Source: Bartonella sp. DGB1
Lineage (GTDB): Bacteria; Pseudomonadota; Alphaproteobacteria; Rhizobiales; Rhizobiaceae
Length of the DNA stretch: 64,000 nt
Direction of reading: 5' to 3'
NCBI RefSeq assembly: GCF_041345015.1
Contig: NZ_CP166769.1
Span: 372,001-436,000 of the forward strand
Shown: piece after piece, positions 1 through 64,000 of the stretch
How the letters are laid out: every line of letters begins with the position of its first letter
Position numbering within the stretch: position 1 is the first letter of the stretch
Notes under the pieces: generated by a model
Databases searched by the model: none
What the model was told of the DNA's origin: nothing
The model's input: the letters and a program-made list of their open reading frames with translations, nothing else
Made by a program: the position numbers and the translations under genes

Positions 1-335
1 TACTTACATGGCAAGAGGCATTTTTATCCTCCACGCCTAAGATAATAAAGATGGTAGTACAATTTCCAAAGCAAGCTATAATTTATAAAGGTTGGGCACA
101 TATAGAAAATTTTGAGATTGGTGCTGAAAGAACTAGCTGGGTTAAGGCTACTATTAATTTTAAAGGTACAGGGAAATTAACTATAGAAACTTTAGATAAA
201 TTAGACCCTAAGCCAAATGAAGATTTACAAGATGTGAATATATTCCCAGAGGTAAGTGCAGATGCTGTAGCTGATGATGAAAAGCCAAAAGCAGTATTAT
301 TATCTAAGGTTGATAAAAAGCAGGAGATAAAATAA
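1..335 (+). CDS. Phage tail tube-like protein, 3' end only
   Basis: The reading frame is open from the first bases of the window, so this is the C-terminal part of a longer gene; the ATG at 51 is internal. The visible part is about 110 residues, rich in beta-forming stretches (GWAHIENFEIGAERTSW, KATINFKGTGKLTIETL), and ends in an acidic-lysine tail. It lies directly before the tail assembly chaperone, where siphophages and gene transfer agents place the major tail (tube) protein. Its stop overlaps the next ATG (taATG). The function is inferred from position; no motif proves it. Confidence 0.5.
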   Translation, partial: LTWQEAFLSSTPKIIKMVVQFPKQAIIYKGWAHIENFEIGAERTSWVKATINFKGTGKLTIETLDKLDPKPNEDLQDVNIFPEVSADAVADDEKPKAVLLSKVDKKQEIK

Positions 336-673
336 TGCAATTAATTTTAGATAAAGAAAAATATCCGCTTAAGTTAAAGATAGGACAATTGTTACAGTTA
401 GAGAAAATGTTATCTGATAATTTAGGCAATATTTCTCAACGTTTAGCTTTGGGTAACTGGAGTGTTGCAGATGTGCAAGCGATAATTTACTTAGCCCTTT
501 GTGGCGGTGGTTTAAATGAGGTTAAAGCACAAGAAATATCAGATAGTTTTTTTGATAAAGAACCAATTTTAACCGCGGTTAATGCTTGTGGTAGCATTAT
601 AGCAACAGCTTTAACTGGGGCTGTATCAGATGAAGTTAAAGAAGATACCAGCAAAAAAAAAGCCAAGCGTTAA
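335..673 (+). CDS. Phage tail assembly chaperone, short (G-like) product
   Basis: A 112-residue protein resembling the GTA-gp10 type tail protein/chaperone family: an N-terminal beta segment (LILDKEKYPLKLKIGQLLQLEK), then a helical part with ALGNWSVADVQAIIYLALCGGG, and a lysine-rich end. In tailed phages this protein binds the tape measure during tail assembly and is absent from the finished tail. It overlaps the preceding stop codon by one base. Its last codons read through nine adenines (653-661), the place where a -1 shift would give the longer GT-like product. No independent start exists for the downstream frame. The role rests on gene order plus family resemblance. Confidence 0.65.
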   Translation: MQLILDKEKYPLKLKIGQLLQLEKMLSDNLGNISQRLALGNWSVADVQAIIYLALCGGGLNEVKAQEISDSFFDKEPILTAVNACGSIIATALTGAVSDEVKEDTSKKKAKR

Positions 674-873
674 GTGAGGTAGATTTTTATGGGTGGGGAG
701 CGGTTGTAGGACTTTCTCCTACCCAGATTGATTGTTTATCGTTAGAACAATTTTTTCATATGATTAAAGGATATATTAAAATTAAATATCCTCAGGTTGA
801 AAAGCCCTCTTTTGATGATGACGATATAGAGTCATTTTTAACAGCAGTTAAACAAGGAAAGTTCAATGAGTGA
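335..873 (+). CDS. Tail assembly chaperone, -1 frameshift (GT-like) product
   Basis: After the A9 run, the -1 frame is open from before 661 to the TGA at 871-873 and adds about 70 residues beginning SQALSEVDFYGWGAVVGLSP. The block WGAVVGLSPTQIDCLSLEQFFHMIKG resembles the second phage tail assembly chaperone of GTA-like clusters, with its W..A..GLSP...LT.EE pattern. There is no ATG, GTG or TTG before this conserved block, so a frameshift (or transcript slippage on A9) is the simplest way to make it. The end overlaps the tape-measure start at 866. This is the lambda G/GT arrangement. The shift itself is inferred. Confidence 0.6.
653..661 (+). promoter_or_regulatory. A9 slippery tract for -1 frameshifting
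   Basis: Nine consecutive adenines lie five codons before the zero-frame stop at 671. Zero-frame codons are AGC AAA AAA AAA GCC. A slip of one base to the left keeps AAA pairing and enters the open -1 frame. The tract could act on the ribosome or on RNA polymerase; the sequence does not tell which. Confidence 0.6.
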
Positions 874-3747
874 TGCAGTAATAGTAAAGCTTGGTGTTAA
901 TGATAAAGAATTCCAGCGTGGTATGGCTAGGGTTGAAGGTATCAGTAATAAAAGCTTTAATAATATTGACCGTCAAGCTAAGGCATTTTCTAAAAAGATG
1001 CAAGCGACTAGTCAAGGTTTAGTTAATGCGATGAAAGCTCCCTTGTTAGCAATAGGTGCCGGTTTTGGTGGTAAAGAAATTTTAAAATTGGCTGAAGAAT
1101 GGGAGATTTTAGCTGGTCGTATTAAATTGGTAACGGGTGACTTGGGTACAGCCAATGGTATTTTATCGCAATTAGGAGAAACAGCTTTAAAAACGCGTTT
1201 TTCTTTTAAACAAACAGCAGAGGATTTTATTCAATTAGCCGATGTCATGAATGAATTAGGCAAATCTAATCAAGAACAAGTTAAATTTTTAGAAGCTTCT
1301 AACATGGCATTATTGCTTTCTGGTACTAGTGGTCAAGCTGCAATACCAGTTATGCAGGCTCTAAAAGGGGCTATTATTAAAGGTAACTTAAGTATGGGTC
1401 AATTTAGAACCTTAGCTAATCAGGCAAGTAGGGTTACCGGTGCTTGGGCTAAGAGTTTAGGTAAGACTACTCATCAGTTAGGTAGAATGGCAAGCGAAGG
1501 TAAACTAACAGCTGAAGTAATGATAAAAGGTTTAATAGATGCTATTCCTGAGATGCAAAAAGAAATGGAAGCTCTACCAATTACTTTAGCTCAGTCATTC
1601 ACTAATTTAGGTTCAGCTTTGGCTATTTTTGTTGGTAAAAGTAATAATGTAAATATAGCGAATAGAGCCTTAGCTGACAGTATAAATTTTTTAGCTAATA
1701 ATTTTAATACGTTAGCCAATATAGCTATTTCAGTTGGTTTTATTTTTGGTTCTGGTGTGTTAGTTCGTGCTTTAGGTGGGATAACAATAACAACTATTGA
1801 AGCAACAAATTCAGCAGTAAAATATGTTAAATCATTAAAAGATATACGACGCGCTAGTTCAGCGTTAGAGGGGTTAAAATTTTTAGCACCAATGTTAAAT
1901 GGTGCGGTTTAGCCTTAGGTGCAGTTGGTTTAGCTTGGTACACATATAATCAATATGCTAATCAGGCTTCTAACACTACAAAAGAAATTACCGAAGAGAT
2001 GAAAGCTTTAGGTGTGGTAGCCTTGAAGGTTAAAAGCCAAGTATCTAACGTTGAGATTAATTTCAGTGCCAAAGATATAAAAGAGGCTAGGGAAGAAATT
2101 AAAAAAATAGATAAACACAGCGGGGCTTTACCTCACACAATAGCGAAGCTTAAGACTTCTTTTGAAGGAGCAAATAAAGAAATAAAAGACTTAGGAGAAA
2201 GTTTTTTATTTCTTATTGAAAAAGTTAGAAAAGGTCAACCTGTATGGGACGAAGTAAACAAAACAGCACAAGCTATTGCAGATAAGAAGCCTCCAGAAAA
2301 AATATTAAATCTTTTAAATAATAGTTTAAGTGTAACAGCAAAATTGATTATGAATTATGAGAAGCTTAATAAATCTGGAGGGGAATTAATTCCTCGTCAC
2401 CAGTTATAGCGGAATTTTATAAGAATTTACCATATGACGCAAAAAAGCATATTGTAGGGTTATATAAATCACTGCAGGAAGAAGCTATCACTTATGAACA
2501 GTTTTTGAAAGAGTTTTTAGCTAAACTTGCGGAAATTAAAGGCGGTATTCTTGAACAAGACGCGAGACAAGCGGAAAACCTAGCAAAACAATTAGGGGAA
2601 GATTTAAACAAGATAAATTTAACAAAATTGAATGAGCAGATATCAGATATTATAAATTCCAATAAAACGAACCCTTCTAAAGAAGCATTTGATGAGTTTA
2701 TAGAAGCACAAGAAAAATCTTTAGATTTGAAGAAAGAAGAAACCAAACAACAGACTATTTATAATAAATTAGTGTCAGATGCAACTAAACAACTTATAAC
2801 TTTGGACGACACGAGAAAAGAGAAATTAGCTGAGTTAGCAAAAAAAATTGTTAGAAATGAAGCTCTTGAGGGTTTTGATAAAATACAGCAAAAACTTAAA
2901 GAAAAAAATTGCGTTAGTTGAACAAGAAAATGATTTACTAAAGCAAGGTAAATTAACTCAAGAACAAATAACTTTAGAATTAGAAAAACAAAAAAGACTG
3001 CGCCAAGAATATGATTTGATAGAAGCATTAGGTTTAGATAAGAAAGACAAAGAAAAAAAGAAACAAGAAGCTAAAGAAAATATAGATGAAATATATGCGG
3101 GTAAAGCAGAAAATGCACAGCTTAAGGGAGGAAAGAACGATAGATTTAAAGAACTTAAAAATATTTTAAGTGATGTTAATAGTCAAACTAAAGAATTAAT
3201 CAGAAATATTTTTGATGGTAAGAAGGCTTTTGAGGCTTTTGGTCATGCTACGGCTAATGTTTTAGGTAATTTAGCTTCTAGATTAATGGATAAGAGTTTA
3301 GATTTATTTTTTAATGCTCTAGGTAATAGTAGTGCAGGTAGTGGTTGGGGTGGAGCAATAATTGGTGCTTTAAAAAGCTTAGCTGGCTATAGTGATGGTG
3401 GTTATACAGGTGATGGACATAAATATCAAGTTAAAGGTTTAGTTCATGCTGGTGAATATGTATTTCCACAACATGCCGTTAAAGCTATTGGTTTATCAAA
3501 TTTAGAAGCTTTAGCTAAAGGTGGTTTACCGCAATTACCTAAGGTACAGCATTTTAATCAATCGCAAAAATCTTCTAATATCTTCAATTTTAGCATTAAT
3601 GTAGAAAAAGATGATACTGGCTTAGTTGAGCAAATAAAAAATGTTGTTATGGAGAGTGTTGAAGATATCGTAGATAATCGGCGATTTAAGGAGGGTGTAA
3701 ATAACTTTATGAACCTACAACAACGCAATAAATATTATAAAGTTTAG
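866..3747 (+). pseudogene. Tape-measure protein gene broken by three indels
   Basis: Four reading-frame pieces line up as one protein of about 960 residues: 866-1912, then the -1 frame to 2409, another -1 frame to 2921, and a +1 return running to 3747. The joins read naturally (NGAV then GLALGAVGLAWYTY near 1910; SSPVIAEFY near 2403; KLKEK then IALVEQEN at an A7 run near 2902-2908). The N-terminal part has the block GNLSMGQFRTLANQASRVTGAWAKS-type typical of tape measures; the middle is long helical and coiled-coil. The end has GGYTGDG...GLVHAGEYVFPQHAV, the usual tape-measure C-terminal signature. This protein sets tail length and fills the tail tube. With three shifts it cannot be made whole, unless these are sequencing errors. 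Confidence 0.8.
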
Positions 3748-3759
3748 AGGGTGGATGTT

Positions 3760-4365
3760 ATGAAAATAATAGATATTCTGAATATTCCAGAAGCTAAACC
3801 GATAGCGGGTATAGATGATTATATACAAAGTTATTTTTATGTCTCTGCTTTAACGCTTAACTTAGTGAAAGATGTTATAAGTGATAAATCTGGCAAGACA
3901 GTTCAATATAATAATATTACTCCTAAATGGAATGTTTCTATTAACTCCAGAATATTAACTTTAGCAGAATTTGAACATGCAAAATCTTTAATAAATTTAC
4001 TTATTAGCCAAGGCTTTTATTTTAAAGCTTATGCTCCTGATTTATCTAATAACTTACCTGAGAGTTTGCCTATTAAACAGGTTGTTAATCTAAAAAATAT
4101 TACTTTAGATGCTAAAGATTTACTATTACCTTTTTATTTTAATGTGATTTGGCAAGATAAAGTAACATTACATCAAGCTTTAGAAATAGAAGATAATAAA
4201 ATTTTCTTTGAGCCGGCTTTATCTTTTGGCGTTGGTAAAAGTGATGTATCTAAGATTTTTTTACATAATCCTTATGTTTTGATGAAAATTGACCCTAAAA
4301 GCGTAAAAATTAATAAGACGAGCCATAAGATAGGTAAGCTAACTTTTTCAGGGGTTGAAATATGA
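3760..4365 (+). CDS. Phage tail protein of unknown family, after tape measure
   Basis: About 201 residues starting at the ATG at 3760, which has GAGGGTGG upstream at good spacing; a GTG at 3751 would add three residues. It sits just after the tape measure, where distal-tail or hub proteins (DUF2460/DUF2163-like in gene transfer agents) are found. The sequence is mixed alpha/beta with no motif I recognise. The stop overlaps the next start (ATGA), so the two are translationally coupled. Minor tail role inferred from position only. Confidence 0.55.
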   Translation: MKIIDILNIPEAKPIAGIDDYIQSYFYVSALTLNLVKDVISDKSGKTVQYNNITPKWNVSINSRILTLAEFEHAKSLINLLISQGFYFKAYAPDLSNNLPESLPIKQVVNLKNITLDAKDLLLPFYFNVIWQDKVTLHQALEIEDNKIFFEPALSFGVGKSDVSKIFLHNPYVLMKIDPKSVKINKTSHKIGKLTFSGVEI

Positions 4366-4991
4366 TGCTAGATATGGAGGAATTAAAATCATTATTATCA
4401 GCAAATATAATAATGATGGCTAATTTTGTAGTTATTGAAGGTAAGGAAGCGAGATGTTTTTGGTCTGGTACAGACAACATTGAAATTAAGATATATGGCA
4501 AAAGTTATAAGTGTCAAGGGGTGGGTGATATTTTTTTTAATGAAGATGTGCCTAGCGATAATTTATTAGGTTTTAAAAATTATAATTTAAATATTAAAAC
4601 CCAAGATATTAATTTACGGCGTTTGTTTACCTCGCAAGCAATTAAGAATGAAAAGCTAACAGCTTATATTGGTTTTTTGAATCCTGCTACCGGCTTATTG
4701 TATAAAGATTTTACCTTATCTTTGACGGGTATAATTATTGCTAGCCAAGAAGAGATAAGCTCAGATAATAAAAGTTCAATTTCTATTAGTTTAAATAGTC
4801 AAGCTTACCAGCTTTCGTTAGCTGGCATTAAGAAAAGAAGTAAAGCAGACCAACTTAAAAGACAACAGAATGATTATAGTTTTTCTCATACAAAAACCAT
4901 TGGCGAGAAAAAACTTTCTTGGGGTGGGGCAGGAGACAAAGCTCTTCGTTACAGATGGGACATTTTTTGGAATGGTGAACATTGGATATAG
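4362..4991 (+). CDS. Phage minor tail protein, probable tail-tip component
   Basis: 209 residues. The C-terminal half contains a long beta pattern followed by KKRSKADQLKRQQNDYSFSH and KTIGEKKLSWG, a form common in minor tail proteins placed just upstream of J-like tip proteins. It starts by overlapping the previous stop (ATGA); further in-frame ATGs lie at 4365 and 4374, so the exact start is uncertain. It probably bridges the distal tail ring and the tip protein. I cannot name a family with certainty. Confidence 0.55.
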   Translation: MMLDMEELKSLLSANIIMMANFVVIEGKEARCFWSGTDNIEIKIYGKSYKCQGVGDIFFNEDVPSDNLLGFKNYNLNIKTQDINLRRLFTSQAIKNEKLTAYIGFLNPATGLLYKDFTLSLTGIIIASQEEISSDNKSSISISLNSQAYQLSLAGIKKRSKADQLKRQQNDYSFSHTKTIGEKKLSWGGAGDKALRYRWDIFWNGEHWI

Positions 4992-5003
4992 GAGCATTCT
5001 AAT

Positions 5004-8000
5004 ATGTTAATTTCATTTCTAACTAGTCTGGCTATCAGTGTTACAGCAGAGGCAATAAGGTGGGGAGTTTCGCGTCGTAGCACTCCATCGGTTAGTTCTA
5101 CTCTTGGCGGTACTGGTGAAGTTCCACGTACCCTTGTAGTTGGTCGCACTATGGTAACAGGTTCAGTTATTTATGCCACTACTACAGGTGACCATGATGA
5201 ATATTTAGTTCAAGTAATAGCTTTAGCTGACCATCCTATCAAGGGAATAAACGCTTTTTGGGCAGATGATGTTAAATTTACTCTTAATAGTTTTACTAAT
5301 TCTGACCCTTATAATAGTCATAAAGGAAGAGTATTTTATATTAAAGGTACAGATGATACTAGCGAGAGCAGTGGAACTAATAGTCAGCGTCATTGGGTAA
5401 AATTTTTTAATGGTACGCAAACAGCAAGCGATAAATATTTACAATCAGTTGCAGGTAAGGACTGGAAAGATACAAATATAGTTAAAGATGTTGCTTATGT
5501 TATTATGACTTCGCAAATATCATCAAAGAGCAATAATTTTCCTATCTTCAGATTTGAAATTGAAGGCGCTAAACTTTATGACCCTTCTAAAGATAGTAGT
5601 GTCGGCGGTAATGGTTCGCAACGTTGGGCTGACCCTAAGAGTTGGGGTGGTGATGGTGATAATTTACCAGCAGTGCAAATATATAATATTTTACGAGGGT
5701 TTAAGGTTGGCGATGAGATATTATTTGGTGTGAATGACCCACAAGCAACAGAGTTAATTACGAAAGATTGGATTAAATATATAGAAAAATGTCGACAGCC
5801 AATTGTATTAGAAGATGGTACTATAGAACCACAATATAGTTCTGGTTTAGAAATTAACACTTGTGAACCAGTAGGAGATGCAATAACAGAATTATTACTT
5901 GCTTGTGCTGCTGGTAGCTTTTCAGAAAGTTTCGGTAAATTTAAAATATTTGTTGGTGCTCCAGATGAGCCTATTTTACATATTACAGATGGTGACTTAT
6001 TAGCTGATGGTAAATTAATATTTAGTCCTTTTAATGATACTACGCAAAATATACGAGAAGTTGTCGCTAGTTATTCAGAGCCTAAAGAAAATTGGTCTAA
6101 GAAAGAATTAACTATCACAATAGATAAAGAAGAGGGTGAAAGCGAACTATCTTATAAACGTAAAGGTGGTGCTAATATCACTTATAAAGCTGTTCATAGT
6201 GGTTACCAAATTAAAAGATTGTTACGTTCTTTTATCGATGAAAGTAAAAAATCCTCAGCTCATGAAATTTCGTTACCAAGTAGATATTGGCATTTAGAGC
6301 CTAATGATGTGATAAGCTGGACTTCTGAATATTTTAACTATCAAAAGAAATTATTTCGTATTATTTATGTTTTACATAAAGCTGATTTAACGGTTGAACT
6401 TCGTATGATTGAGGTTGACCCTAATCATTATCTTCCGCATGCAGATGATTTAAAGCCGTTAGATTATACACCAGATATTGAACATGTAATAATAAAACAA
6501 TCTATCAGTGATTTTATGGTATTTGCGGAGGTTTTAAAAGATACCCGAGGTGTTGATGTTCGCAATGGTATTCGTATTAAATGGGATAAAGATGTTTTAG
6601 ATGTTGATTTTGTTGAATTTGAAATAAGAGAATCTGCCAGTAAAAAAACTATTCATTCTGGTAGGTCAGATAGACCAAGCCAAGGAGAGATATTTACTAG
6701 CCCTAACGCTTTACAGCCTTTAACTAAATATGAGGTTAGAGCTAAATATGGTAAATATAAAAAAACCAAAGTATTTATTTGGTCACACTGGGAAGAAATT
6801 ACTACTCAACAAATTAGACCCATATCAAAAGATTTATTACAAAAAGACATTAAAGATTTTATCACGGCTGACCTGGCTAAAAAGCAAAAAGAAGATATTC
6901 AAGAAGTTAATAATTTAATTGAACAAGGTGCAAAGCATTTTACCCAAAAGTTAACAGACCAAGGTGCAAAATATGAGCAAAAGATAGTAGTAGTTACTAA
7001 TGCTACTAAATCTTTAAGTGCTAAGGTTGATAATAATAAAGCTGAGCTAGATGGCACAATCAGCCAAGTGCAAGATAGTTTAATTAATAAGTTAGAACAG
7101 ACTAACGATGGTTTAACTGCATTAGCTAGAAGGATTAATTCTATTGATTTAAGTCTTGGTAATGTTGATGCTAAAGGTTACTTTCGTGCTGAAGCAACTT
7201 ATATTAAAGATAAAGCAGAAGTGCGTGTTGGTTTAGGTGCTACCTTAAATAGTAATAAATGTAATAAAGATATCAATTTACACCATTCAATAGAGTTAGT
7301 TGTCTCTGAACAACGTGGTAATTATGCTGTAATCAATACTGATAAAACAGTATTTACAAATGGTGTTGGTACAGCTTGCTTTAATTTATCTCCTAAAACA
7401 GATAATAAAGCAAATGCTTTTGAATTAAAGACTATTGTAGACAATACAGAAAATAATTTAACTTTTACTAAAAAAAAAGAATTAACTTTTAATGATGAAG
7501 TTATATCTACTCCTATAGGTATGATAAGTGCCTTTGCTCATACAAAAGACATTGGCGGTTGGATGTATTGTAATGGTAAATCATTACCGAAAAAAGATTA
7601 TCCAGAATTATATAAACTTATAGGTGATGATTGGTGGGATAAACAATCTGAGTTAAATAGGTTAAATGAAAATATATGCCAAGAGTTTTTAACCAATCCA
7701 GCTAATGATGAGTTAGATGAAGAGCTAAAAAAATATTTATCGTTATTATTAGCAAACATAGAGTTATTTAAACAAAAAGATGAAAGAAATAGTGATAGTA
7801 CAATAAATAATAATGTCAGCTCAATGAGTGGCTTATCACAAAAATTAATAAATAATAATAAAGATAAAAATATCATTGAGACAGATTTGCTAGAAGTATT
7901 TACTAGATTAGTATCTAATTATATCTATTGGGAAGAAGAATATAGAAAGGTAAGAGGCTCTGTAAGATATTGGAAAGATAATGATGGTAAAGAACCGAAA

Positions 8001-8375
8001 CTCTCGCAGATAAGAGAAGTTTTTAGTAAATTCCAAATTCGGGCTATTCCTTGGATAAGAGATGTAGATTATTTTAAATTACCTGATTTACGCGGTAGCT
8101 TTTTACGAGGTTTAGATGCTGGTAGAGGTTTAGACGTTGATGGTAAGGATAGAAAGATAGGAAGTTATCAAACAGATGAATTAAAAAGTCATAGACATGA
8201 TAACAATTATTCGACAGGCTTTTATACTAAATTTTCGATTGGTAGTATTTTTGGCGCTGGTGGTTATGCTTTACATAGTAATGGGTCTGAAAGAACAACC
8301 CATTCAGAATATACTGGCGGTAGTGAAACCAGACCTAAAAACTATGCTGTAGCTTACCATATAAAAGTTAGGTAA
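5004..8375 (+). CDS. J-like tail tip/fibre protein with C-terminal collar domain
   Basis: 1123 residues, the host-recognition end of the tail. Residues about 20-450 look like the hub/tip part of J-type proteins (GEVPRTLVVGRTMVTGSVIY near residue 38, then the phage-tail-type fold). Residues about 490-610 carry an Fn3-like segment (ALQPLTKYEVRAKYG). Residues about 620-720 are helical coiled coil (KKQKEDIQEVNNLIEQG). The C-terminus is a phage collar domain: GWMYCNGKSLP near 850, LPDLRGSFLRGLDAG near 1025, and SHRHD. The collar domain is split by about 145 lysine/asparagine-rich residues (roughly 877-1020) that other collar domains lack. SD AGGAG precedes the ATG. It is intact, unlike the tape measure. 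Confidence 0.8.
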   Translation: MLISFLTSLAISVTAEAIRWGVSRRSTPSVSSTLGGTGEVPRTLVVGRTMVTGSVIYATTTGDHDEYLVQVIALADHPIKGINAFWADDVKFTLNSFTNSDPYNSHKGRVFYIKGTDDTSESSGTNSQRHWVKFFNGTQTASDKYLQSVAGKDWKDTNIVKDVAYVIMTSQISSKSNNFPIFRFEIEGAKLYDPSKDSSVGGNGSQRWADPKSWGGDGDNLPAVQIYNILRGFKVGDEILFGVNDPQATELITKDWIKYIEKCRQPIVLEDGTIEPQYSSGLEINTCEPVGDAITELLLACAAGSFSESFGKFKIFVGAPDEPILHITDGDLLADGKLIFSPFNDTTQNIREVVASYSEPKENWSKKELTITIDKEEGESELSYKRKGGANITYKAVHSGYQIKRLLRSFIDESKKSSAHEISLPSRYWHLEPNDVISWTSEYFNYQKKLFRIIYVLHKADLTVELRMIEVDPNHYLPHADDLKPLDYTPDIEHVIIKQSISDFMVFAEVLKDTRGVDVRNGIRIKWDKDVLDVDFVEFEIRESASKKTIHSGRSDRPSQGEIFTSPNALQPLTKYEVRAKYGKYKKTKVFIWSHWEEITTQQIRPISKDLLQKDIKDFITADLAKKQKEDIQEVNNLIEQGAKHFTQKLTDQGAKYEQKIVVVTNATKSLSAKVDNNKAELDGTISQVQDSLINKLEQTNDGLTALARRINSIDLSLGNVDAKGYFRAEATYIKDKAEVRVGLGATLNSNKCNKDINLHHSIELVVSEQRGNYAVINTDKTVFTNGVGTACFNLSPKTDNKANAFELKTIVDNTENNLTFTKKKELTFNDEVISTPIGMISAFAHTKDIGGWMYCNGKSLPKKDYPELYKLIGDDWWDKQSELNRLNENICQEFLTNPANDELDEELKKYLSLLLANIELFKQKDERNSDSTINNNVSSMSGLSQKLINNNKDKNIIETDLLEVFTRLVSNYIYWEEEYRKVRGSVRYWKDNDGKEPKLSQIREVFSKFQIRAIPWIRDVDYFKLPDLRGSFLRGLDAGRGLDVDGKDRKIGSYQTDELKSHRHDNNYSTGFYTKFSIGSIFGAGGYALHSNGSERTTHSEYTGGSETRPKNYAVAYHIKVR

Positions 8376-8384
8376 TTAGGGCAG

Positions 8385-8699
8385 TTATTGGTGGTTGTGT
8401 TTATTATGGTTTGAATGAATGTTGGAATAAATAAAAGGCAAAACAGAAGGCTTTTCTTTCTTTTGTGCTAAGGATAAGTCGTAATTACTTTGCATTCCAA
8501 CCCATACATAAGCGGCACTTAATCCTGCTAATTCTAAACGAATTGCTAAATCAGAACTTATTCCAGCCTTACAGTTTAAAACACGTGATAAAGCTACTCT
8601 TGATATTCCTAATTGTTTAGCCGCATCAGTTACTGATATTCCTAGTTCTGTAAGAGAGTCTTTTAATAATTCGCCTGGATGGCAAGGATTGTACATCAT
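8385..8699 (-). CDS. higA: HigA-family antitoxin, XRE helix-turn-helix
   Basis: 104 residues opening MMYNPCHPGELLKDSLTELG, the signature start of HigA antitoxins, followed by an XRE helix-turn-helix (VTDAAKQLGISRVALSRVLN, about residues 23-42) and the typical AIRLELAGLSAAYVWVGMQSNYDL. It neutralises the toxin encoded 18 bases upstream and represses their shared promoter. The tail after residue 78 is long and ends histidine/asparagine-rich. Toxin-first order is the hallmark of higBA. Start at 8699 or the next ATG at 8696. Confidence 0.88.
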   Translation of the reverse strand: MMYNPCHPGELLKDSLTELGISVTDAAKQLGISRVALSRVLNCKAGISSDLAIRLELAGLSAAYVWVGMQSNYDLSLAQKKEKPSVLPFIYSNIHSNHNKHNHQ

Positions 8700-8717
8700 A
8701 GTATAATTTCCTTATAT

Positions 8718-8996
8718 TTAATGATAATCTTGATAATCAACTAGTTCAACATCTGTTCCAATAAAACGAAAAGTAATGCGCCAGTTTGCGTTTACACGTA
8801 CAGAGTAATAGCCTTTTAAATTTCCTTCTAAAGGGTGTAAGTGATACATAGGTAAATTAAAAGCTTGTGTATCTCTTGCAAGGTCTAATATAGATAAAAT
8901 TTGTCTTAATTTTTTAGCATGTGAGGCTTGTATACCCCTAGTTGACCCTGTTTCATAAAATATTTTCAAGCCCTTATGTTTAAAACTAATAATCAC
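8718..8996 (-). CDS. higB: HigB-family toxin (RelE-like mRNA interferase)
   Basis: 92 residues of the RelE/ParE superfamily, HigB branch: MIISFKHKGLKIFYETGS at the start, HAKKLRQILSILDLA helix, and the C-terminal LEGNLKGYYSVRVNANWRITFRF strand with the conserved WRITF motif. HigB toxins cleave mRNA at the ribosome. First gene of the pair, on the opposite strand to the surrounding phage late genes, so it is independently transcribed cargo that may stabilise the prophage or exclude other phages. Confidence 0.88.
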   Translation of the reverse strand: MIISFKHKGLKIFYETGSTRGIQASHAKKLRQILSILDLARDTQAFNLPMYHLHPLEGNLKGYYSVRVNANWRITFRFIGTDVELVDYQDYH

Positions 8997-9026
8997 TTTA
9001 GCTTTCCTTTTGCTTTATATACTGTA

Positions 9027-9055
9027 ACGATACACGATATAACAATTATAGTCAA
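9027..9055 (-). promoter_or_regulatory. Candidate higBA promoter and operator
   Basis: Reading the reverse strand upstream of higB, TTGACT (9050-9055) is followed after 17 bases by TATCGT (9027-9032). Next to and over the -10 are two near-direct copies, AACGATA and CACGATA, on the forward strand, which could be HigA operator half-sites. Predicted by eye only. Confidence 0.4.
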
Positions 9056-9103
9056 GCAGTTTTTATATGTAATAAATATAGTCTACAGACTCTGTTAAGC
9101 TTA

Positions 9104-9139
9104 TTTACTCCATGCTATTTTTTTATTTTATGGAGTAAA
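9104..9139 (+). promoter_or_regulatory. Hairpin that hides the endolysin ribosome binding site
   Basis: TTTACTCCAT (9104-9113) and ATGGAGTAAA (9130-9139) are perfect 10-base complements separated by 16 mostly T bases. The right arm contains GGAG, the Shine-Dalgarno of the endolysin ATG at 9141. If the hairpin forms in the mRNA, translation of the lysis enzyme is held back. Seen in sequence; the effect is inferred. Confidence 0.55.
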
Positions 9140-9140
9140 C

Positions 9141-9818
9141 ATGCGAAAAATAAGTAAATATGGTCTTTCTTGTATTAAACAATGGGAAGGTCTACGTTTA
9201 GAGGCTTATCGTGATGTTGCTGGTGTGTTAACTATAGGTTACGGTCATACAGGAAAAGATGTAAAGATAGGACAACAGATTAGCCGTAATCAAGCAGAAA
9301 ATCTTTTATTAAAGGATTTAGCTAGATTTGAAGAGGCTGTTTCAAAATATGTAAAAGTTGATTTAACAGATAATCAATTTGCTTGCTTAGTTTCTTTTGC
9401 TTTTAATATTGGTGTTACTGCTTTTAAAGGTTCTAAGTTATTAAAGAAGCTTAATAAGGGTAACTATGATGCTGTCCCGCAAGAGCTAATGCGTTGGACT
9501 TATAGCGGTGGTAAAATATCACAAGGATTAGTTAATCGTAGGTCAGCGGAGGTCGGTTTATGGGCTAAAGGTTCAAGAGTATCCTCTCAATGTGTAGATT
9601 GTGATAGAGACGAACAAGAGCAGATAAGCAAAACAAAAGAAGGTAAAGCCGTTGCAGTTACCTCTATAGGTGCTTTAGGTGCAACTTTTACCGAGATAGC
9701 TAGAGAAATACAGCCACAATCAGAAAATTTTACCATCTTACGTTATCTCTTTGCCATCCTAACCTTGCTTGGTATTGGATTAACTTTGTTCGCGGTAATT
9801 AAGCGGATGAGGGGGTAA
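9141..9818 (+). CDS. Phage endolysin (GH24 lysozyme) with C-terminal membrane segment
   Basis: 225 residues. Residues 1-145 are a T4-type/GH24 muramidase with the E-8-D-5-T catalytic triad (E16, D25, T31) in KQWEGLRLEAYRD and LTIGYGHTG; DNQFACLVSFAFNIG and GLVNRRSAEVGLW are also conserved. There is no N-terminal signal. After a charged linker with CVDC comes one membrane segment (about 199-219, YLFAILTLLGIGLTLFAVI) ending KRMRG. No separate holin is seen nearby, so the anchored tail may serve in export or membrane damage. The start is fixed by GGAG nine bases before the ATG. Confidence 0.87.
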   Translation: MRKISKYGLSCIKQWEGLRLEAYRDVAGVLTIGYGHTGKDVKIGQQISRNQAENLLLKDLARFEEAVSKYVKVDLTDNQFACLVSFAFNIGVTAFKGSKLLKKLNKGNYDAVPQELMRWTYSGGKISQGLVNRRSAEVGLWAKGSRVSSQCVDCDRDEQEQISKTKEGKAVAVTSIGALGATFTEIAREIQPQSENFTILRYLFAILTLLGIGLTLFAVIKRMRG

Positions 9819-9882
9819 GAGGTAATACTGAAATATATAGCAAATCTAAAAATAATCATTAGATAATAGATATCTAAGGTTA

Positions 9883-9989
9883 TTTCCAAAATTGGAAAAA
9901 ACTTAAAACTTAGGATTATATAGTTTTCGCCAATTCTGGCGAGAACCTCCGTAACTGATTATGTTTGCTTCCCAATTCTGGGAAGCAAA
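9883..9989. repeat. Three variable palindromes upstream of the Rha regulator
   Basis: Three hairpins share a 6-base A/T-rich core (AAAATT or AATTCT) but have different, self-complementary arms: 9883-9898 (TTTCCAA/TTGGAAA), 9923-9946 (GTTTTCGCCA/TGGCGAGAAC, one wobble) and 9964-9989 (TTTGCTTCCCA/TGGGAAGCAAA, perfect 11-base arms). The same pattern recurs inside the next gene. They could be repressor operators, RNA hairpins, or copies of a small palindromic element. Confidence 0.65.
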
Positions 9990-10174
9990 GGTAGAACAGC
10001 TAAAGAATCATCAACAGTAAATTACAAAAAACCATTTGACAAAGGCTAAAAAATATTATAGCCTGATTTTACAGTGCCTCAAAACACTAAATATCTAGCG
10101 GATAAATAACCGAAATTTGTTTACCGTTTCCAAATAATTCGACCTATTACTATGCTGTTCAAGCATGCGTTTTA

Positions 10175-10256
10175 TGTCGGGTGTAGTTATGTCATAAAAT
10201 ACCCGCAAGGGGAAAGCATAACGACGGACTAGATACCGTGTTTTGAGCACCCGACA
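10175..10256 (+). ncRNA. Structured RNA upstream of the Rha regulator, C4-like
   Basis: Nested pairing is visible. An outer stem TGTCGGGTG (10175-10183) pairs with CACCCGACA (10248-10256). A second stem GTTATG (186-191 of the same block, 10186-10191) pairs with CATAAC (10217-10222). An inner CCC-GCAA-GGG hairpin lies at 10202-10211. The right outer arm can instead pair downstream (ACACC 10254-10258 with GGTGT 10266-10270), giving two exclusive folds next to the regulator start. Phage P1/P7-type C4 antisense RNAs sit just upstream of the antirepressor gene and work by such pairing. The identification as C4 is inference. Confidence 0.5.
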
Positions 10257-10305
10257 CCATTATACGGTGTTTAATCAAAACTTGAATATATCTAGGAGAA
10301 AAACC

Positions 10306-11133
10306 ATGGACGGTTTAATCAATTATATAAATAACGCCCAAAAAGCTAAAAAGAACTCTCAATTAAAACAAGCGCAGAATAAAGATGTAGCAACACCAGT
10401 GTTAACTATGTCTAGTCGTGAGATTGCTAAATTGTGCGGGAAACAACACAAGCATGTTATGCGCGATATTAAGCAAATGTTAGAGGGTTTGTATACTATA
10501 AGTAACGAGCCCAAAATTGGGCTGGTTAAAAAAGACGACGCCCCCAAATTTGGGGCGGTTAAAAAAGAAGACGACCTCAAATCTGAGGCGGTTAAATTTG
10601 AAGGTACATATCTTGATAAAAAAGGCGAATCCCGCCCTTGCTATCACCTACCCAAACGCGAGTGTTTAATTCTAGTATCTGGTTATAGCACAACTCTAAG
10701 AGCAAAGATTGTTGACCGCTGGTTAGAATTAGAGCAACAACACGTTCCTCCAGCTAAACTAGCAATAGAAAATCAAGAAGAAATTATATATCAATTACCA
10801 GCTGATGAAAGAGAGCTACCAATAAGAATAAAAGACTGTATCAGAAAACATGCAGAACAATTATCTAATGTTTATCGTGTGGAAGCTGAAAAATATTTAA
10901 CCAAACGTACATATGGTAACGCTGTAGGTAGTAAGAGAGAAGTGACACATAGTAAAATCGATAAATGTTTAAAAAAGGTTTTATATCTTGATGTTGTAGA
11001 TACAGCTTTAGCACAAAACCGTTGGAGTCATCATAGTTTATTCTGTGCGTTAAGGTCTATGCTGGATAAAGATATTAAAGCTATAGAGAAAATACACCTT
11101 AGTGCAGACAAGCAACGAGGAAAAGCTATGTAG
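10306..11133 (+). CDS. Rha-family phage regulatory protein / antirepressor
   Basis: 275 residues from the ATG at 10306, chosen because AGGAG lies seven bases before it; upstream in-frame codons have no such site. Residues 34-145 are the pRha domain: TMSSREIAKLCGKQHKHVMRDI, then YLDKKGESRPCYHLPKREC and RAKIVDRWLELE. The C-terminal half is an ANT-like helical region with no clear domain. Rha proteins regulate phage lysogeny or interfere with host factors. Residues 68-98 are a tandem repeat (PKIGLVKKDDA, PKFGAVKKEDD, LKSEAVK) inserted in the middle of the pRha domain, each copy coded by a palindrome. Preceded by the C4-like RNA, as antirepressor genes often are. Confidence 0.8.
   Translation: MDGLINYINNAQKAKKNSQLKQAQNKDVATPVLTMSSREIAKLCGKQHKHVMRDIKQMLEGLYTISNEPKIGLVKKDDAPKFGAVKKEDDLKSEAVKFEGTYLDKKGESRPCYHLPKRECLILVSGYSTTLRAKIVDRWLELEQQHVPPAKLAIENQEEIIYQLPADERELPIRIKDCIRKHAEQLSNVYRVEAEKYLTKRTYGNAVGSKREVTHSKIDKCLKKVLYLDVVDTALAQNRWSHHSLFCALRSMLDKDIKAIEKIHLSADKQRGKAM
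10508..10588. repeat. Three palindromes within the Rha gene, tandem 33-36 bp units
   Basis: Palindromes at 10508-10523 (AGCCCAA/TTGGGCT), 10542-10555 (CCCCAAATTTGGGG, perfect) and 10575-10588 (CCTCA/TGAGG) repeat with the spacer GGTTAAAAAAGACGACG-like. Arms differ between copies but stay complementary within each copy. They keep the reading frame and encode the PKIG/PKFG/LKSE repeats. Confidence 0.7.
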
Positions 11134-11142
11134 CAAACAATG

Positions 11143-11166
11143 AGCCCTGCAGTAACATGTGGGGCT
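11143..11166. terminator. Weak hairpin between convergent genes
   Basis: AGCCC at 11143-11147 pairs with GGGCT at 11162-11166, extended by TGCA/TGTG with wobble pairs. It lies between the Rha gene and the convergent XRE-ImmA gene. No T-run follows on the forward strand, so terminator function is doubtful. Confidence 0.3.
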
Positions 11167-11195
11167 TCATCTGTTGCCAAGCTAGTTAATAAGTT

Positions 11196-12383
11196 TTAGT
11201 TAAACTTAGATATGCAAAGTTTCTTGTGGACTGATTCAGCAAAATAAGATTCAGATAAATTAAAAAATTGTTTTAATATTTCTATTGATAATGGGAGCTC
11301 ATTTATTAATTCATCAAAAGTAAATTTTCCACTTTTTATAAGTTTTTTGACAACATAATTTAGCAAGAGTGGCTCTTCAAAAGCTAACGCTCCCGGTCCT
11401 GAGTCTAGAGGTTCATTTGTTCTCCACTTTTTATAAGAGATTTGTTTTTGTAAATTTAAGATTTGATACTCGTCAAAAATACCTAGTTGTTTACACCTCT
11501 GAACCATAGATTGAATTGATACTTTCCATCTAGATTTTAAGTGTATAAAAGACTCTACTTTAGTTGAGTAAATTTCATTTAGAAATGATCGTCTAGGTAA
11601 TAAAAAAGCTCCAGCAAAATGATCAGCCTCTTTTTCAATTTGCTTAAGTCGTTTAGGGTCATCTAGTTCTTCTTCAGTAACCCAGGTATGTAAGCAAAGA
11701 TGCGCTAATTCATGGGTTGCGTCAAATCTTCTGCGAACGGCACTTTTTTTATCCGAAGCCAAAAAAATAAAAGGACGATCTCCACTCCAATAAGAAAAAG
11801 CATCAATGTTTTCTTTTTCAAGAGCTAAATGACAGATAAAAATACCCATTTGCTCCAATAAACCCATAACATTTGAAATTGGTCCAAGTCCTAGACCAAG
11901 TTCTTCTCTCAATTTTTCAGCATATTGCTCAATTTCTTCCTTTGTGTAATTATTGGCAACTTTATTTATTGGTTCAAAACTCGGTAATTTAACTTCCGGC
12001 AAATTTAGAAAAGGTTCTAATAATTTTACACTTGCAGTAAACCAAGAAGCATAAATTGCACATGCTCTATTTTTCCATTTGTTATCTACACCTTTTTTTC
12101 GAAAAAAGTTAGCTCCTTGTTGCCCAAAGACAGGATAGCTAGTATTAGTGAAAAATTTTATTGGTTGTTTTAGTTCTTGTAATATTTTATGAAATGTTTC
12201 TGGGTCAGGAACTCTATTTCCTTTTTCATAATTGGATATTGCCTGTCGGCTGACGTTTATGCGAGCAGCTAACTGTGTTTGTGTCAAACGTGCAATTATC
12301 CTAGCTTCAGTTAAGCGATTAGGAACCAAGGCTATCGGTTTTTTTCTAGAGTTAATTTCAATAACTTTAGTATTATTTCTCAT
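11196..12383 (-). CDS. XRE regulator fused to ImmA/IrrE metallopeptidase
   Basis: 395 residues. N-terminal XRE helix-turn-helix (about 22-75: RLTQTQLAARINVSRQAISNYEKG). Zinc peptidase domain from about 150, with H224-E225-L-A-H228 as the HExxH motif and a likely third ligand at E252 (EADHFAGAFLLP), the ImmA/IrrE pattern. Such proteins cleave or control phage repressors (ICEBs1 ImmA) or act as autoregulated immunity/antitoxin-like proteins. The last 100 residues have no known domain. It overlaps the upstream gene by 11 bases, so the two form an operon. Placed between the Rha gene and integrase, where temperate phages keep immunity or defence genes. Confidence 0.85.
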   Translation of the reverse strand: MRNNTKVIEINSRKKPIALVPNRLTEARIIARLTQTQLAARINVSRQAISNYEKGNRVPDPETFHKILQELKQPIKFFTNTSYPVFGQQGANFFRKKGVDNKWKNRACAIYASWFTASVKLLEPFLNLPEVKLPSFEPINKVANNYTKEEIEQYAEKLREELGLGLGPISNVMGLLEQMGIFICHLALEKENIDAFSYWSGDRPFIFLASDKKSAVRRRFDATHELAHLCLHTWVTEEELDDPKRLKQIEKEADHFAGAFLLPRRSFLNEIYSTKVESFIHLKSRWKVSIQSMVQRCKQLGIFDEYQILNLQKQISYKKWRTNEPLDSGPGALAFEEPLLLNYVVKKLIKSGKFTFDELINELPLSIEILKQFFNLSESYFAESVHKKLCISKFN

Positions 12384-13029
12384 GGTTTATTACAGAACTC
12401 TTTAATGTTTCTTTTAGTAAGTTCATATCCTCAGGGTTATAACTTGTATTTTCAATTTCAGCTGATGTTCCTGTTACTAGGTGCGGTTCATGAAGCCAGT
12501 TATTAGAGACCCACTCCCATTGAGATCGCTTATAGTTTGCGGGAAGACCAATTCTTAAGTCATTTAGAGAATATCCAGATGATGAAAAGGTTAGTATAAA
12601 ATGAGGATAAGGTTCGTAAATGATATCAGCAAAACAGTTTTCTTGATAGTTAAATAAAGTTTTATTACCTACAAGTTTCTGTTCACGGAATATGGCTTTC
12701 TTGGGCGGTTTATTACAATTAGCAACTGAATTTATCGAAAATGTAAAACCATGCCCTATTATTTCTAAATATTTTCCTGTTGGTTTAGCAAAATTTTTCC
12801 ATCCACACGTAAATGGCAAAATTCCGCTTTCTATGTTACGTTGTATAACAAAATGAACCCCAATAGATAAGAAGTAACATTTCATGTTATTTACCATTGG
12901 TAGTCCTAGCGCAAGATCATCCTTTCTCATATTTCTTATAACTTTATGACCTTCATTAACGCACTGCATTAATATTATCTTATCTTTTATGGGTATTCGG
13001 GTCTTTATAAAATCTTCTGGATGTATCAT
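12373..13029 (-). CDS. Unknown protein coupled to XRE-ImmA protein
   Basis: 218 residues, no domain I recognise. It begins MIHPEDFIKTRIPIKDKII, has aromatic-rich beta segments (FLSIGVHFVIQ, HFILTFSSSG) and the stretch KRSQWEWVSNNWLHEPHL. No signal peptide or membrane segment. First gene of a two-gene unit; its last 11 bases overlap the XRE-ImmA gene, showing strict coupling. By analogy with operons in which the ImmA-type protein is paired with its target or effector, it may be the substrate or toxin of the pair. That is inference. Confidence 0.7.
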   Translation of the reverse strand: MIHPEDFIKTRIPIKDKIILMQCVNEGHKVIRNMRKDDLALGLPMVNNMKCYFLSIGVHFVIQRNIESGILPFTCGWKNFAKPTGKYLEIIGHGFTFSINSVANCNKPPKKAIFREQKLVGNKTLFNYQENCFADIIYEPYPHFILTFSSSGYSLNDLRIGLPANYKRSQWEWVSNNWLHEPHLVTGTSAEIENTSYNPEDMNLLKETLKSSVINHEK

Positions 13030-13063
13030 AGTTCTTATTATCTTATTTACTTAAAAGAATAAC

Positions 13064-13098
13064 AGTATCAATATGGAGATAACTGTGTCATTGATACT
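13064..13098. promoter_or_regulatory. Inverted repeat, likely operator of the XRE-ImmA operon
   Basis: AGTATCAAT (13064-13072) and ATTGATACT (13090-13098) are perfect 9-base inverted repeats separated by 17 bases, 35-69 bases upstream of the start of the two-gene operon. On the reverse strand the left copy supplies TTGATA, a possible -35 element. A binding site for the operon's own XRE domain is the simplest reading; a terminator for the integrase is the alternative, but no T-run follows. Confidence 0.5.
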
Positions 13099-13118
13099 AT
13101 AGCAACACTATACGAAAA

Positions 13119-14258
13119 TTACCTTTTTTTGTCAACAACAAAATCTGACCATTTTTGCATTATTTCTCGGCGTTGTTCTAAAAAATCAGTTCTTAAATAA
13201 GCCCGTTGTACCTTTTGACCTACTACATGTGATAAAATAGTTTCTGCTATTTCATAAGGGGCTTTTAGTTCTTCTGCTAACCAATTTCTAAGACTAGACC
13301 TAAAACCATGAGGACGAGCATCTAAGCCCATAGCCGTCATAACTTTATACATGGTAACTTCACCTATTGGTCTACCTGCTGAACTAGAAAATACTAAATC
13401 GTTAACCTGATGTGTTTTTGCTATGTCTAATAGCTCTAAAGCTTGCTTTGATAAAGGTACACGAAAATCAGTTACCTTACCTAATTGACCTTTTAAATAT
13501 TCTGCTGGTATCGTCCAGATATCTCCTTTAATTTGTGACCAACGCATATTACGTATAGAGCCACTTCTTGCACCAGTTAAAATAAGTAACTTTAGCGCTA
13601 AATTACTTATTTTTTTATTATTTAAACATTCAAAAAATAATGGTATTTCTTGCCAAGGCATAGAAGGTATATGATTATTTGATTCTACACTTTTACCTAA
13701 TAATATCTTAACGTTAGGTACAGCTAATAAATCTACTTTAATGCCTTTTGCTACAGCATATTTCATAGCTAGATTAACCCTAGATAATATTTTAGTAGCG
13801 GTTTCATTTTTATCTATCCAAAGAGGTTTTAAGCAATCATATAAAATATCCTGATTAATTTTTTCTATTGGGATATTACCAATTTTAGGAAATATGTGTA
13901 CTCTTAGAGGGCTAAGCCATTTTTCATGGTTGCTATTTTTTATACTAGCTTTCTTACTTTCGAATAAAGCATAAATAATTTTTTCTAAACTATTTTCTTT
14001 TTCTGCTGATTTAGATTTAGGTAAAATTCCATCATGAATATTTTTACGTAATATTACAGCTTTTTCTCTTGCCTCTTTTAGGCTAACAAATCTTATAGAG
14101 CCTAAGCTTATAGTTTTACGTTTACCATTTACTGAATAACGTAAAAACCAAACACCAGCTTTTAGGTTGCTTTTTTCTAACCATAATCCACCCCCATCAC
14201 AATATCTACCTCTAGGTGCATTTTTAATAGTAGCATTATTTAACTGACAGTATTTCAA
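13119..14258 (-). CDS. int: Tyrosine-type phage integrase
   Basis: 379 residues of the P4-like integrase group: N-terminal arm-binding domain (LNNATIKNAPRGRYCDGGGLWL, DUF4102-like), central SAM-like core-binding domain (about 90-185), and catalytic domain with R231 (TGARSGS), H317 and R320 (HGFR), H344 and nucleophile Y354 (QRAYLR). All catalytic residues are present, so it could be active. It catalyses site-specific integration and excision and marks the right end of the prophage. No tRNA gene or obvious att repeat is seen within the 300 bases beyond it. Reads away from the plasmid-like remnant. Confidence 0.93.
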   Translation of the reverse strand: MKYCQLNNATIKNAPRGRYCDGGGLWLEKSNLKAGVWFLRYSVNGKRKTISLGSIRFVSLKEAREKAVILRKNIHDGILPKSKSAEKENSLEKIIYALFESKKASIKNSNHEKWLSPLRVHIFPKIGNIPIEKINQDILYDCLKPLWIDKNETATKILSRVNLAMKYAVAKGIKVDLLAVPNVKILLGKSVESNNHIPSMPWQEIPLFFECLNNKKISNLALKLLILTGARSGSIRNMRWSQIKGDIWTIPAEYLKGQLGKVTDFRVPLSKQALELLDIAKTHQVNDLVFSSSAGRPIGEVTMYKVMTAMGLDARPHGFRSSLRNWLAEELKAPYEIAETILSHVVGQKVQRAYLRTDFLEQRREIMQKWSDFVVDKKR

Positions 14259-14494
14259 ATTCTCACCCTTCTACTCACCATTGAACCGTTAATGCAGATG
14301 AAATTATATATAAAACATCTTATGAATTTGAAATTTAAAACTATCATTGAATCCTTAGAAAAGCAAGGCTTTTACTATGAATTTAAAAGGGTATGAATCA
14401 CCTTAAAAAAGGATGGGAATTGCCAAGTAAAAGAACTTTATTTCTTATGAATTCAGGTATCAATTTTTTTATATTTCTAAATATTTCTATAACT

Positions 14495-14540
14495 TTAAAT
14501 CACCCACCCTTTAAAAAAGGCTAACGTTAAATCACCCACC
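14495..14540. repeat. Pair of iteron-like direct repeats
   Basis: TTAAATCACCCACC occurs exactly at 14495-14508 and 14527-14540, 32 bases apart (about three helical turns). Given the decayed plasmid initiator gene nearby, they may be remains of a replication origin or initiator autoregulation sites. Only two copies are seen. Confidence 0.5.
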
Positions 14541-14990
14541 AGAACCTAAAAAACGTGTATAAATTAAGGAGTTACAGCGAAAATTTTTAACGTAACACTT
14601 ATTTAACACTAGGGAGGGTATTTTTTATGGAGGGGTATTTTTTCGCAAATTTTGTGTATAACTACTTAAAATTTATGATTTTTTTGAATTTTACAGATTT
14701 TTTTTAAGAAAAAAAATTACTCTTAGTAGGTTTAAAAATAGCCTTATTTGTTTGCGATTTAAACGTTCACTGAGTGTAATTTAAATTTTTTTTAATAAAG
14801 TTATATAACCCACAAAATAAGAAAATTGAAGCGTTAGAGGTGTAAAAAATTCCTTTTTTAAGAAATTAAAATATTAAAATTTAGCTATGACATTTCTGGA
14901 GTAAATTACACCCTAAATTTTTACTTTTTCTTTTGGTGTAGCTGTTAATTTTTTGCAATTATAATTAATTTATGGTGATGGCAGGATAGC

Positions 14991-15008
14991 AGTTTGTACG
15001 TACAAACT
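14991..15008. promoter_or_regulatory. Perfect 18-bp palindrome, possible operator
   Basis: AGTTTGTACGTACAAACT is fully palindromic, a form typical of dimeric repressor sites. It lies 151 bases upstream of the glycine-zipper gene. No repressor gene is adjacent, so a regulator may have been lost or lie elsewhere. Confidence 0.45.
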
Positions 15009-15158
15009 TCTAAAAACAACATTCGCAATGCTCAAGTTAAGGGTTAATAAATGAGGTTTTGAAATGTTAATTTAAAATAATTTATTTTAGCCTTTACAAA
15101 CAACAAAAAAAGGTTGACTATGAATATAGGTCCTTAGAGTTAACAAGGAGACTAAATT

Positions 15159-15446
15159 ATGAAAAAAATTCTTTTATATATAACATTATTAGCAACATCC
15201 TTTTCTCGTTTAAATATTAATGCTCAAGCTACAACTCCAGCTTTAGTAATTTAACTATTAGGATTGCAGAAAGTTATTGACGATACCAATGAAGGAAGTA
15301 TTTCAGGTGCTGTTACAGGTGGTGCAGCCGGAGCTGTTACAGGAGCAGTAGTTGGAGCAGTAGCTGGGTTTGGTGTATCTGCAGCTGTAGTGTCGTTTAG
15401 AAAGGACGTTTGTAAGAGTAAATTTAAAAATATAGGTAATAGCTAA
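15159..15446 (+). pseudogene. Secreted glycine-zipper peptide gene with in-frame stop
   Basis: A good SD (AAGGAG, 15145-15150) precedes an ATG that opens a signal peptide (MKKILLYITLLATSF, cleavage after AQA). TAA stops it at 15252 after 31 codons, yet the same frame continues to 15446 with VIDDTNEGSISGAVTGG and a glycine-zipper stretch (GAVTGAVVGAVAGFGV). Read through, it would be a 95-codon secreted, membrane-inserting peptide, like some bacteriocins or glycine-zipper lipoprotein-type proteins. A TTG at 15264 is a poor alternative start. Its end overlaps the next gene (TAATG). A bacteriocin role is only a guess. Confidence 0.55.
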
Positions 15447-15628
15447 TGGAATCTAAATTATTAAAATTTATTATACTTATATTAATAGTTATTGTTGCAA
15501 GTGCAATATCTGTATATTTTTCTGTTTATTATTTTAATGAACAATACAAAGATGTACCTTTATTATTATCAAGTGCAATTTGTGGAGCTGCAGCTGCATT
15601 ATTATTTGTACCTAGAAAAAAGAAATAA
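15446..15628 (+). CDS. Small two-helix membrane protein
   Basis: 60 residues with two hydrophobic helices (about 6-28, FIILILIVIVASAISVYFSV; and 38-54, LLLSSAICGAAAALLFV) and a basic end RKKK. Its ATG overlaps the stop of the glycine-zipper frame, so they are coupled. The pairing of a small secreted glycine-rich peptide with a small membrane protein resembles bacteriocin/immunity pairs. No family recognised. Confidence 0.5.
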   Translation: MESKLLKFIILILIVIVASAISVYFSVYYFNEQYKDVPLLLSSAICGAAAALLFVPRKKK

Positions 15629-15789
15629 CTTTAAAGTTGAGTTTTAAAGTTAAACTCTTTCTATTTTTTTACAAAATCCTATAAAGGTTGTAGCTATATT
15701 TTTAGCGTTCATAGGTATGTTTTTAGATAAACAAAAAGCTTCTCCAGCCAATAATTAGAAAAATTTTGAAATAATCAACTCCAGAAATG

Positions 15790-16537
15790 TCATAGTTGAG
15801 TTTTCGTGTTTCTATTTTTCTTTTTTTCAACTTTGTTTTTACAAAATCCAAGGAAAGCTTTATCTGGATTTTTATGTGCTTTTGCTTTATGGTATATTTC
15901 AGGGTTTAATTTTACTCGTGCAGCTCGTGATGATTTAAACTTTCTATTTTTTTCATAATTACGATTTAAAAATAAGATAGTCATCTTTAAGTGCTAAATC
16001 ATATTCAGGTATATAGAAATATTCTTTATTTGTTTCTGCAATATTTTTAATTGTACGGTTAAATTCTTTTTGAGAAGATACTGAACCAACTTTATCTTTT
16101 AAAAGATTTAAGGATATTTTAAAGTTTAATTTATTACCGTAGTGATTGCGTGCTATTTCATATAAACGGCGTTCTAGTGGTTTTTTAATCTAAAATAATC
16201 GCGGTGCAAAGTAAGCACCGGAGTATTTTGTATAGCATAGAATAACTAATCTGATAATTTTAATTATATTACTAACATACAGCCGTTAGGTTCTCTATTA
16301 ATTTTTCTTTGATCTATTAATCCAAATATATTTGTAGTTAGTTTTTGTTCTATTTTTAGCTGTTGTTGATATTGTGGTTACTCTTAACCTAATTAAACCG
16401 TCTTTTAGGTTTTGATAACTCACACTAGTCTTTGCTCTATTAGTTGCATGTAAAAAATCATAAACTTTAAATATTACAAATGGCGATATTTCTTTACCTG
16501 CTTTCTTTGCTTGCATTAATTGACTAGTAGCAAAAAT
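15790..16537 (-). pseudogene. repA: Decayed plasmid replication initiator (RPA family repA)
   Basis: On the reverse strand successive pieces match the RPA/replication initiator protein A family in order: IFATSQLMQAKKAGKEIS and FKVYDFLHATNRAKTS; then, in another frame, FGLIDQRKINREPNG, SD*LFYAIQNTPVLTLHRDYF and RLKKPLERRLYEIARNHYG; then KVGSVSSQKEFNRTIK; and, in a third frame, VKLNPEIYHKAKAHKN with FLGFCKNKVEKK. At least two frameshifts and two in-frame stops are present; one stop (TAG) replaces the tryptophan codon of the conserved DWL motif. About 70 N-terminal residues are missing. It shows that a plasmid integrated here and its initiator was then inactivated. Confidence 0.82.
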
Positions 16538-16708
16538 TTATTTTATATAAGGTAATTTATAAGGTAATTTTTAATAAGGGAGCAATGGACTATCTTGTTA
16601 ATTAGCGATTAATTAAGCGATAGAGTAAAACTATATATATAAATTTATTTAATTAAAAACATAATATCTAGTTAGTTAATTATATGTTTTAAAATATCTT
16701 ATTTAACT

Positions 16709-16741
16709 GTAACAAGGAAGAGTATTAATTTTCCTTGTTAC
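16709..16741 (-). terminator. Hairpin downstream of pnp
   Basis: GTAACAAGGAA (16709-16719) pairs with TTCCTTGTTAC (16731-16741), an 11-base perfect stem with an 11-base loop, 34 bases beyond the pnp stop codon on the reverse strand. The following T-run is poor, so it may be a 3' stabilising or Rho-assisted end. Confidence 0.55.
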
Positions 16742-16774
16742 ATTATGCTATTTTAAACTATTATAGATAATAAA

Positions 16775-18916
16775 TTATTCATCATCTTTTTTAGTTTGTT
16801 TTTCAGCTTCTATTTCTTGTCCATTGGTTTGGTCAATATTTTTCATTGATAAACGTATTTTACCGCGTTCGTCAAAACTTACAAATTTTACCCAAACTTT
16901 TTGACCTTCTGATACAATATCAGTTGTCTTATTAACTCTATCATTACTTAGTTGAGAAATATGAACTAAGCCATCTCTACTACCGAAAAAATTAACAAAA
17001 GCACCAAAGTCAGTTGTTTTTACTACTGTTCCTTCGTAAATTACCCCTATTTCAGGTTCCGCAACTATGGAATGAATCCAGTTTCTTGCGGCTTCTATAG
17101 TTTTAACGCTAGCTGAAGAGATAGTAACATTACCATTATCTTCAATATTAATTTTAGCGCCGGTTTTTTCAACAATTTCGCGGATAATTTTTCCACCGGT
17201 TCCAATAACTTCACGGATCTTCTCTACAGGGATTTGCATAACTTCTACTCTAGGAGCAAAGTCACCTAATTCACTACGAGCATTAGATAGTGCTTTGGAC
17301 ATTTGTTCTAGGATATGCATACGTCCTTTTTTTGCTTGATTAAGTGCAATATCCATAATTTCATGAGTGATACCATTTATTTTGATATCCATTTGTAAAG
17401 CAGTAATACCTTCTTGGGTACCGGCTACTTTGAAATCCATATCGCCTAAATGATCTTCATCACCTAATATATCTGATAATACAGCAAATTTTTCATCTTC
17501 TTTGATTAAGCCCATAGCTATACCTGCTACGGGTCTTACTAAAGGTACACCTGCATCCATTAATGCTAAAGAAGTGCCGCAGACAGTAGCCATAGAAGAT
17601 GAGCCGTTAGATTCAGTTATTTCAGATACTACACGTAAAGTGTAAGGAAATTTTTCTTTACTTGGTAACATAGGACGAATAGCACGCCAAGCTAACTTAC
17701 CGTGACCTATTTCACGTCTACCTGGTGAACCGAAACGACCTGTTTCACCTACAGAATAAGGTGGAAAATTATAATGTAATAAGAAAGTTTCTTTATGCAG
17801 ACCGGTTAAATTATCAACATATTGTTCATCATCTCCGGTACCTAGAGTAGCAACAACTAAAGCTTGAGTTTCTCCTCGTGTGAATAGGGCGGAGCCGTGC
17901 GTTCTAGGTAGTAAACCTACTTCACTACAAATAGGACGCACAGTTTCTAGATCACGTCCATCAATACGATTTAATCCATCTAAAATATTCCAGCGTACTA
18001 TACGACTTTGTAGTTTTTTAAAGGTATTTAATATTTTATTTTCATTATAGAGATTGTCATCAGTATCCTGGTTAAGAAAATGTTGTTTAACTTTTTCTTT
18101 TATATTATTAATGGTTTCATAACGAGCTGTTTTATCGGTTATCTGATAAGCAGTACGTAGATCTTGTTCAAACAAGCTAAATATTTTTTCATCTAAAGTT
18201 GAAGTATCTTCAGTAGAAAAATTTCTTGGAGGTTTTGCTGCTACTTCAGCTAATTCTATAATTGCATCAATAACCGGCTTAAATTGTTTATGTCCAAAAG
18301 CTACCGCATTTAACATTATTTCTTCAGATAATTCTTGTGCTTCAGATTCTACCATTAATACTGCATCAGTAGTACCAGCTACAACTAAATCTAGTGCTGA
18401 TTCAGGCATTTCATCAATATTAGGGTTTAGAATAAATTCGCCATTAATATATCCTACTCTTGCTCCAGCAATAGGCCCCATGAAGGGAACACCTGAAAGT
18501 GTTAAAGCTGCAGATGCAGCGATGATAGAAACAATATCAGGATTATTTTCTAGGTCATGCTGTAAAACAGTAATAATGATTTGCGTTTCATTTTTATATC
18601 CATCAACGAATAAAGGACGTATCGGACGGTCGATTAAACGAGAAACTAATGTTTCATTTTCGCTAGGGCGACCTTCACGTTTCAAATATCCGCCAGGGAT
18701 TTTACCAACGGCATAGTTTTTTTCTTGGTAGACTACTGTTAAGGGGAAAAAATCTTGATCTTCTTTTGATTCTTTTTCTGATACAACTGTAGCTAATACT
18801 ATTGTTTCACCATATGTTACCATTACAGCAGCATCAGCTTGCCTGGCTATATGTCCTGTTTCAATTTTTAAGGGGCGTCCGGCCCATTCTAGTTCTATTT
18901 TTTTTATGTCAAACAT
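16775..18916 (-). CDS. pnp: Polynucleotide phosphorylase
   Basis: 713 residues, full length for the family. Two RNase PH-like domains (first from residue 1; second around 320-540, with [14 protein letters not shown] and [11 protein letters not shown]-like [14 protein letters not shown]), an alpha-helical linker, a KH domain (about 555-615, [20 protein letters not shown]) and an S1 domain (about 620-690, [19 protein letters not shown]). It degrades RNA 3' to 5' with phosphate, or adds tails, and forms trimers in the degradosome. Last gene of the rimP-to-pnp cluster. The leader before its start can fold into a hairpin like that used for autoregulation in other bacteria. Confidence 0.98.
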
Positions 18917-18929
18917 TATAAATTCCTAA

Positions 18930-18987
18930 ACACATGCAAGACAATAAGCATTTTATAGAATAAAAGGCTAATAATCCTGCCATGTGT
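18930..18987 (-). promoter_or_regulatory. pnp leader hairpin, possible RNase III site
   Basis: On the reverse strand ACACATGGCAGGA pairs with TCTTGCATGTGT across about 33 bases, with a single bulge. It lies between rpsO and pnp, 14 bases upstream of the pnp start. In E. coli a pnp leader stem here is cut by RNase III and lets PNPase repress itself; the same role is inferred. Confidence 0.4.
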
Positions 18988-19003
18988 AATTGTTAAAATT
19001 AGT

Positions 19004-19025
19004 AAAGAGCAGATATCTGCTCTTT
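19004..19025 (-). terminator. rpsO terminator
   Basis: AAAGAGCAGATATCTGCTCTTT is a perfect 22-base palindrome beginning five bases after the rpsO stop and ending in TTT on the reverse strand. It probably attenuates transcription between rpsO and pnp. Confidence 0.6.
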
Positions 19026-19029
19026 AAAG

Positions 19030-19299
19030 TTAGCGACGTAAGCCTAAACGAGCTATTAATGATTGATAGCGATTCTTATCTGTTTTAATTAGATAATCTA
19101 ACAGACGACGACGTAAAGAGACCATTTTAAGCAAACCACGACGAGAATGGTTATCTTTTTTGTGGTTTTTAAAATGCTCTGTTAAGTTAGCAATACGTTC
19201 TGTTAATATCGCTACTTGTACTTCAGCTGAACCAGTATCAGTTGCATTTGTAGCATATTCTTTAATAAGTTCTTGTTTACGTTCATTGGTTATCGACAT
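19030..19299 (-). CDS. rpsO: 30S ribosomal protein S15
   Basis: 89 residues starting [18 protein letters not shown], the usual S15 length; an upstream in-frame ATG at 19314 would add MKGIT, but AAGGA lies properly before the inner ATG. Conserved [28 protein letters not shown] and LRRRLLDYL bind 16S rRNA and nucleate the central domain of the small subunit. Adjacent to pnp as in most proteobacteria. Confidence 0.97.
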
Positions 19300-19315
19300 C
19301 GTTATTCCTTTCAAA

Positions 19316-19353
19316 AATTCCTATAGCCGAGATGTCGCTCAGCCACGGTCAGC
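19316..19353 (-). promoter_or_regulatory. Possible S15-binding leader of rpsO
   Basis: The reverse-strand leader has two small GC-rich stems (CGCT...AGCG around GACCGTGGCTG, and GAG...CTC around CGACAT) just before the SD. Rhizobial rpsO leaders are known to bind S15 for autoregulation. A matching structure here is plausible but unproven. Confidence 0.3.
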
Positions 19354-19375
19354 GTTATTTTAGTATAAAAATAAC
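19354..19375 (-). terminator. Hairpin after truB
   Basis: GTTATTTT pairs with AAAATAAC across six bases, 18 bases after the truB stop. AT-only stem and no T-run following, so weak. Confidence 0.3.
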
Positions 19376-19392
19376 AAAATTACTATATATTT

Positions 19393-20325
19393 TTATTCGA
19401 TATATGCATTAAATACTTTTTTTGGATAAAAAACACCATGCGTTACACATCCTAACGCAATAATATCATCATTATATTTTACACAAAAAGCATCAAAATC
19501 AGTTATATTATTTCTTAATAATATAGGTCTACCATGACTAATATCAATAACCTCTTGTTTACAAATGTTAGATTGAGGTAAATTAGTTAACGCCATCAAA
19601 GGGCTGATTAAAAGGTTATCAAGAGTTTCTAAGTCATCAGTTGCAGTTTCACTGCTTAAGGCATCTAATTGTTCTTTACTAATCATTGTAGACTCAGTAA
19701 AAGGTAAAACTGATAAACGTCGTAAATAACTTATATGACCAAAACAGTTTAATTCTCTTCCTAAATCACGTGCTAATGATCTTATGTAGGTACCTTTACC
19801 ACATTTAACCATGAAGCTAGTCATATTTTCTGTATGTTCTATTATTTCAAATGAAGATATTTCTACTGTTCGTGGTTGAAGAGCAGGGGTATTACCATTT
19901 CTGATTAGATCATAGGCGCGGACGCCGTTAATTTTTAGAGCTGAATAAAGAGGAGGGTGTTGTAATAATTTACCAGTATATTTAGGTAATAATTCTTCTA
20001 TAGACTCACGAGTTGGACGATTGGTAGAGCTTTCTGTGATTTCGCCTTCAAGGTCGTCAGTAGATCTTTCTTGACCCCAAGTAACTTTAAATATATAGCT
20101 TTTTTCACCATCCATAACATAGCTAACGGTTTTAGTAGCACTGCCTAATGCTATTGGTAACATACCTGAAGCTAAAGGATCTAAAGTTCCTGCATGACCA
20201 ACTTTTTGTGCCTTGAATAGCTTTTTTATATAGCTAACTGCTTCTGTAGAGCCCATAGCGTGAGGTTTATCAAAAATTAACCAACCAGAAATGTCACGAC
20301 CCCGTGCTTTAAAGTTTTTTTTCAC
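19393..20325 (-). CDS. truB: tRNA pseudouridine-55 synthase
   Basis: 310 residues. Converts U55 in the T loop of tRNAs to pseudouridine. Conserved blocks: GWLIFDKPHAMGSTEAV near 15, KVGHAGTLDPLASGMLP with the catalytic Asp near 48, YIFKVTWGQERSTDDLEG, HPPLYSALKINGVRAYDL, and GKGTYIRSLARDLG. The C-terminal PUA-like part is short. Sits between rbfA and rpsO in the standard order; 70 bases separate it from rbfA. Confidence 0.97.
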   Translation of the reverse strand: MKKNFKARGRDISGWLIFDKPHAMGSTEAVSYIKKLFKAQKVGHAGTLDPLASGMLPIALGSATKTVSYVMDGEKSYIFKVTWGQERSTDDLEGEITESSTNRPTRESIEELLPKYTGKLLQHPPLYSALKINGVRAYDLIRNGNTPALQPRTVEISSFEIIEHTENMTSFMVKCGKGTYIRSLARDLGRELNCFGHISYLRRLSVLPFTESTMISKEQLDALSSETATDDLETLDNLLISPLMALTNLPQSNICKQEVIDISHGRPILLRNNITDFDAFCVKYNDDIIALGCVTHGVFYPKKVFNAYIE

Positions 20326-20395
20326 TTTAATTAACCTTCATAGTAATAGATTTGTAAAATGTGATAGATTATAAATAATTTTATTTATGTAGCTT

Positions 20396-20791
20396 TTATG
20401 ATTCATCATTATTATTGATATCTCTGTTTGAGATATCATTTTGAAGTAAAGAATTTATTTTAGCAAAATTCTCAAACGATTTATCAATTAAAAAACGAAA
20501 TTTAGGCATATATTTCATTTGTTTTAAGGCAGGGGTAACCCTGCCTCGGATGAATTTTGCTCTGTTATTTAAAAAAGTTTCTAATGCTTCTAAATTATTA
20601 CTACCAATAGCAGAAAAAAAACAAGTAGCTAGCTTAAGATCAGGTGTCATTCTAACTTCAGTAATAGAAATTATAACATTATCTAAGATAGAATCTTGTA
20701 ATTCTTTTCTATTAAAAAATTCTGATAGTGCATGTCTTACATGTTCTGATACTTTTAATTGTCTTTGAGATGCTTCTATTGGTGAACGCAT
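20396..20791 (-). CDS. rbfA: Ribosome-binding factor A
   Basis: 131 residues, KH-type RbfA. Needed for 16S rRNA 5' end maturation and cold growth. Conserved segments: RQLKVSEHVRHALSEFF, ITEVRMTPDLKLATCFFS and LKQMKYMPKFRFLIDKSFE. Eleven bases after infB, cotranscribed with it. C-terminus is short and Asn/Asp-rich. Confidence 0.95.
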   Translation of the reverse strand: MRSPIEASQRQLKVSEHVRHALSEFFNRKELQDSILDNVIISITEVRMTPDLKLATCFFSAIGSNNLEALETFLNNRAKFIRGRVTPALKQMKYMPKFRFLIDKSFENFAKINSLLQNDISNRDINNNDES

Positions 20792-20802
20792 GATAAAAAT
20801 TC

Positions 20803-23409
20803 CTATAAGCTACGAGAAAAATGTTCTACGCGGAATGCTTCTATAATGTCCCCTACATGCATATCTTCATAATTTTCGAAAGCCATACCACATTCTTGCC
20901 CAGAAAATGCTTCTGAAACTTCATTTTTAAATCTTTTTAGAACTTTTAGTTTACCTTCATGGATGACAACATTATCACGAATTAGACGTACGCCAGCACC
21001 GCGTTCAATCTTACCTTCTGTAATTCGACATCCAGCAATTTTGCCAACTTTAGTGATATTAAATATTTCTAACACTTCAGCATTACCAAGGAAAGTTTCA
21101 CGTCTTTCAGGAGTTAATAATCCTGACATAATAGATTTAATATCATCAACTAGATCATAAATTATATTATAATAATTTAGGGTAATATTTTGCGAATTAG
21201 CAGCATCTTTGGCTTGTTTAGTAGCTCTAACATTAAAACCTATTATCATAGCATTTGATGCTTCAGCTAAAGATATATCTGTTTCAGTTATACCGCCAAC
21301 ACCAGCATAAATAATATGAGCACGTACTTCGTTAGTGTTAAGTTTTTCCAATGAATTTACAATAGCTTCCACTGATCCTTGTACGTCAGCTTTGATTACT
21401 AATGGGAATTCTTTAAGATCTGATGTCTGTAATTGGTTCATCATTTGTTCTAACGAACCACGTGCACTAGTTTGTTTAGCAATCGCTTTTTCGCGTTGTT
21501 GTCTTGCACGATATTCGGCTATTTCTCTAGCTTGCGATTCATGTTTAACAACTGCTAAACGATCTCCGGCTTGTGGGGCGCCTTGTAAGCCTAAGATTTC
21601 AACGGGCATAGAAAGTGATGCGTTAGGGATATGTTTCCCGTGATCATTGATCAAAGCTCTTACTCTACCCCATTTACTACCTGCTATTACAATATCACCA
21701 AGCGATAATGTACCTTTTTGTATCAATACAGTGGTGACAGTACCTCTACCTTTATCTAATTTAGCTTCTATAACGGTACCTTCAGCATTTCTTTTTGGAT
21801 CTGCTTTTAAGTCTAACATTTCTGCTTGTAGTAAAATAGTATCTAGTAATTTATTTAGATTAGTACCTTCTTTCGCAGAAACTTCAACCTCTAGAACATC
21901 TCCACCCATAGTTTCAACAAATACTTCATGTTGTAGTAATTCACTTTTTACTCGTTGCGGATCAGCATCAGGTTTGTCTATTTTATTTATAGCTACAATT
22001 ATTGGTACATTAGCTGCTTTAGCATGTTTAATAGATTCTATAGTTTGTGGCATAACTCCATCATCAGCAGCTACAACTAAAATAGCTATATCAGTAATTT
22101 GCGCACCTCTAGCACGCATAGCTGTAAAAGCTGCGTGTCCTGGAGTATCAATAAAGGTTACTTTTTTGTTATTATGTTCAACTTGATATGCACCAATATG
22201 TTGAGTAATGCCGCCTGCTTCAGATGAGACAGTATTAGATTTACGAAATGCGTCTAATAAAGAAGTTTTTCCATGATCAACATGACCCATAACGGTTACA
22301 ACTGGAGGACGTGAAACAAAATTATCGGGATTGTCGCTTACATTAACGAAGGCTTCTTCTACATCTGATTCTGCAACTCTACGAACTATATGACCAAAAT
22401 CTTCGGCTATAAGTTGTGCCATATCCGCTTCTATAACATCGCCTGGTTTTAGCATTTGACCTTGTTTCATTAAATATTTTATAACATCAACAGATCTTTC
22501 GGCCATACGTTGTGCTAATTCCTGCAAGGTTATTGTTTCAGGTATAATAACTTCTCGCGAAATTTTTTCTTTTACTTCAACTTGCATAGATTTTTTAATT
22601 TTTTCTTGTCTACGACGCATTGAAGCAATAGAACGACCGCGGATTTGTTCTTCATCATCAAAAACCGTAGAAATAGTTATTTTATTACGGCGTTTAGTAT
22701 CTGTTGTACGATTAGTACGTGGAGCTTTACTAGCATCAGCTTTGGTTACATTGCTACGACGAGGAGTATTACTCTCAGTTTCAGGTCGTTTAGGTGCAGT
22801 AGTTTTTACATTAAATTTATCTTCTTTTTTCTCAATAGTATTAGGAAGGCTTTTAATGTTCTTACTATCATTAGTTACATCTGTGGGTTTTTTAGGGGTA
22901 ACATCTTTGGTTAATTTATTTGGTGATTCAATTGGTGGAATAACAGTAGGTGAAACAGATTCTGGCTCACTAGCTCTTAATTTTGCTGCTTCTAATTCAG
23001 CAGCGATACGCTCTTTTTCACGCTGCGCTTCTTCTTGTTCTAAAATAATTTTTCGTTGTTGTGCTGCTTGTAAGGCTTGTTTACGTGCTTCTTGTTCAGC
23101 CACAGATAAATTTTGTGAAAAATTATTATTGAGATTGGAGTTGATAGCTGTGGTTTTTCTTCTACTATTATTAGCTACACGAGGTTGAGCAAAAGTCTGA
23201 GTAACAGAATTGTTAGTATTATCTGAATTAGCTTGATTATCATGTAATTTAAATTTACGACGTTTATTCTCAACTACAATTTGCTTTTTAGGAGCCGATA
23301 GAGAACGTCCGCTAGATGATAGTTTATTATTAGGGCTAACAGGAGTAGTTTTCAACGTAAGAGTCTTACGGGTATTATCTGAGGATATGTTAGTTTTTTT
23401 GTCAGTCAT
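20803..23409 (-). CDS. infB: Translation initiation factor IF-2
   Basis: 868 residues. About 310 residues of charged, low-complexity N-terminal region including a KRAAEQ-type helix ([21 protein letters not shown]), then the IF2_N domain ([22 protein letters not shown]), the GTPase G domain with [27 protein letters not shown] and NKIDKPDA, and domains II-IV. It brings fMet-tRNA to the 30S subunit. The start overlaps the ylxR stop by one base (TAATG), so translation is coupled. Confidence 0.98.
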
Positions 23410-24038
23410 TATGTTTCCCTTGTATCCCTTATATCATCTTTTAGAATTTTTTGTGAATCATCTCGATAATTAGATAAATATTGAATACGTTTTATTATAT
23501 CAGCTGTACGAAGATCTTTAAGAACAGCAAGATGCATAATAATAGCACGTCCAAATATTAAAATCATCTCATCATTTGAAAAAAGTGATAAAATAATAGG
23601 TGATTTTTGATTAGCATGTTTATAACTATAAACTGCCTGATTTATTTTGCGTTTTCCATCTGCGGCTGCTTCACGACTATGTAATATAAGTGATAATCTC
23701 CCTTGTTTAGCAAGAGAGATAATTTGAGTAGAGCCTAAGATAACTAACCCAGCTTTTTTTAACAGAGAAAGTGTTTTTAAGCAAGATATAGTTAATAATT
23801 TATCAATCATGTCCAATAAAGCGTCTGGTATAATTACCTTATTTTTAAAGGCGCGACTGAATAAGTTTTTTTCGATTGCCTGGGAAACAAAATTTTTATT
23901 AGCAGTTACCCAACAACCACGACCAGGTAGATTGCATTTTATGTCTGGAGTTAAAACTCCAGTAGGAGAAAGAACGAATCTAATTAATTCGCTGCTATCT
24001 TTACATATTTTTGTTACTATGCATCTTCTGTCGCTCAT
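23409..24038 (-). CDS. ylxR: YlxR-family RNA-binding protein
   Basis: 209 residues. N-terminal YlxR (DUF448) domain: [22 protein letters not shown] and [27 protein letters not shown]. The C-terminal half resembles the L7Ae-like RNA-binding domain ([34 protein letters not shown]). Always found between nusA and infB in alphaproteobacteria; possible role in RNase P or translation control. It follows nusA after ten bases. Confidence 0.92.
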
Positions 24039-24048
24039 AAATATTTCT

Positions 24049-25599
24049 CTATTTATCGTTTAACCAACCACAAAGCTTGCGTGCTTCGAGGATCATTGTT
24101 TCTGCTTCCTTACGAGAGATGTCAAAAGAAGATAAAACGCCGGTATGAGTTTTAGTTTCATGTCCATTTTTCTCTTGCCATCCAACTAAATCATCGACTG
24201 CGTAACCAGCAAAATCCTCAATAGTTTTTACGCCTTCTTCACCTAGAGCAATCAACATAGCAGTGGTAAGACCTGGAATTTTATATAATTCTTCAGAAAC
24301 TCCTAGATCCATACGTTTACTATTTTGAATTTTTTCTTCCTCATTTAAGTGAGCTTTAGCACGAGATTGTAATTCATCTATAGTATCTTCATCGAATTCA
24401 CTAATAGAAATTAATTCATTAGGATCAACATATGCTATTTCTTCTATTGATGTAAATCCTTCTGAAGCAAGAATTTTAGCAATCATTTCATCCACATTTA
24501 ATACAGACATAAATAATTGGGTGCGATCGTTAAATTCTTTTTGTCGACGAGTAGTCTCTTCTTGTTCGGTTAAAATATCAATATCCCAACCAGTTAACTG
24601 TGATGCTAAACGTACATTCTGACCGCGGCGACCAATAGCTAAGCTTAATTGTTCGTTAGGAACTACAACATCTATTCTATTCTGATCTTCATCTAATACA
24701 ACCTTCGATACTTCTGCTGGTTGTAAAGAATTAACAATAAAAGTTGCTGGATCAGGCGACCAATGAATAATATCAACTTTTTCACCTTGTAATTCTGTAA
24801 CAACTGCTTGAACCCTAGCTCCACGTAAACCAACACAAGCGCCTACAGGATCTATAGAAGCATCTCTAGAAACTACGGCAATTTTTGCTCTAGAACCAGG
24901 ATCACGAGAGACAGATTTTAATTCAACTATACCATCATAAATTTCAGGAACTTCCATTGCAAATAATTTGGCCATAAATTGCGGATGTGTTCGTGAAAGA
25001 AATATTTGCGGACCTTTTTGTTCTCTTCTAACTTCATAAAGATAAGCGCGAATACGGTCACCATAGCGGTAATTTTCCCGAGGAATTAGTTCATCACGGC
25101 GTATAAGAGCTTCACCTTTACCTAGGTCAACAATAATGTTGCCATATTCAACACGCTTCACAATACCATTTATTATTTCACCAACACGCGGCGTATATTC
25201 TTCTATTTGACGATCTCTTTCAGCGTCACGAACTTTTTGTTTAATAACTTGTTTTGAAGATTGAGCAGCAATTCTACCTAAATTCAAGGCGGGTAGTTCT
25301 TCAGCTATGAAATCACCTATCTTGGCTGTAGGATCTTTTTGTTGAGCTTGTTCTAAAGAAATCTCGCGGGAAAAAAACTCAGGGAATTCAACGACTTGTA
25401 AGAATCTTTGGATGCGAATATCGCCTGTTTTAGAATTAATATCAACTCTAATATCTGTTTCTTGACCATAACGGGCTTTAGCGGCTTTTTGAATAGCATC
25501 TGCCATAGCAGATAAAACTATTTCTCTATCAATAGATTTTTCACGAGCAACGGCTTCAGCAATTTGTAATAGCTCTAATTTACTTGCGCTTATAGTCAT
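24049..25599 (-). CDS. nusA: Transcription termination/antitermination factor NusA
   Basis: 516 residues. NusA N-terminal RNAP-binding domain (1-130), S1 domain (about 135-200, GEIINGIVKRVEYGNIIVDLG), KH1-KH2 (about 200-345, DPVGACVGLRGARVQAVV and AIGRRGQNVRLASQL) and two C-terminal acidic repeat domains. It controls pausing, termination and rrn antitermination. Second gene after rimP; 29 bases between them. Confidence 0.97.
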   Translation of the reverse strand: MTISASKLELLQIAEAVAREKSIDREIVLSAMADAIQKAAKARYGQETDIRVDINSKTGDIRIQRFLQVVEFPEFFSREISLEQAQQKDPTAKIGDFIAEELPALNLGRIAAQSSKQVIKQKVRDAERDRQIEEYTPRVGEIINGIVKRVEYGNIIVDLGKGEALIRRDELIPRENYRYGDRIRAYLYEVRREQKGPQIFLSRTHPQFMAKLFAMEVPEIYDGIVELKSVSRDPGSRAKIAVVSRDASIDPVGACVGLRGARVQAVVTELQGEKVDIIHWSPDPATFIVNSLQPAEVSKVVLDEDQNRIDVVVPNEQLSLAIGRRGQNVRLASQLTGWDIDILTEQEETTRRQKEFNDRTQLFMSVLNVDEMIAKILASEGFTSIEEIAYVDPNELISISEFDEDTIDELQSRAKAHLNEEEKIQNSKRMDLGVSEELYKIPGLTTAMLIALGEEGVKTIEDFAGYAVDDLVGWQEKNGHETKTHTGVLSSFDISRKEAETMILEARKLCGWLNDK

Positions 25600-25628
25600 G
25601 CGTGTCTCCTTAGTCTTAGGTCAGACTG

Positions 25629-26222
25629 TTATGATAAATTTTCATCAGTATTATTATTTTTTGCTAGTTGTTTTTCTTTTTTTAAGGTTTCTTTGATTAA
25701 TTCATCGGTTAAAATTAAGCGTCCTGATTCATAATTGTCATATGCAATGAAAATACTCTCAATATTATCATAAGATAATTGATCAGAATAAATATTAAAA
25801 CCTAGATCGGTTGGATTTTGTATTATCCCTCGAAAGCGTTTGCGTTCATGAATTAGGTTAATCGTCTCTACTTTAGCTAAATGACCTTCCCATTTTTCAA
25901 AATCAGTTTTTCTAACCAACGGTCTATCAATACCAGGAGAAGAAATTTCAAGGTGATATTTTTGTGGAATGATATCAGCTACATCTAATAAAGGAGATAA
26001 TGTGCGGCTAATAAATTCACAATCATTAATAGTTAGCGTTCCATCAGGTCGTTCAATCATAACTTGTAATGTGTTACCATTAAGACCAGAAAAATAAATA
26101 CGAACAGCTCTAAAGCCTAAAGAATGCAGAGTAGGTAAAATTATATTTGCTACTTTAGCTTCTAATCCACTTTCTTTAATTAAGCGGTCATCATTATATA
26201 TATTATTTTCTGAGTTAGTCAT
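25629..26222 (-). CDS. rimP: Ribosome maturation factor RimP
   Basis: 197 residues, slightly longer than typical. Conserved IERPDGTLTINDCEFISRTLSPLLD and YHLEISSPGIDRPLVRKTDFEKW. Assists 30S maturation, and heads the nusA-infB operon. A strong terminator immediately upstream (26255-26281) isolates it from trmB, so the operon promoter must lie in the short space 26223-26254 or read through the terminator. Confidence 0.95.
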   Translation of the reverse strand: MTNSENNIYNDDRLIKESGLEAKVANIILPTLHSLGFRAVRIYFSGLNGNTLQVMIERPDGTLTINDCEFISRTLSPLLDVADIIPQKYHLEISSPGIDRPLVRKTDFEKWEGHLAKVETINLIHERKRFRGIIQNPTDLGFNIYSDQLSYDNIESIFIAYDNYESGRLILTDELIKETLKKEKQLAKNNNTDENLS

Positions 26223-26254
26223 TAACGCTCCTATAGGTTTAAATCTTATAGTAA

Positions 26255-26281
26255 TAAAAAAGAGCAGGCACTGCCTACTCT
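26255..26281 (-). terminator. Intrinsic terminator after trmB
   Basis: On the reverse strand AGAGTAGGCA pairs with TGCCTGCTCT (one G-T pair, one-base gap) and is followed by a run of T. It lies 59 bases after the trmB stop and before rimP, ending the upstream operon. Confidence 0.8.
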
Positions 26282-26339
26282 TGCAAACAAGATTTACTAT
26301 AGTATAACAGTTTATTTATTTATTTTCAAGGATTTAACC

Positions 26340-27038
26340 TTAACTTTTTCTAAAAGTTAAGTAATGTGGTGTTCTACCTTCTCGTAAGGCTTTTTGTTCG
26401 TATCTTGTACTGATCCACCCGGGGTAAGCTGTATAGTAATCTAGTGGATGTTCCAGTTGCCAATGAAGAAATTTATTCTGATTGATATGCGCTAATGTCC
26501 AAGTTACATAGCTTTCAATATCGCTAGCGAATCTAAAAATACCATCTTTTTTTAGTAATCTTGCAAAATGATCTAGGTTACTTTTATTAAGAAAACGTCT
26601 TTTCCAATGTCTTTTTTTAGGCCAAGGATCCGGATAAAGTAAATCAATTACTGATAATTGTTCTGAAGGTAAATAATTTAACAAATTGACAGCATCATCA
26701 TTATACAACCGTAATCTTTTACATAAATTAGGGTCTAATTCTAATTTAGATAATAATTTACCTATACCATTTATAAAAGGTTCAACGCCAATGAAGCCAG
26801 TGGTAGGATTTTGTTGCATTCTATGTAGTAAATGTTCACCGCCACCGAAGCCAATCTCTAATTGAAAATTCGTTAAAGTTATTGGAAATAATTCTTGTAA
26901 ATTACTGATTTTATCTTCATTTATAGAAATTAAAAGATCAGGTAATAATGACTCAGATAAATTCTTTTGAGATAAACCTAAAGGTCGACCTTTTCTGCGT
27001 CCAAAAAAACCACGAGTTAGAAGATTATCATCAGTCAT
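26340..27038 (-). CDS. trmB: tRNA (guanine-N7)-methyltransferase
   Basis: 232 residues. SAM-binding GFGGGEHLLH, catalytic DLLYPDPWPKKRHWKRRF, and the ending TRYEQKALREGRTPHYLTF are diagnostic. Makes m7G46 in tRNA variable loops. It follows metK by 21 bases, uses its SAM product and ends at a strong terminator. Confidence 0.97.
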   Translation of the reverse strand: MTDDNLLTRGFFGRRKGRPLGLSQKNLSESLLPDLLISINEDKISNLQELFPITLTNFQLEIGFGGGEHLLHRMQQNPTTGFIGVEPFINGIGKLLSKLELDPNLCKRLRLYNDDAVNLLNYLPSEQLSVIDLLYPDPWPKKRHWKRRFLNKSNLDHFARLLKKDGIFRFASDIESYVTWTLAHINQNKFLHWQLEHPLDYYTAYPGWISTRYEQKALREGRTPHYLTFRKS

Positions 27039-27059
27039 TATATTCTAAATCCACTGAAA

Positions 27060-28325
27060 TTATAAAGGGAATCTTGCTTGTAATTTATCGATAAGATCTA
27101 ATTTTTCCCAAGAAAAACTACCATCTTCTCCAGCATCCCTACCAAAATGACCATAAGTTGAGGTAACAGCATAAATAGGGCGATTTAAACATAAATGTTT
27201 TCTTATGCCAGAAGGTGATAAATCTACTAAGTCTCGTAAAGCATTAGCCATATCTCTTTCATCTATAGAGCTCGTATTATGAAAATTTACATAAATAGAC
27301 AAAGGATGCGACACACCAATTGCATAAGCTAATTGAATAGTGCAACGTTCTGCTAAGTTAGCCGCCACAATATTTTTAGCTAAATAACGTGCTGCATAAG
27401 CTGCTGAACGATCTACTTTAGTTGTATCTTTACCAGAAAAAGCGCCGCCACCATGAGGAGCAGCTCCACCATAAGTATCAACAACAATTTTTCTACCAGT
27501 TAAACCAGCGTCTCCATCTGGACCTCCAATAACAAATTTACCGGTAGGATTAATATACCAGCAACAATCTTCTGCTATCTTTATGTCAGCAAGAGCTAAT
27601 CTTATATAAGGCTCTACAACAGATCTAACTTTGTTCGAGTCCCAATCTTCTATTAAATGTTGTGTCGAAAGCACAATTTGTGTCACTAATTTTGGTTTAC
27701 CATTCTCATATTTAATAGTAATTTGACTTTTAGAATCAGGACCTAAAAATGCAGCTTCTCCTTCTTTATTTCTACGAGCTTTAGAAAGTAGTTCTAAAAT
27801 ACGATGAGAATAATAAATAGGGGCGGGCATTAGCGCAGGCGTTTCGCGGCAAGCATAACCAAACATAATCCCTTGATCGCCAGCACCTTCATTAGTATGA
27901 GAAGAATTGACATGATCAACTCCGCGCGCGATATCAATTGATTGGCTATGTAGTAATACATCTATTTGTACTTTTTCCCAGTGAAAACCAGGCTGCTCAT
28001 AACCAATAGAACGAATAATTTCCCGTGCTAATGTTTGGAAAGGGAGAGGATCAATAATAGGATTACCGTAAGAATCTTTCATTAAATGACCTGATGAATC
28101 TTTTTTTAATAAAGTTTCAGGAACTCTTACCTCGCCAGCAATTATTAGTTTATTTGTGGTAGCTAAAGTCTCAGCGGCTACTCTTACACACCAGGGATCC
28201 ATACCTGTCTTTATTGCTTCTTTATAAATCATATCTACTATTTCGTCAGATATGCGATCACAGATTTTATCAGGATGTCCTTCAGAGACTGATTCACTGG
28301 TAAAATAATAACTATTAGATAACAT
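27060..28325 (-). CDS. metK: S-adenosylmethionine synthetase
   Basis: 421 residues, the longer alphaproteobacterial form. ATP/methionine-site blocks [13 protein letters not shown] (H17), [30 protein letters not shown] and [19 protein letters not shown]. Makes SAM for the methyltransferases of the cluster (trmB downstream, miaB upstream). 101 bases separate it from the XRE gene; I saw no SAM riboswitch there. Confidence 0.98.
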
Positions 28326-28426
28326 AAGGGTCTCACATATATACTATCAACAAGGTAAGTTAAAGATAGTTTATTTAAAATTCTTCATAGTTGGCTGATT
28401 ATAAAGATTTTTTCAATAAAATAAAG

Positions 28427-28858
28427 TTATTTTTCAGATTTTAATAATGTTTCCGTTAATCGTATAATTTCTTTTCTAAATTTTTCTGATTCAATTTTTT
28501 CAAATAATTTTATTAATTTTATTGTATCTTTCATTTTTCGTGCATCCGCGTCTTCTGATTCTCTTAAAATAAATTTTTGCGCTTCTTTTACTGGAAATTC
28601 AGCTTTATCCTGTTCACCCTCTTTTTGAAAAAAAAAACTAAGCGGAACTTCTAGTAAACGTGCAATTTCTAGTAAGCTACTAGCACTAATTCTATTAATA
28701 CCTTTTTCATATTTTTGTATTTGTTGGAAAGTAACGCCCAGCAATTTCCCTAATTGTTTTTGGGTTATTCCTAAGGCGCGTCTTTGTTTATTAATACGAT
28801 TGCCAACTTGGATATCAATATGATTATATTTCTTATTCTTTTTTTGTAAAAATTTCAT
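28427..28858 (-). CDS. XRE-family transcriptional regulator between lnt and metK
   Basis: 143 residues. XRE helix-turn-helix at about 17-72 (VGNRINKQRRALGITQKQLG, LGVTFQQIQKYEKGINRISA). The C-terminal half is helical and charged. A gene of this type stands between lnt and metK in many Hyphomicrobiales, so it is an ancestral member. Targets unknown; it may regulate metK. Fifteen bases after lnt. Confidence 0.9.
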   Translation of the reverse strand: MKFLQKKNKKYNHIDIQVGNRINKQRRALGITQKQLGKLLGVTFQQIQKYEKGINRISASSLLEIARLLEVPLSFFFQKEGEQDKAEFPVKEAQKFILRESEDADARKMKDTIKLIKLFEKIESEKFRKEIIRLTETLLKSEK

Positions 28859-28873
28859 AATTCCTCAGAAATG

Positions 28874-30499
28874 CTAATTATTTCGTTTATGATGTATTTT
28901 ATCCATAAAATTATTTAATATTATATGATTGAATCTGTATATAGTAAACAAATAGCTTGTTATGTACAACAACAACCAAAAAAAGAATAGTTTTTCATCA
29001 TCAAATTTTTTAATTATCGAATCTGCAGTTGCTGGAATATATGAATCTATTACTCCTATTTCATTGTATCCTAACGAAGATATGACCCGACCATAGCTAT
29101 CAACTACCGCTGATATCCCGTTATTAGCTGCTCGTATTAAAGGTATACCTAAAGAAACAGCGCGTAATTGAGCTTGATGGAAATGTTGATGTGGACCTGC
29201 CGTATTTCCATACCAGCCGTCATTACTAACGTTTAATATAGCTTGTAATGGGGGATCAATCAATGAAATAGTAGGACTAAAAATAACTTCGTAACATATT
29301 AAAGCTAAAAAAGATAATTTAGAATTTATTGTAAAGTTAGTATTTTTCTCTCCAGCGGTAAAACCAGCAGGAATAGTAGTAAATTCTCTAATTGGTAATT
29401 TTTTTAAATAATTAGAAAAAGGTATATATTCACCAAAAGGAACAAGATGACTTTTATCTTTATAAGCAATTATATTAGCTTGGTTATTAATTGCTATTAT
29501 TGAATTAAATATTTTATCTTTTTCGCCTCTTAAGGCTCCGCTAATTAGTATTTGCTCTGGTAATAATATTTTAGCTAGACGTTTTATAATTAAATCATTT
29601 TTTTTAACTATGTAGGGAATAGCTGTTTCTGACCATAAAATAATATCAGGAGCTTTATTAGGGGATAATTTACTTTTTTGTAAGGATAAATTAATTAATT
29701 TATCTAAAATATATTCGCTGTAGTTGGCTTGCCACCGCAATGAGGCTGTAATAGAAGGCTGTACAATACGTATAGTAACATTGCTAGGTTGATCCGCTAT
29801 GTTAGGAGCATTAGATAATCTATAGACACCCCATCCAAACCATATAAGTAATAAGAATATAAAGAATAATATAGATGTGGTTCTTGTTTTTTTATAAAAA
29901 AATAATAACGGTAAGCTAAATATTAAGATACTAAAAAACATTAAGCCGGATATACCTATTAAAGATATTAGTTGCATAGTAACAGGGAAAGGTGCAGCCA
30001 TATATGCTATAAGATTCCAGGGAAAACCAGTAAATAAGACACTACGTAACCATTCAAAAAAACTTATATTAATTACAAAGGCTATTAAAAAACTAAATTT
30101 ACTTTTACCCATAACGGCCGTTAAAGCAAAAGCTAAGCCATAATAAATACTTAAGATGCTAGGTAAAATTAAATAGCAGAGGGGGAAAAATAATAAGGGA
30201 ATCTGCGCTTCGTTAATTATGGTGGAGCCTAACCAAAAAAGGCTGGAAAAAAAATATCCACAGCCAAAAAAATATCCTAAAAAAAATTTTTTTCTGATCT
30301 TTGTTTTATTATCTATACTAGCATCTGTAGTAGATATTATTAAATATAATAATATTGGAAATATAAAAAAAGGAAGAAAAAATATTTTATAAGGAGGTAA
30401 AGCAAGATTAGCTAAAATTCCCAATATAACAGATAGTAAATATAACTTTTTCGACGGTAAATGTGTTATTAGTCGAATTATTAAGTTAATGTTATTCAT
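28874..30499 (-). CDS. lnt: Apolipoprotein N-acyltransferase
   Basis: 541 residues. N-terminal part with six or so membrane helices (1-215), then a periplasmic nitrilase domain with catalytic Glu (ILWSETAIPY), Lys (KSHLVPFGEYIPF) and Cys (LICYEVIFSP), and a last membrane helix near 510. Adds the third acyl chain to outer-membrane lipoproteins. Its start overlaps corC by eight bases. Confidence 0.97.
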   Translation of the reverse strand: MNNINLIIRLITHLPSKKLYLLSVILGILANLALPPYKIFFLPFFIFPILLYLIISTTDASIDNKTKIRKKFFLGYFFGCGYFFSSLFWLGSTIINEAQIPLLFFPLCYLILPSILSIYYGLAFALTAVMGKSKFSFLIAFVINISFFEWLRSVLFTGFPWNLIAYMAAPFPVTMQLISLIGISGLMFFSILIFSLPLLFFYKKTRTTSILFFIFLLLIWFGWGVYRLSNAPNIADQPSNVTIRIVQPSITASLRWQANYSEYILDKLINLSLQKSKLSPNKAPDIILWSETAIPYIVKKNDLIIKRLAKILLPEQILISGALRGEKDKIFNSIIAINNQANIIAYKDKSHLVPFGEYIPFSNYLKKLPIREFTTIPAGFTAGEKNTNFTINSKLSFLALICYEVIFSPTISLIDPPLQAILNVSNDGWYGNTAGPHQHFHQAQLRAVSLGIPLIRAANNGISAVVDSYGRVISSLGYNEIGVIDSYIPATADSIIKKFDDEKLFFFWLLLYITSYLFTIYRFNHIILNNFMDKIHHKRNN

Positions 30500-31445
30500 G
30501 GGAATTAATTTTACGTACTCTTACACGAATTATTCTTCTAGAATCTGCTTTTATAATTTGAAATTTAAAGTGTGGAGAAAAATCTATAGTTTCTCCTGTA
30601 GTAGGAATACGGTCAATAAGAGACACAATCAGACCGCCGAGAGTATCGACTTCTTCTGCTGATTCTGGATCTACTATGAAGTCATCACCTAGAGCTAGTT
30701 TGAGATCAGCTAATTCAATGCGCGCATCAGATATCCAAGAATTATTAGTTTCTTGTGTAATTAATTTTTCTATATTATCATGTTCATCTTCTATATCACC
30801 AACAATTAATTCTACTACATCCTCTAGCGATACTAAACCATCTGTACCACCATGTTCATCGATCACTAGCGCCATTTGGATACGGGCAGTTTGCATGCGA
30901 TTCATTAATTGGGCGGCGGGCATAGAGTTTGGAACAAATAAGACTGGGCGAATAAGGTCAAGTTCACTTAAAGGTTTGTTTAGATCTATGTTAGATAAAT
31001 TTAAGCAATTTTCATTTTTAGATTTACTATTATTAGTTATATAATTTAATACATCTTTTATATGAACCATACCTTTAGGGTCATCAAGAGTTTCATCGTA
31101 AACGGGCATACGAGAATGACTAGAATTACTAAATATAACTAATATATCACCTAATTTTTCTTGAATATCAAAAGCTTTTATATCAGCTCGCGGTATCATA
31201 ATATCATCAATACGTTGATCACGAAGAGATAAAATATTAGTTAATATGTTGCGTTCTTGCGTAGAAAAAACAGAATCATCTATAAATCCATTAGCAAGGG
31301 ATTCCCGCAGATTTTCTCTAATAGAAATTTTATTATCGCGTAATTTTTTTGAGAATATTCTGGAAAAAAACGAACTTCGTTCTTCTGCTTCGGTTTCTAA
31401 GTTGTTTTTTTCAGGTGTCGACTGACCAGGGTTTTCTTGATTCAT
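30492..31445 (-). CDS. corC: CorC/HlyC-family CBS-domain protein
   Basis: 317 residues. N-terminal DUF21-free form (no membrane helices), two CBS domains (about 80-200: DIMIPRADIKAFD and MQMALVIDEHGGTDGLVSLEDVVELIVGDI-type sequence) and a C-terminal CorC_HlyC transporter-associated domain (ETIDFSPHFKFQI). Linked to Mg/Co homeostasis and always near ybeY in proteobacteria. Confidence 0.93.
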   Translation of the reverse strand: MNQENPGQSTPEKNNLETEAEERSSFFSRIFSKKLRDNKISIRENLRESLANGFIDDSVFSTQERNILTNILSLRDQRIDDIMIPRADIKAFDIQEKLGDILVIFSNSSHSRMPVYDETLDDPKGMVHIKDVLNYITNNSKSKNENCLNLSNIDLNKPLSELDLIRPVLFVPNSMPAAQLMNRMQTARIQMALVIDEHGGTDGLVSLEDVVELIVGDIEDEHDNIEKLITQETNNSWISDARIELADLKLALGDDFIVDPESAEEVDTLGGLIVSLIDRIPTTGETIDFSPHFKFQIIKADSRRIIRVRVRKINSHE

Positions 31446-31480
31446 TTATCTTGCAATTAATAATAAAAGTTGATCTAAGC

Positions 31481-31954
31481 TTAGCATATCTCATATGGGT
31501 TAGTAATTTCAAGTCTTTTTAATATATTTATTTCTAGATTTTCCATGTTTTGGGCATTTTTAGGATTATCATGGTCGTATCCTAATAGATGTAGTAATCC
31601 ATGAATTATTAAATAACTAGCATGATGCCAAAAATCCTTATTAAAGTCTTTTGCTTGAGCTGCAATAGTTTCATATGATAAAATAATATCACCTAATAAA
31701 GCTGGTAAGTTATCATCTGGGGTTAGTATAACTGTTGGAAAAGATAATACATTGGTAGCACTATCTTTATTGCGCCATTTTTTATTGAGTTTTTTTATTT
31801 CCTCCTCATTACTAAAAACTAGGCTTATTTCACTGTTTTGAGTAGATAATTGCAGATATTCCACTGCAGTATTTATTATTATCTCACATTGAGATTTTAG
31901 ATCTTCTTCGCTTTGCCAGTTGTTATCAATACGACTAATTTCAACATATATCAT
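31481..31954 (-). CDS. ybeY: Endoribonuclease YbeY
   Basis: 157 residues. Conserved zinc site HGLLHLLGYDH near residues 117-127, LNKKWRNKDSATNVLSFP, and LGDIILS. Involved in 16S rRNA 3' maturation and ribosome quality control. Ends close to corC; starts three bases after phoH. Confidence 0.97.
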   Translation of the reverse strand: MIYVEISRIDNNWQSEEDLKSQCEIIINTAVEYLQLSTQNSEISLVFSNEEEIKKLNKKWRNKDSATNVLSFPTVILTPDDNLPALLGDIILSYETIAAQAKDFNKDFWHHASYLIIHGLLHLLGYDHDNPKNAQNMENLEINILKRLEITNPYEIC

Positions 31955-31957
31955 TTA

Positions 31958-32974
31958 TCAATCTTTGTTATTATTTGTAAAAAAATTATTGTAAGCTTTG
32001 ATTATTTGCCCAACTAGAGAATGTCTTATAACATCTTCGTCGGTAAAATGGATTATCTTAATATTAGAAATTTTATCTAATACTTTTAATGCTTCTAATA
32101 GACCTGATTGTAATGTGTTAGGTAAATCAATTTGGCTCGGATCACCGGTAACTATCATCCTAGACCCTTCACCTAAGCGGGTTAAAAACATTTTCATTTG
32201 AGTGGAGGAGGTATTTTGAGCTTCATCTAATATAATAGCAGCATGACGCAAAGTGCGTCCTCGCATAAAGGCTAAAGGAGCTATTTCTATGATGCCTGCT
32301 TCTAAATATTTTTCTATTTTTTCATGTGGAAGCATATCATATAAGGAATCATACAAAGGACGTAAATAGGGGTCTATCTTTTCTTTCATATCTCCAGGTA
32401 AAAAACCTAGTTTTTCACCTGCTTCTACAGCTGGACGGGATAAGATAATTCTTTCTATTTTACCTTGTTCTAATAACATAGCGGCATGAGCAACGGCTAA
32501 GTAAGTTTTACCCGTACCAGCGGGTCCTACACCGAATACTAGATCATGATTTTTTAAGGCGTTTATATATTGTGACTGTCTTTCACTACGTGCAATTAAA
32601 CGTTTTTTTTGTGTTTCAATTATTGATAAATTTAAATTAGATTTATTTTTTTTAATTTGGGTGTTTTCCACAGCGATTAAGCCTTTTATATCATTTAAAG
32701 ATGGTAATGAACCGCTACTAATTAAAAAATAAAGCTGTTTTAAAACTGATAGCGCTTTATAAATATTTTTTGTATCACCGAAAATATAAATATGGTTTCC
32801 GGTATGTTCTATTTCTATATTAAATGTTTCTTCTAAATATTTAAAATTTTCACTATATTGACCTATCATTAATTGAGCATAATTATTGCTAGCAATAGTT
32901 ATCATTAGTTTGTTAGAATTAATGATGTTAACTAAAAAATCTGTAGAATTATAGCAACTTATTTCATTATCCAT
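31958..32974 (-). CDS. phoH: PhoH-family ATPase (PhoL-like)
   Basis: 338 residues. N-terminal KH-like part, then Walker [14 protein letters not shown] near 143, [19 protein letters not shown], and [18 protein letters not shown]. Cytoplasmic ATPase/helicase partner of YbeY; the gene overlaps miaB by eight bases. Confidence 0.96.
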
Positions 32975-34364
32975 AAATTAAATTTTCCTTATTTATGTTT
33001 GAAAGAGCTGATACTAATAAACTGTTAGAGCGTATTTCATCAACATGAACATCTATTAAGGAACCTATTTCATAATTACCTTCTATGACCATTGGTAATA
33101 ACCAAGGAGATCTACCTACCATTTGTTCTGGGTGTTTTCCTAATTTTTCTATTAAAATCTGTGTTTTCATATTAATCTTTGATTTTTGAAAACTATGTTG
33201 CTGCTCTAATAATAAATTTTGTAAAATTTGTAGCCTTTCATTTTTAACAGATTCTTCTATCTGTTGTTCCATTAAAGCGCCCGTTGTACCTGTACGAGGA
33301 GAATATTTAAACGAATAGGAAGAAGCATAAAATATATCTTTTACTAGGGTTAGAGTATCTTCAAAGTCTTTATCAGTTTCTCCAGGGAAACCAACAATAA
33401 AATCACCTGATAAAGCTATTTCAGGACAATATTCTCTAATAGTATATATTAATTCGCGGTATTGATCAGCAGTGTGACGGCGATTCATGGCCTTTAAGAT
33501 TTTATCTGAACCTGATTGAATCGGTAAATGTAAATAGGGCATTAATTTAGGGATATCTCTATGTGCTTCTATTAATTTTAGATCCATATCTAAGGGGTGG
33601 CTGGTTGTATATCGTAGTCTATAAAGATCTTTGAATTCAGCTAGATGATAAAGTAAATCACCTAGGCTCCATAAATTTCCATTATCATCTTTACCTTGCC
33701 AAGCATTAACATTTTGACCTAACAAGGTTATTTCTCTTACACCAGCATCGAGTAATTTATTAACTTCTGTTACAATTTGATGAACTGGACGCGATACTTC
33801 CATACCTCTGGTATAAGGTACTACACAAAAAGTACAGAATTTATCACAACCTTCTTGGATAGTAACAAAGGCACTGACACCTCTTTTTTTAATAGTTGTG
33901 TTAGATACTTTGATGTCTTGAGCAAATTTATCTTCTACTGCAAATTCAGTATCAATTATATTTTTACCATTTTTAACTTCAGTTAAAAATTCAGGTAAGC
34001 GGTGATAACTCTGTGGACCTAATACTAGGTCAACTATAGGTGCACGCCTTCTTATTTCTTTTCCCTCAGCTTGAGCAACGCAACCAGTGACACCTATTGT
34101 GATATTTTTACCAGTAGCTAGTTGTTTCTTTTTCAATAATTTTAAGCGACCTAGATCAGAATATAATTTCTCTGCAGCTTTTTCCCGTATATGACAGGTG
34201 TTTAATAAGATTAAATCAGCTTCATTAATGTCTTCTGTACGGTTATAACCTTCACTAGTCAGACTATCTTCCATTCTTTGGCTGTCGTAAACATTCATTT
34301 GGCAACCATAAGTTTTGATAAATACTTTCTGATTCATTTTGCTTGATGGATTTTTTATATTCAT
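32967..34364 (-). CDS. miaB: tRNA-2-methylthio-N6-dimethylallyladenosine synthase
   Basis: 465 residues. Three domains: N-terminal MTTase with [15 protein letters not shown], radical-SAM with [15 protein letters not shown] (Cx3CxxC), and TRAM (about 390-450, [20 protein letters not shown]). Adds the methylthio group to A37 of UNN-reading tRNAs, using SAM from metK. In relatives a fur/mur gene lies between rimI and miaB; here only seven bases separate them. Confidence 0.97.
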
Positions 34365-34371
34365 ATTTCTA

Positions 34372-34860
34372 TCACTTATATAGATATTCTAATATTAATG
34401 CATCACTGCGACTATTAGAATGTTGATAATAATCTTTACGGCATCCTTTTTCTAGAAAACCACATTTAGTATATAGATTTATAGCAGCTGTATTATTTAC
34501 ATCAACCTCTAAAAAGATTTTGCGACATTTTTTTTTACCTAAATAATCTATATTATGTTGTAATAATTTATATCCTAGTCCTTGCTTGTGGTAGTTATGG
34601 TCTATACCAAATGAGAGGATTTCTGCTTCATCGGTAATAAATTGTGTTAAAACAAAGCCTATTATTTTGCTAGGTTCTGTTAAATGATAAGATGAAAAAG
34701 CAATTAAATTAGGATTTTGTAAAAAGTTTGAAAAAGCTATCTCATCCCAAGCTTCTTGAAATAATTGTGTGTGTATCTGTGACATTTGCTTAGCTTCATG
34801 TACAGATGAGTGGCAGATGATAAAAGGGCTTTTTTTGAAAAATTTTTGTAAAAATCGCAC
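34372..34860 (-). CDS. rimI: Ribosomal protein S18 alanine N-acetyltransferase (RimI)
   Basis: 162 residues of the GNAT fold: [40 protein letters not shown] (acetyl-CoA site), and the end [19 protein letters not shown]. Acetylates S18 N-terminus. Follows tsaB by 22 bases. Confidence 0.92.
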
Positions 34861-34882
34861 GAATTTATCCTAGGTTAGAATA

Positions 34883-35545
34883 TTATTTATATTTAGCATC
34901 AGGTTCACGCATATATAATGGTAAGGCTGATTGCCTATACTCAATAGGAGTAATATATGCTAAATTTGCTTGATGTAAAATAAAATTATTTGTAGTTGGA
35001 GTAAAATAATTAGCTTTTATTTGAGTAAAAATATTATCGTCTTTATTAAGAACCATTATATTATTAGAATTTGTTATTAATAATTTAATTTCTTCTATAT
35101 CTGCTAATAATAGAGGTTTATTTTTTAATTGTAAAATTTTATATTTTTGATCAAAAATATAATTAGCTACATAAAAATCTGCTTTATTGGAGGGTAACAC
35201 CACTAATAAATCTGTTACGCTAGCATCTTGTAAGGTCATATCATAAGCTAATAAGTCAAATAAACTAATACCCATGACTGAACATTTTAACCCTAAACTT
35301 AAGGCTCTAGCAACTGAGACACCCACTCTGATACCCGTGAATGAGCCGGGGCCTATATTGACAGAAATTAAATTAATATCTGTTAAAGAGATTTTACTAG
35401 CATTGATCAATTGTTCAATTAAAGGTAGTAGGAATTCTGCGTGACCTTTGTTTAAAGGTATTATTTTGTAGCTTAAAATATGACTATTTTTACTTAGGCA
35501 TACTTTACAATGAGAATCGATAGTATCAATAGATAATATTATCAT
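34883..35545 (-). CDS. tsaB: TsaB, t6A37 biosynthesis partner
   Basis: 220 residues. ASKHA fold with MIILSIDTIDSHCKVCLS and the diagnostic SVNIGPGSFTGIRVGVSVARALSLG. Partner of TsaD/TsaE in making the t6A of ANN-decoding tRNAs. The C-terminal half is diverged, as usual for the family. Seven bases after recR. Confidence 0.94.
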   Translation of the reverse strand: MIILSIDTIDSHCKVCLSKNSHILSYKIIPLNKGHAEFLLPLIEQLINASKISLTDINLISVNIGPGSFTGIRVGVSVARALSLGLKCSVMGISLFDLLAYDMTLQDASVTDLLVVLPSNKADFYVANYIFDQKYKILQLKNKPLLLADIEEIKLLITNSNNIMVLNKDDNIFTQIKANYFTPTTNNFILHQANLAYITPIEYRQSALPLYMREPDAKYK

Positions 35546-35552
35546 TTAAAAC

Positions 35553-36158
35553 CTATAATAATGTGCGTGCTTGTAGCGCCATAGTTAATGTATTTGAATC
35601 CAAATAATCTAGTTCTCCACCAACGGGAACGCCGTGAGCTAATTTACTAAGCTTGACAGGAAGTTTTTCTAATTTTTCTGTTAAATAATGAATTGTGGTT
35701 TGTCCTTCAATAGTCGCATTAAGGGCTAATATTACTTCTTCCATATTTTCTTGTTCAAGACGCGTGAAAAGTTGCTCAATACGCAAATCCTGAGGTCTTA
35801 TTCCATCTAATGGTGATAAGGCGCCTCCTAAGACATGATATAAAGCAGAGATATTAGAACTACGTTCTATTGCCCATAAATCTGCAACATTTTCTACTAC
35901 TATTAATAGTTTTTTATTTCTTTTAGGGTCTTGGCAGATACTACAGATATTACTAGTATCTATGTTACCACATTTTTCGCAATCTTTAACATTATTATAA
36001 GTAAATTCTAACGTTTTTAATAAAGGAAAAAGTAAAAGATCTTTCTGCTTAAGTAAATATAAAGCTGCTCTTCTTGCTGATCTTGGACCTAAGCCAGGTA
36101 ATTTAGCTAAATGTTTTATTAGCTGCTCTACGTCGTTATTAGTAGTATCAGGCTTCAT
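35553..36158 (-). CDS. recR: Recombination protein RecR
   Basis: 201 residues. Helix-hairpin-helix LAKLPGLGPRSARRAALYLL, four-cysteine zinc motif CEKCGNIDTSNICSIC, Toprim (LIVVENVADLWAIE) and the end GGELDYLDSNTLTMALQAR. RecFOR gap-repair component. Its ATG is overlapped by the stop of a possible 44-residue gene upstream. Confidence 0.97.
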   Translation of the reverse strand: MKPDTTNNDVEQLIKHLAKLPGLGPRSARRAALYLLKQKDLLLFPLLKTLEFTYNNVKDCEKCGNIDTSNICSICQDPKRNKKLLIVVENVADLWAIERSSNISALYHVLGGALSPLDGIRPQDLRIEQLFTRLEQENMEEVILALNATIEGQTTIHYLTEKLEKLPVKLSKLAHGVPVGGELDYLDSNTLTMALQARTLL

Positions 36159-36289
36159 TGTAGCTCCATTAAAGTAAGACCTAATATATTAACTGTCATT
36201 AATATAGCTAAGCTTGAACTTAATAAAGGAAATTTAGATAAATATTCTATTATCTGTTCTATATAGTTACAGGTAATATTAAGTTTCAT
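36155..36289 (-). CDS. Possible 44-residue membrane peptide between ybaB and recR
   Basis: MKLNITCNYIEQIIEYLSKF followed by a hydrophobic helix (PLLSSSLAILMTVNILGLTLM). The stop TGA overlaps the recR ATG (ATGA), which suggests translational coupling, but no clear SD precedes the start. Eleven bases after ybaB. It may be a spurious frame in a 141-base gap. Confidence 0.35.
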   Translation of the reverse strand: MKLNITCNYIEQIIEYLSKFPLLSSSLAILMTVNILGLTLMELQ

Positions 36290-36299
36290 TATAGTTTAA

Positions 36300-36614
36300 T
36301 TAAAGTAAAGATCCAAGTCCAGGAGGTATTGGCAATCCTTCAGTAATAGACTGACTTTTTTCTGCTATAATTTCTTCTAGTTTTTTCTTAGCTTCAGTAT
36401 GGGCGGCTACAATTAGATCTTCTAGTACATCTTTTTCATTTTCTTTTAATAAGGAAGGATCTATATTAATTTCTTTTAATGTGCCTTTACCTATTAGGGT
36501 AATAGTTACTAAACCACCACCTGATTGAGCTGTAGCTTCGATTGATTCCAGTTCTTCCTGAAGTATTTTTAGTTTCTTTTGAACTTCTTTAGCTTGTTTT
36601 AATATGCCGAACAT
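36300..36614 (-). CDS. ybaB: YbaB/EbfC nucleoid-associated protein
   Basis: 104 residues: [45 protein letters not shown], and the ending [12 protein letters not shown], all family-typical. Dimeric DNA-binding protein, standard partner of dnaX and recR. 26 bases after dnaX. Confidence 0.96.
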
Positions 36615-36640
36615 AAGTTATTCCTTGTATATTTAGTTAG

Positions 36641-38365
36641 TTATGCGATTGATGTAATTTTACTATTTGGGAATAGTTGAAAAATTTTATTTACATCATT
36701 ATCTTCTAGGACATTCTTCTCTAGTAGTTTCTTGTTTTCAGCTTCTTGGTCATCTAAGGTTGGTTGAGCTGTTGGATCTTCATTTGCTATTATAATAGAC
36801 CAGTGCTTTCCAGTCCATGCTTTTAATTGTTTTTCTAATTTTTTTATAAAATCTTTATTAGTATTATTTTTTAATGCGATAGTTAATTTATTCTCTTTTA
36901 GAGCAATAAATTTTAAATTATCTTTTACATCACTTAATAATATTCTTTCATTACCCTGTTCTAATAAATGGATAATATCAGTAAGAGTTTCAATTTTTAT
37001 CGTTTTATTGGTTTCTAGCTCTTCTGTTGATGCAGCAATAGAATTGTTAGATGATTTTATGTCGTTATTTATTGTTGTAGTCTTATTTTCAATATTATCT
37101 GATACGGTATCTATATTAGGTTGAACGTAAGTTAAATTTTGTTGATTTTCAATATTTGGTTCAATCTTTATTATAGTTTCATTACCGTGTAATTTTGATA
37201 AAATTTGATCTAAATGCGGTAAATCTGCTGCGTGAGCAATCCTTATCAGAAGCATCTCAGCTGCCTGTTGAGGTTTAGGGGCGCTTTTTACTTCCTCCAG
37301 ACCTTTTAGTAGCATTTGCCAGATTCTAGATAAGCTGCGAATAGATAATTTTTTTGATAATGAAACTTTTTGATTATAAATATCTGAAGTATCCAGAAAC
37401 ATAGATTGAGAGTCAGGAACGAATTTTAGCTTGGTTAATTCGTGCGTAAAAATCGACATATCGCTTATAATAGAAAAAGGGTCTGCCCCGAGACAATAAA
37501 ATTCATTAAATTTGTCTAATAATTGGGGTATTTGACCGTTAATTAAATATTCAAATAAGCATATTATTTGAGATTGATCTGCTAAACCTAGCATTTTATA
37601 AATAGTATTTTCTGAAATATTATTGTTACTATATGAAATGGCTTGATCTAAAATAGATAAGGCATCTCTTACAGATCCATCACTAGCTTTGGCTATGATA
37701 GCTAATGAATTTTTATCTATGGTAACATTTTCTAACTCACAAATTTTAGCTAAGTGTGCGGTTAATATATTAGGTTCAACTCGACGAAGGTCAAATCTTT
37801 GACAGCGAGATAAGATAGTAACAGGTACTTTGTGAATTTCTGTTGTGGCAAAAATAAATTTTACATGATCAGGAGGCTCTTCTAATGTCTTTAATAATCC
37901 ATTAAAAGCTTGTGTAGATAGCATATGAATTTCGTCTATTATATAAATTTTATACCTAGTACTAACTGGTTTATAACGAATTTGATCTATTATTTCTCTA
38001 ATACTATCAATGCCTGTATGAGAGGCTGCATCCATCTCAATTACATCAATATGATTGCCGTCCATAATAGATTGACAGTGATAACCAGCTTCATCCATAT
38101 GTATTGTAGCTATGTTAATATGTTCTGTCTGATAATTAAGAGCTCTGGCTAGAATACGAGCTGTGGTTGTTTTACCAACACCACGCACCCCCGTAAGCAT
38201 CCATGCTTGTGCAATCTTCTGAATTTTGAAAGAATTGTTGAGAGTTTGCACCATAGCTTCTTGACCAATAAGATCGTTGAATTTTTGAGGTCTATACTTA
38301 CGCGCTAATACACGATAGTTTTTAGTAATGGTGGGTCTCAAAGTTTCTAGGGGCTGGTTATCCAA
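36641..38365 (-). CDS. dnaX: DNA polymerase III subunit gamma/tau
   Basis: 574 residues. AAA+ clamp-loader domain: RKYRPQKFNDLIGQEAMV, Walker A GVRGVGKTTTARI near 60, YIIDEIHMLS, and SRCQRFDLRR. The zinc-knuckle cysteines of enterobacterial DnaX are reduced to HCQSIMDG, as in other alphaproteobacteria. C-terminal tau-like part binds polymerase. It follows the SRP RNA gene. Confidence 0.97.
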   Translation of the reverse strand: MDNQPLETLRPTITKNYRVLARKYRPQKFNDLIGQEAMVQTLNNSFKIQKIAQAWMLTGVRGVGKTTTARILARALNYQTEHINIATIHMDEAGYHCQSIMDGNHIDVIEMDAASHTGIDSIREIIDQIRYKPVSTRYKIYIIDEIHMLSTQAFNGLLKTLEEPPDHVKFIFATTEIHKVPVTILSRCQRFDLRRVEPNILTAHLAKICELENVTIDKNSLAIIAKASDGSVRDALSILDQAISYSNNNISENTIYKMLGLADQSQIICLFEYLINGQIPQLLDKFNEFYCLGADPFSIISDMSIFTHELTKLKFVPDSQSMFLDTSDIYNQKVSLSKKLSIRSLSRIWQMLLKGLEEVKSAPKPQQAAEMLLIRIAHAADLPHLDQILSKLHGNETIIKIEPNIENQQNLTYVQPNIDTVSDNIENKTTTINNDIKSSNNSIAASTEELETNKTIKIETLTDIIHLLEQGNERILLSDVKDNLKFIALKENKLTIALKNNTNKDFIKKLEKQLKAWTGKHWSIIIANEDPTAQPTLDDQEAENKKLLEKNVLEDNDVNKIFQLFPNSKITSIA

Positions 38366-38397
38366 TGAATAAGCCTTTAAACTAATATATTGATTGT

Positions 38398-38491
38398 AGG
38401 TGGTTAGATATTGACCCGTATTAGATACGCTAGGGCTGCTTTCTTCCGAACCTGACCCAGTTTGCGAATAATTCGTCCAAACTAACCACCC
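38398..38491 (-). ncRNA. ffs: Signal recognition particle RNA (4.5S type)
   Basis: Reverse strand: the ends GGTGGTTAG and CTAACCACC form the closing stem, and the apical part GTCAGGTTCGGAAGAAAGCA matches the SRP domain IV consensus (tetraloop GGAA plus the asymmetric AGCA bulge). About 94 bases. The small SRP RNA beside dnaX is a typical alphaproteobacterial arrangement. Ends estimated from the stem. Confidence 0.92.
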
Positions 38492-38634
38492 GCTTTATTA
38501 GTGTCAAATTTTATTAAAAATTGCAAGGAAAACTTTTAAATATAACCATTTATTTATTTTCATGTGGAAATTAAATTGTTGCAAGTTAGGATAAAATAAG
38601 TTACTCTCAACTGAACATATAGAATATTTTTCGG

Positions 38635-39063
38635 GTGTCACATTTGTCTATATTAACCTTTTTAAAGACTTGTGTTTTTACTATAGTTTGTTTAAATTTC
38701 CCTATAGCAGTAATGGCTAATAATGATTTGCAAAAATTAATGGATAAGGCTAATTTCGATAGAGGTCGCCAATTATTTCAACAGTGTTCTAATTGTCATT
38801 CTATAATCAAAAACGGAGCTAATAGACTAGGTCCTACTTTATGGCAGATAGTTAATGCTCCTATAGGAGCTCATCCTAGTTATCGATATTCTGAGGCTAT
38901 GAAAAAAGCTAATTTAGCAGGGCGATTGTGGACAGAGCAAGATTTATTTGAATTTATTAAATCACCAAGGAAGTTTATGCCGGGTACGCGTATGGCGTAT
39001 AGAGGTATGTCTAGTGATCAAGATATTGCAAATTTAATATTTTATTTAAAAAGTCTTAATTAG
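38635..39063 (+). CDS. c-type cytochrome, membrane-targeted
   Basis: 142 residues. Signal peptide (about 1-28), one haem motif CSNCH (C51, C54, H55) and probable axial Met120 in MPGTRM; ends like class I mitochondrial-type cytochromes (NLIFYLKSLN). Electron carrier of the periplasm, similar to alphaproteobacterial cytochrome c2/c556-region proteins. Starts at a GTG (38635) or TTG (38644); neither has a clear SD. First gene of the forward-strand half. Confidence 0.88.
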   Translation: MSHLSILTFLKTCVFTIVCLNFPIAVMANNDLQKLMDKANFDRGRQLFQQCSNCHSIIKNGANRLGPTLWQIVNAPIGAHPSYRYSEAMKKANLAGRLWTEQDLFEFIKSPRKFMPGTRMAYRGMSSDQDIANLIFYLKSLN

Positions 39064-39111
39064 TAAGTTGTGTGGTTATTGATTAATTTTATTTAGTATT
39101 AAGGAATGATA

Positions 39112-40059
39112 ATGAAAATTGCTTTACAGATGGATCATATTTCCACAATTGATAAAACAACTGATACTACTTTTGCGCTGGGTTTGGAGGCGTATAATAG
39201 GGGTTATAATCTATTTCATTATACTCCGGCTGATTTATTTATGAAAAATACGCAAGTTTTTGCCAGGGTGCAATCTTTGGAGTTAGATGATGATAGCAAA
39301 ATCTATTATAAATTAGGTGATAAACAAATTGTTCCATTAAGTGATATGCAGGTAATATTGCTTAGACAAGATCCGCCTTTTAATATGCGTTATATAACTA
39401 CTACTCATTTATTAGAAAAACTACCTGCAACTACTTTAGTAATAAATAATCCTTTCTGGGTGCGTAATTGCCCTGAGAAAATATTTGTAACTGAATTTCC
39501 TGATTTAATACCTCCAACGTTGATTTCTGAAGATATAGAAGAAATAAAGAAATTCAGAAATGAATATGGTGAGATAATATTAAAGCCTTTATATGGTAAT
39601 GGTGGAGCAGGGGTCTTTTATTTAAAGGCAGATGATAAAAATTTAATGTCTTTAACAGAGATTTTTGCGCTTTTATATAATGAACCAGTGATAGTGCAGA
39701 AATATATTCCTGAAGTCATAGAAGGTGACAAGAGAATCTTGCTTGTAGATGGAGAAGTTGTTGGGGCTATTAATAGAGTGGCCTCTGAAGAGGAAGTAAG
39801 ATCTAATTTGCATGTTGGAGGAAAAGCATTATCATACCAATTAACTGAAAGAGATAGAGAAATTTGTGAGCGAATAAAGCCATTTTTAAAAGAAAAAGGA
39901 TTCTTTTTTGTGGGAATAGATGTAATAGGTAAATATATAACAGAGATTAATGTGACATCCCCGACCGGGATAAGAAGTTTTAAAACATTAGGAGGACAAG
40001 ATATCGCTAAAATACTTTGGGATAAATTGGAAGAAAAATTAACTAATATAGTTATGTAA
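39112..40059 (+). CDS. gshB: Glutathione synthetase
   Basis: 315 residues. [13 protein letters not shown] start, ATP-grasp elements [42 protein letters not shown] and [12 protein letters not shown]. Second step of glutathione synthesis. Start at 39112 chosen over the in-frame ATG at 39106 because AAGGA sits six bases before it. gshA is not in the window. Confidence 0.97.
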
Positions 40060-40154
40060 AATAGGTAGCCGGATTGAAATAGAATTAATTGTTTTTATCA
40101 ATAAAATAACTTATAAGTATTAATAGAATCGCCATTTAAAGATAAGGATTTCAC

Positions 40155-41222
40155 ATGTTAAAAAAATATAAGTTTAATATGGTAGTTGTAGCTTGTGTTG
40201 TTAATTTTTTTACCATTAGCGGTTTTGCTTCTAATAGTTTTGCTTCTGATCCTATTAGAATATCTGGATCATCTACGGTGGCTCCGTATAGTCAGGTAAT
40301 AGCTGAATTTTTTAGTGAGATATATTCTAATTATCGTACACCAATAATTGAATCTATTGGTACTGGTGGAGGTATGAAAGAATTTTGTAAGGCTGAAGGG
40401 GCTAATACTTTAGATGTCGTTAATGCTTCTCGACCTATGACAGAAAAAGAATTTAAAGATTGTCAGAAAAATGGCGTAACAAAAATAAAAGAAGTTATGT
40501 TTGGTTATGATGGTATAGTTCTTGCAACCAATAGAAAAGATGTAGCTTGGCACTTTACTCCTAGTGATATCTATAAAGCATTAGCTGCAAAAGTTTTGAT
40601 AAATGGTAAATTAGTGGCGAATCCATATAAGACATGGAATGAAGTTAATCCAAAATTCCCTAATTGGCAAATAACTGTGTATATTCCTGGTGAAAAACAC
40701 GGAACTAGAGAAGTGTTTGAACAGAAATTATTAGAGGTTGGGTGTAAGGAATTAGGTGTCGCTGAATATTTAAAGAAAAACAGACAAGATAACTTAATTA
40801 AATCTACTTGTACAGCAGTTCGTAAAGATGGAAGATCTATAGATATTGATGGTGATTATTCTGAGACCTTAGCGCGTTTGAATGCTAATAAACACGGGGT
40901 TGGTGTATTTGGTTTATTTTATTATGAAAATAATGCCGATCGTTTGCGGGTAGCATCTGTGAATGGTATAATTCCTACAGTTGAAAATATAGCTAAAGGA
41001 ATTTATCCAGTTTCTCGCCCATTATATTTTTATGTTAAAGCTAATCACTTAGATTCTGTGGTAGGATTAAAAGAGTATGTTAATCTTTTTTTACTTGACC
41101 AGTCAATCGGTGATGAAGGTTCGCTTGTATTGGACTATGGTCTAGTTCCAGCTCCTCGTAGTGAAAGAGAAAAACAACGAAAAGATTTTAATTCTGATAG
41201 TTTTTTTAGAATTAAAGAGTAA
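40155..41222 (+). CDS. pstS: Phosphate-binding protein PstS
   Basis: 355 residues. Signal peptide about 1-31 (ending SFASDP), then the phosphate site ISGSSTVAPYSQVI. High-affinity phosphate ABC transporter substrate protein, exported to the periplasm. First of a pst operon. No clear Pho box precedes it. Confidence 0.97.
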   Translation: MLKKYKFNMVVVACVVNFFTISGFASNSFASDPIRISGSSTVAPYSQVIAEFFSEIYSNYRTPIIESIGTGGGMKEFCKAEGANTLDVVNASRPMTEKEFKDCQKNGVTKIKEVMFGYDGIVLATNRKDVAWHFTPSDIYKALAAKVLINGKLVANPYKTWNEVNPKFPNWQITVYIPGEKHGTREVFEQKLLEVGCKELGVAEYLKKNRQDNLIKSTCTAVRKDGRSIDIDGDYSETLARLNANKHGVGVFGLFYYENNADRLRVASVNGIIPTVENIAKGIYPVSRPLYFYVKANHLDSVVGLKEYVNLFLLDQSIGDEGSLVLDYGLVPAPRSEREKQRKDFNSDSFFRIKE

Positions 41223-41266
41223 AATCATACATCACTTAATTCAGTCTAGAGAGTATTTATTTTATT

Positions 41267-42733
41267 ATGACTAGTTCAACCTATTTTTTTGGTTCTATTA
41301 TAGTGGTTGTATTAATTGCTATTTTAAGCTTTTTTCTAGCTTACTATAAAATGTCAGCAGTACAACTTAAAGGTGAAAAATTACACTCTAGACCCCATTA
41401 TTATGGTGTTTGGGTATTTTTGTTAGTTATTTTATCTTGTTTTGCCTTTTTGTTTGTTTATTATGGAGTAGTTAATTATTTTATTACACATAAAAACATT
41501 GAAGATTTACATAATGTTCTTAATCGATCTTTATCAGTAAAAGAATTAAATTTTTTAGATGATCTTAATAGAGTTTTTACTAAAATACCTTCAGGGGAAC
41601 TTGATGTAATAGTAAAAAATTCTAGTAATTTAGTAAATTATATGGCGCAACATGCTATAAATTTAACTGATACAGAGTTTGCTCTTATCTTTTCAATTGT
41701 GAAAGATAATTTTTTAACAAAAGTTAGTTTATATAAATTAGGTTTTTATTTAAGCTGTTGTTTTGCTCTGGTTATGTCTACCTGGGGGATATTAACTTTA
41801 AAAGCACAGCAAAGAAGCCGTAATGCAGTAGAATCTATTGTTGTTAGATCGCTGATGTTGGCATCTTTAACCTCTGTTTTAGTAACTATTGGTATTATTT
41901 TATCAATGTTATTTCAATCTATTAATTTTTTTAAATTTGTTTCTATTTCAGATTTTCTATTTGGTACAACTTGGGATCCTCGTTTTGCTGCTAGTGGTAG
42001 TGGTGAAGTAGGGCAATTTGGTTTGTTGCCGTTGTTAGCTGGTACTTTATATATAGCTTTGGTTGCTATGTTAATAGCTGTTCCTTTGGGGTTATTTGCA
42101 GCTATCTATATGGCGGAATATGCTCCAAAGCGTGTTAGAGCTGTTATTAAGCCTCTGTTAGAAATATTAGCAGGTATTCCAACTATTGTTTATGGTTTTT
42201 TTGCCCTTTCTATAGTTGGTCCTTTTTTAAGAGATATATCTATTTTTCTAGCTGGTGGACAAGGTTTTATCATGGCTCAAAGTGTGCTAACAGCAGGTTT
42301 AGTCATGGGTATTATGCTTATACCTTATGTTTCTTCTTTATCTGATGATGTCTTAAATGCCGTTCCTCGTTCTTTAAGGGAGGGGTCGCTAGGGTTAGGT
42401 GCAACATTGTCGGAGACCATCAGGAAAGTGTTATTTCCTGCTGCGCTTCCTGGAATAATAAGTGCATTGTTATTGACGGCTTCTAGAGCAATAGGGGAAA
42501 CAATGATAGTGACTTTAGCCGCTGGTGTAGCGCCAAACTTAAGTTGGAATCCTTTTGAGGCTATGACAACTATTACTATAAAAATTGTTAGTCAGTTAAC
42601 TGGTGATACAGAATTTATGTCTCCTCAAACCTTGGTTGCTTTTGCTTTGGGTTTAACTTTATTTATTTTAACATTAATAATGAATATTATAGCTTTATAT
42701 ATAAGTCGTAGATATCAGGAAAAGTATGAATGA
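41267..42733 (+). CDS. pstC: Phosphate ABC transporter permease PstC
   Basis: 488 residues, longer than the about 320 of enterobacteria: an extra N-terminal region of about 220 residues with membrane helices precedes the permease core (GVFAAIYMAEY-type GLFAAIYMAEYAPKRVRAVIK, the EAA-like loop LREGSLGLGATLSETIRKV). Inner-membrane subunit. It overlaps pstA by four bases (ATGA). Confidence 0.96.
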   Translation: MTSSTYFFGSIIVVVLIAILSFFLAYYKMSAVQLKGEKLHSRPHYYGVWVFLLVILSCFAFLFVYYGVVNYFITHKNIEDLHNVLNRSLSVKELNFLDDLNRVFTKIPSGELDVIVKNSSNLVNYMAQHAINLTDTEFALIFSIVKDNFLTKVSLYKLGFYLSCCFALVMSTWGILTLKAQQRSRNAVESIVVRSLMLASLTSVLVTIGIILSMLFQSINFFKFVSISDFLFGTTWDPRFAASGSGEVGQFGLLPLLAGTLYIALVAMLIAVPLGLFAAIYMAEYAPKRVRAVIKPLLEILAGIPTIVYGFFALSIVGPFLRDISIFLAGGQGFIMAQSVLTAGLVMGIMLIPYVSSLSDDVLNAVPRSLREGSLGLGATLSETIRKVLFPAALPGIISALLLTASRAIGETMIVTLAAGVAPNLSWNPFEAMTTITIKIVSQLTGDTEFMSPQTLVAFALGLTLFILTLIMNIIALYISRRYQEKYE

Positions 42734-44028
42734 ACCAATCTTCTACACAAGTGTCTGTGAAAAGAGATATAGGCTTAAAAAAACGCTACGCTGCTGAAAG
42801 GCGTTTTCGTTTATATGGTCTTTTTTCTATTTTTATTGGAATATTATTTTTATTTATTTTGCTATGTTCTATAGTTTCTAAAGGATATAGCGCATTCACA
42901 CAAACTACAATCAATGTACCTGTGTATTTTGATAAAAATATTATTGATCCTAAAAATGAATTAGCTAATAACCCGCAAGTATTACAATTAGCTGATTATA
43001 ATTTATTGGCTAGAATAGCTTTAGCTAAGCAACTTGATGTTGATCTAAAAGATCGTCGTGCTATGTTAGAAATTGGTCGTATGATTTCTACTGATGCTAG
43101 ATCCAAGTTACAATCGATGTTAATGGATAATCCTGATCTTATTGGTAAACAGGTAAATGTTAAATTTTTGGCTTCCTCTAATATTGATGCTGCTTACAAA
43201 GGTCATATTGATACTACTATTGATGAGAAAAACAGAGTGGTGACAGATCGTCAGTTAGCCTGGCTTAACTTGTTAGCAGATAAAAAAATAATATTTAAAA
43301 GGTTTAATTTTAATTTATTTATTAATGGTGCGTCTAGTCGTCCAGAATTAGCTGGACTAGGGGTAGCTTTATTGGGCTCATTTTATATGATAATGATAGT
43401 TTTATTGATTTCTTTGCCTATTGGAGTTGCTACGTCTATTTATTTAGAGGAATATGCTAGAAAAAATAAATTTATCGATTTAATAGAAGTTAATATTAAT
43501 AATTTATCTGCAGTACCTTCGATAGTGTTCGGTTTATTAGGTTTGGCTGTATTTATTAATTTTTTTGGTCTGCCGCGTTCTTCTTCATTAGTAGGTGGAT
43601 TGGTGTTAAGTTTAATGACTTTACCAACTATTATTATAGCTACAAGATCCGCATTGCGTATGGTTCCTAATTCTATTAGATCTGCAGCTTTGGGTATAGG
43701 TGCTTCTAAAAATCAGATGGTATTCCACCATGTTTTGCCTTTAGCTTTGCCCGGTATTTTAACTGGTACTATCATTGGTTTAGCTAGAGCTCTTGGTGAA
43801 ACGGCTCCTTTACTATTGATAGGTATGGTAGCCTTTGTAAAAGACTATCCTTTGAGTCCTATGGATCCTACTACTTCTCTCTCGGTTCAGATATATATGT
43901 GGGCTGGTAATGCAGAACGTGCGTTTATTGAACGTACTTCAGCCGCTATAATGGTTTTGTTATTTTTATTGATTATAATGAATCTCTTAGCAATTTTTTT
44001 AAGACGTCGTTTTGAACGTCGTTGGTAG
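42730..44028 (+). CDS. pstA: Phosphate ABC transporter permease PstA
   Basis: 432 residues, with an N-terminal DUF3333-type periplasmic region (about 40-200) found in alphaproteobacteria. Permease core with GVATSIYLEEYARKNKFID and the loop SIRSAALGIGASKNQMVFHHVLP. Partner of PstC in the phosphate channel. Confidence 0.96.
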   Translation: MNQSSTQVSVKRDIGLKKRYAAERRFRLYGLFSIFIGILFLFILLCSIVSKGYSAFTQTTINVPVYFDKNIIDPKNELANNPQVLQLADYNLLARIALAKQLDVDLKDRRAMLEIGRMISTDARSKLQSMLMDNPDLIGKQVNVKFLASSNIDAAYKGHIDTTIDEKNRVVTDRQLAWLNLLADKKIIFKRFNFNLFINGASSRPELAGLGVALLGSFYMIMIVLLISLPIGVATSIYLEEYARKNKFIDLIEVNINNLSAVPSIVFGLLGLAVFINFFGLPRSSSLVGGLVLSLMTLPTIIIATRSALRMVPNSIRSAALGIGASKNQMVFHHVLPLALPGILTGTIIGLARALGETAPLLLIGMVAFVKDYPLSPMDPTTSLSVQIYMWAGNAERAFIERTSAAIMVLLFLLIIMNLLAIFLRRRFERRW

Positions 44029-44052
44029 GTTAAATTAAAGGTATTTGTAACG

Positions 44053-44835
44053 ATGAACCAAGAAAATCAAGAAAATAAGTTAATAAAATTTCAAAGTAAT
44101 GATGTATCTATTTATTATGGTGAAAAACAAGTTATTTCTAATGTAACTTTATCGATATGTGAAAAAAAAGTTACTGCTTTAATAGGGCCTTCTGGCAGTG
44201 GTAAATCTACCTTTTTACGTGCTTTAAATCGTATGAATGATATTATTGAAGGTAGTAGATTAACAGGTAAAATAACTTTAGATGGTGAGAATATTTATGA
44301 TCCATCAATTGATGTTGTGGAGTTACGTTCGCGTGTAGGTATGGTTTTCCAACGTCCTAACCCATTTCCTAAATCTATATATGAAAATGTTGCTTATGGT
44401 CCTAGAATTCATGGTTTAGTAAAAAATAAATCAGAATTAAATGACGTCGTAGAAGAAAGTTTAATAAAGGCAGGTTTATTTGAGGAAGTGAAAGATAGAT
44501 TATATGATTCTGGTACTGGATTATCTGGAGGTCAACAACAACGTTTATGTATTGCGCGTGCTATAGCAGTTAGCCCTGAAGTTATTTTAATGGATGAACC
44601 TTGTTCAGCTTTAGATCCTATTGCGACAGCTAAAATTGAAGAATTAATTGATGACTTAAAGAAAAATTATACTATAGTTATAGTTACTCATTCTATGCAG
44701 CAAGCTGCTCGTGTTTCGCAATATACAGCTATGTTTCATTTAGGTGAGCTTATAGAGATGTCCAAAACAGATTCTTTATTTACTTCTCCGCAGGAACAAC
44801 GTACACAAGACTATATTACTGGTCGTTTTGGCTGA
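44053..44835 (+). CDS. pstB: Phosphate ABC transporter ATPase PstB
   Basis: 260 residues. Walker [13 protein letters not shown] near 43-54, signature LSGGQQQRL, Walker [14 protein letters not shown], and H-loop VTHS. Energises phosphate import through PstCA. Confidence 0.98.
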
Positions 44836-44864
44836 TAATATTTAATATATAAAAAGGAGGATCT

Positions 44865-45584
44865 ATGGCAGCGCAACATATTGTAAGATCATATGATAAA
44901 GAGTTAAAATTTTTAAGTAAAAAAATAATTTCTATGGGTGAATATGCTCAAAATATGATAAAAGAATCTACGAGAGCAATCATCGACGATGATAAAAGTT
45001 TGGCAATTAAAGTTATAGAAGATGATAAATTATTAGATAAATTAGAAAGAGAAATAAACGAAAAAGCTATATCTTTAATAGCAAAACGTCAACCTATGGC
45101 AATAGATTTACGTGAAATTATTGGAGCGATACGTATCTCTTCTGATATTGAGCGTATTGGTGATATGGCAAAATCTATTGCTAAAAGAGTGGAAATTTTG
45201 TCTATTCTACCAAAATTGTCAGGTATTAATCATAGTCTAGAAAATTTTTCTAATTTGGCTTCAAAACAAGTAGAAGATATTTTTAATTGTTACACGGCAC
45301 AAGATGTATCTCGTTTAGATGAAATTAGAGATAGAGATGACCAATTAGATAGTATGTATACTTCATTATTTAGAGAATTATTAACTTATATGATTGAAGA
45401 TCAAAAAAATATAACTCTTTGTACACATTTATTATTTTGTGCTAAAAATATTGAGCGTATTGGTGATCATGTGACTAATATAGCAGAGGCATTATATTTT
45501 ATAGTAACTGGTGATTATATGGATAGTGATAGACCAAAAGACGATTTATCACATGGAGTAGGTAATTTACCTAACAATATATAA
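44865..45584 (+). CDS. phoU: Phosphate transport regulator PhoU
   Basis: 239 residues, two PhoU repeats with the matching blocks IRISSDIERIGDMAKSIAKR and LLFCAKNIERIGDHVTNIAE. Couples Pst activity to phosphate signalling. An AGGAGG SD precedes its ATG. No phoB or phoR gene follows, unlike many rhizobia. Confidence 0.96.
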   Translation: MAAQHIVRSYDKELKFLSKKIISMGEYAQNMIKESTRAIIDDDKSLAIKVIEDDKLLDKLEREINEKAISLIAKRQPMAIDLREIIGAIRISSDIERIGDMAKSIAKRVEILSILPKLSGINHSLENFSNLASKQVEDIFNCYTAQDVSRLDEIRDRDDQLDSMYTSLFRELLTYMIEDQKNITLCTHLLFCAKNIERIGDHVTNIAEALYFIVTGDYMDSDRPKDDLSHGVGNLPNNI

Positions 45585-45651
45585 AATTATTTTTAAATAT
45601 TACATAAATAGGTGACATATAAAAATAATAAATAATTTAAGGAGATAATTA

Positions 45652-46899
45652 ATGGGCTGTAATCACTTAATTGACCAGCAAAAACTAGAACGTTTAGCTG
45701 AAGTTGGTATAAAAATAGGTTTAGGTTTAGCTAAAGGGCAAGATTTGCTTATCACTGCGCCGTTAGAGGCTTTTCCTTTGGTTCGTTTTTTAACTAAGAT
45801 AGCATATCAAGAAGGCGCCGGTATAGTTACTAGCTTTTTTACTGATGATGAATCTAATTTAATGCGCTTTAAATATGGTCATGATGAAATTTTTGATAAA
45901 TCCCCTAATTGGTTTTTTGATGGTATAGCTAAGGCTTTTTCTGAGAATACAGCTCGTTTAGCTATTACAGGTAATGATCCATTTTTATTAGCTGATCAAG
46001 ATCCTAATAAAGTAGCTCGTGTTGGAAAAGCACAAGCAGAAGCCTATAAGCCTGCTTTACAATATATCTCTAATTTTGATATTAACTGGACTATTTTATC
46101 TTATCCAACTAAGGGTTGGGCAAAAAGGGTTTTTCCGGATTTACCAGTTGATGAGGCAATTGTAAAATTGTCAGAGGCATTATTTGCTGCTTCAAGAGTG
46201 AATAACGATAATGCTGTAGAGTCTTGGCGTTCACATAATGCTGAATTACATCGCCGTTGTGATTGGTTGAATGACAAGAATTTTTCTAGTTTGCAATTTA
46301 AAGGTCCTGGTACTAATTTAAAATTAGGCTTAGCTCAAGGTCATGCTTGGCGAGGCGGTGCAAGTCAGGCTAGAAATGGTGTAATTTGCAACCCAAATAT
46401 ACCTACAGAAGAGGTGTTCACTACTCCTGATGCTTTTAGAGTTGATGGAATAGTAAGTAGTACTAAACCTTTATCTCATAATGGTACTTTAATAGATGAT
46501 ATTTGTGTTCGTTTTGAAGCTGGGCGTATAGTAGAAGCTAAGTCTTCGAAAGGTGAATCTTTATTAAAGAGGCTTTTGGATACAGATGAAGGTGCATCTC
46601 GCCTAGGAGAAGTTGCATTAGTTCCACATTCGTCACCTATCTCCCAAAGCGGTATATTATATTATAATACTCTATATGATGAGAATGCTAGTTCACATAT
46701 TGCTTTAGGTCAGTGCTATGCTGAATGTTTTAAAGATAAAGGTATTGATATTTCTAAAGAAGAACTATTAAAACGTGGTGGTAACCAAAGTTTAATCCAT
46801 GTAGATTGGATGATAGGATCAGATAAGATAGACGTAGATGGTATTAAGTCAGATGGTGATATTATTCCAGTAATGCGTCAAGGTGAATGGGCTTATTAA
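45652..46899 (+). CDS. M29-family aminopeptidase
   Basis: 415 residues, AmpS/PepS type: VGIKIGLGLAKGQDLLITAPLEA at the start and the metal site region with ITGNDPFLLA, RNGVICNPNIPTEEVFTTPD and NQSLIHVDWMIGSDKIDVDGI. Cytoplasmic removal of N-terminal residues. A GGAG SD precedes it. Single gene; the hairpin after it is weak. Confidence 0.95.
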   Translation: MGCNHLIDQQKLERLAEVGIKIGLGLAKGQDLLITAPLEAFPLVRFLTKIAYQEGAGIVTSFFTDDESNLMRFKYGHDEIFDKSPNWFFDGIAKAFSENTARLAITGNDPFLLADQDPNKVARVGKAQAEAYKPALQYISNFDINWTILSYPTKGWAKRVFPDLPVDEAIVKLSEALFAASRVNNDNAVESWRSHNAELHRRCDWLNDKNFSSLQFKGPGTNLKLGLAQGHAWRGGASQARNGVICNPNIPTEEVFTTPDAFRVDGIVSSTKPLSHNGTLIDDICVRFEAGRIVEAKSSKGESLLKRLLDTDEGASRLGEVALVPHSSPISQSGILYYNTLYDENASSHIALGQCYAECFKDKGIDISKEELLKRGGNQSLIHVDWMIGSDKIDVDGIKSDGDIIPVMRQGEWAY

Positions 46900-46908
46900 T
46901 TATGTTAA

Positions 46909-46935
46909 TTAAGTAGGGCTATCAGTCCTACTTAA
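46909..46935 (+). terminator. Hairpin between M29 peptidase and mutM
   Basis: TTAAGTAGG pairs with CCTACTTAA, nine perfect bases with a nine-base loop, 10 bases after the peptidase stop. No T-run; the mutM SD follows immediately, so some read-through is likely. Confidence 0.4.
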
Positions 46936-46946
46936 GGTAGGGGAAT

Positions 46947-47795
46947 ATGCCTGAATTACCTGAAGTTGAAACTGTAAGACGTGGATTATTACCTTATGTG
47001 ATTAATGCTGAGGTTTTAGATGTACAATTAAACCGTTCTAATCTACGGTTTAATTTTCCGGTTCGTTTTTCTGAAAAGTTACAAAATTTAACTATTACTA
47101 ATATAGATCGTCGTGGTAAATATTTATTATTTTATTTTTCTGATTTAATTATGCTAAGTCATTTAGGTATGTCTGGCTCTTGGCGATTAGTTAGTGATAA
47201 TGATTTTATCTCTAATAAAAATCCTAAACATGATCATTTAGTTATTTTTTTACGTGATACTTTTGGTAAAACAATTAAATTAATTTATAATGATCCTAGA
47301 AGATTTGGTTTTATAGATTTATTTGCTAAGGATGAATTACACTATAATAAATTTTTACAGTATTTAGGTGTAGAGCCTCTTAGCAATGATCTAAACGGTA
47401 GATTTTTAATAGAAACATTTGCTAATAAAAAACAAAATTTAAAGGCAGCATTATTAGATCAGACTATAATAGCTGGTTTAGGTAATATCTATGTATGTGA
47501 GGCTTTATTTATGACTGGTTTATCACCATTAAGATCAGCCTTTACTATTAGTCAAGATATTTCTATTTGTGATAAGTTAACTGAATCTATAAAATTTATT
47601 TTAGAAAAGTCATTACAGTCAGGTGGTTCTAGTCTTCGTGATTATGTTCATAGTGATGGTTCATTAGGTTATTTCCAGAATGAATTATTAGTCTATGATC
47701 GTGAAGGAAAAAATTGTTATAAATGTAATAATATTATTCAACGTGTTATCCAATCTGGTCGCTCTAGTTTTTATTGCCACCATTGTCAACAATAA
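46947..47795 (+). CDS. mutM: Formamidopyrimidine-DNA glycosylase
   Basis: 282 residues. MPELPEVETVRRGL N-terminus with catalytic Pro1/Glu2, HLGMSGSWR, NDPRRFGFID and the C-terminal zinc finger CYKCNNIIQRVIQSGRSSFYC. Removes 8-oxoguanine from DNA. SD GGGG near 46940. Confidence 0.98.
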   Translation: MPELPEVETVRRGLLPYVINAEVLDVQLNRSNLRFNFPVRFSEKLQNLTITNIDRRGKYLLFYFSDLIMLSHLGMSGSWRLVSDNDFISNKNPKHDHLVIFLRDTFGKTIKLIYNDPRRFGFIDLFAKDELHYNKFLQYLGVEPLSNDLNGRFLIETFANKKQNLKAALLDQTIIAGLGNIYVCEALFMTGLSPLRSAFTISQDISICDKLTESIKFILEKSLQSGGSSLRDYVHSDGSLGYFQNELLVYDREGKNCYKCNNIIQRVIQSGRSSFYCHHCQQ

Positions 47796-47816
47796 GTATA
47801 TATAAAGGATAAAAAA

Positions 47817-49199
47817 ATGTTAGAGAAAATTTTATCAAAAATAGATTCTTCTTTAGATGCAAATATTGAACATCTGTTTGATTTTTTACGAATAGCTTCT
47901 ATTTCAACAGATTCTAATTATAGTTCAGAATGTGAAAAAGCAGCCAATTGGTTAGTTGAGGATCTTTCTACTATTGGTTTTAAAGCTCAAGCCTGTAAAA
48001 CTAAATTACACCCGATAGTTTTAGCTCATTATATGGGTGAAACAGATTCAGATTTTCATGTATTATTTTATGGTCATTATGATGTGCAACCAGTTGATCC
48101 TTTAGAATTATGGCATCATGATCCATTTGATCCGCAAATTAAATTGATAAATGGTCATAAAGCTATAGTAGCTCGTGGTGCTTCTGACGATAAAGGGCAG
48201 GTTATGACTTTTATAGAAGCTTGTCGTGCTTACCATAATGAATATGGTCGTTTGCCGGTTAAAGTTACTATTATGATAGAGGGAGAAGAAGAAATGGGTT
48301 CTCCTTCCTTAGACGCTTTTTTTGAACAATATAAAGATCAATTAAAAGCAGATGTTGTTTTAGTTTGTGATACTTCTATGCGTGATAGAGAAACACCATC
48401 TATTACTACTTCTCTTAGAGGTGGTGTAGCAGAGGAAATTATTATTCATGCTGCTAATAGAGATCTACATTCTGGAGAATATGGTGGTATAGCAGCTAAC
48501 CCTATTAATATCTTAACAAAGATATGCGGTGAGTTAAAAGATGAGAATGGTAGAATTTTATTAGATGGATTTTATGATGCCGTACCAGATATGCCGCAAG
48601 AAATTGTAGATAGTTGGTTAAAGCTAGAAAAAGAAAGCCCTAATCCATTAACCCAAATAGGTCTATCAGAGGTAGCCGGAGAAAAGGGCTATAGTTTAAC
48701 TGAATTATTATGGTCACGTCCTTCATTAGATATTACTGGTATAACAGGTGGTTATACAGGTGAAGGTTTTAAAACTGTTATTGCTTCTGAGGCTAAAGTT
48801 AAAATATCATGCCGTTTAGTAGGTAAGCAAGATCCAGACAAAATAAGAGCATCCTTACGTAAGTTTTTTGAAGAACGTTTACCTAAAGATTGTAGCATTA
48901 GTTATATTAATCATGGTGGTTCACCGGCCGTATTTTTACCTACAGATTCTCCTATTTTAAAGAAAGTGCAAAATGCTTTAGGAGATGAATGGAATGGGCG
49001 TCAGGCTTTATTATCAGGTTGTGGTGCTTCTATACCTATTGTTGGTGATTTTCAAAAATATTTAGGTTTAGATTCTTTATTGGTAGGATATGCGCTTAGT
49101 GATGATGCTATACATTCACCTAACGAAAAATATGACTTAGCCTCTTTCCATAAAGGGCAGCGTGCTTGGGCGAGAATTTTATCAGTTTTATCAGTTTAA
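47817..49199 (+). CDS. M20-family dipeptidase
   Basis: 460 residues. Metal site FYGHYDVQPVDPLELW, EGEEEMGSPSLDAF and VLVCDTSMRD; ends with the catalytic His region DDAIHSPNEKYDL. Related to Bacillus PepV/DapE-like dipeptidases. 21 bases after mutM, so probably cotranscribed. Confidence 0.94.
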   Translation: MLEKILSKIDSSLDANIEHLFDFLRIASISTDSNYSSECEKAANWLVEDLSTIGFKAQACKTKLHPIVLAHYMGETDSDFHVLFYGHYDVQPVDPLELWHHDPFDPQIKLINGHKAIVARGASDDKGQVMTFIEACRAYHNEYGRLPVKVTIMIEGEEEMGSPSLDAFFEQYKDQLKADVVLVCDTSMRDRETPSITTSLRGGVAEEIIIHAANRDLHSGEYGGIAANPINILTKICGELKDENGRILLDGFYDAVPDMPQEIVDSWLKLEKESPNPLTQIGLSEVAGEKGYSLTELLWSRPSLDITGITGGYTGEGFKTVIASEAKVKISCRLVGKQDPDKIRASLRKFFEERLPKDCSISYINHGGSPAVFLPTDSPILKKVQNALGDEWNGRQALLSGCGASIPIVGDFQKYLGLDSLLVGYALSDDAIHSPNEKYDLASFHKGQRAWARILSVLSV

Positions 49200-49232
49200 T
49201 TTAAAATTATTTAATAGAAGGAATTATTATTA

Positions 49233-49859
49233 ATGTCATCAAAAGTGCGTGTCCATAGAGGGGATCTACCGGATCTTAATAATTATAATGTGTCAGCTAT
49301 CGCAATAGACACTGAGACTTTAGGATTGAACTTACATAGGGATCGTTTATGTGTAGTTCAATTATCTTCAGGTAATGGTACAGCTGATATTATTCAAATT
49401 GCTAAAGAGCAAACTGAGGCACCAAATTTACAAAAATTATTGAATAATGAAAATATAACAAAAATTTTCCATTATGGACGTTTTGATTTAGCGATGTTAG
49501 AAAAAACATTCAAAAACAGATTATCTAATGTTTATTGTACAAAAATAGCGTCAAGGTTAGTGCGTACTTATACTGATCGTCACGGCTTAAAAGAAATTTG
49601 TCAAGAATTATTATCAGTTAATATATGTAAGCAAAATCAAAGTTCTGATTGGGCTGCAGAAAAACTGAGTGAAGCACAAGTATCTTATGCCGCTTCAGAT
49701 GTATTATATTTACATGCGCTAAAAGAAATTTTAGATGCACGTTTGAAAAGAGATAATCGTTATGAAGTAGCGCAGGCTTGTTTTGAATTTTTACCAATGC
49801 GTGCTAGCTTAGATTTAATGGGTTGGGGAGAGCAAGATATTTTTTCTCATAATAGTTAA
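49233..49859 (+). CDS. rnd: RNase D-like 3'-5' exonuclease
   Basis: 208 residues. DEDDy exonuclease core: AIDTETLGLNLHRDRLCVVQLS, IFHYGRFDLAML, SDVLYLHALKEIL. About 170 residues shorter than E. coli RNase D because the HRDC domains are missing. Such short forms are common in alphaproteobacteria. Confidence 0.88.
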   Translation: MSSKVRVHRGDLPDLNNYNVSAIAIDTETLGLNLHRDRLCVVQLSSGNGTADIIQIAKEQTEAPNLQKLLNNENITKIFHYGRFDLAMLEKTFKNRLSNVYCTKIASRLVRTYTDRHGLKEICQELLSVNICKQNQSSDWAAEKLSEAQVSYAASDVLYLHALKEILDARLKRDNRYEVAQACFEFLPMRASLDLMGWGEQDIFSHNS

Positions 49860-49905
49860 ATTATTTTAAATAGTTAATATTATTTTAATTTTAATTTATA
49901 TTCAC

Positions 49906-49938
49906 AATAAGATAATTTTTTGTTGAAATTATCTTATT
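49906..49938 (+). terminator. Terminator before the outer-membrane gene block
   Basis: AATAAGATAATTT pairs with AAATTATCTTATT, 13 perfect bases with a seven-base loop, followed by a short T-rich stretch. It is 47 bases after the exonuclease stop. Confidence 0.5.
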
Positions 49939-50090
49939 TATTTAGAATATACAAATATAACCCTGGACTTTATTATTATTTCAGCGTAAAACTAATGGAT
50001 GGATAGCTAGCTTAAGCTTGTTATTCGGTAGTTTAGGGTTATTAGATAATTCTAAACTTAGTAATTGATTAATTAGCTAAGGATATGAAT

Positions 50091-50888
50091 ATGAAATTAA
50101 AATATATGATCGCTACTTCTGTAGTTGCTCTTTTATCAGTGTCAGGCGTTAATGCAGCTGATGTTACAAGCAAGAAAGCTATTGCTGCTCCTACGGTAGT
50201 TGCTATGAAGTCTTCTAACAATGTTGTTAATGACTTTAGTGGTGCATATGTAGGTTTGCAAGCTGGTTTTTCTTTTAATCAGTATACTCTTCGTAAAGCT
50301 GAGAAAAAAGCTGATGAAGCAGAAAAAACGGATTTTTTCTCTACTTCTTCTAACTCTGTGCCATTAGGGATTGTAGCTGGTTATAACTTGCAAAAAGATG
50401 ACTTTGTAGCAGGTATTGATTTTGCAGCTTCTTACCATTTTGGTATATCTAAAGCGGATAAGATTGATGATGCTGTCACTGACAAGTTTGCAGATTTGAG
50501 ACGCTATAATTATATGGGTGATGCTAGTTTGCGTGCACGTGTAGGTTATGCTGTAGCTGGATTTATGCCTTATGTAGCCACTGGTGTATCAACTAACGTT
50601 ACATATTATAATTTAGAAAAAGATGCTAAAGTTGACGATGTTGAAATTAAAACAGCGGAAGTTAAAGGTACTAATTTAGGTGTATCTTTGTCAGTTGGTG
50701 CTGGTGTTGAATATGCAATAAGTAAAAATATCTCAGTTCGTGCTGAATATGGTTATAATCATCTTGTATATTCAAAGCATTTTGCTTCTAATACTGTGGC
50801 AGAAACAGCAAAGACTGAATCTGATCTAGTTGGTTATTCTGGACAAGCTAGCCATGCTGGTCGTTTAGCTGTAACATATAGATTCTAA
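50091..50888 (+). CDS. Outer-membrane beta-barrel protein 1 (Omp25/hemin-binding type)
   Basis: 265 residues. Signal peptide (MKLKYMIATSVVALLSVSGVNA), then the signature FSGAYVGLQAGFS and a predicted eight-stranded barrel ending in GRLAVTYRF, the C-terminal aromatic that outer-membrane insertion uses. Start at 50091 because AAGGA (50079-50083) is seven bases before it, not the ATG at 50085. First of ten paralogues; ends at a strong terminator, so it is its own unit. In Bartonella such proteins are surface antigens and hemin binders. Confidence 0.9.
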   Translation: MKLKYMIATSVVALLSVSGVNAADVTSKKAIAAPTVVAMKSSNNVVNDFSGAYVGLQAGFSFNQYTLRKAEKKADEAEKTDFFSTSSNSVPLGIVAGYNLQKDDFVAGIDFAASYHFGISKADKIDDAVTDKFADLRRYNYMGDASLRARVGYAVAGFMPYVATGVSTNVTYYNLEKDAKVDDVEIKTAEVKGTNLGVSLSVGAGVEYAISKNISVRAEYGYNHLVYSKHFASNTVAETAKTESDLVGYSGQASHAGRLAVTYRF

Positions 50889-50904
50889 TTTATCTTAATA
50901 GATG

Positions 50905-50934
50905 AAAAAGCCCTGCTTTTGCAGGGCTTTTTTT
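50905..50934 (+). terminator. Strong intrinsic terminator after barrel gene 1
   Basis: AGCCCTGC-TTTT-GCAGGGCT followed by TTTTTT. Textbook form, 16 bases after the stop. Confidence 0.93.
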
Positions 50935-51114
50935 ATGTGCAGTAAATAACAATTAATAAAGTTTATTATCCAATTAATTAAATAAAATAATTCTACTTAA
51001 TTTGTAAAAATAATAGTTTAAGTTATTCATTAATTAAGTTATTATAAATTATTAAAATTTGTTTAATTATATGATATAACAATTATCATATTAATTAATT
51101 ACAAGGGGTTAATT

Positions 51115-52077
51115 ATGAAGTTAAAAATGATTTCTTTAGCTGGCTGTGTTATGTTAGCCTCTGCTGTTAATGTGAGCGCTAAAATAGAGCCACCTATTAT
51201 TCCTGTAGTTGCAGTACAAGAGTATCGTACTTTTTCTTGGGAAAGTGTCTATATGGGCGTGCAATTTTCAAGATCTCCTCTAGACCAGGCTGCTAGTAAG
51301 GTGATTGTTACGGCTGAAGAAAATAAAGCCAGTAGTGAAGTGCTGAAGAAAGTCTTATTTGATAACCATAAAGTTGTTTCTGATGCTAATCCTAGTAAAA
51401 CAATTTATAATGATGCATTATCAGATACTTTATATAAGAGTGGTATATTTGTAGGCTTTAATAAATTATTCGGTAATAATCTCATTTTAGGAGCGGAATT
51501 AGACGCTACTTATAACTTTGTTAATAGTGGTTTACAATCTATTAGATCTAGTCGATCTAGTACTAAGTCTGTTAAATGGTCATCAGATAAAGATAAAGAC
51601 AAGATATTTGAAGAGCATGCTAAAGGTGAGGTTAGTGAAAGGGATAGATATTTATCGTCAATATATTTTGATTCTAGTTTGCGTGCGCGGGTTGGTTATA
51701 GCGTAGGTAAAATTTTACCTTATCTAACAGCTGGTGTTAATGTAATTTACGCTAGAGAAGAACGTGTATTAAATGGAAATTATGGTAAGGGCTTTAAAGA
51801 GATTACATCACAAGAAAAAAATTCTGAAGAAAAATTCTTATGGGGCTGGACATTAGGTGCTGGCATTGAGGTTGCAATAACTAAACATTTATTCTTAAGA
51901 GGTGAATATCGTTTTACTGCTACTGATTTTAATAACAATAATACAAATTATAAATATAGAAAAGAAGCGGTTACCGATGGTGAGAAAAAACATCCAGCAA
52001 TAGATGTCAATGTATCTTACGATGTTAAAGGCTTATTGTCGCACGATATGAGAATTGGTTTAGCTTATAAATTTTAA
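51115..52077 (+). CDS. Outer-membrane beta-barrel protein 2
   Basis: 320 residues with signal peptide (about 1-22, ending VNVSA) and the barrel signature FSWESVYMGVQFS. Long charged extracellular loops (residues about 145-180, KDKDKIFEEHAKGEV) and core LRARVGYSVGKILPYLTAGVN. Ends GLAYKF. Middle and end match barrel protein 3 closely. Preceded by 226 AT-rich non-coding bases. Confidence 0.88.
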   Translation: MKLKMISLAGCVMLASAVNVSAKIEPPIIPVVAVQEYRTFSWESVYMGVQFSRSPLDQAASKVIVTAEENKASSEVLKKVLFDNHKVVSDANPSKTIYNDALSDTLYKSGIFVGFNKLFGNNLILGAELDATYNFVNSGLQSIRSSRSSTKSVKWSSDKDKDKIFEEHAKGEVSERDRYLSSIYFDSSLRARVGYSVGKILPYLTAGVNVIYAREERVLNGNYGKGFKEITSQEKNSEEKFLWGWTLGAGIEVAITKHLFLRGEYRFTATDFNNNNTNYKYRKEAVTDGEKKHPAIDVNVSYDVKGLLSHDMRIGLAYKF

Positions 52078-52180
52078 TAATTTCGTTAAATAAATTATTA
52101 AATAATGACATTTTTTATTAGTAATATAAAAACTACTATGTTAGTGTGCCTTAGAGATTCATTTATTACAGGGTATGATT

Positions 52181-53119
52181 ATGAAAAATAAAAATCTAAT
52201 ATTAGCTTCTGTGGTTGGGTTGTTAACCCTTAGTTCCGTACAGGCGGCAGATCTTGTGCAAACTCGCATGGGAAATTCAGTAAATCCAACTACACCTTAT
52301 TCCAGTAAGCAGGATTTTACTTGGGAGGGTTTTTATATTGGATTTCAAAAATCTTTTGCTATGACTAAGCAATCTGGTAATAAGATTTATATTTATGCGT
52401 TTAAAAAGATAGAAGATGAAACTCCAGAATTTTTTAATTATGTCGAGCCAATCGTTAATGGTGATTTATCTCAGAATTTTGCGCAAGCAGGTATTTACGC
52501 TGGTTATAACTTTCTGTTAGGTAATTCATTAGTATTAGGTTTAGAGGTAGATGCGGCATATAGATATAAAGATTTTGGGTTCTATGTAGATGGTGCTCAA
52601 GTAAAAGTAGAAGATAAATTGCATATAAAAAAAGGTGACTTTAAAACAAGGGATTTTGTTATAAATAATGGTCAAGTAAAAAAATATGATGATTATCTGA
52701 AAACTAGTTCATTAGATAGTAATTTACGTGTTCGTGCTGGTTTAGTGGTCGGTAGATTTTTACCATTTGTAACAGTTGGTGCCAATATGATTTATGCTGA
52801 ACATTTAGAAAATAAATTTAATAATTATAATAAAGATTTCTCTTTTAAAGGCGTAGAGTCCAGATCTAGTAATAAAGTCTTTTTTGGTATGACAGCTGGT
52901 GCCGGTGCTGAAGTAGCTATAACTAATAATCTTATTTTACGTGCTGAATATAGATATGCGCATACTTTTTCTACAAGAGGTGAACCGCGTGTATATAAAT
53001 TAGTTAAAGATGAAGATAACCCTATAAAAAGAGTTGATATGACAGTTGTTTATGAAGATCAATCTTCAGCTTTACTTGGTACACATGCTGTCAATTTAGG
53101 TATATCTTATAAATTCTAG
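52181..53119 (+). CDS. Outer-membrane beta-barrel protein 3
   Basis: 312 residues (an ATG six bases earlier is also possible). Signal peptide ends QAA; FTWEGFYIGFQKS follows; core LRVRAGLVVGRFLPFVTVGAN and GAGAEVAITNNLILRAEYRY. C-terminus GISYKF. Ends at a good terminator. Most like protein 2, from which it likely duplicated. Confidence 0.88.
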   Translation: MKNKNLILASVVGLLTLSSVQAADLVQTRMGNSVNPTTPYSSKQDFTWEGFYIGFQKSFAMTKQSGNKIYIYAFKKIEDETPEFFNYVEPIVNGDLSQNFAQAGIYAGYNFLLGNSLVLGLEVDAAYRYKDFGFYVDGAQVKVEDKLHIKKGDFKTRDFVINNGQVKKYDDYLKTSSLDSNLRVRAGLVVGRFLPFVTVGANMIYAEHLENKFNNYNKDFSFKGVESRSSNKVFFGMTAGAGAEVAITNNLILRAEYRYAHTFSTRGEPRVYKLVKDEDNPIKRVDMTVVYEDQSSALLGTHAVNLGISYKF

Positions 53120-53164
53120 TAATTTTAAAATTATGCTTCTATAAAGTTTAATTTAAGTTATGAA

Positions 53165-53191
53165 ATAAAGCCCCTTTTAAGGGGCTTTATT
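53165..53191 (+). terminator. Intrinsic terminator after barrel gene 3
   Basis: AATAAAGCCCC-TTTTAA-GGGGCTTTATT, stem mostly GC at the base of the loop, ending in T-rich sequence. 45 bases after the stop. Confidence 0.85.
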
Positions 53192-53593
53192 ATTATATAT
53201 AAAGTAAGTTTAATAATATTCTGCAGTTAAAGTTATAATAGTGGCTATTTATCTATTTGATTTTAGTTTGATTTAATTTATTTTAATATTTAGCTAAAGT
53301 AATTTTATAATTTTCTGATACCTAATAATTTATTTATACTTTAGTTAAGCTGGTTATCTATGTTCTTTTAATTACAGTCGTTATTGCTCGAATTTTTATA
53401 GATGTGAATGACTATAATTTAGGTTAATTTACTTCATTATGTAATTAAACTTCCTCAGCAATTAAAATTTCAACCTTATTAGTTTTTTTAATTGGTTATG
53501 CTTGTTTTTTATTTTTAGTGCTACATATTATTTAATATCACAGAAGCGGGGCGTGATTTAATTTTTTTAATATTCTAGGATTATGGTGAAGAA
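53192..53593. other. 402-base AT-rich intergenic, no gene seen
   Basis: No frame of useful length. The last 50 bases carry the leader shared with gene 5 (CAGAAGCGGGGCGTGATT, then TTATGGTGAAGAAATG), so promoter elements probably lie here. Confidence 0.5.
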
Positions 53594-54364
53594 ATGAAAT
53601 TAAAATATGTTATAGCGGCTTCAGTTGCTACTTTATTCACAGTATCAAGTGTTAATGCTGCAGATTTACGTCGTGACTTACGTCCTGCAAGTGTAGTTTT
53701 AGTAAAACCTACCTTTACATGGAATGGTAGCTATGGTGGTATCCAAGCCGCATATGCTAAAATGACTTATAAAGGTTTAGCTTCAGAAGCGAAGGCTGAT
53801 GATAGTCCTGCAACTCGTGAGTTATCTCATAATAGAGATGCAATTGGTTTAGGTGCTTTTATTGGTTTTAACTCTGCCTCAACACAAGGTTTTGTTGTAG
53901 GTGCTGAAGCTGATGCTCAATATTATTTTTTACGTGATATAAGCTCTAACGCTACAGATGGTTTTCCTGATGTGGCTGATGTTAAAAATCAGGTAAATTT
54001 GGCATTAAGAGCTCGTTTAGGGGTTAGCGTAGGACATGTGTTACCTTATCTAGCTGCTGGTATTACTGGTACTTATACTAATCGCGATATTGCTGCTACT
54101 GCAGATACTAAGGCAGGTCCTAATAATGCAATCAAAGTGGATGGCTTTACCTTTGGGTGGACTTTAGGTGCTGGTGTAGATGTAGCTTTAGCTGATAATA
54201 TGCTAGTTCGTTTAGAGTATCGTTATAATGATTTAGGTAAAACTGAAAAAACAGTAATGAATACTACCGATGGGAAGCCTGATACCAATACTCAATATGT
54301 TGCCTTAAAAGATCCATCAGCTACTTCTGGTGAATTGCGCCTAGGGCTTGGTTATAAATATTAA
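53594..54364 (+). CDS. Outer-membrane beta-barrel protein 4
   Basis: 256 residues. Signal peptide MKLKYVIAASVATLFTVSSV...AA, then DLRRDLRPAS and FTWNGSYGGIQAAYAK. Barrel core LRARLGVSVGHVLPYLAAGITG, VDVALADNMLVRLEYRYNDLG; end GLGYKY. Its first 60 residues and the final strands are nearly identical to protein 5. Confidence 0.9.
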   Translation: MKLKYVIAASVATLFTVSSVNAADLRRDLRPASVVLVKPTFTWNGSYGGIQAAYAKMTYKGLASEAKADDSPATRELSHNRDAIGLGAFIGFNSASTQGFVVGAEADAQYYFLRDISSNATDGFPDVADVKNQVNLALRARLGVSVGHVLPYLAAGITGTYTNRDIAATADTKAGPNNAIKVDGFTFGWTLGAGVDVALADNMLVRLEYRYNDLGKTEKTVMNTTDGKPDTNTQYVALKDPSATSGELRLGLGYKY

Positions 54365-54402
54365 TTTATAATAGCCTGCAAAGGGCTTAATTATAAAATA
54401 TT

Positions 54403-54439
54403 AAATTATAATAGCCCTCTTTGAGGGCTATTATAATTT
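54403..54439 (+). terminator. Terminator after barrel gene 4, duplicated
   Basis: A 17-base perfect stem containing AATAGCCCTC, TTT loop, and GAGGGCTATTATAAT, then T-rich. A degraded copy of the same hairpin lies just upstream (about 54363-54399), so this terminator was tandemly duplicated. Confidence 0.85.
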
Positions 54440-54538
54440 AAATCTATCACTTTTTCTATTAATTATATTAATATAGGTTATTTAATTTTTCAGAGCGGGG
54501 CGTGATTATTTTTAATATTTTAGACTTATGGTGAAGAG

Positions 54539-55300
54539 ATGAAATTAAAATATGTTATAGCGGCTTTAGTTGCTACTTTATTGACAGTATCAAATGTCAA
54601 TGCTGCAGATTTACGTCGTGACTTACGTCCTGCAAGTGTAGTTTTAGTAAAACCTACCTTTACATGGAATGGTAGCTATGGTGGTATCCAAGCCGCATAT
54701 GCTAAAATAACTTACAAAGGATTGGCTTCAGAGGCGAGGATTTTAAATAGTTCTATTCATGAGTTATCTCACAATAGAGGTGCAATTGGTTTAGGTGCTT
54801 TTATCGGTTTTAACTCTACTTCAGTGAGAGGTTTGGTGTTTGGTGCTGAAGCTGATGCCCAATATTATCTGTTACGTGACGTAAGTTCTACCGCTACTAA
54901 TGGTTTTCCAGATATTGCTGACGTTAAAAATCAATTTAATGTTGCCTTCAGAGCTCGTTTAGGAGTAGGTGTCGGACAGGTGTTGCCTTATCTAGCTGCG
55001 GGTATTACTGGTGCTTATACTAATCGTGATATAGCTGCTACTCCTCAGAATAATCCTGGTCCTAAGAATGCAATAAAAATAGATGATTTTACCTTTGGTT
55101 GGACTGTCGGTGCTGGTGTAGATGTAGCTTTAGCTGATAATATGTTAGTTCGTTTAGAATATCGTTATAATGATTTAGGAAAAAGTGATAATGAATTAGA
55201 TGATTTCGTTAATGGAGCAAGTGGCGATAAATATGTTGTCTTAAAAGATCCATCCGCTACTTCTAGTGAATTGCGTTTAGGGCTTGGTTATATATATTAA
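54539..55300 (+). CDS. Outer-membrane beta-barrel protein 5 (duplicate of 4)
   Basis: 253 residues, nearly identical to protein 4 at the N-terminus (ADLRRDLRPASVVLVKPTFT) and through most barrel strands; they differ in the extracellular loops (EARILNSSIHELSH against EAKADDSPATREL; NELDDFVNGASGDK against the longer loop in 4). Ends GLGYIY. The shared leader (CAGAGCGGGGCGTGATT) shows that the duplication included the promoter region. Confidence 0.9.
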   Translation: MKLKYVIAALVATLLTVSNVNAADLRRDLRPASVVLVKPTFTWNGSYGGIQAAYAKITYKGLASEARILNSSIHELSHNRGAIGLGAFIGFNSTSVRGLVFGAEADAQYYLLRDVSSTATNGFPDIADVKNQFNVAFRARLGVGVGQVLPYLAAGITGAYTNRDIAATPQNNPGPKNAIKIDDFTFGWTVGAGVDVALADNMLVRLEYRYNDLGKSDNELDDFVNGASGDKYVVLKDPSATSSELRLGLGYIY

Positions 55301-55427
55301 TTAAATATGGTAATTTTTTAAAACACTAGTTTTTACTAAATTAGTAAAGCTTGTGTTTTTTTAGTTGAAATTATTAAAGCTATCAGGCATAATAGCCAAG
55401 TTTGGAGTATCTATTAAGGACATAATA

Positions 55428-56282
55428 ATGAATTTTAAATTAGTGAGTTTGACTTCTGTAGCTGGGTTTTTTCTTTTTTCTGCTGGGCAAGCTGTAGCAA
55501 ATTTGCCACAACATTATTATGATTGGAAGGGTGCTTACATAGGGTTACAAGGTGGCTATAGTCAAAATATATTTACCGGGCAAAGATCAAAAACTTCTAT
55601 ATTACCTAAAGAGGATGAAAATAAAGAAGAAAAATCTCTAATAACAAATTTAGAGCCAATAACTAAAGATCGTGAATCTTTATTAGGTGGATTATATATA
55701 GGTTTTAACATTCCTATCTATGAAAATTTTTTAGCAGGACTGGAGATTGATGGAAATTATAATTATATTCCAGAAATAGATGTAGCGCCAACTGGTAAGG
55801 AAGGTTCTAGTACAGAAAACTCAGATGACAAAAATCCTGAGAAAAATAAGAACTTTGGTGATCCTTCATTAATAACTTCACAATATGGTGGTGATGTTAG
55901 GTTTAGAGTTGGTGCAGCTTTAGATAATCTTATGCCTTATGTAGCGGTCGGTGCTTCATTTAGACGGGTTGAACGTGATTTGAAAGATGCAAAAGGTGAA
56001 TCAGTAGATCTTAAGGATAAAAAAACACAGTCTTTATTTGGTTGGACTATTGGTGGTGGTATAGATGTTGCTGTATCTAAAAATCTTATATTTAGATTTG
56101 AATTTAGACATAATAATCTAAGACGCTTTGAGTTAGAGGCCAAGGGTAAAGCTGTTATAGAAGAAAAAGAAGAAGGAAAAGAGGCAACCTATACAGATAA
56201 CCCAAACAAAGAATATGTTATTTTAAAAGATCTTTATCATTATAGCAATGAGTTAAGAGTTGGAGTTAGTTATAAATTTTAA
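55428..56282 (+). CDS. Outer-membrane beta-barrel protein 6
   Basis: 284 residues from ATG 55428, which has AAGGA seven bases upstream and opens a proper signal peptide (MNFKLVSLTSVAGFFLFSAG); an ATG at 55365 is in frame but less likely. Signature YDWKGAYIGLQGGYS. Two long charged loops (GKEGSSTENSDDKNPEKNKN; EEKEEGKEATYTDNPNKE). Ends GVSYKF. Confidence 0.87.
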   Translation: MNFKLVSLTSVAGFFLFSAGQAVANLPQHYYDWKGAYIGLQGGYSQNIFTGQRSKTSILPKEDENKEEKSLITNLEPITKDRESLLGGLYIGFNIPIYENFLAGLEIDGNYNYIPEIDVAPTGKEGSSTENSDDKNPEKNKNFGDPSLITSQYGGDVRFRVGAALDNLMPYVAVGASFRRVERDLKDAKGESVDLKDKKTQSLFGWTIGGGIDVAVSKNLIFRFEFRHNNLRRFELEAKGKAVIEEKEEGKEATYTDNPNKEYVILKDLYHYSNELRVGVSYKF

Positions 56283-56377
56283 ATGTAAATTGAAAGTTAA
56301 AATTTATAAATATTTAAAGAAGCTCTAAAAGGTTATCTATATTATGTTCTTAGTAAAATTATATTATAGGTTTTAAT

Positions 56378-57187
56378 ATGTCAATTTTGCTTAAGGACAT
56401 TTGGCCTATTGATAATTTGAGAAGCTATAAAATTCATTTTGCTAGGTCTAATGGTTATTCGAAGCCGTTGGATGTGTGGGCGCGAAGCAGAGAAGATTGG
56501 CAACGTTGGCAGGAATATCGTCCGGTCCGCAATGAGTTCAATAGACCGTTGATTTTTTCACTTATGCGATTTCACCATGAAACTGATATTTGGTTATTTG
56601 GTGGTGTGTTTAAAGTGTTGGCTCGTCCTACTGGTCGTTATGAGGTTGAGTTAACTGATTTAGGAAAAAAGTTTATTGGTCGTTTGAAACTTCGTTTACC
56701 TTATAAGGGTCTCGGGGCGAGAGTTAAGATGGAAAATTATTATCCTGGATTTATAGTACAGGAAATTTTACGCGAGCCTTATTCTGGTAGATCTTTTTGT
56801 GGTTACGATGAGATAGATTTGTCATTTGAGGAACTTGAGGTTCTAATTAAGAATGACAGACCAGATTGGAAAACTGCACTTGGAAACGTTAAAGGCGTTT
56901 ATCTGATTACTGATATCAATACTGGTAAGCGTTACGTTGGTTCGGCATATGGTGATCAAGGTATATGGTCACGCTGGAGTTGCTATATTTCTACAGGTCA
57001 TGGCGGAAACAAGGGTATGTATGACTTGATTAATCATGCGGGGCTTGACTATTGCCGCGCTTATTTTCGATTTTCCTTGCTTGAGCAAAGATTGAGTAAC
57101 GCAACGGATGCAAAAATACTAGAACGGGAAAGTTATTGGAAACGCATTTTGCTTAGCCGAGGTGAGCAAGGGCTTAATCGTAACTAA
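56378..57187 (+). CDS. GIY-YIG nuclease-domain protein
   Basis: 269 residues. GIY-YIG domain in the C-terminal half: GVYLI (173-177), YVGSAYG (186-192), R199 in WSRW, and a downstream ERESYWKRIL that holds the catalytic Glu. The N-terminal 160 residues (DVWARSREDWQRWQEYRPV, RPLIFSLMRFHHETDIWLFGG) are a domain I cannot name, probably DNA targeting. Base composition is visibly more GC-rich than the flanking barrel genes, suggesting transfer. No intron or intein context is visible, so not an obvious homing enzyme; stand-alone defence or repair nuclease is possible. Confidence 0.8.
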   Translation: MSILLKDIWPIDNLRSYKIHFARSNGYSKPLDVWARSREDWQRWQEYRPVRNEFNRPLIFSLMRFHHETDIWLFGGVFKVLARPTGRYEVELTDLGKKFIGRLKLRLPYKGLGARVKMENYYPGFIVQEILREPYSGRSFCGYDEIDLSFEELEVLIKNDRPDWKTALGNVKGVYLITDINTGKRYVGSAYGDQGIWSRWSCYISTGHGGNKGMYDLINHAGLDYCRAYFRFSLLEQRLSNATDAKILERESYWKRILLSRGEQGLNRN

Positions 57188-57823
57188 GTTGATAAGGTCA
57201 AATTAAGTAAAATAAGCAGACTTTATTGCTGTATATTTAACGATTCGATTGCTTGAATGTTATAGTTACTCTGCAAACTATCTTTGCTGTAAAATTTGGT
57301 TATTAAAGATACGAGTGTGCTTCCTTGAATCAAGTTGCCAATAACAAATGTGGTCTTTCGCGCAGATATGAAGGCTATTTATAAAATTCTTTATCTCTAA
57401 ATATTGGTTAAAACAAGCTAACAGATATTTTTTGTTTTATGTATGATGACAATTTGTTGAATTGATTTTTTTAAAAATTAGATTGGAAGATTTTATATCA
57501 GTATTTCTATTTAACGGTGTGCCATTTATTGTAGAATTATAACCGTAACTTTTTATATATCTTTTTCATTAATAAATAAAGTTAGATAAATCTTTCATAT
57601 CAGCAAAAATTAAACATATTATTGCACCTTTATGCAAAGTAAAGTTTTTACGACGATTTGTAAAATTTATGTATACCTTAAAAAGTTTTGTGATCTGCTC
57701 TAATGGTTGATTTTTATAATTATTAGCAATTGCTAATTTATTGTGGATTATTTAATTATTTTAGATAATTATCAGTAATTAATATTATTGTATCGTAATA
57801 GCATTAATTATGGGAATATTATC
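57188..57823. other. 636-base intergenic after the GIY-YIG gene, no gene seen
   Basis: No coding frame of convincing length. Base composition falls back to AT-rich after about 57400. May contain the right junction of the foreign segment and the promoter of barrel gene 7. Confidence 0.4.
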
Positions 57824-58402
57824 ATGAAATCACGGTTGTTTTTTTATATTACTTTTTTAGCTGTATTAACTAGCTCTACTAATGTTTATGCTAGTAACTT
57901 CAATTGGGCCGGTTCGAGAATAGGATATATCGCAACATCTTCGCTTCCTAAAGAATCCTTAAGTTGGGATAATTTTAAAAATTGGGATACCTTCAAAAAA
58001 AAGTTACCAATGAAGCATGGTGGTCTTTTAGGCTATAATTTCACAGTAGGTGATCTTGTAATAGGTCCTGAGGCAACTGTAGAGTTTGTTAACGATATGG
58101 GAGTCTTTCTTCGTAGTAATTTTAATTTAAAATTGGCTTATGCTTTTGATCGTTTGTCACCTTTTATAACTGCTGGTTATTCTCATAATTTTACAATATT
58201 TAGATTAGCCACAGATGGGGGTGTAGATATACCTAGCACTTTTGACGATACTATATCTGCACGTGGTTATAATGTAGGCGCCGGACTAGATTTAGGTTTA
58301 GTGTTTGGTTCTGCTTTGCGGGTTGCTTATAATTATCGTTTTCTAAATGATGGTGATAAAACTGAAAATACACATGCTGTAATGTTAGGTCTAATCTTTT
58401 AA
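57824..58402 (+). CDS. Outer-membrane beta-barrel protein 7, short
   Basis: 192 residues from ATG 57824 (GGGAA upstream); signal peptide MKSRLFFYITFLAVLTSSTN, then FNWAGSRIGYIA. Core LKLAYAFDRLSPFITAGYS and AGLDLGLVFGSALRVAYNYRF; ends VMLGLIF. Shorter loops than its paralogues. Confidence 0.82.
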   Translation: MKSRLFFYITFLAVLTSSTNVYASNFNWAGSRIGYIATSSLPKESLSWDNFKNWDTFKKKLPMKHGGLLGYNFTVGDLVIGPEATVEFVNDMGVFLRSNFNLKLAYAFDRLSPFITAGYSHNFTIFRLATDGGVDIPSTFDDTISARGYNVGAGLDLGLVFGSALRVAYNYRFLNDGDKTENTHAVMLGLIF

Positions 58403-58572
58403 TTGCTTATTAAGAATTATATTTTTTATTTTTTTAGCATCTAATCTATTGATGGATTTAGTAAATACTCTATTTCTTAAGTTAAAGTATTAGAATATAG
58501 TAACGAGCTGTTATCTTTTGAATAGGCTCTTTATGTCTTCTAATACTATTATTAACAGCTTAGGAGAGTAAG

Positions 58573-59289
58573 ATGAAAATAAAAAATATATTAGTAGGGG
58601 GTATTAGTCTATCTTTATTAGTTTTTAGTAATAACGTGTTTGCAGATACTTTAGTTAGCAATTCTAAAAAAGTACGAACTGTTGTATTGTCTGATAAAGA
58701 AGAAAAAAGGAATTCTTGGAAGGGGCATTATTTAGGCTTATCAGCCGCCGCTATGCGAGTAAGATATGATTTACAAGCAAATGCCTTTAAACAACCAGCG
58801 GATTCACCTAATACTGCTGTAGCAAATATAACTTTAGCGGGGGCGTTTATAGGTTATAATATCATAGGTAATGATAATATTTTTGTAGTGGGTCTAGAGG
58901 GATATTTTGACCTAGCTAAAAGAGAGCAAATAACTATTAGGAATAATATGTTAACATTGCGTAGAGGTGGTGGTGCAAAATTGCGTGTAGGATATGCAAT
59001 GGATAAATTTTTGCCTTATGTAGCTTTAGGTATAGCATATAATGCTTTAGATATTAAAATTAAAGAGGATTTTTATAGAACGCGACATTTATTTGGCTGG
59101 TCTGCTAGTTTTGGTTTAGATTATAAATTATGGCAAAATGTTTTTGTAAGAGCAGAATATAGTTTTAATAGTAGTTGGGCAGGAGTGGATAATATAGCTA
59201 ACGCTCAAAATAAAGCTAATAAGGCTGCTTTAGCTGCTTCTTTGTTGGATCGTCAAGAATTAAGATTAGGGATAGGTATTAATTATTAA
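58573..59289 (+). CDS. Outer-membrane beta-barrel protein 8
   Basis: 238 residues. Signal peptide ends FA; NSWKGHYLGLSAAAM signature; core KLRVGYAMDKFLPYVALGIAY, GLDYKLWQNVFVRAEYSFN; ends GIGINY. GGAG SD at 58563. Terminator is 140 bases downstream. Confidence 0.85.
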   Translation: MKIKNILVGGISLSLLVFSNNVFADTLVSNSKKVRTVVLSDKEEKRNSWKGHYLGLSAAAMRVRYDLQANAFKQPADSPNTAVANITLAGAFIGYNIIGNDNIFVVGLEGYFDLAKREQITIRNNMLTLRRGGGAKLRVGYAMDKFLPYVALGIAYNALDIKIKEDFYRTRHLFGWSASFGLDYKLWQNVFVRAEYSFNSSWAGVDNIANAQNKANKAALAASLLDRQELRLGIGINY

Positions 59290-59757
59290 TTTTCTCGCTA
59301 CAATTGGTAATAATATATAATTATGCAAATCTATGGTTACTATGGAAGGTAGTTATATGCTAGCACATTAAGTAATTTATCTCTTCAACCAAACTCCTGA
59401 ATATTATTAAGTTAAAGAAATTTTTTATAAATATCATTGCCATATTAAGGTAATGATATTTATTTTCTGTATTTTATTATTTTTAGTATAATAAAATATT
59501 TTAATGGTAAATATAGCTAGCTTTATCCAGTGTAGTTTTATTTTATTTTTTGTTGTGCTTGGGGTGGTTGTAGTTATAAATGGTCTATTATCAATACAAA
59601 TAATAATGAAGCTAAGGATAAATAGTAAAATTTAGTTTATTATTATAGAAAATAATAGCTTTATTATATTTAATTGTATTATATTATAAACCAATTAAAT
59701 GTAATTAATATAACTAAAGTGTGTTTAGTAGCGTAATTAAATATAGAGGTAATTTTA
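59290..59757. other. 468-base intergenic, terminator only
   Basis: No gene. Holds the terminator at 59429-59461 and a second AT stem near 59472-59500 (TTTTATTAT/ATAATAAAA). Confidence 0.45.
59429..59461 (+). terminator. Terminator after barrel gene 8
   Basis: AAATATCATTGCC pairs with GGTAATGATATTT (one wobble), followed by T-rich sequence. Confidence 0.65.
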
Positions 59758-60696
59758 ATGGGTGTTTGTTTCAAATATATTAGGGGAATAATATTAGCAA
59801 TTTTTGCGGTCGGAGCTGCTCCCGTTAATGCTACTGAGATAAATTTAATAAATATTTGGAATGGGGGGTATGTTACTGTTGGTCAAGAGCCATTCTCTTT
59901 AACTGGGAATAAGCGTTCTTTTAAGGCTAAGGTAAAGAGACATGATGCTAAAGAAATAATTAAAGAAGAGTATGATGATAAAGAAAAAAAGTATGATGAA
60001 ACTTCCTCTTCAGTAGGCTTAAGATTAGCTTCAGGATATAATAAAGTTTTATATAATAAATTTCTTATTGGAATAGAAGCAGAAGTAGCTGCTAAGGTAT
60101 ACGATGTATATAAGTTGCAATTTACAGAAGAAAAAGAGGTGTCTGTACAACCAGAGATAGATGCAGAAGATGAAGAGTCTGAACAACCTGGAGTTGTATC
60201 TGGGTTATATAGTGAAGACAATGTAGCTGGAGAAGGAGAACCAAAGGACGCAAAAGAGAAGAAGATTAAGCAAAATATTTCTCAAAATATCAGAGGTAAA
60301 AATATTTTATCTACTGGTTTATATGCTAAGTTAGGGTATGTATCTAATAGATATATAGTATATGGTTTTGCTGGTCCAGAATTTAAATATGGTACTTTTT
60401 CTTTTACTGATACTAATAAATACGAATGTATAGAAAATTGTGGAATTAAAAATAATTTGGAAAAAGAAGTAACTAGTAGTTACTCGCATAATGTTTATTT
60501 TGTAGGCGCTTCTCTTGGAGTCGGGTTCGATTATGCTTTAACGGATAAATTATTTTTAGAAACACGTTATAAATTTACTTACTCTGTATCTTTGGACGAT
60601 GCTAATAGTCTTTTGCATGAGGAGAATTTTAAATATAAAGAAAGATCAATTAATCAATCTCATTCTATTAATGTAAGTATTGGCTATAGATTTTAA
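59758..60696 (+). CDS. Outer-membrane beta-barrel protein 9, acidic-loop form
   Basis: 312 residues. Signal peptide to about 22 (APVNA), IWNGGYVTVGQEPF signature, core GLYAKLGYVSNRYIVYGFAGP and FDYALTDKLFLETRYKF, end IGYRF. A very acidic loop near residues 125-175 (EIDAEDEESEQPGV, EGEPKDAKEKK). The most diverged long paralogue. Confidence 0.78.
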   Translation: MGVCFKYIRGIILAIFAVGAAPVNATEINLINIWNGGYVTVGQEPFSLTGNKRSFKAKVKRHDAKEIIKEEYDDKEKKYDETSSSVGLRLASGYNKVLYNKFLIGIEAEVAAKVYDVYKLQFTEEKEVSVQPEIDAEDEESEQPGVVSGLYSEDNVAGEGEPKDAKEKKIKQNISQNIRGKNILSTGLYAKLGYVSNRYIVYGFAGPEFKYGTFSFTDTNKYECIENCGIKNNLEKEVTSSYSHNVYFVGASLGVGFDYALTDKLFLETRYKFTYSVSLDDANSLLHEENFKYKERSINQSHSINVSIGYRF

Positions 60697-60771
60697 GAAT
60701 AATAGAACTATTTATATATAAATCATTAATAATATTTTAGCTATATTATGAAATCTTATTTCTTAAATAGG

Positions 60772-60811
60772 TATAGGGTATTTATCTTATACCTATTTAA
60801 GGGAATTGTAA
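60772..60811. terminator. 14-bp perfect hairpin before barrel gene 10
   Basis: CTTAAATAGGTATA pairs with TATACCTATTTAAG, 12-base loop. No T-run. It lies 75 bases after gene 9 and 28 before gene 10; either a Rho-independent-like end or a leader structure. Confidence 0.45.
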
Positions 60812-60839
60812 TCTTATTCAGGACAGTTAAGAGGATTAG

Positions 60840-61424
60840 ATGGATTGGATCTTAAAGAAGAGAAAGTGTTATTATCTTATCTTATTATTAATGATTTTTA
60901 ATCGTTCTGCATTTGCTTTTGAAGGTCTTTATATTAGTGGTGCCGCAGGGGGATTGCTAGTAACTGATAAAACTAATGTAACAACTAAAAGTGTCTCGTT
61001 ATCTATAGCTGGTTTAATAGGTTATAATTTTTATTCACAAGCTAATATTCTACTTGCTGGAGAAGTTGAGGCGCAGTATTTATTTTCTTTCAATAAATCT
61101 GGTAATATAAATTGGAATATATCTCCAAGATTAAAGGCTCATTATAGATTAGCATATTTTTATCCTTATGTATTATTAGGGCTTAATTATAGTTCTTTTA
61201 ATCATACTATTGATGAGGAAAATAATGCGATAAAACTATCTGCTAATTTGTTCGGTTACCAATATGGGGTAGGGGTAAGTTATTTAAGGGATAGAAATAG
61301 TAGTTATTTTTTAGAATTTAGATATTTAGAAACTTTTAGTAGAGAAGTAAAAACCGAAAATAAGTCTTATCAAGTTGACGTATCTGCTAAAGAATTGCGT
61401 TTTGGTATGACTTATTACTTTTAA
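60840..61424 (+). CDS. Outer-membrane beta-barrel protein 10, short
   Basis: 194 residues. Signal-like start with a charged lead (MDWILKKRKCYYLILLLMIF) then FEGLYISGAAGG, the barrel start. LKAHYRLAYFYPYVLLGLNY core; ends GMTYYF. The shortest and most diverged member, directly before ileS. Confidence 0.75.
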   Translation: MDWILKKRKCYYLILLLMIFNRSAFAFEGLYISGAAGGLLVTDKTNVTTKSVSLSIAGLIGYNFYSQANILLAGEVEAQYLFSFNKSGNINWNISPRLKAHYRLAYFYPYVLLGLNYSSFNHTIDEENNAIKLSANLFGYQYGVGVSYLRDRNSSYFLEFRYLETFSREVKTENKSYQVDVSAKELRFGMTYYF

Positions 61425-61533
61425 ATTACTCACTAATAATTAGTTATAAGTATTTTTTGACATAGATTATTGTTATAACTTTTGATATAGTTTAAACTAA
61501 CGAGTATGTTAATATAATTAGAGAGTATGATAG

Positions 61534-64000
61534 ATGGATATGCCTAAAATAGACTATTCTAAAAGTCTATATCTACCACAAACAGATTTTTCTATGCGAG
61601 CTTCTTTAGCAGAGAAGGAGCCAGAGTTATTACAATATTGGCAGGATATTGATTTATACGGTAAATTGCGTAAGCTTTCCGTGGCTCGTCCAGTATATTT
61701 GTTACATGATGGACCTCCTTATGCTAATGGTAATATTCACATAGGACATGCTCTCAATAAAATTTTAAAAGATATTGTAATTCGCAGCAAACAAATGCAA
61801 GGGTTTAATGCTAATTATGTACCGGGCTGGGATTGTCATGGATTGCCTATTGAATGGAAAATAGAAGAAAAATATCGCGCAAGCGGGAAAAATAAAGACG
61901 AAGTACCTATAACTGAATTTAGGCAAGAATGTCGTGATTTCGCTGCAAAATGGATAAAAATACAGTCAGAGGAATTTATTAGATTAGGCGTAATAGGAGA
62001 TTTTAAAAATCCTTATACGACTATGAATTATCGAGCTGAATCTTTAATAGCTGGAGAGTTAATAAAATTTGCTGGAATGGGTCAATTATATCGTGGCTCT
62101 AAACCAATTATGTGGTCTGTAGTAGAAAAAACAGCTCTTGCTGAGGCCGAAATAGAATATCATGAATATGAATCTGATACTATTTGGGTTAAATTCCCTA
62201 TAGTTAAGACAAATAAAGCAGACATTGAAGATGCTTCTATTGTAATTTGGACTACAACGCCTTGGACAATACCAGCGAACAGAGCCGTTGCTTATTCACC
62301 TAATATAGAATATGCCTTATATCAAGTAACTGAAGTTGAGAATGATTTCGGTCCTAAAGTAGGTGAAAAATTAATCTTTGCTAAGGCATTATATAAACAA
62401 TCAGCAGATAAAGCTAAATTAACTTTAACTTATTTAAGAGATATAACTAATGAAGAATTAGAAAATATGATGTTAGCTCATCCTTTAAAAGGTTTTGCTA
62501 AATCTTATAATTTTAAAGTTCCTTTATTAGTAGGTTCATATGTTTCAGATGATGCGGGTACTGGTTTTGTACATACTGCTCCTGGTCATGGTCGTGAAGA
62601 TTTTGATTTATGGTTTGCTTCTGCAGCCTATTTACAAGAGCAGGAGATAGATATTAATTTACCTTTTACCGTAAATGATGATGGTTTTTTTACTAGTGAT
62701 GCACCTGGTTTTAGTTCTGATCGTGCAGAAGGTGCGGCTAGAGTAATCGATGATAAAGGTAAAAAGGGTAACGCTAATCAGGTAGTGATAACTGCTTTAA
62801 TTGAGCATGATAATCTTTTTGCGCGTGGGCGTTTGAAACATTCTTATCCACATAGTTGGCGTTCTAAAAAACCAATTATATTTAGAAATACTCCACAATG
62901 GTTTGTGCCTATGGATCGTGAATTTGAGGATGGTACAACTTTGCGTTCTAGAGCTTTAGAGGCAATAGATAAAACTATGTTCATACCTGAAACTGGTAGG
63001 GCAAGATTGCGCGCGATGATAGCCGATCGCCCAGATTGGGTTTTATCAAGGCAAAGATCTTGGGGGGTTCCTATTGCTATTTTTGTAAATGAAAATGGTG
63101 ATATTCTAAAAGATGAAAAAGTGAACCAACGTATCTTAGAGGCTTTTGAAAATGAGGGGGCAGATGTTTGGTTTACTGAAGGAGCGCGCGAGCGTTTTTT
63201 ACAAGAGCGTTCTAATGAAGATTGGCAACAAGTAAAAGACATTCTTGATGTATGGTTTGAGTCTGGTACCACACATAAATTTGTGTTAAATGATCGAAAA
63301 GATCTTACTTTCCCTGCTGATTTATATTTAGAAGGGTCTGATCAACATAGAGGCTGGTTTCATTCTTCTTTGTTAGAAAGTTGCGGCACTAATGGTATAG
63401 CACCTTATAAAGCTGTGTTAACACATGGATTTACCTTAGATGAAAAAGGTAGAAAAATGTCTAAATCTTTAGGTAATAGTGTTGCGCCACAAGATGTAAT
63501 AAAAAATGTTGGAGCAGATGTTTTAAGGCTTTGGGTAGCAACCGTAGATTATTGGGACGATCAGCGTTTAGGACGGAATATAATACAGACAAATGTAGAT
63601 TCTTATCGTAAATTACGTAATGTATTTAGATGGATGTTAGGAACCTTAGTTCATTATGATGGTAAAAGTGATATTGCTATAAATGAAATGCCTGAGTTAG
63701 AGCAATTGATGCATTATCGCTTGTTGGAACTAAATAAAGCTATAACTAATTATTATAATGTTTTTGATTTTAAAAGAGTCGCCAGAATATTAATGGATTT
63801 TGCTATTGTTGAGCTTTCTGCTTTTTACTTTGATATTAGAAAAGATTCTTTATATTGTGATGCTCCGTCTAGTTCAAAGCGACAAGCGGCTTTACAGACT
63901 ATTGATAGGATATTTAGAGCTATGGCCTTATGGTTAGCCCCTATTTTACCTTTTACTATGGAAGAAGCATGGCGTTCTAGATATCCAAATGCGGAATCGA
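61534..64000 (+). CDS. ileS: Isoleucyl-tRNA synthetase, 5' part
   Basis: 822 codons in the window, open at the right edge. Class I signatures HIGH (69-72, [12 protein letters not shown]) and KMSKS (K641MSKSLGNSV); also [12 protein letters not shown], the editing-domain [17 protein letters not shown], and [14 protein letters not shown]. The start ATG 61534 has GAGAG upstream; a second ATG at 61540 is possible. Charges tRNA-Ile and edits Val-tRNA. Confidence 0.97.

Follow-up and report, generated by a model that had tools for sequence, protein, structure and literature searches.

What maintains six palindromes around and inside a single antirepressor gene of Bartonella sp. DGB1? The window, which is the whole stretch of 64,000 nucleotides that was analysed, covers bases 372001-436000 of a 1.40-Mb genome of about 32% GC. 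In the window, a phage lysozyme gene (9141-9818) is followed by three palindromes in an intergenic region, then by a small RNA (10176-10263) and the Rha gene (10306-11133, plus strand). This gene encodes a Rha-family antirepressor of 275 amino acids with an N-terminal pRha winged helix-turn-helix (HTH) domain (Pfam PF09669, E=1.4e-18), which scored 67.7 bits against a cut-off of 29.9. The nearest Rha relatives found are in Bartonella, and the genome itself has seven Rha copies. No match was obtained in a blastn search of the locus against phage records. Between a tail gene and the lysozyme gene, a pair of small ORFs on the minus strand (8385-8996) resembles a HigB/HigA-type toxin-antitoxin module when the translations are read by eye.

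All six palindromes that had been claimed in the initial annotation are present as described and non-random, with three upstream of the gene and three inside it, and the latter are in-frame 33-nt tandem copies within the pRha domain. Very probably, each in-gene palindrome is a dyad operator in double-stranded DNA, recognised as a homodimer by the winged-HTH antirepressor that the same gene encodes, in Rha and likewise in AntA genes. Judging from sequence, we put the probability of this reading at roughly 0.9.

Symmetry and place of the palindromes in Rha genes

The initial annotation proposed a search for further copies in the genome, and such copies were found. A scan of 464 kb for the same design (a C-arm, an A/T core and a G-arm, with at least 4 paired bases and a GC count of at least 6) gave 14 palindromes, compared with 0, 2 and 0 in three Markov shuffles; 13 of the 14 lie within Rha or AntA antirepressor genes or adjoin such a gene. 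Each of the six other Rha copies of this genome has one palindrome at the in-gene site, with differing arms, such as GATCTCCTC AAATTT GAGGGCATC, GGTCTCCCC AAATTT GGGGGCACC, GATGCGTCC AAATTT GGACACATC and ACTGAGCTC AAAATT GAGCCCAGT. One of the six, L006 (812102-812634 of the genome), is a decayed rha pseudogene in which the symmetry is lost at position 6 from the centre, as expected if selection is relaxed.

The sequence CCCAAATTTGGG occurs at more than 70 places in 71 Bartonella genomes, and its reversed control at 2. The Bartonella loci fetched have the palindrome at the equivalent place with many arm types and in 0, 1 or 2 copies; the three copies in the window gene are the highest number among the loci seen. 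Gain and loss of copies among alleles, for which the initial annotation suggested looking, is thus evident. Most of the 18 Bartonella sites fetched outside full Rha matches are Rha remnants, and two are in inositol-monophosphatase-like genes. Scattered non-coding rha remnants that retain palindromes were seen in Bartonella genomes (L205-L210), and some of them may act as free-standing operators.

Related Rha genes on eighty IMG/VR phage contigs have entirely different stems, at an unchanged position in the gene. The dyad directly follows the recognition-helix codons in unrelated phages. Of 74 distinct phage Rha genes, 64 have a strong dyad at this site, and about 14% of the sampled Rha genes have none; synonymous shuffling left 15-17, and other parts of the genes gave 9-11. 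The constant dyad thus goes beyond the demands of the protein, which agrees with the earlier proposal that the symmetry is under selection. With shuffles that preserve protein and codon usage, the folding z-profile shows one sharp dip, exactly at the site, with means of -1.9 in viral, -2.1 in Bartonella and -3.8 in the genome's own genes.

A protein motif alone was considered and rejected as the explanation, since it accounts for the AAA TTT core and leaves the synonymous bases of the arms unexplained. PKFG is always encoded as CCC..GGG and SKFG nearly always as TCC..GGA, though the third base of the Gly codon is free. The compensatory arm changes noted earlier are therefore real and reach beyond the protein motif, and the arms covary among homologues. 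The core, which had been described as fixed, is partly determined by the protein, with Lys-Phe encoded as AAA TTT, and positions 8-9 from the centre are mostly unpaired.

Coupling of recognition-helix residues and arm bases

When the genes were sorted by arm sequence, the recognition helix was sorted too. Here, residue 1 is T1 of TMSSREIAELxxKRHDHVMRDI, and base positions are counted outward from the dyad centre on the left arm. In the window gene, the predicted DNA-reading residues K-Q-H-K-H-V-M-R (domain residues 13-20) are encoded by 10441-10464 (plus strand); the prediction comes from covariation with the operator bases and from an AlphaFold2 model of the paralogue L002, and the specificity residues are Q14, K16, H17 and R20. 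In that model, whose domain pLDDT is about 90, helices at 48-54 and 59-77 and strands at 83-87 and 93-99 indicate a winged-HTH fold. Domain residue 1 corresponds to model residue 45, and residues 14-20 correspond to model residues 58-64 at the start of helix 3, and the predicted operator lies between the codons of helix 3 and those of the first wing strand. A Foldseek search of the PDB gave no significant match, the best being weak ones to MarR-type winged-HTH proteins, and no solved Rha structure was found.

The counts come from 126 distinct genes; several of these counts rest on related sequences, for which the tree contrasts described below correct. Arg at residue 20 goes with C at position 4 in 109 of 111 cases and Ala with G in 14 of 15. 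His at residue 17 goes with C at position 5 (70/73) and Asn with T (49/50). Asp at residue 16 goes with C at position 7 (66/67), Lys, Arg or Gln mostly with G, and Ala, Thr or Ser mostly with A. Position 6 is mostly C, and T is found there chiefly with Gln or Glu at residue 14. In 53 viral genes, the mutual information of the three couplings is 0.86, 1.08 and 1.13 bits, and the largest values in 200 permutations were 0.46, 0.60 and 0.62; each coupling exceeds every permutation, and the peaks fall at exactly the residue-base pairs 20/4, 17/5 and 16/7. The outer positions 10-12 are symmetric and variable, and they showed no coupling to residues 1-29 clearly above permutation.

Relatedness does not explain these couplings. 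On a tree built without the recognition helix, residue 17 changed about 34 times. Among the nearest pairs on this tree, the base at position 5 differs in 50 of 52 pairs if residue 17 differs and in 4 of 61 if it is the same. The corresponding numbers are 42 of 47 against 5 of 62 for residue 16 and position 7, and 15 of 15 against 3 of 62 for residue 20 and position 4.

Five phages outside the derivation set also fit at positions 4, 5 and 7. With half-sites written from position 7 to 4, PLPE has KQHKDVLRD with GCGC (its pairing of Asp17 with G rests on one earlier case, L232), LPPA33 has KKHKNVLRD with GCTC, C119 and GJ44 have KRHDHV.RD with CCCC, and Shelanagig has KRHDNVLAD with CCTG. In these five whole phage genomes no further convincing copy of the site was found outside the gene. 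An rha-wide regulon was considered and rejected, as the near-copy search of the same genomes gave one doubtful match, in the Pseudomonas phage LPPA33. This near copy of the in-gene rha site, ATGGCTCAGAATTGAGCCTG (L292:23332-23351), is about 8.6 kb off inside another gene and might be a second site for Rha. In Escherichia phage C119, two or three palindromes fall within the first 250 nt of the antirepressor gene (L293:18720-19451), which is possibly another multi-operator gene. We found no account of the residue-base code in the open-licence literature searched, and an earlier description may exist elsewhere.

Tandem sites of the window gene and the AntA family

The helix of the window Rha, KQHKHVMRD, predicts GCCC. 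Predicted operator 1 (10504-10527; AACGAGCCC AAAATT GGGCTGGTT) has this half-site and would be the site of the gene's own protein (QHKH..R). Predicted operator 2 (10537-10560; GACGCCCCC AAATTT GGGGCGGTT) has CCCC, the code of RHDH proteins such as L002 (KRHDHV), and predicted operator 3 (10570-10593; GACGACCTC AAATCT GAGGCGGTT) has CCTC, the code of the RHDN paralogues L003 and L004 (KRHDNV). A degenerate fourth dyad (10585-10608), around AAATTT at 10594-10599, takes the place of the paralogues' single operator in the alignment. All six intact Rha paralogues of this genome fit the code.

There are two views of the stacked operators, to which we give similar odds: they may serve mutual action of prophages, or they may be remnants of earlier changes of specificity. 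The latter view refines the operator reading in that the extra sites would be leftovers and not working sites for the Rha proteins of other prophages, and we consider the chance of this to be about even. All six sampled Bartonella two-operator genes with clear dyads encode QHKH proteins and have a GCCC site and another one, which is CCCC in five. Such a pattern would be expected of a QHKH type that evolved from RHDH by operator duplication followed by a change of the helix. However, positions 4-7 have retained full symmetry in the extra sites of the window gene, unlike in the decayed pseudogene copy L006, and each of the two foreign codes corresponds to Rha paralogues present in this genome.

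The three upstream palindromes probably are AntA-type operators in short fragments of AntA genes, and they are of three types, namely TTCC, CGCC and TTCCC. The first predicted one (9879-9902; GTTATTTCCAAAATTGGAAAAAAC), with a symmetric core at about 9883-9898, is 22/24 identical to the operators of the AntA genes L325-L327 (E 0.036), and this weak 24-nt match carries its assignment to the TTCC type. The second, GTTTTCGCCAATTCTGGCGAGAAC (9923-9946), is of the CGCC type and matches intact AntA proteins of this genome; the fragment around it (9914-9950) reads DYIVFANSGEN and is 36/37 identical to the genome's intact antA genes. The third, TTTGCTTCCCAATTCTGGGAAGCAAA (9964-9989), is in a fragment (9957-9999) that reads DYVCFPILGSKGR, and the intact antA genes L297 and L307 have an equal peptide and half-site. 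Rho-independent terminators were rejected as an explanation of the upstream palindromes, since the run of T lies on the side opposite to that expected of a terminator and the sites are within AntA-gene fragments.

In the intact antA genes of this genome, DYIVFANSGEN or DFVCSPILGSKG is encoded across equivalent palindromes. A strong dyad just after the HTH was found in 64 of 79 AntA genes (Pfam AntA, PF08346), compared with 5-11 when the genes were shuffled synonymously and 0-5 when other regions were taken. The site has a constant place and the family has a code of its own: residue 18 is coupled to position 6 (N with G, 17/17; D with C, 19/20; A with T, 7/7), D at residue 15 to C at position 7 (40/41), and residue 14 to position 5 (K/R with C, 54/56; S/T with T, 10/10). 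Because of these dyads and this code, the in-gene operator design appears to be common to two antirepressor families, Rha and AntA.

The Roi protein of phage HK022 has a weak match to Pfam PF09669. In 1996, Clerget and Boccard reportedly found a binding site for Roi inside the roi gene, close to an IHF site. At the equivalent codons of HK022 roi and its relatives (L296:4656-5381 and L377-L456) there is a shorter dyad whose centre measures 3 nt; it is ctgcATTgcag in HK022 and cctcaAATtgagg with RHDN in a relative, and it fits the Rha code at position 5. The 3-nt centre implies that spacing differs between subfamilies, and the short dyad in HK022 roi agrees with the reported binding of Roi within its gene.

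Leader RNA, alternative explanations and known systems

The small RNA (10176-10263, plus strand) is situated between the upstream and the in-gene palindromes. It matches Rfam RF02221 (sRNA-Xcc1) with 56.7 bits (gathering score 53, E 6e-9) and is also found in 5 paralogues. RF01695 (C4) gave no match at E up to 5, the best match being RF02221, so the RNA was not assigned to the C4 family. It is nonetheless a candidate C4-like antisense RNA. Its loop heptamer CTAGATA (10229-10235) is the exact reverse complement of TATCTAG (10289-10295), the predicted target, which overlaps the rha Shine-Dalgarno sequence (GGAG), and of a duplicate of the target at 10092-10098, which precedes the small RNA, all on the plus strand. 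The duplicate is present in 57 of 64 leaders. Loop and Shine-Dalgarno heptamers are exactly complementary in 59 of the 64 leaders with 23 different heptamers, compared with 4 of 1408 in a mismatched control, and the variable loop is thus coupled to its target across alleles as in a C4-like mechanism. In Bartonella leaders a second variable 8-mer (e.g. GTTTTCTA/TAGAAAAC in L083) was seen with copies on both sides. In phage P1, the C4 RNA acts by the same variable-loop antisense logic on the Shine-Dalgarno region of the ant antirepressor, with duplicated targets (PMC5320573). In Xanthomonas integrons, sRNA-Xcc1 is found upstream of symE, where its mechanism is conjectural and no target of the Shine-Dalgarno type is given (PMC12444791, PMC2996969). 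Our results suggest that the sRNA-Xcc1 family, at least in these prophages, acts as a C4-like antisense RNA on the adjacent gene. The in-gene palindrome was rejected as a target of the leader RNA, because Bartonella rha genes without the leader have the palindrome too; leader RNA and palindromes are therefore independent layers.

Of the hairpin in DNA or RNA for control that the initial annotation envisaged, control remains the most likely function and the RNA form has become unlikely. Stem-loops in rha and antA mRNA that control translation or mRNA decay would account for the strong local folding beyond synonymous shuffles, and a real structured RNA of the sRNA-Xcc1 type is present in the same leader. 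However, of 77 distinct sites chosen on overall pairing, 84-99% are paired at positions 3-7 and 10-12 from the centre and about 35% at positions 8-9, an unpaired step that is kept; the pattern is alike without that selection. Mismatches of G.T and A.C at paired positions are both rare (9 and 11; 19 and 13 in a looser count). This equal rarity reveals no preference for G.U and no tolerance of it in excess of A.C, and it fits DNA dyad symmetry, unlike RNA pairing. In addition, the arm bases track the residues of the recognition helix, which a constraint on pairing alone does not predict. We consider RNA stem-loops improbable. Templated quasipalindrome correction, which exists in bacteria, might hold the arms complementary during replication without selection, and the arms do change in concert between nearly identical flanks. 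It is still less probable, since the mismatches at positions 8-9 ought to vanish under it yet persist, since it does not predict that an arm changes only when the helix residue changes (as at residue 17), and since such palindromes are not kept elsewhere in the 464 kb scanned.

The initial annotation also raised a mobile palindromic element, and an insertion of the Rickettsia/Wolbachia (RPE/WPE) or REP type is now the least credible account of all. Rickettsia palindromic elements are sequence families of about 100-150 bp found in many genes. In-frame insertion, a copy number of 0 to 3 and the variable length of the region would suit such an element, but the arms share no sequence and no element sequence is conserved, the palindrome has one fixed position in two protein families, and no spread to other genes was seen in 464 kb. 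Almost all copies are found in antirepressor genes or in what is left of such genes, and the scattered Bartonella sites are mostly rha remnants.

If the palindromes are dyad operators, Rha would bind inside its own reading frame and thereby limit or time its own transcription by roadblock or looping. With the operator placed after the recognition-helix codons and ahead of those for the wing strand, reader and site would move and recombine as a unit, and altering the specificity would require linked changes within about 150 bp. In the window gene the site would have multiplied to three copies in tandem, of which one has the gene's own code and two have paralogue codes, and the extra operators may let the antirepressors of other prophages do likewise on rha. 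This leads to a wider proposal, which we hold tentatively and at a little less than even odds: phage antirepressor genes (Rha, AntA and probably others) would be self-addressed modules that hold, in their coding sequence, the operator read by their own recognition helix, and the tandem operators of foreign specificity in and upstream of rha would wire co-resident prophages into a cross-regulatory network that can be read from sequence by means of a simple residue-base code.

Two very large and poorly understood families of phage regulators, so far annotated only as Rha or antirepressor, thus acquire a predicted binding site and a readable DNA-recognition code, which was derived from sequence alone. 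A reader and its site in one 150-bp block of coding DNA would be a compact route to changed repressor specificity. The stacked operators suggest that co-resident prophages may regulate each other's antirepressors.

Several known systems resemble parts of this arrangement. In the C4 system of P1 and P7 (RF01695), too, the antirepressor gene is preceded by a short structured RNA whose variable loop is complementary to the Shine-Dalgarno region, with duplicated targets; the candidate antisense RNA here, in contrast, matches sRNA-Xcc1 (RF02221) and forms a layer separate from the palindromes. Rickettsia palindromic elements are likewise in-frame palindromes within genes, whereas the sites here are short putative operators at a fixed place with no common sequence. 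As at the autogenous operators of phage repressors of the lambda CI/Cro type, an HTH homodimer would read a dyad and specificity co-evolves, but the predicted operator here lies among the codons for that very HTH domain and not in a promoter. HK022 Roi, of the same pRha family, reportedly has its binding site in its own coding sequence, and its gene has a short dyad at the equivalent place. It is a single known case, with IHF, whereas the predicted site described here is family-wide, follows a residue-base code, extends to two families and occurs in tandem copies of differing specificity.
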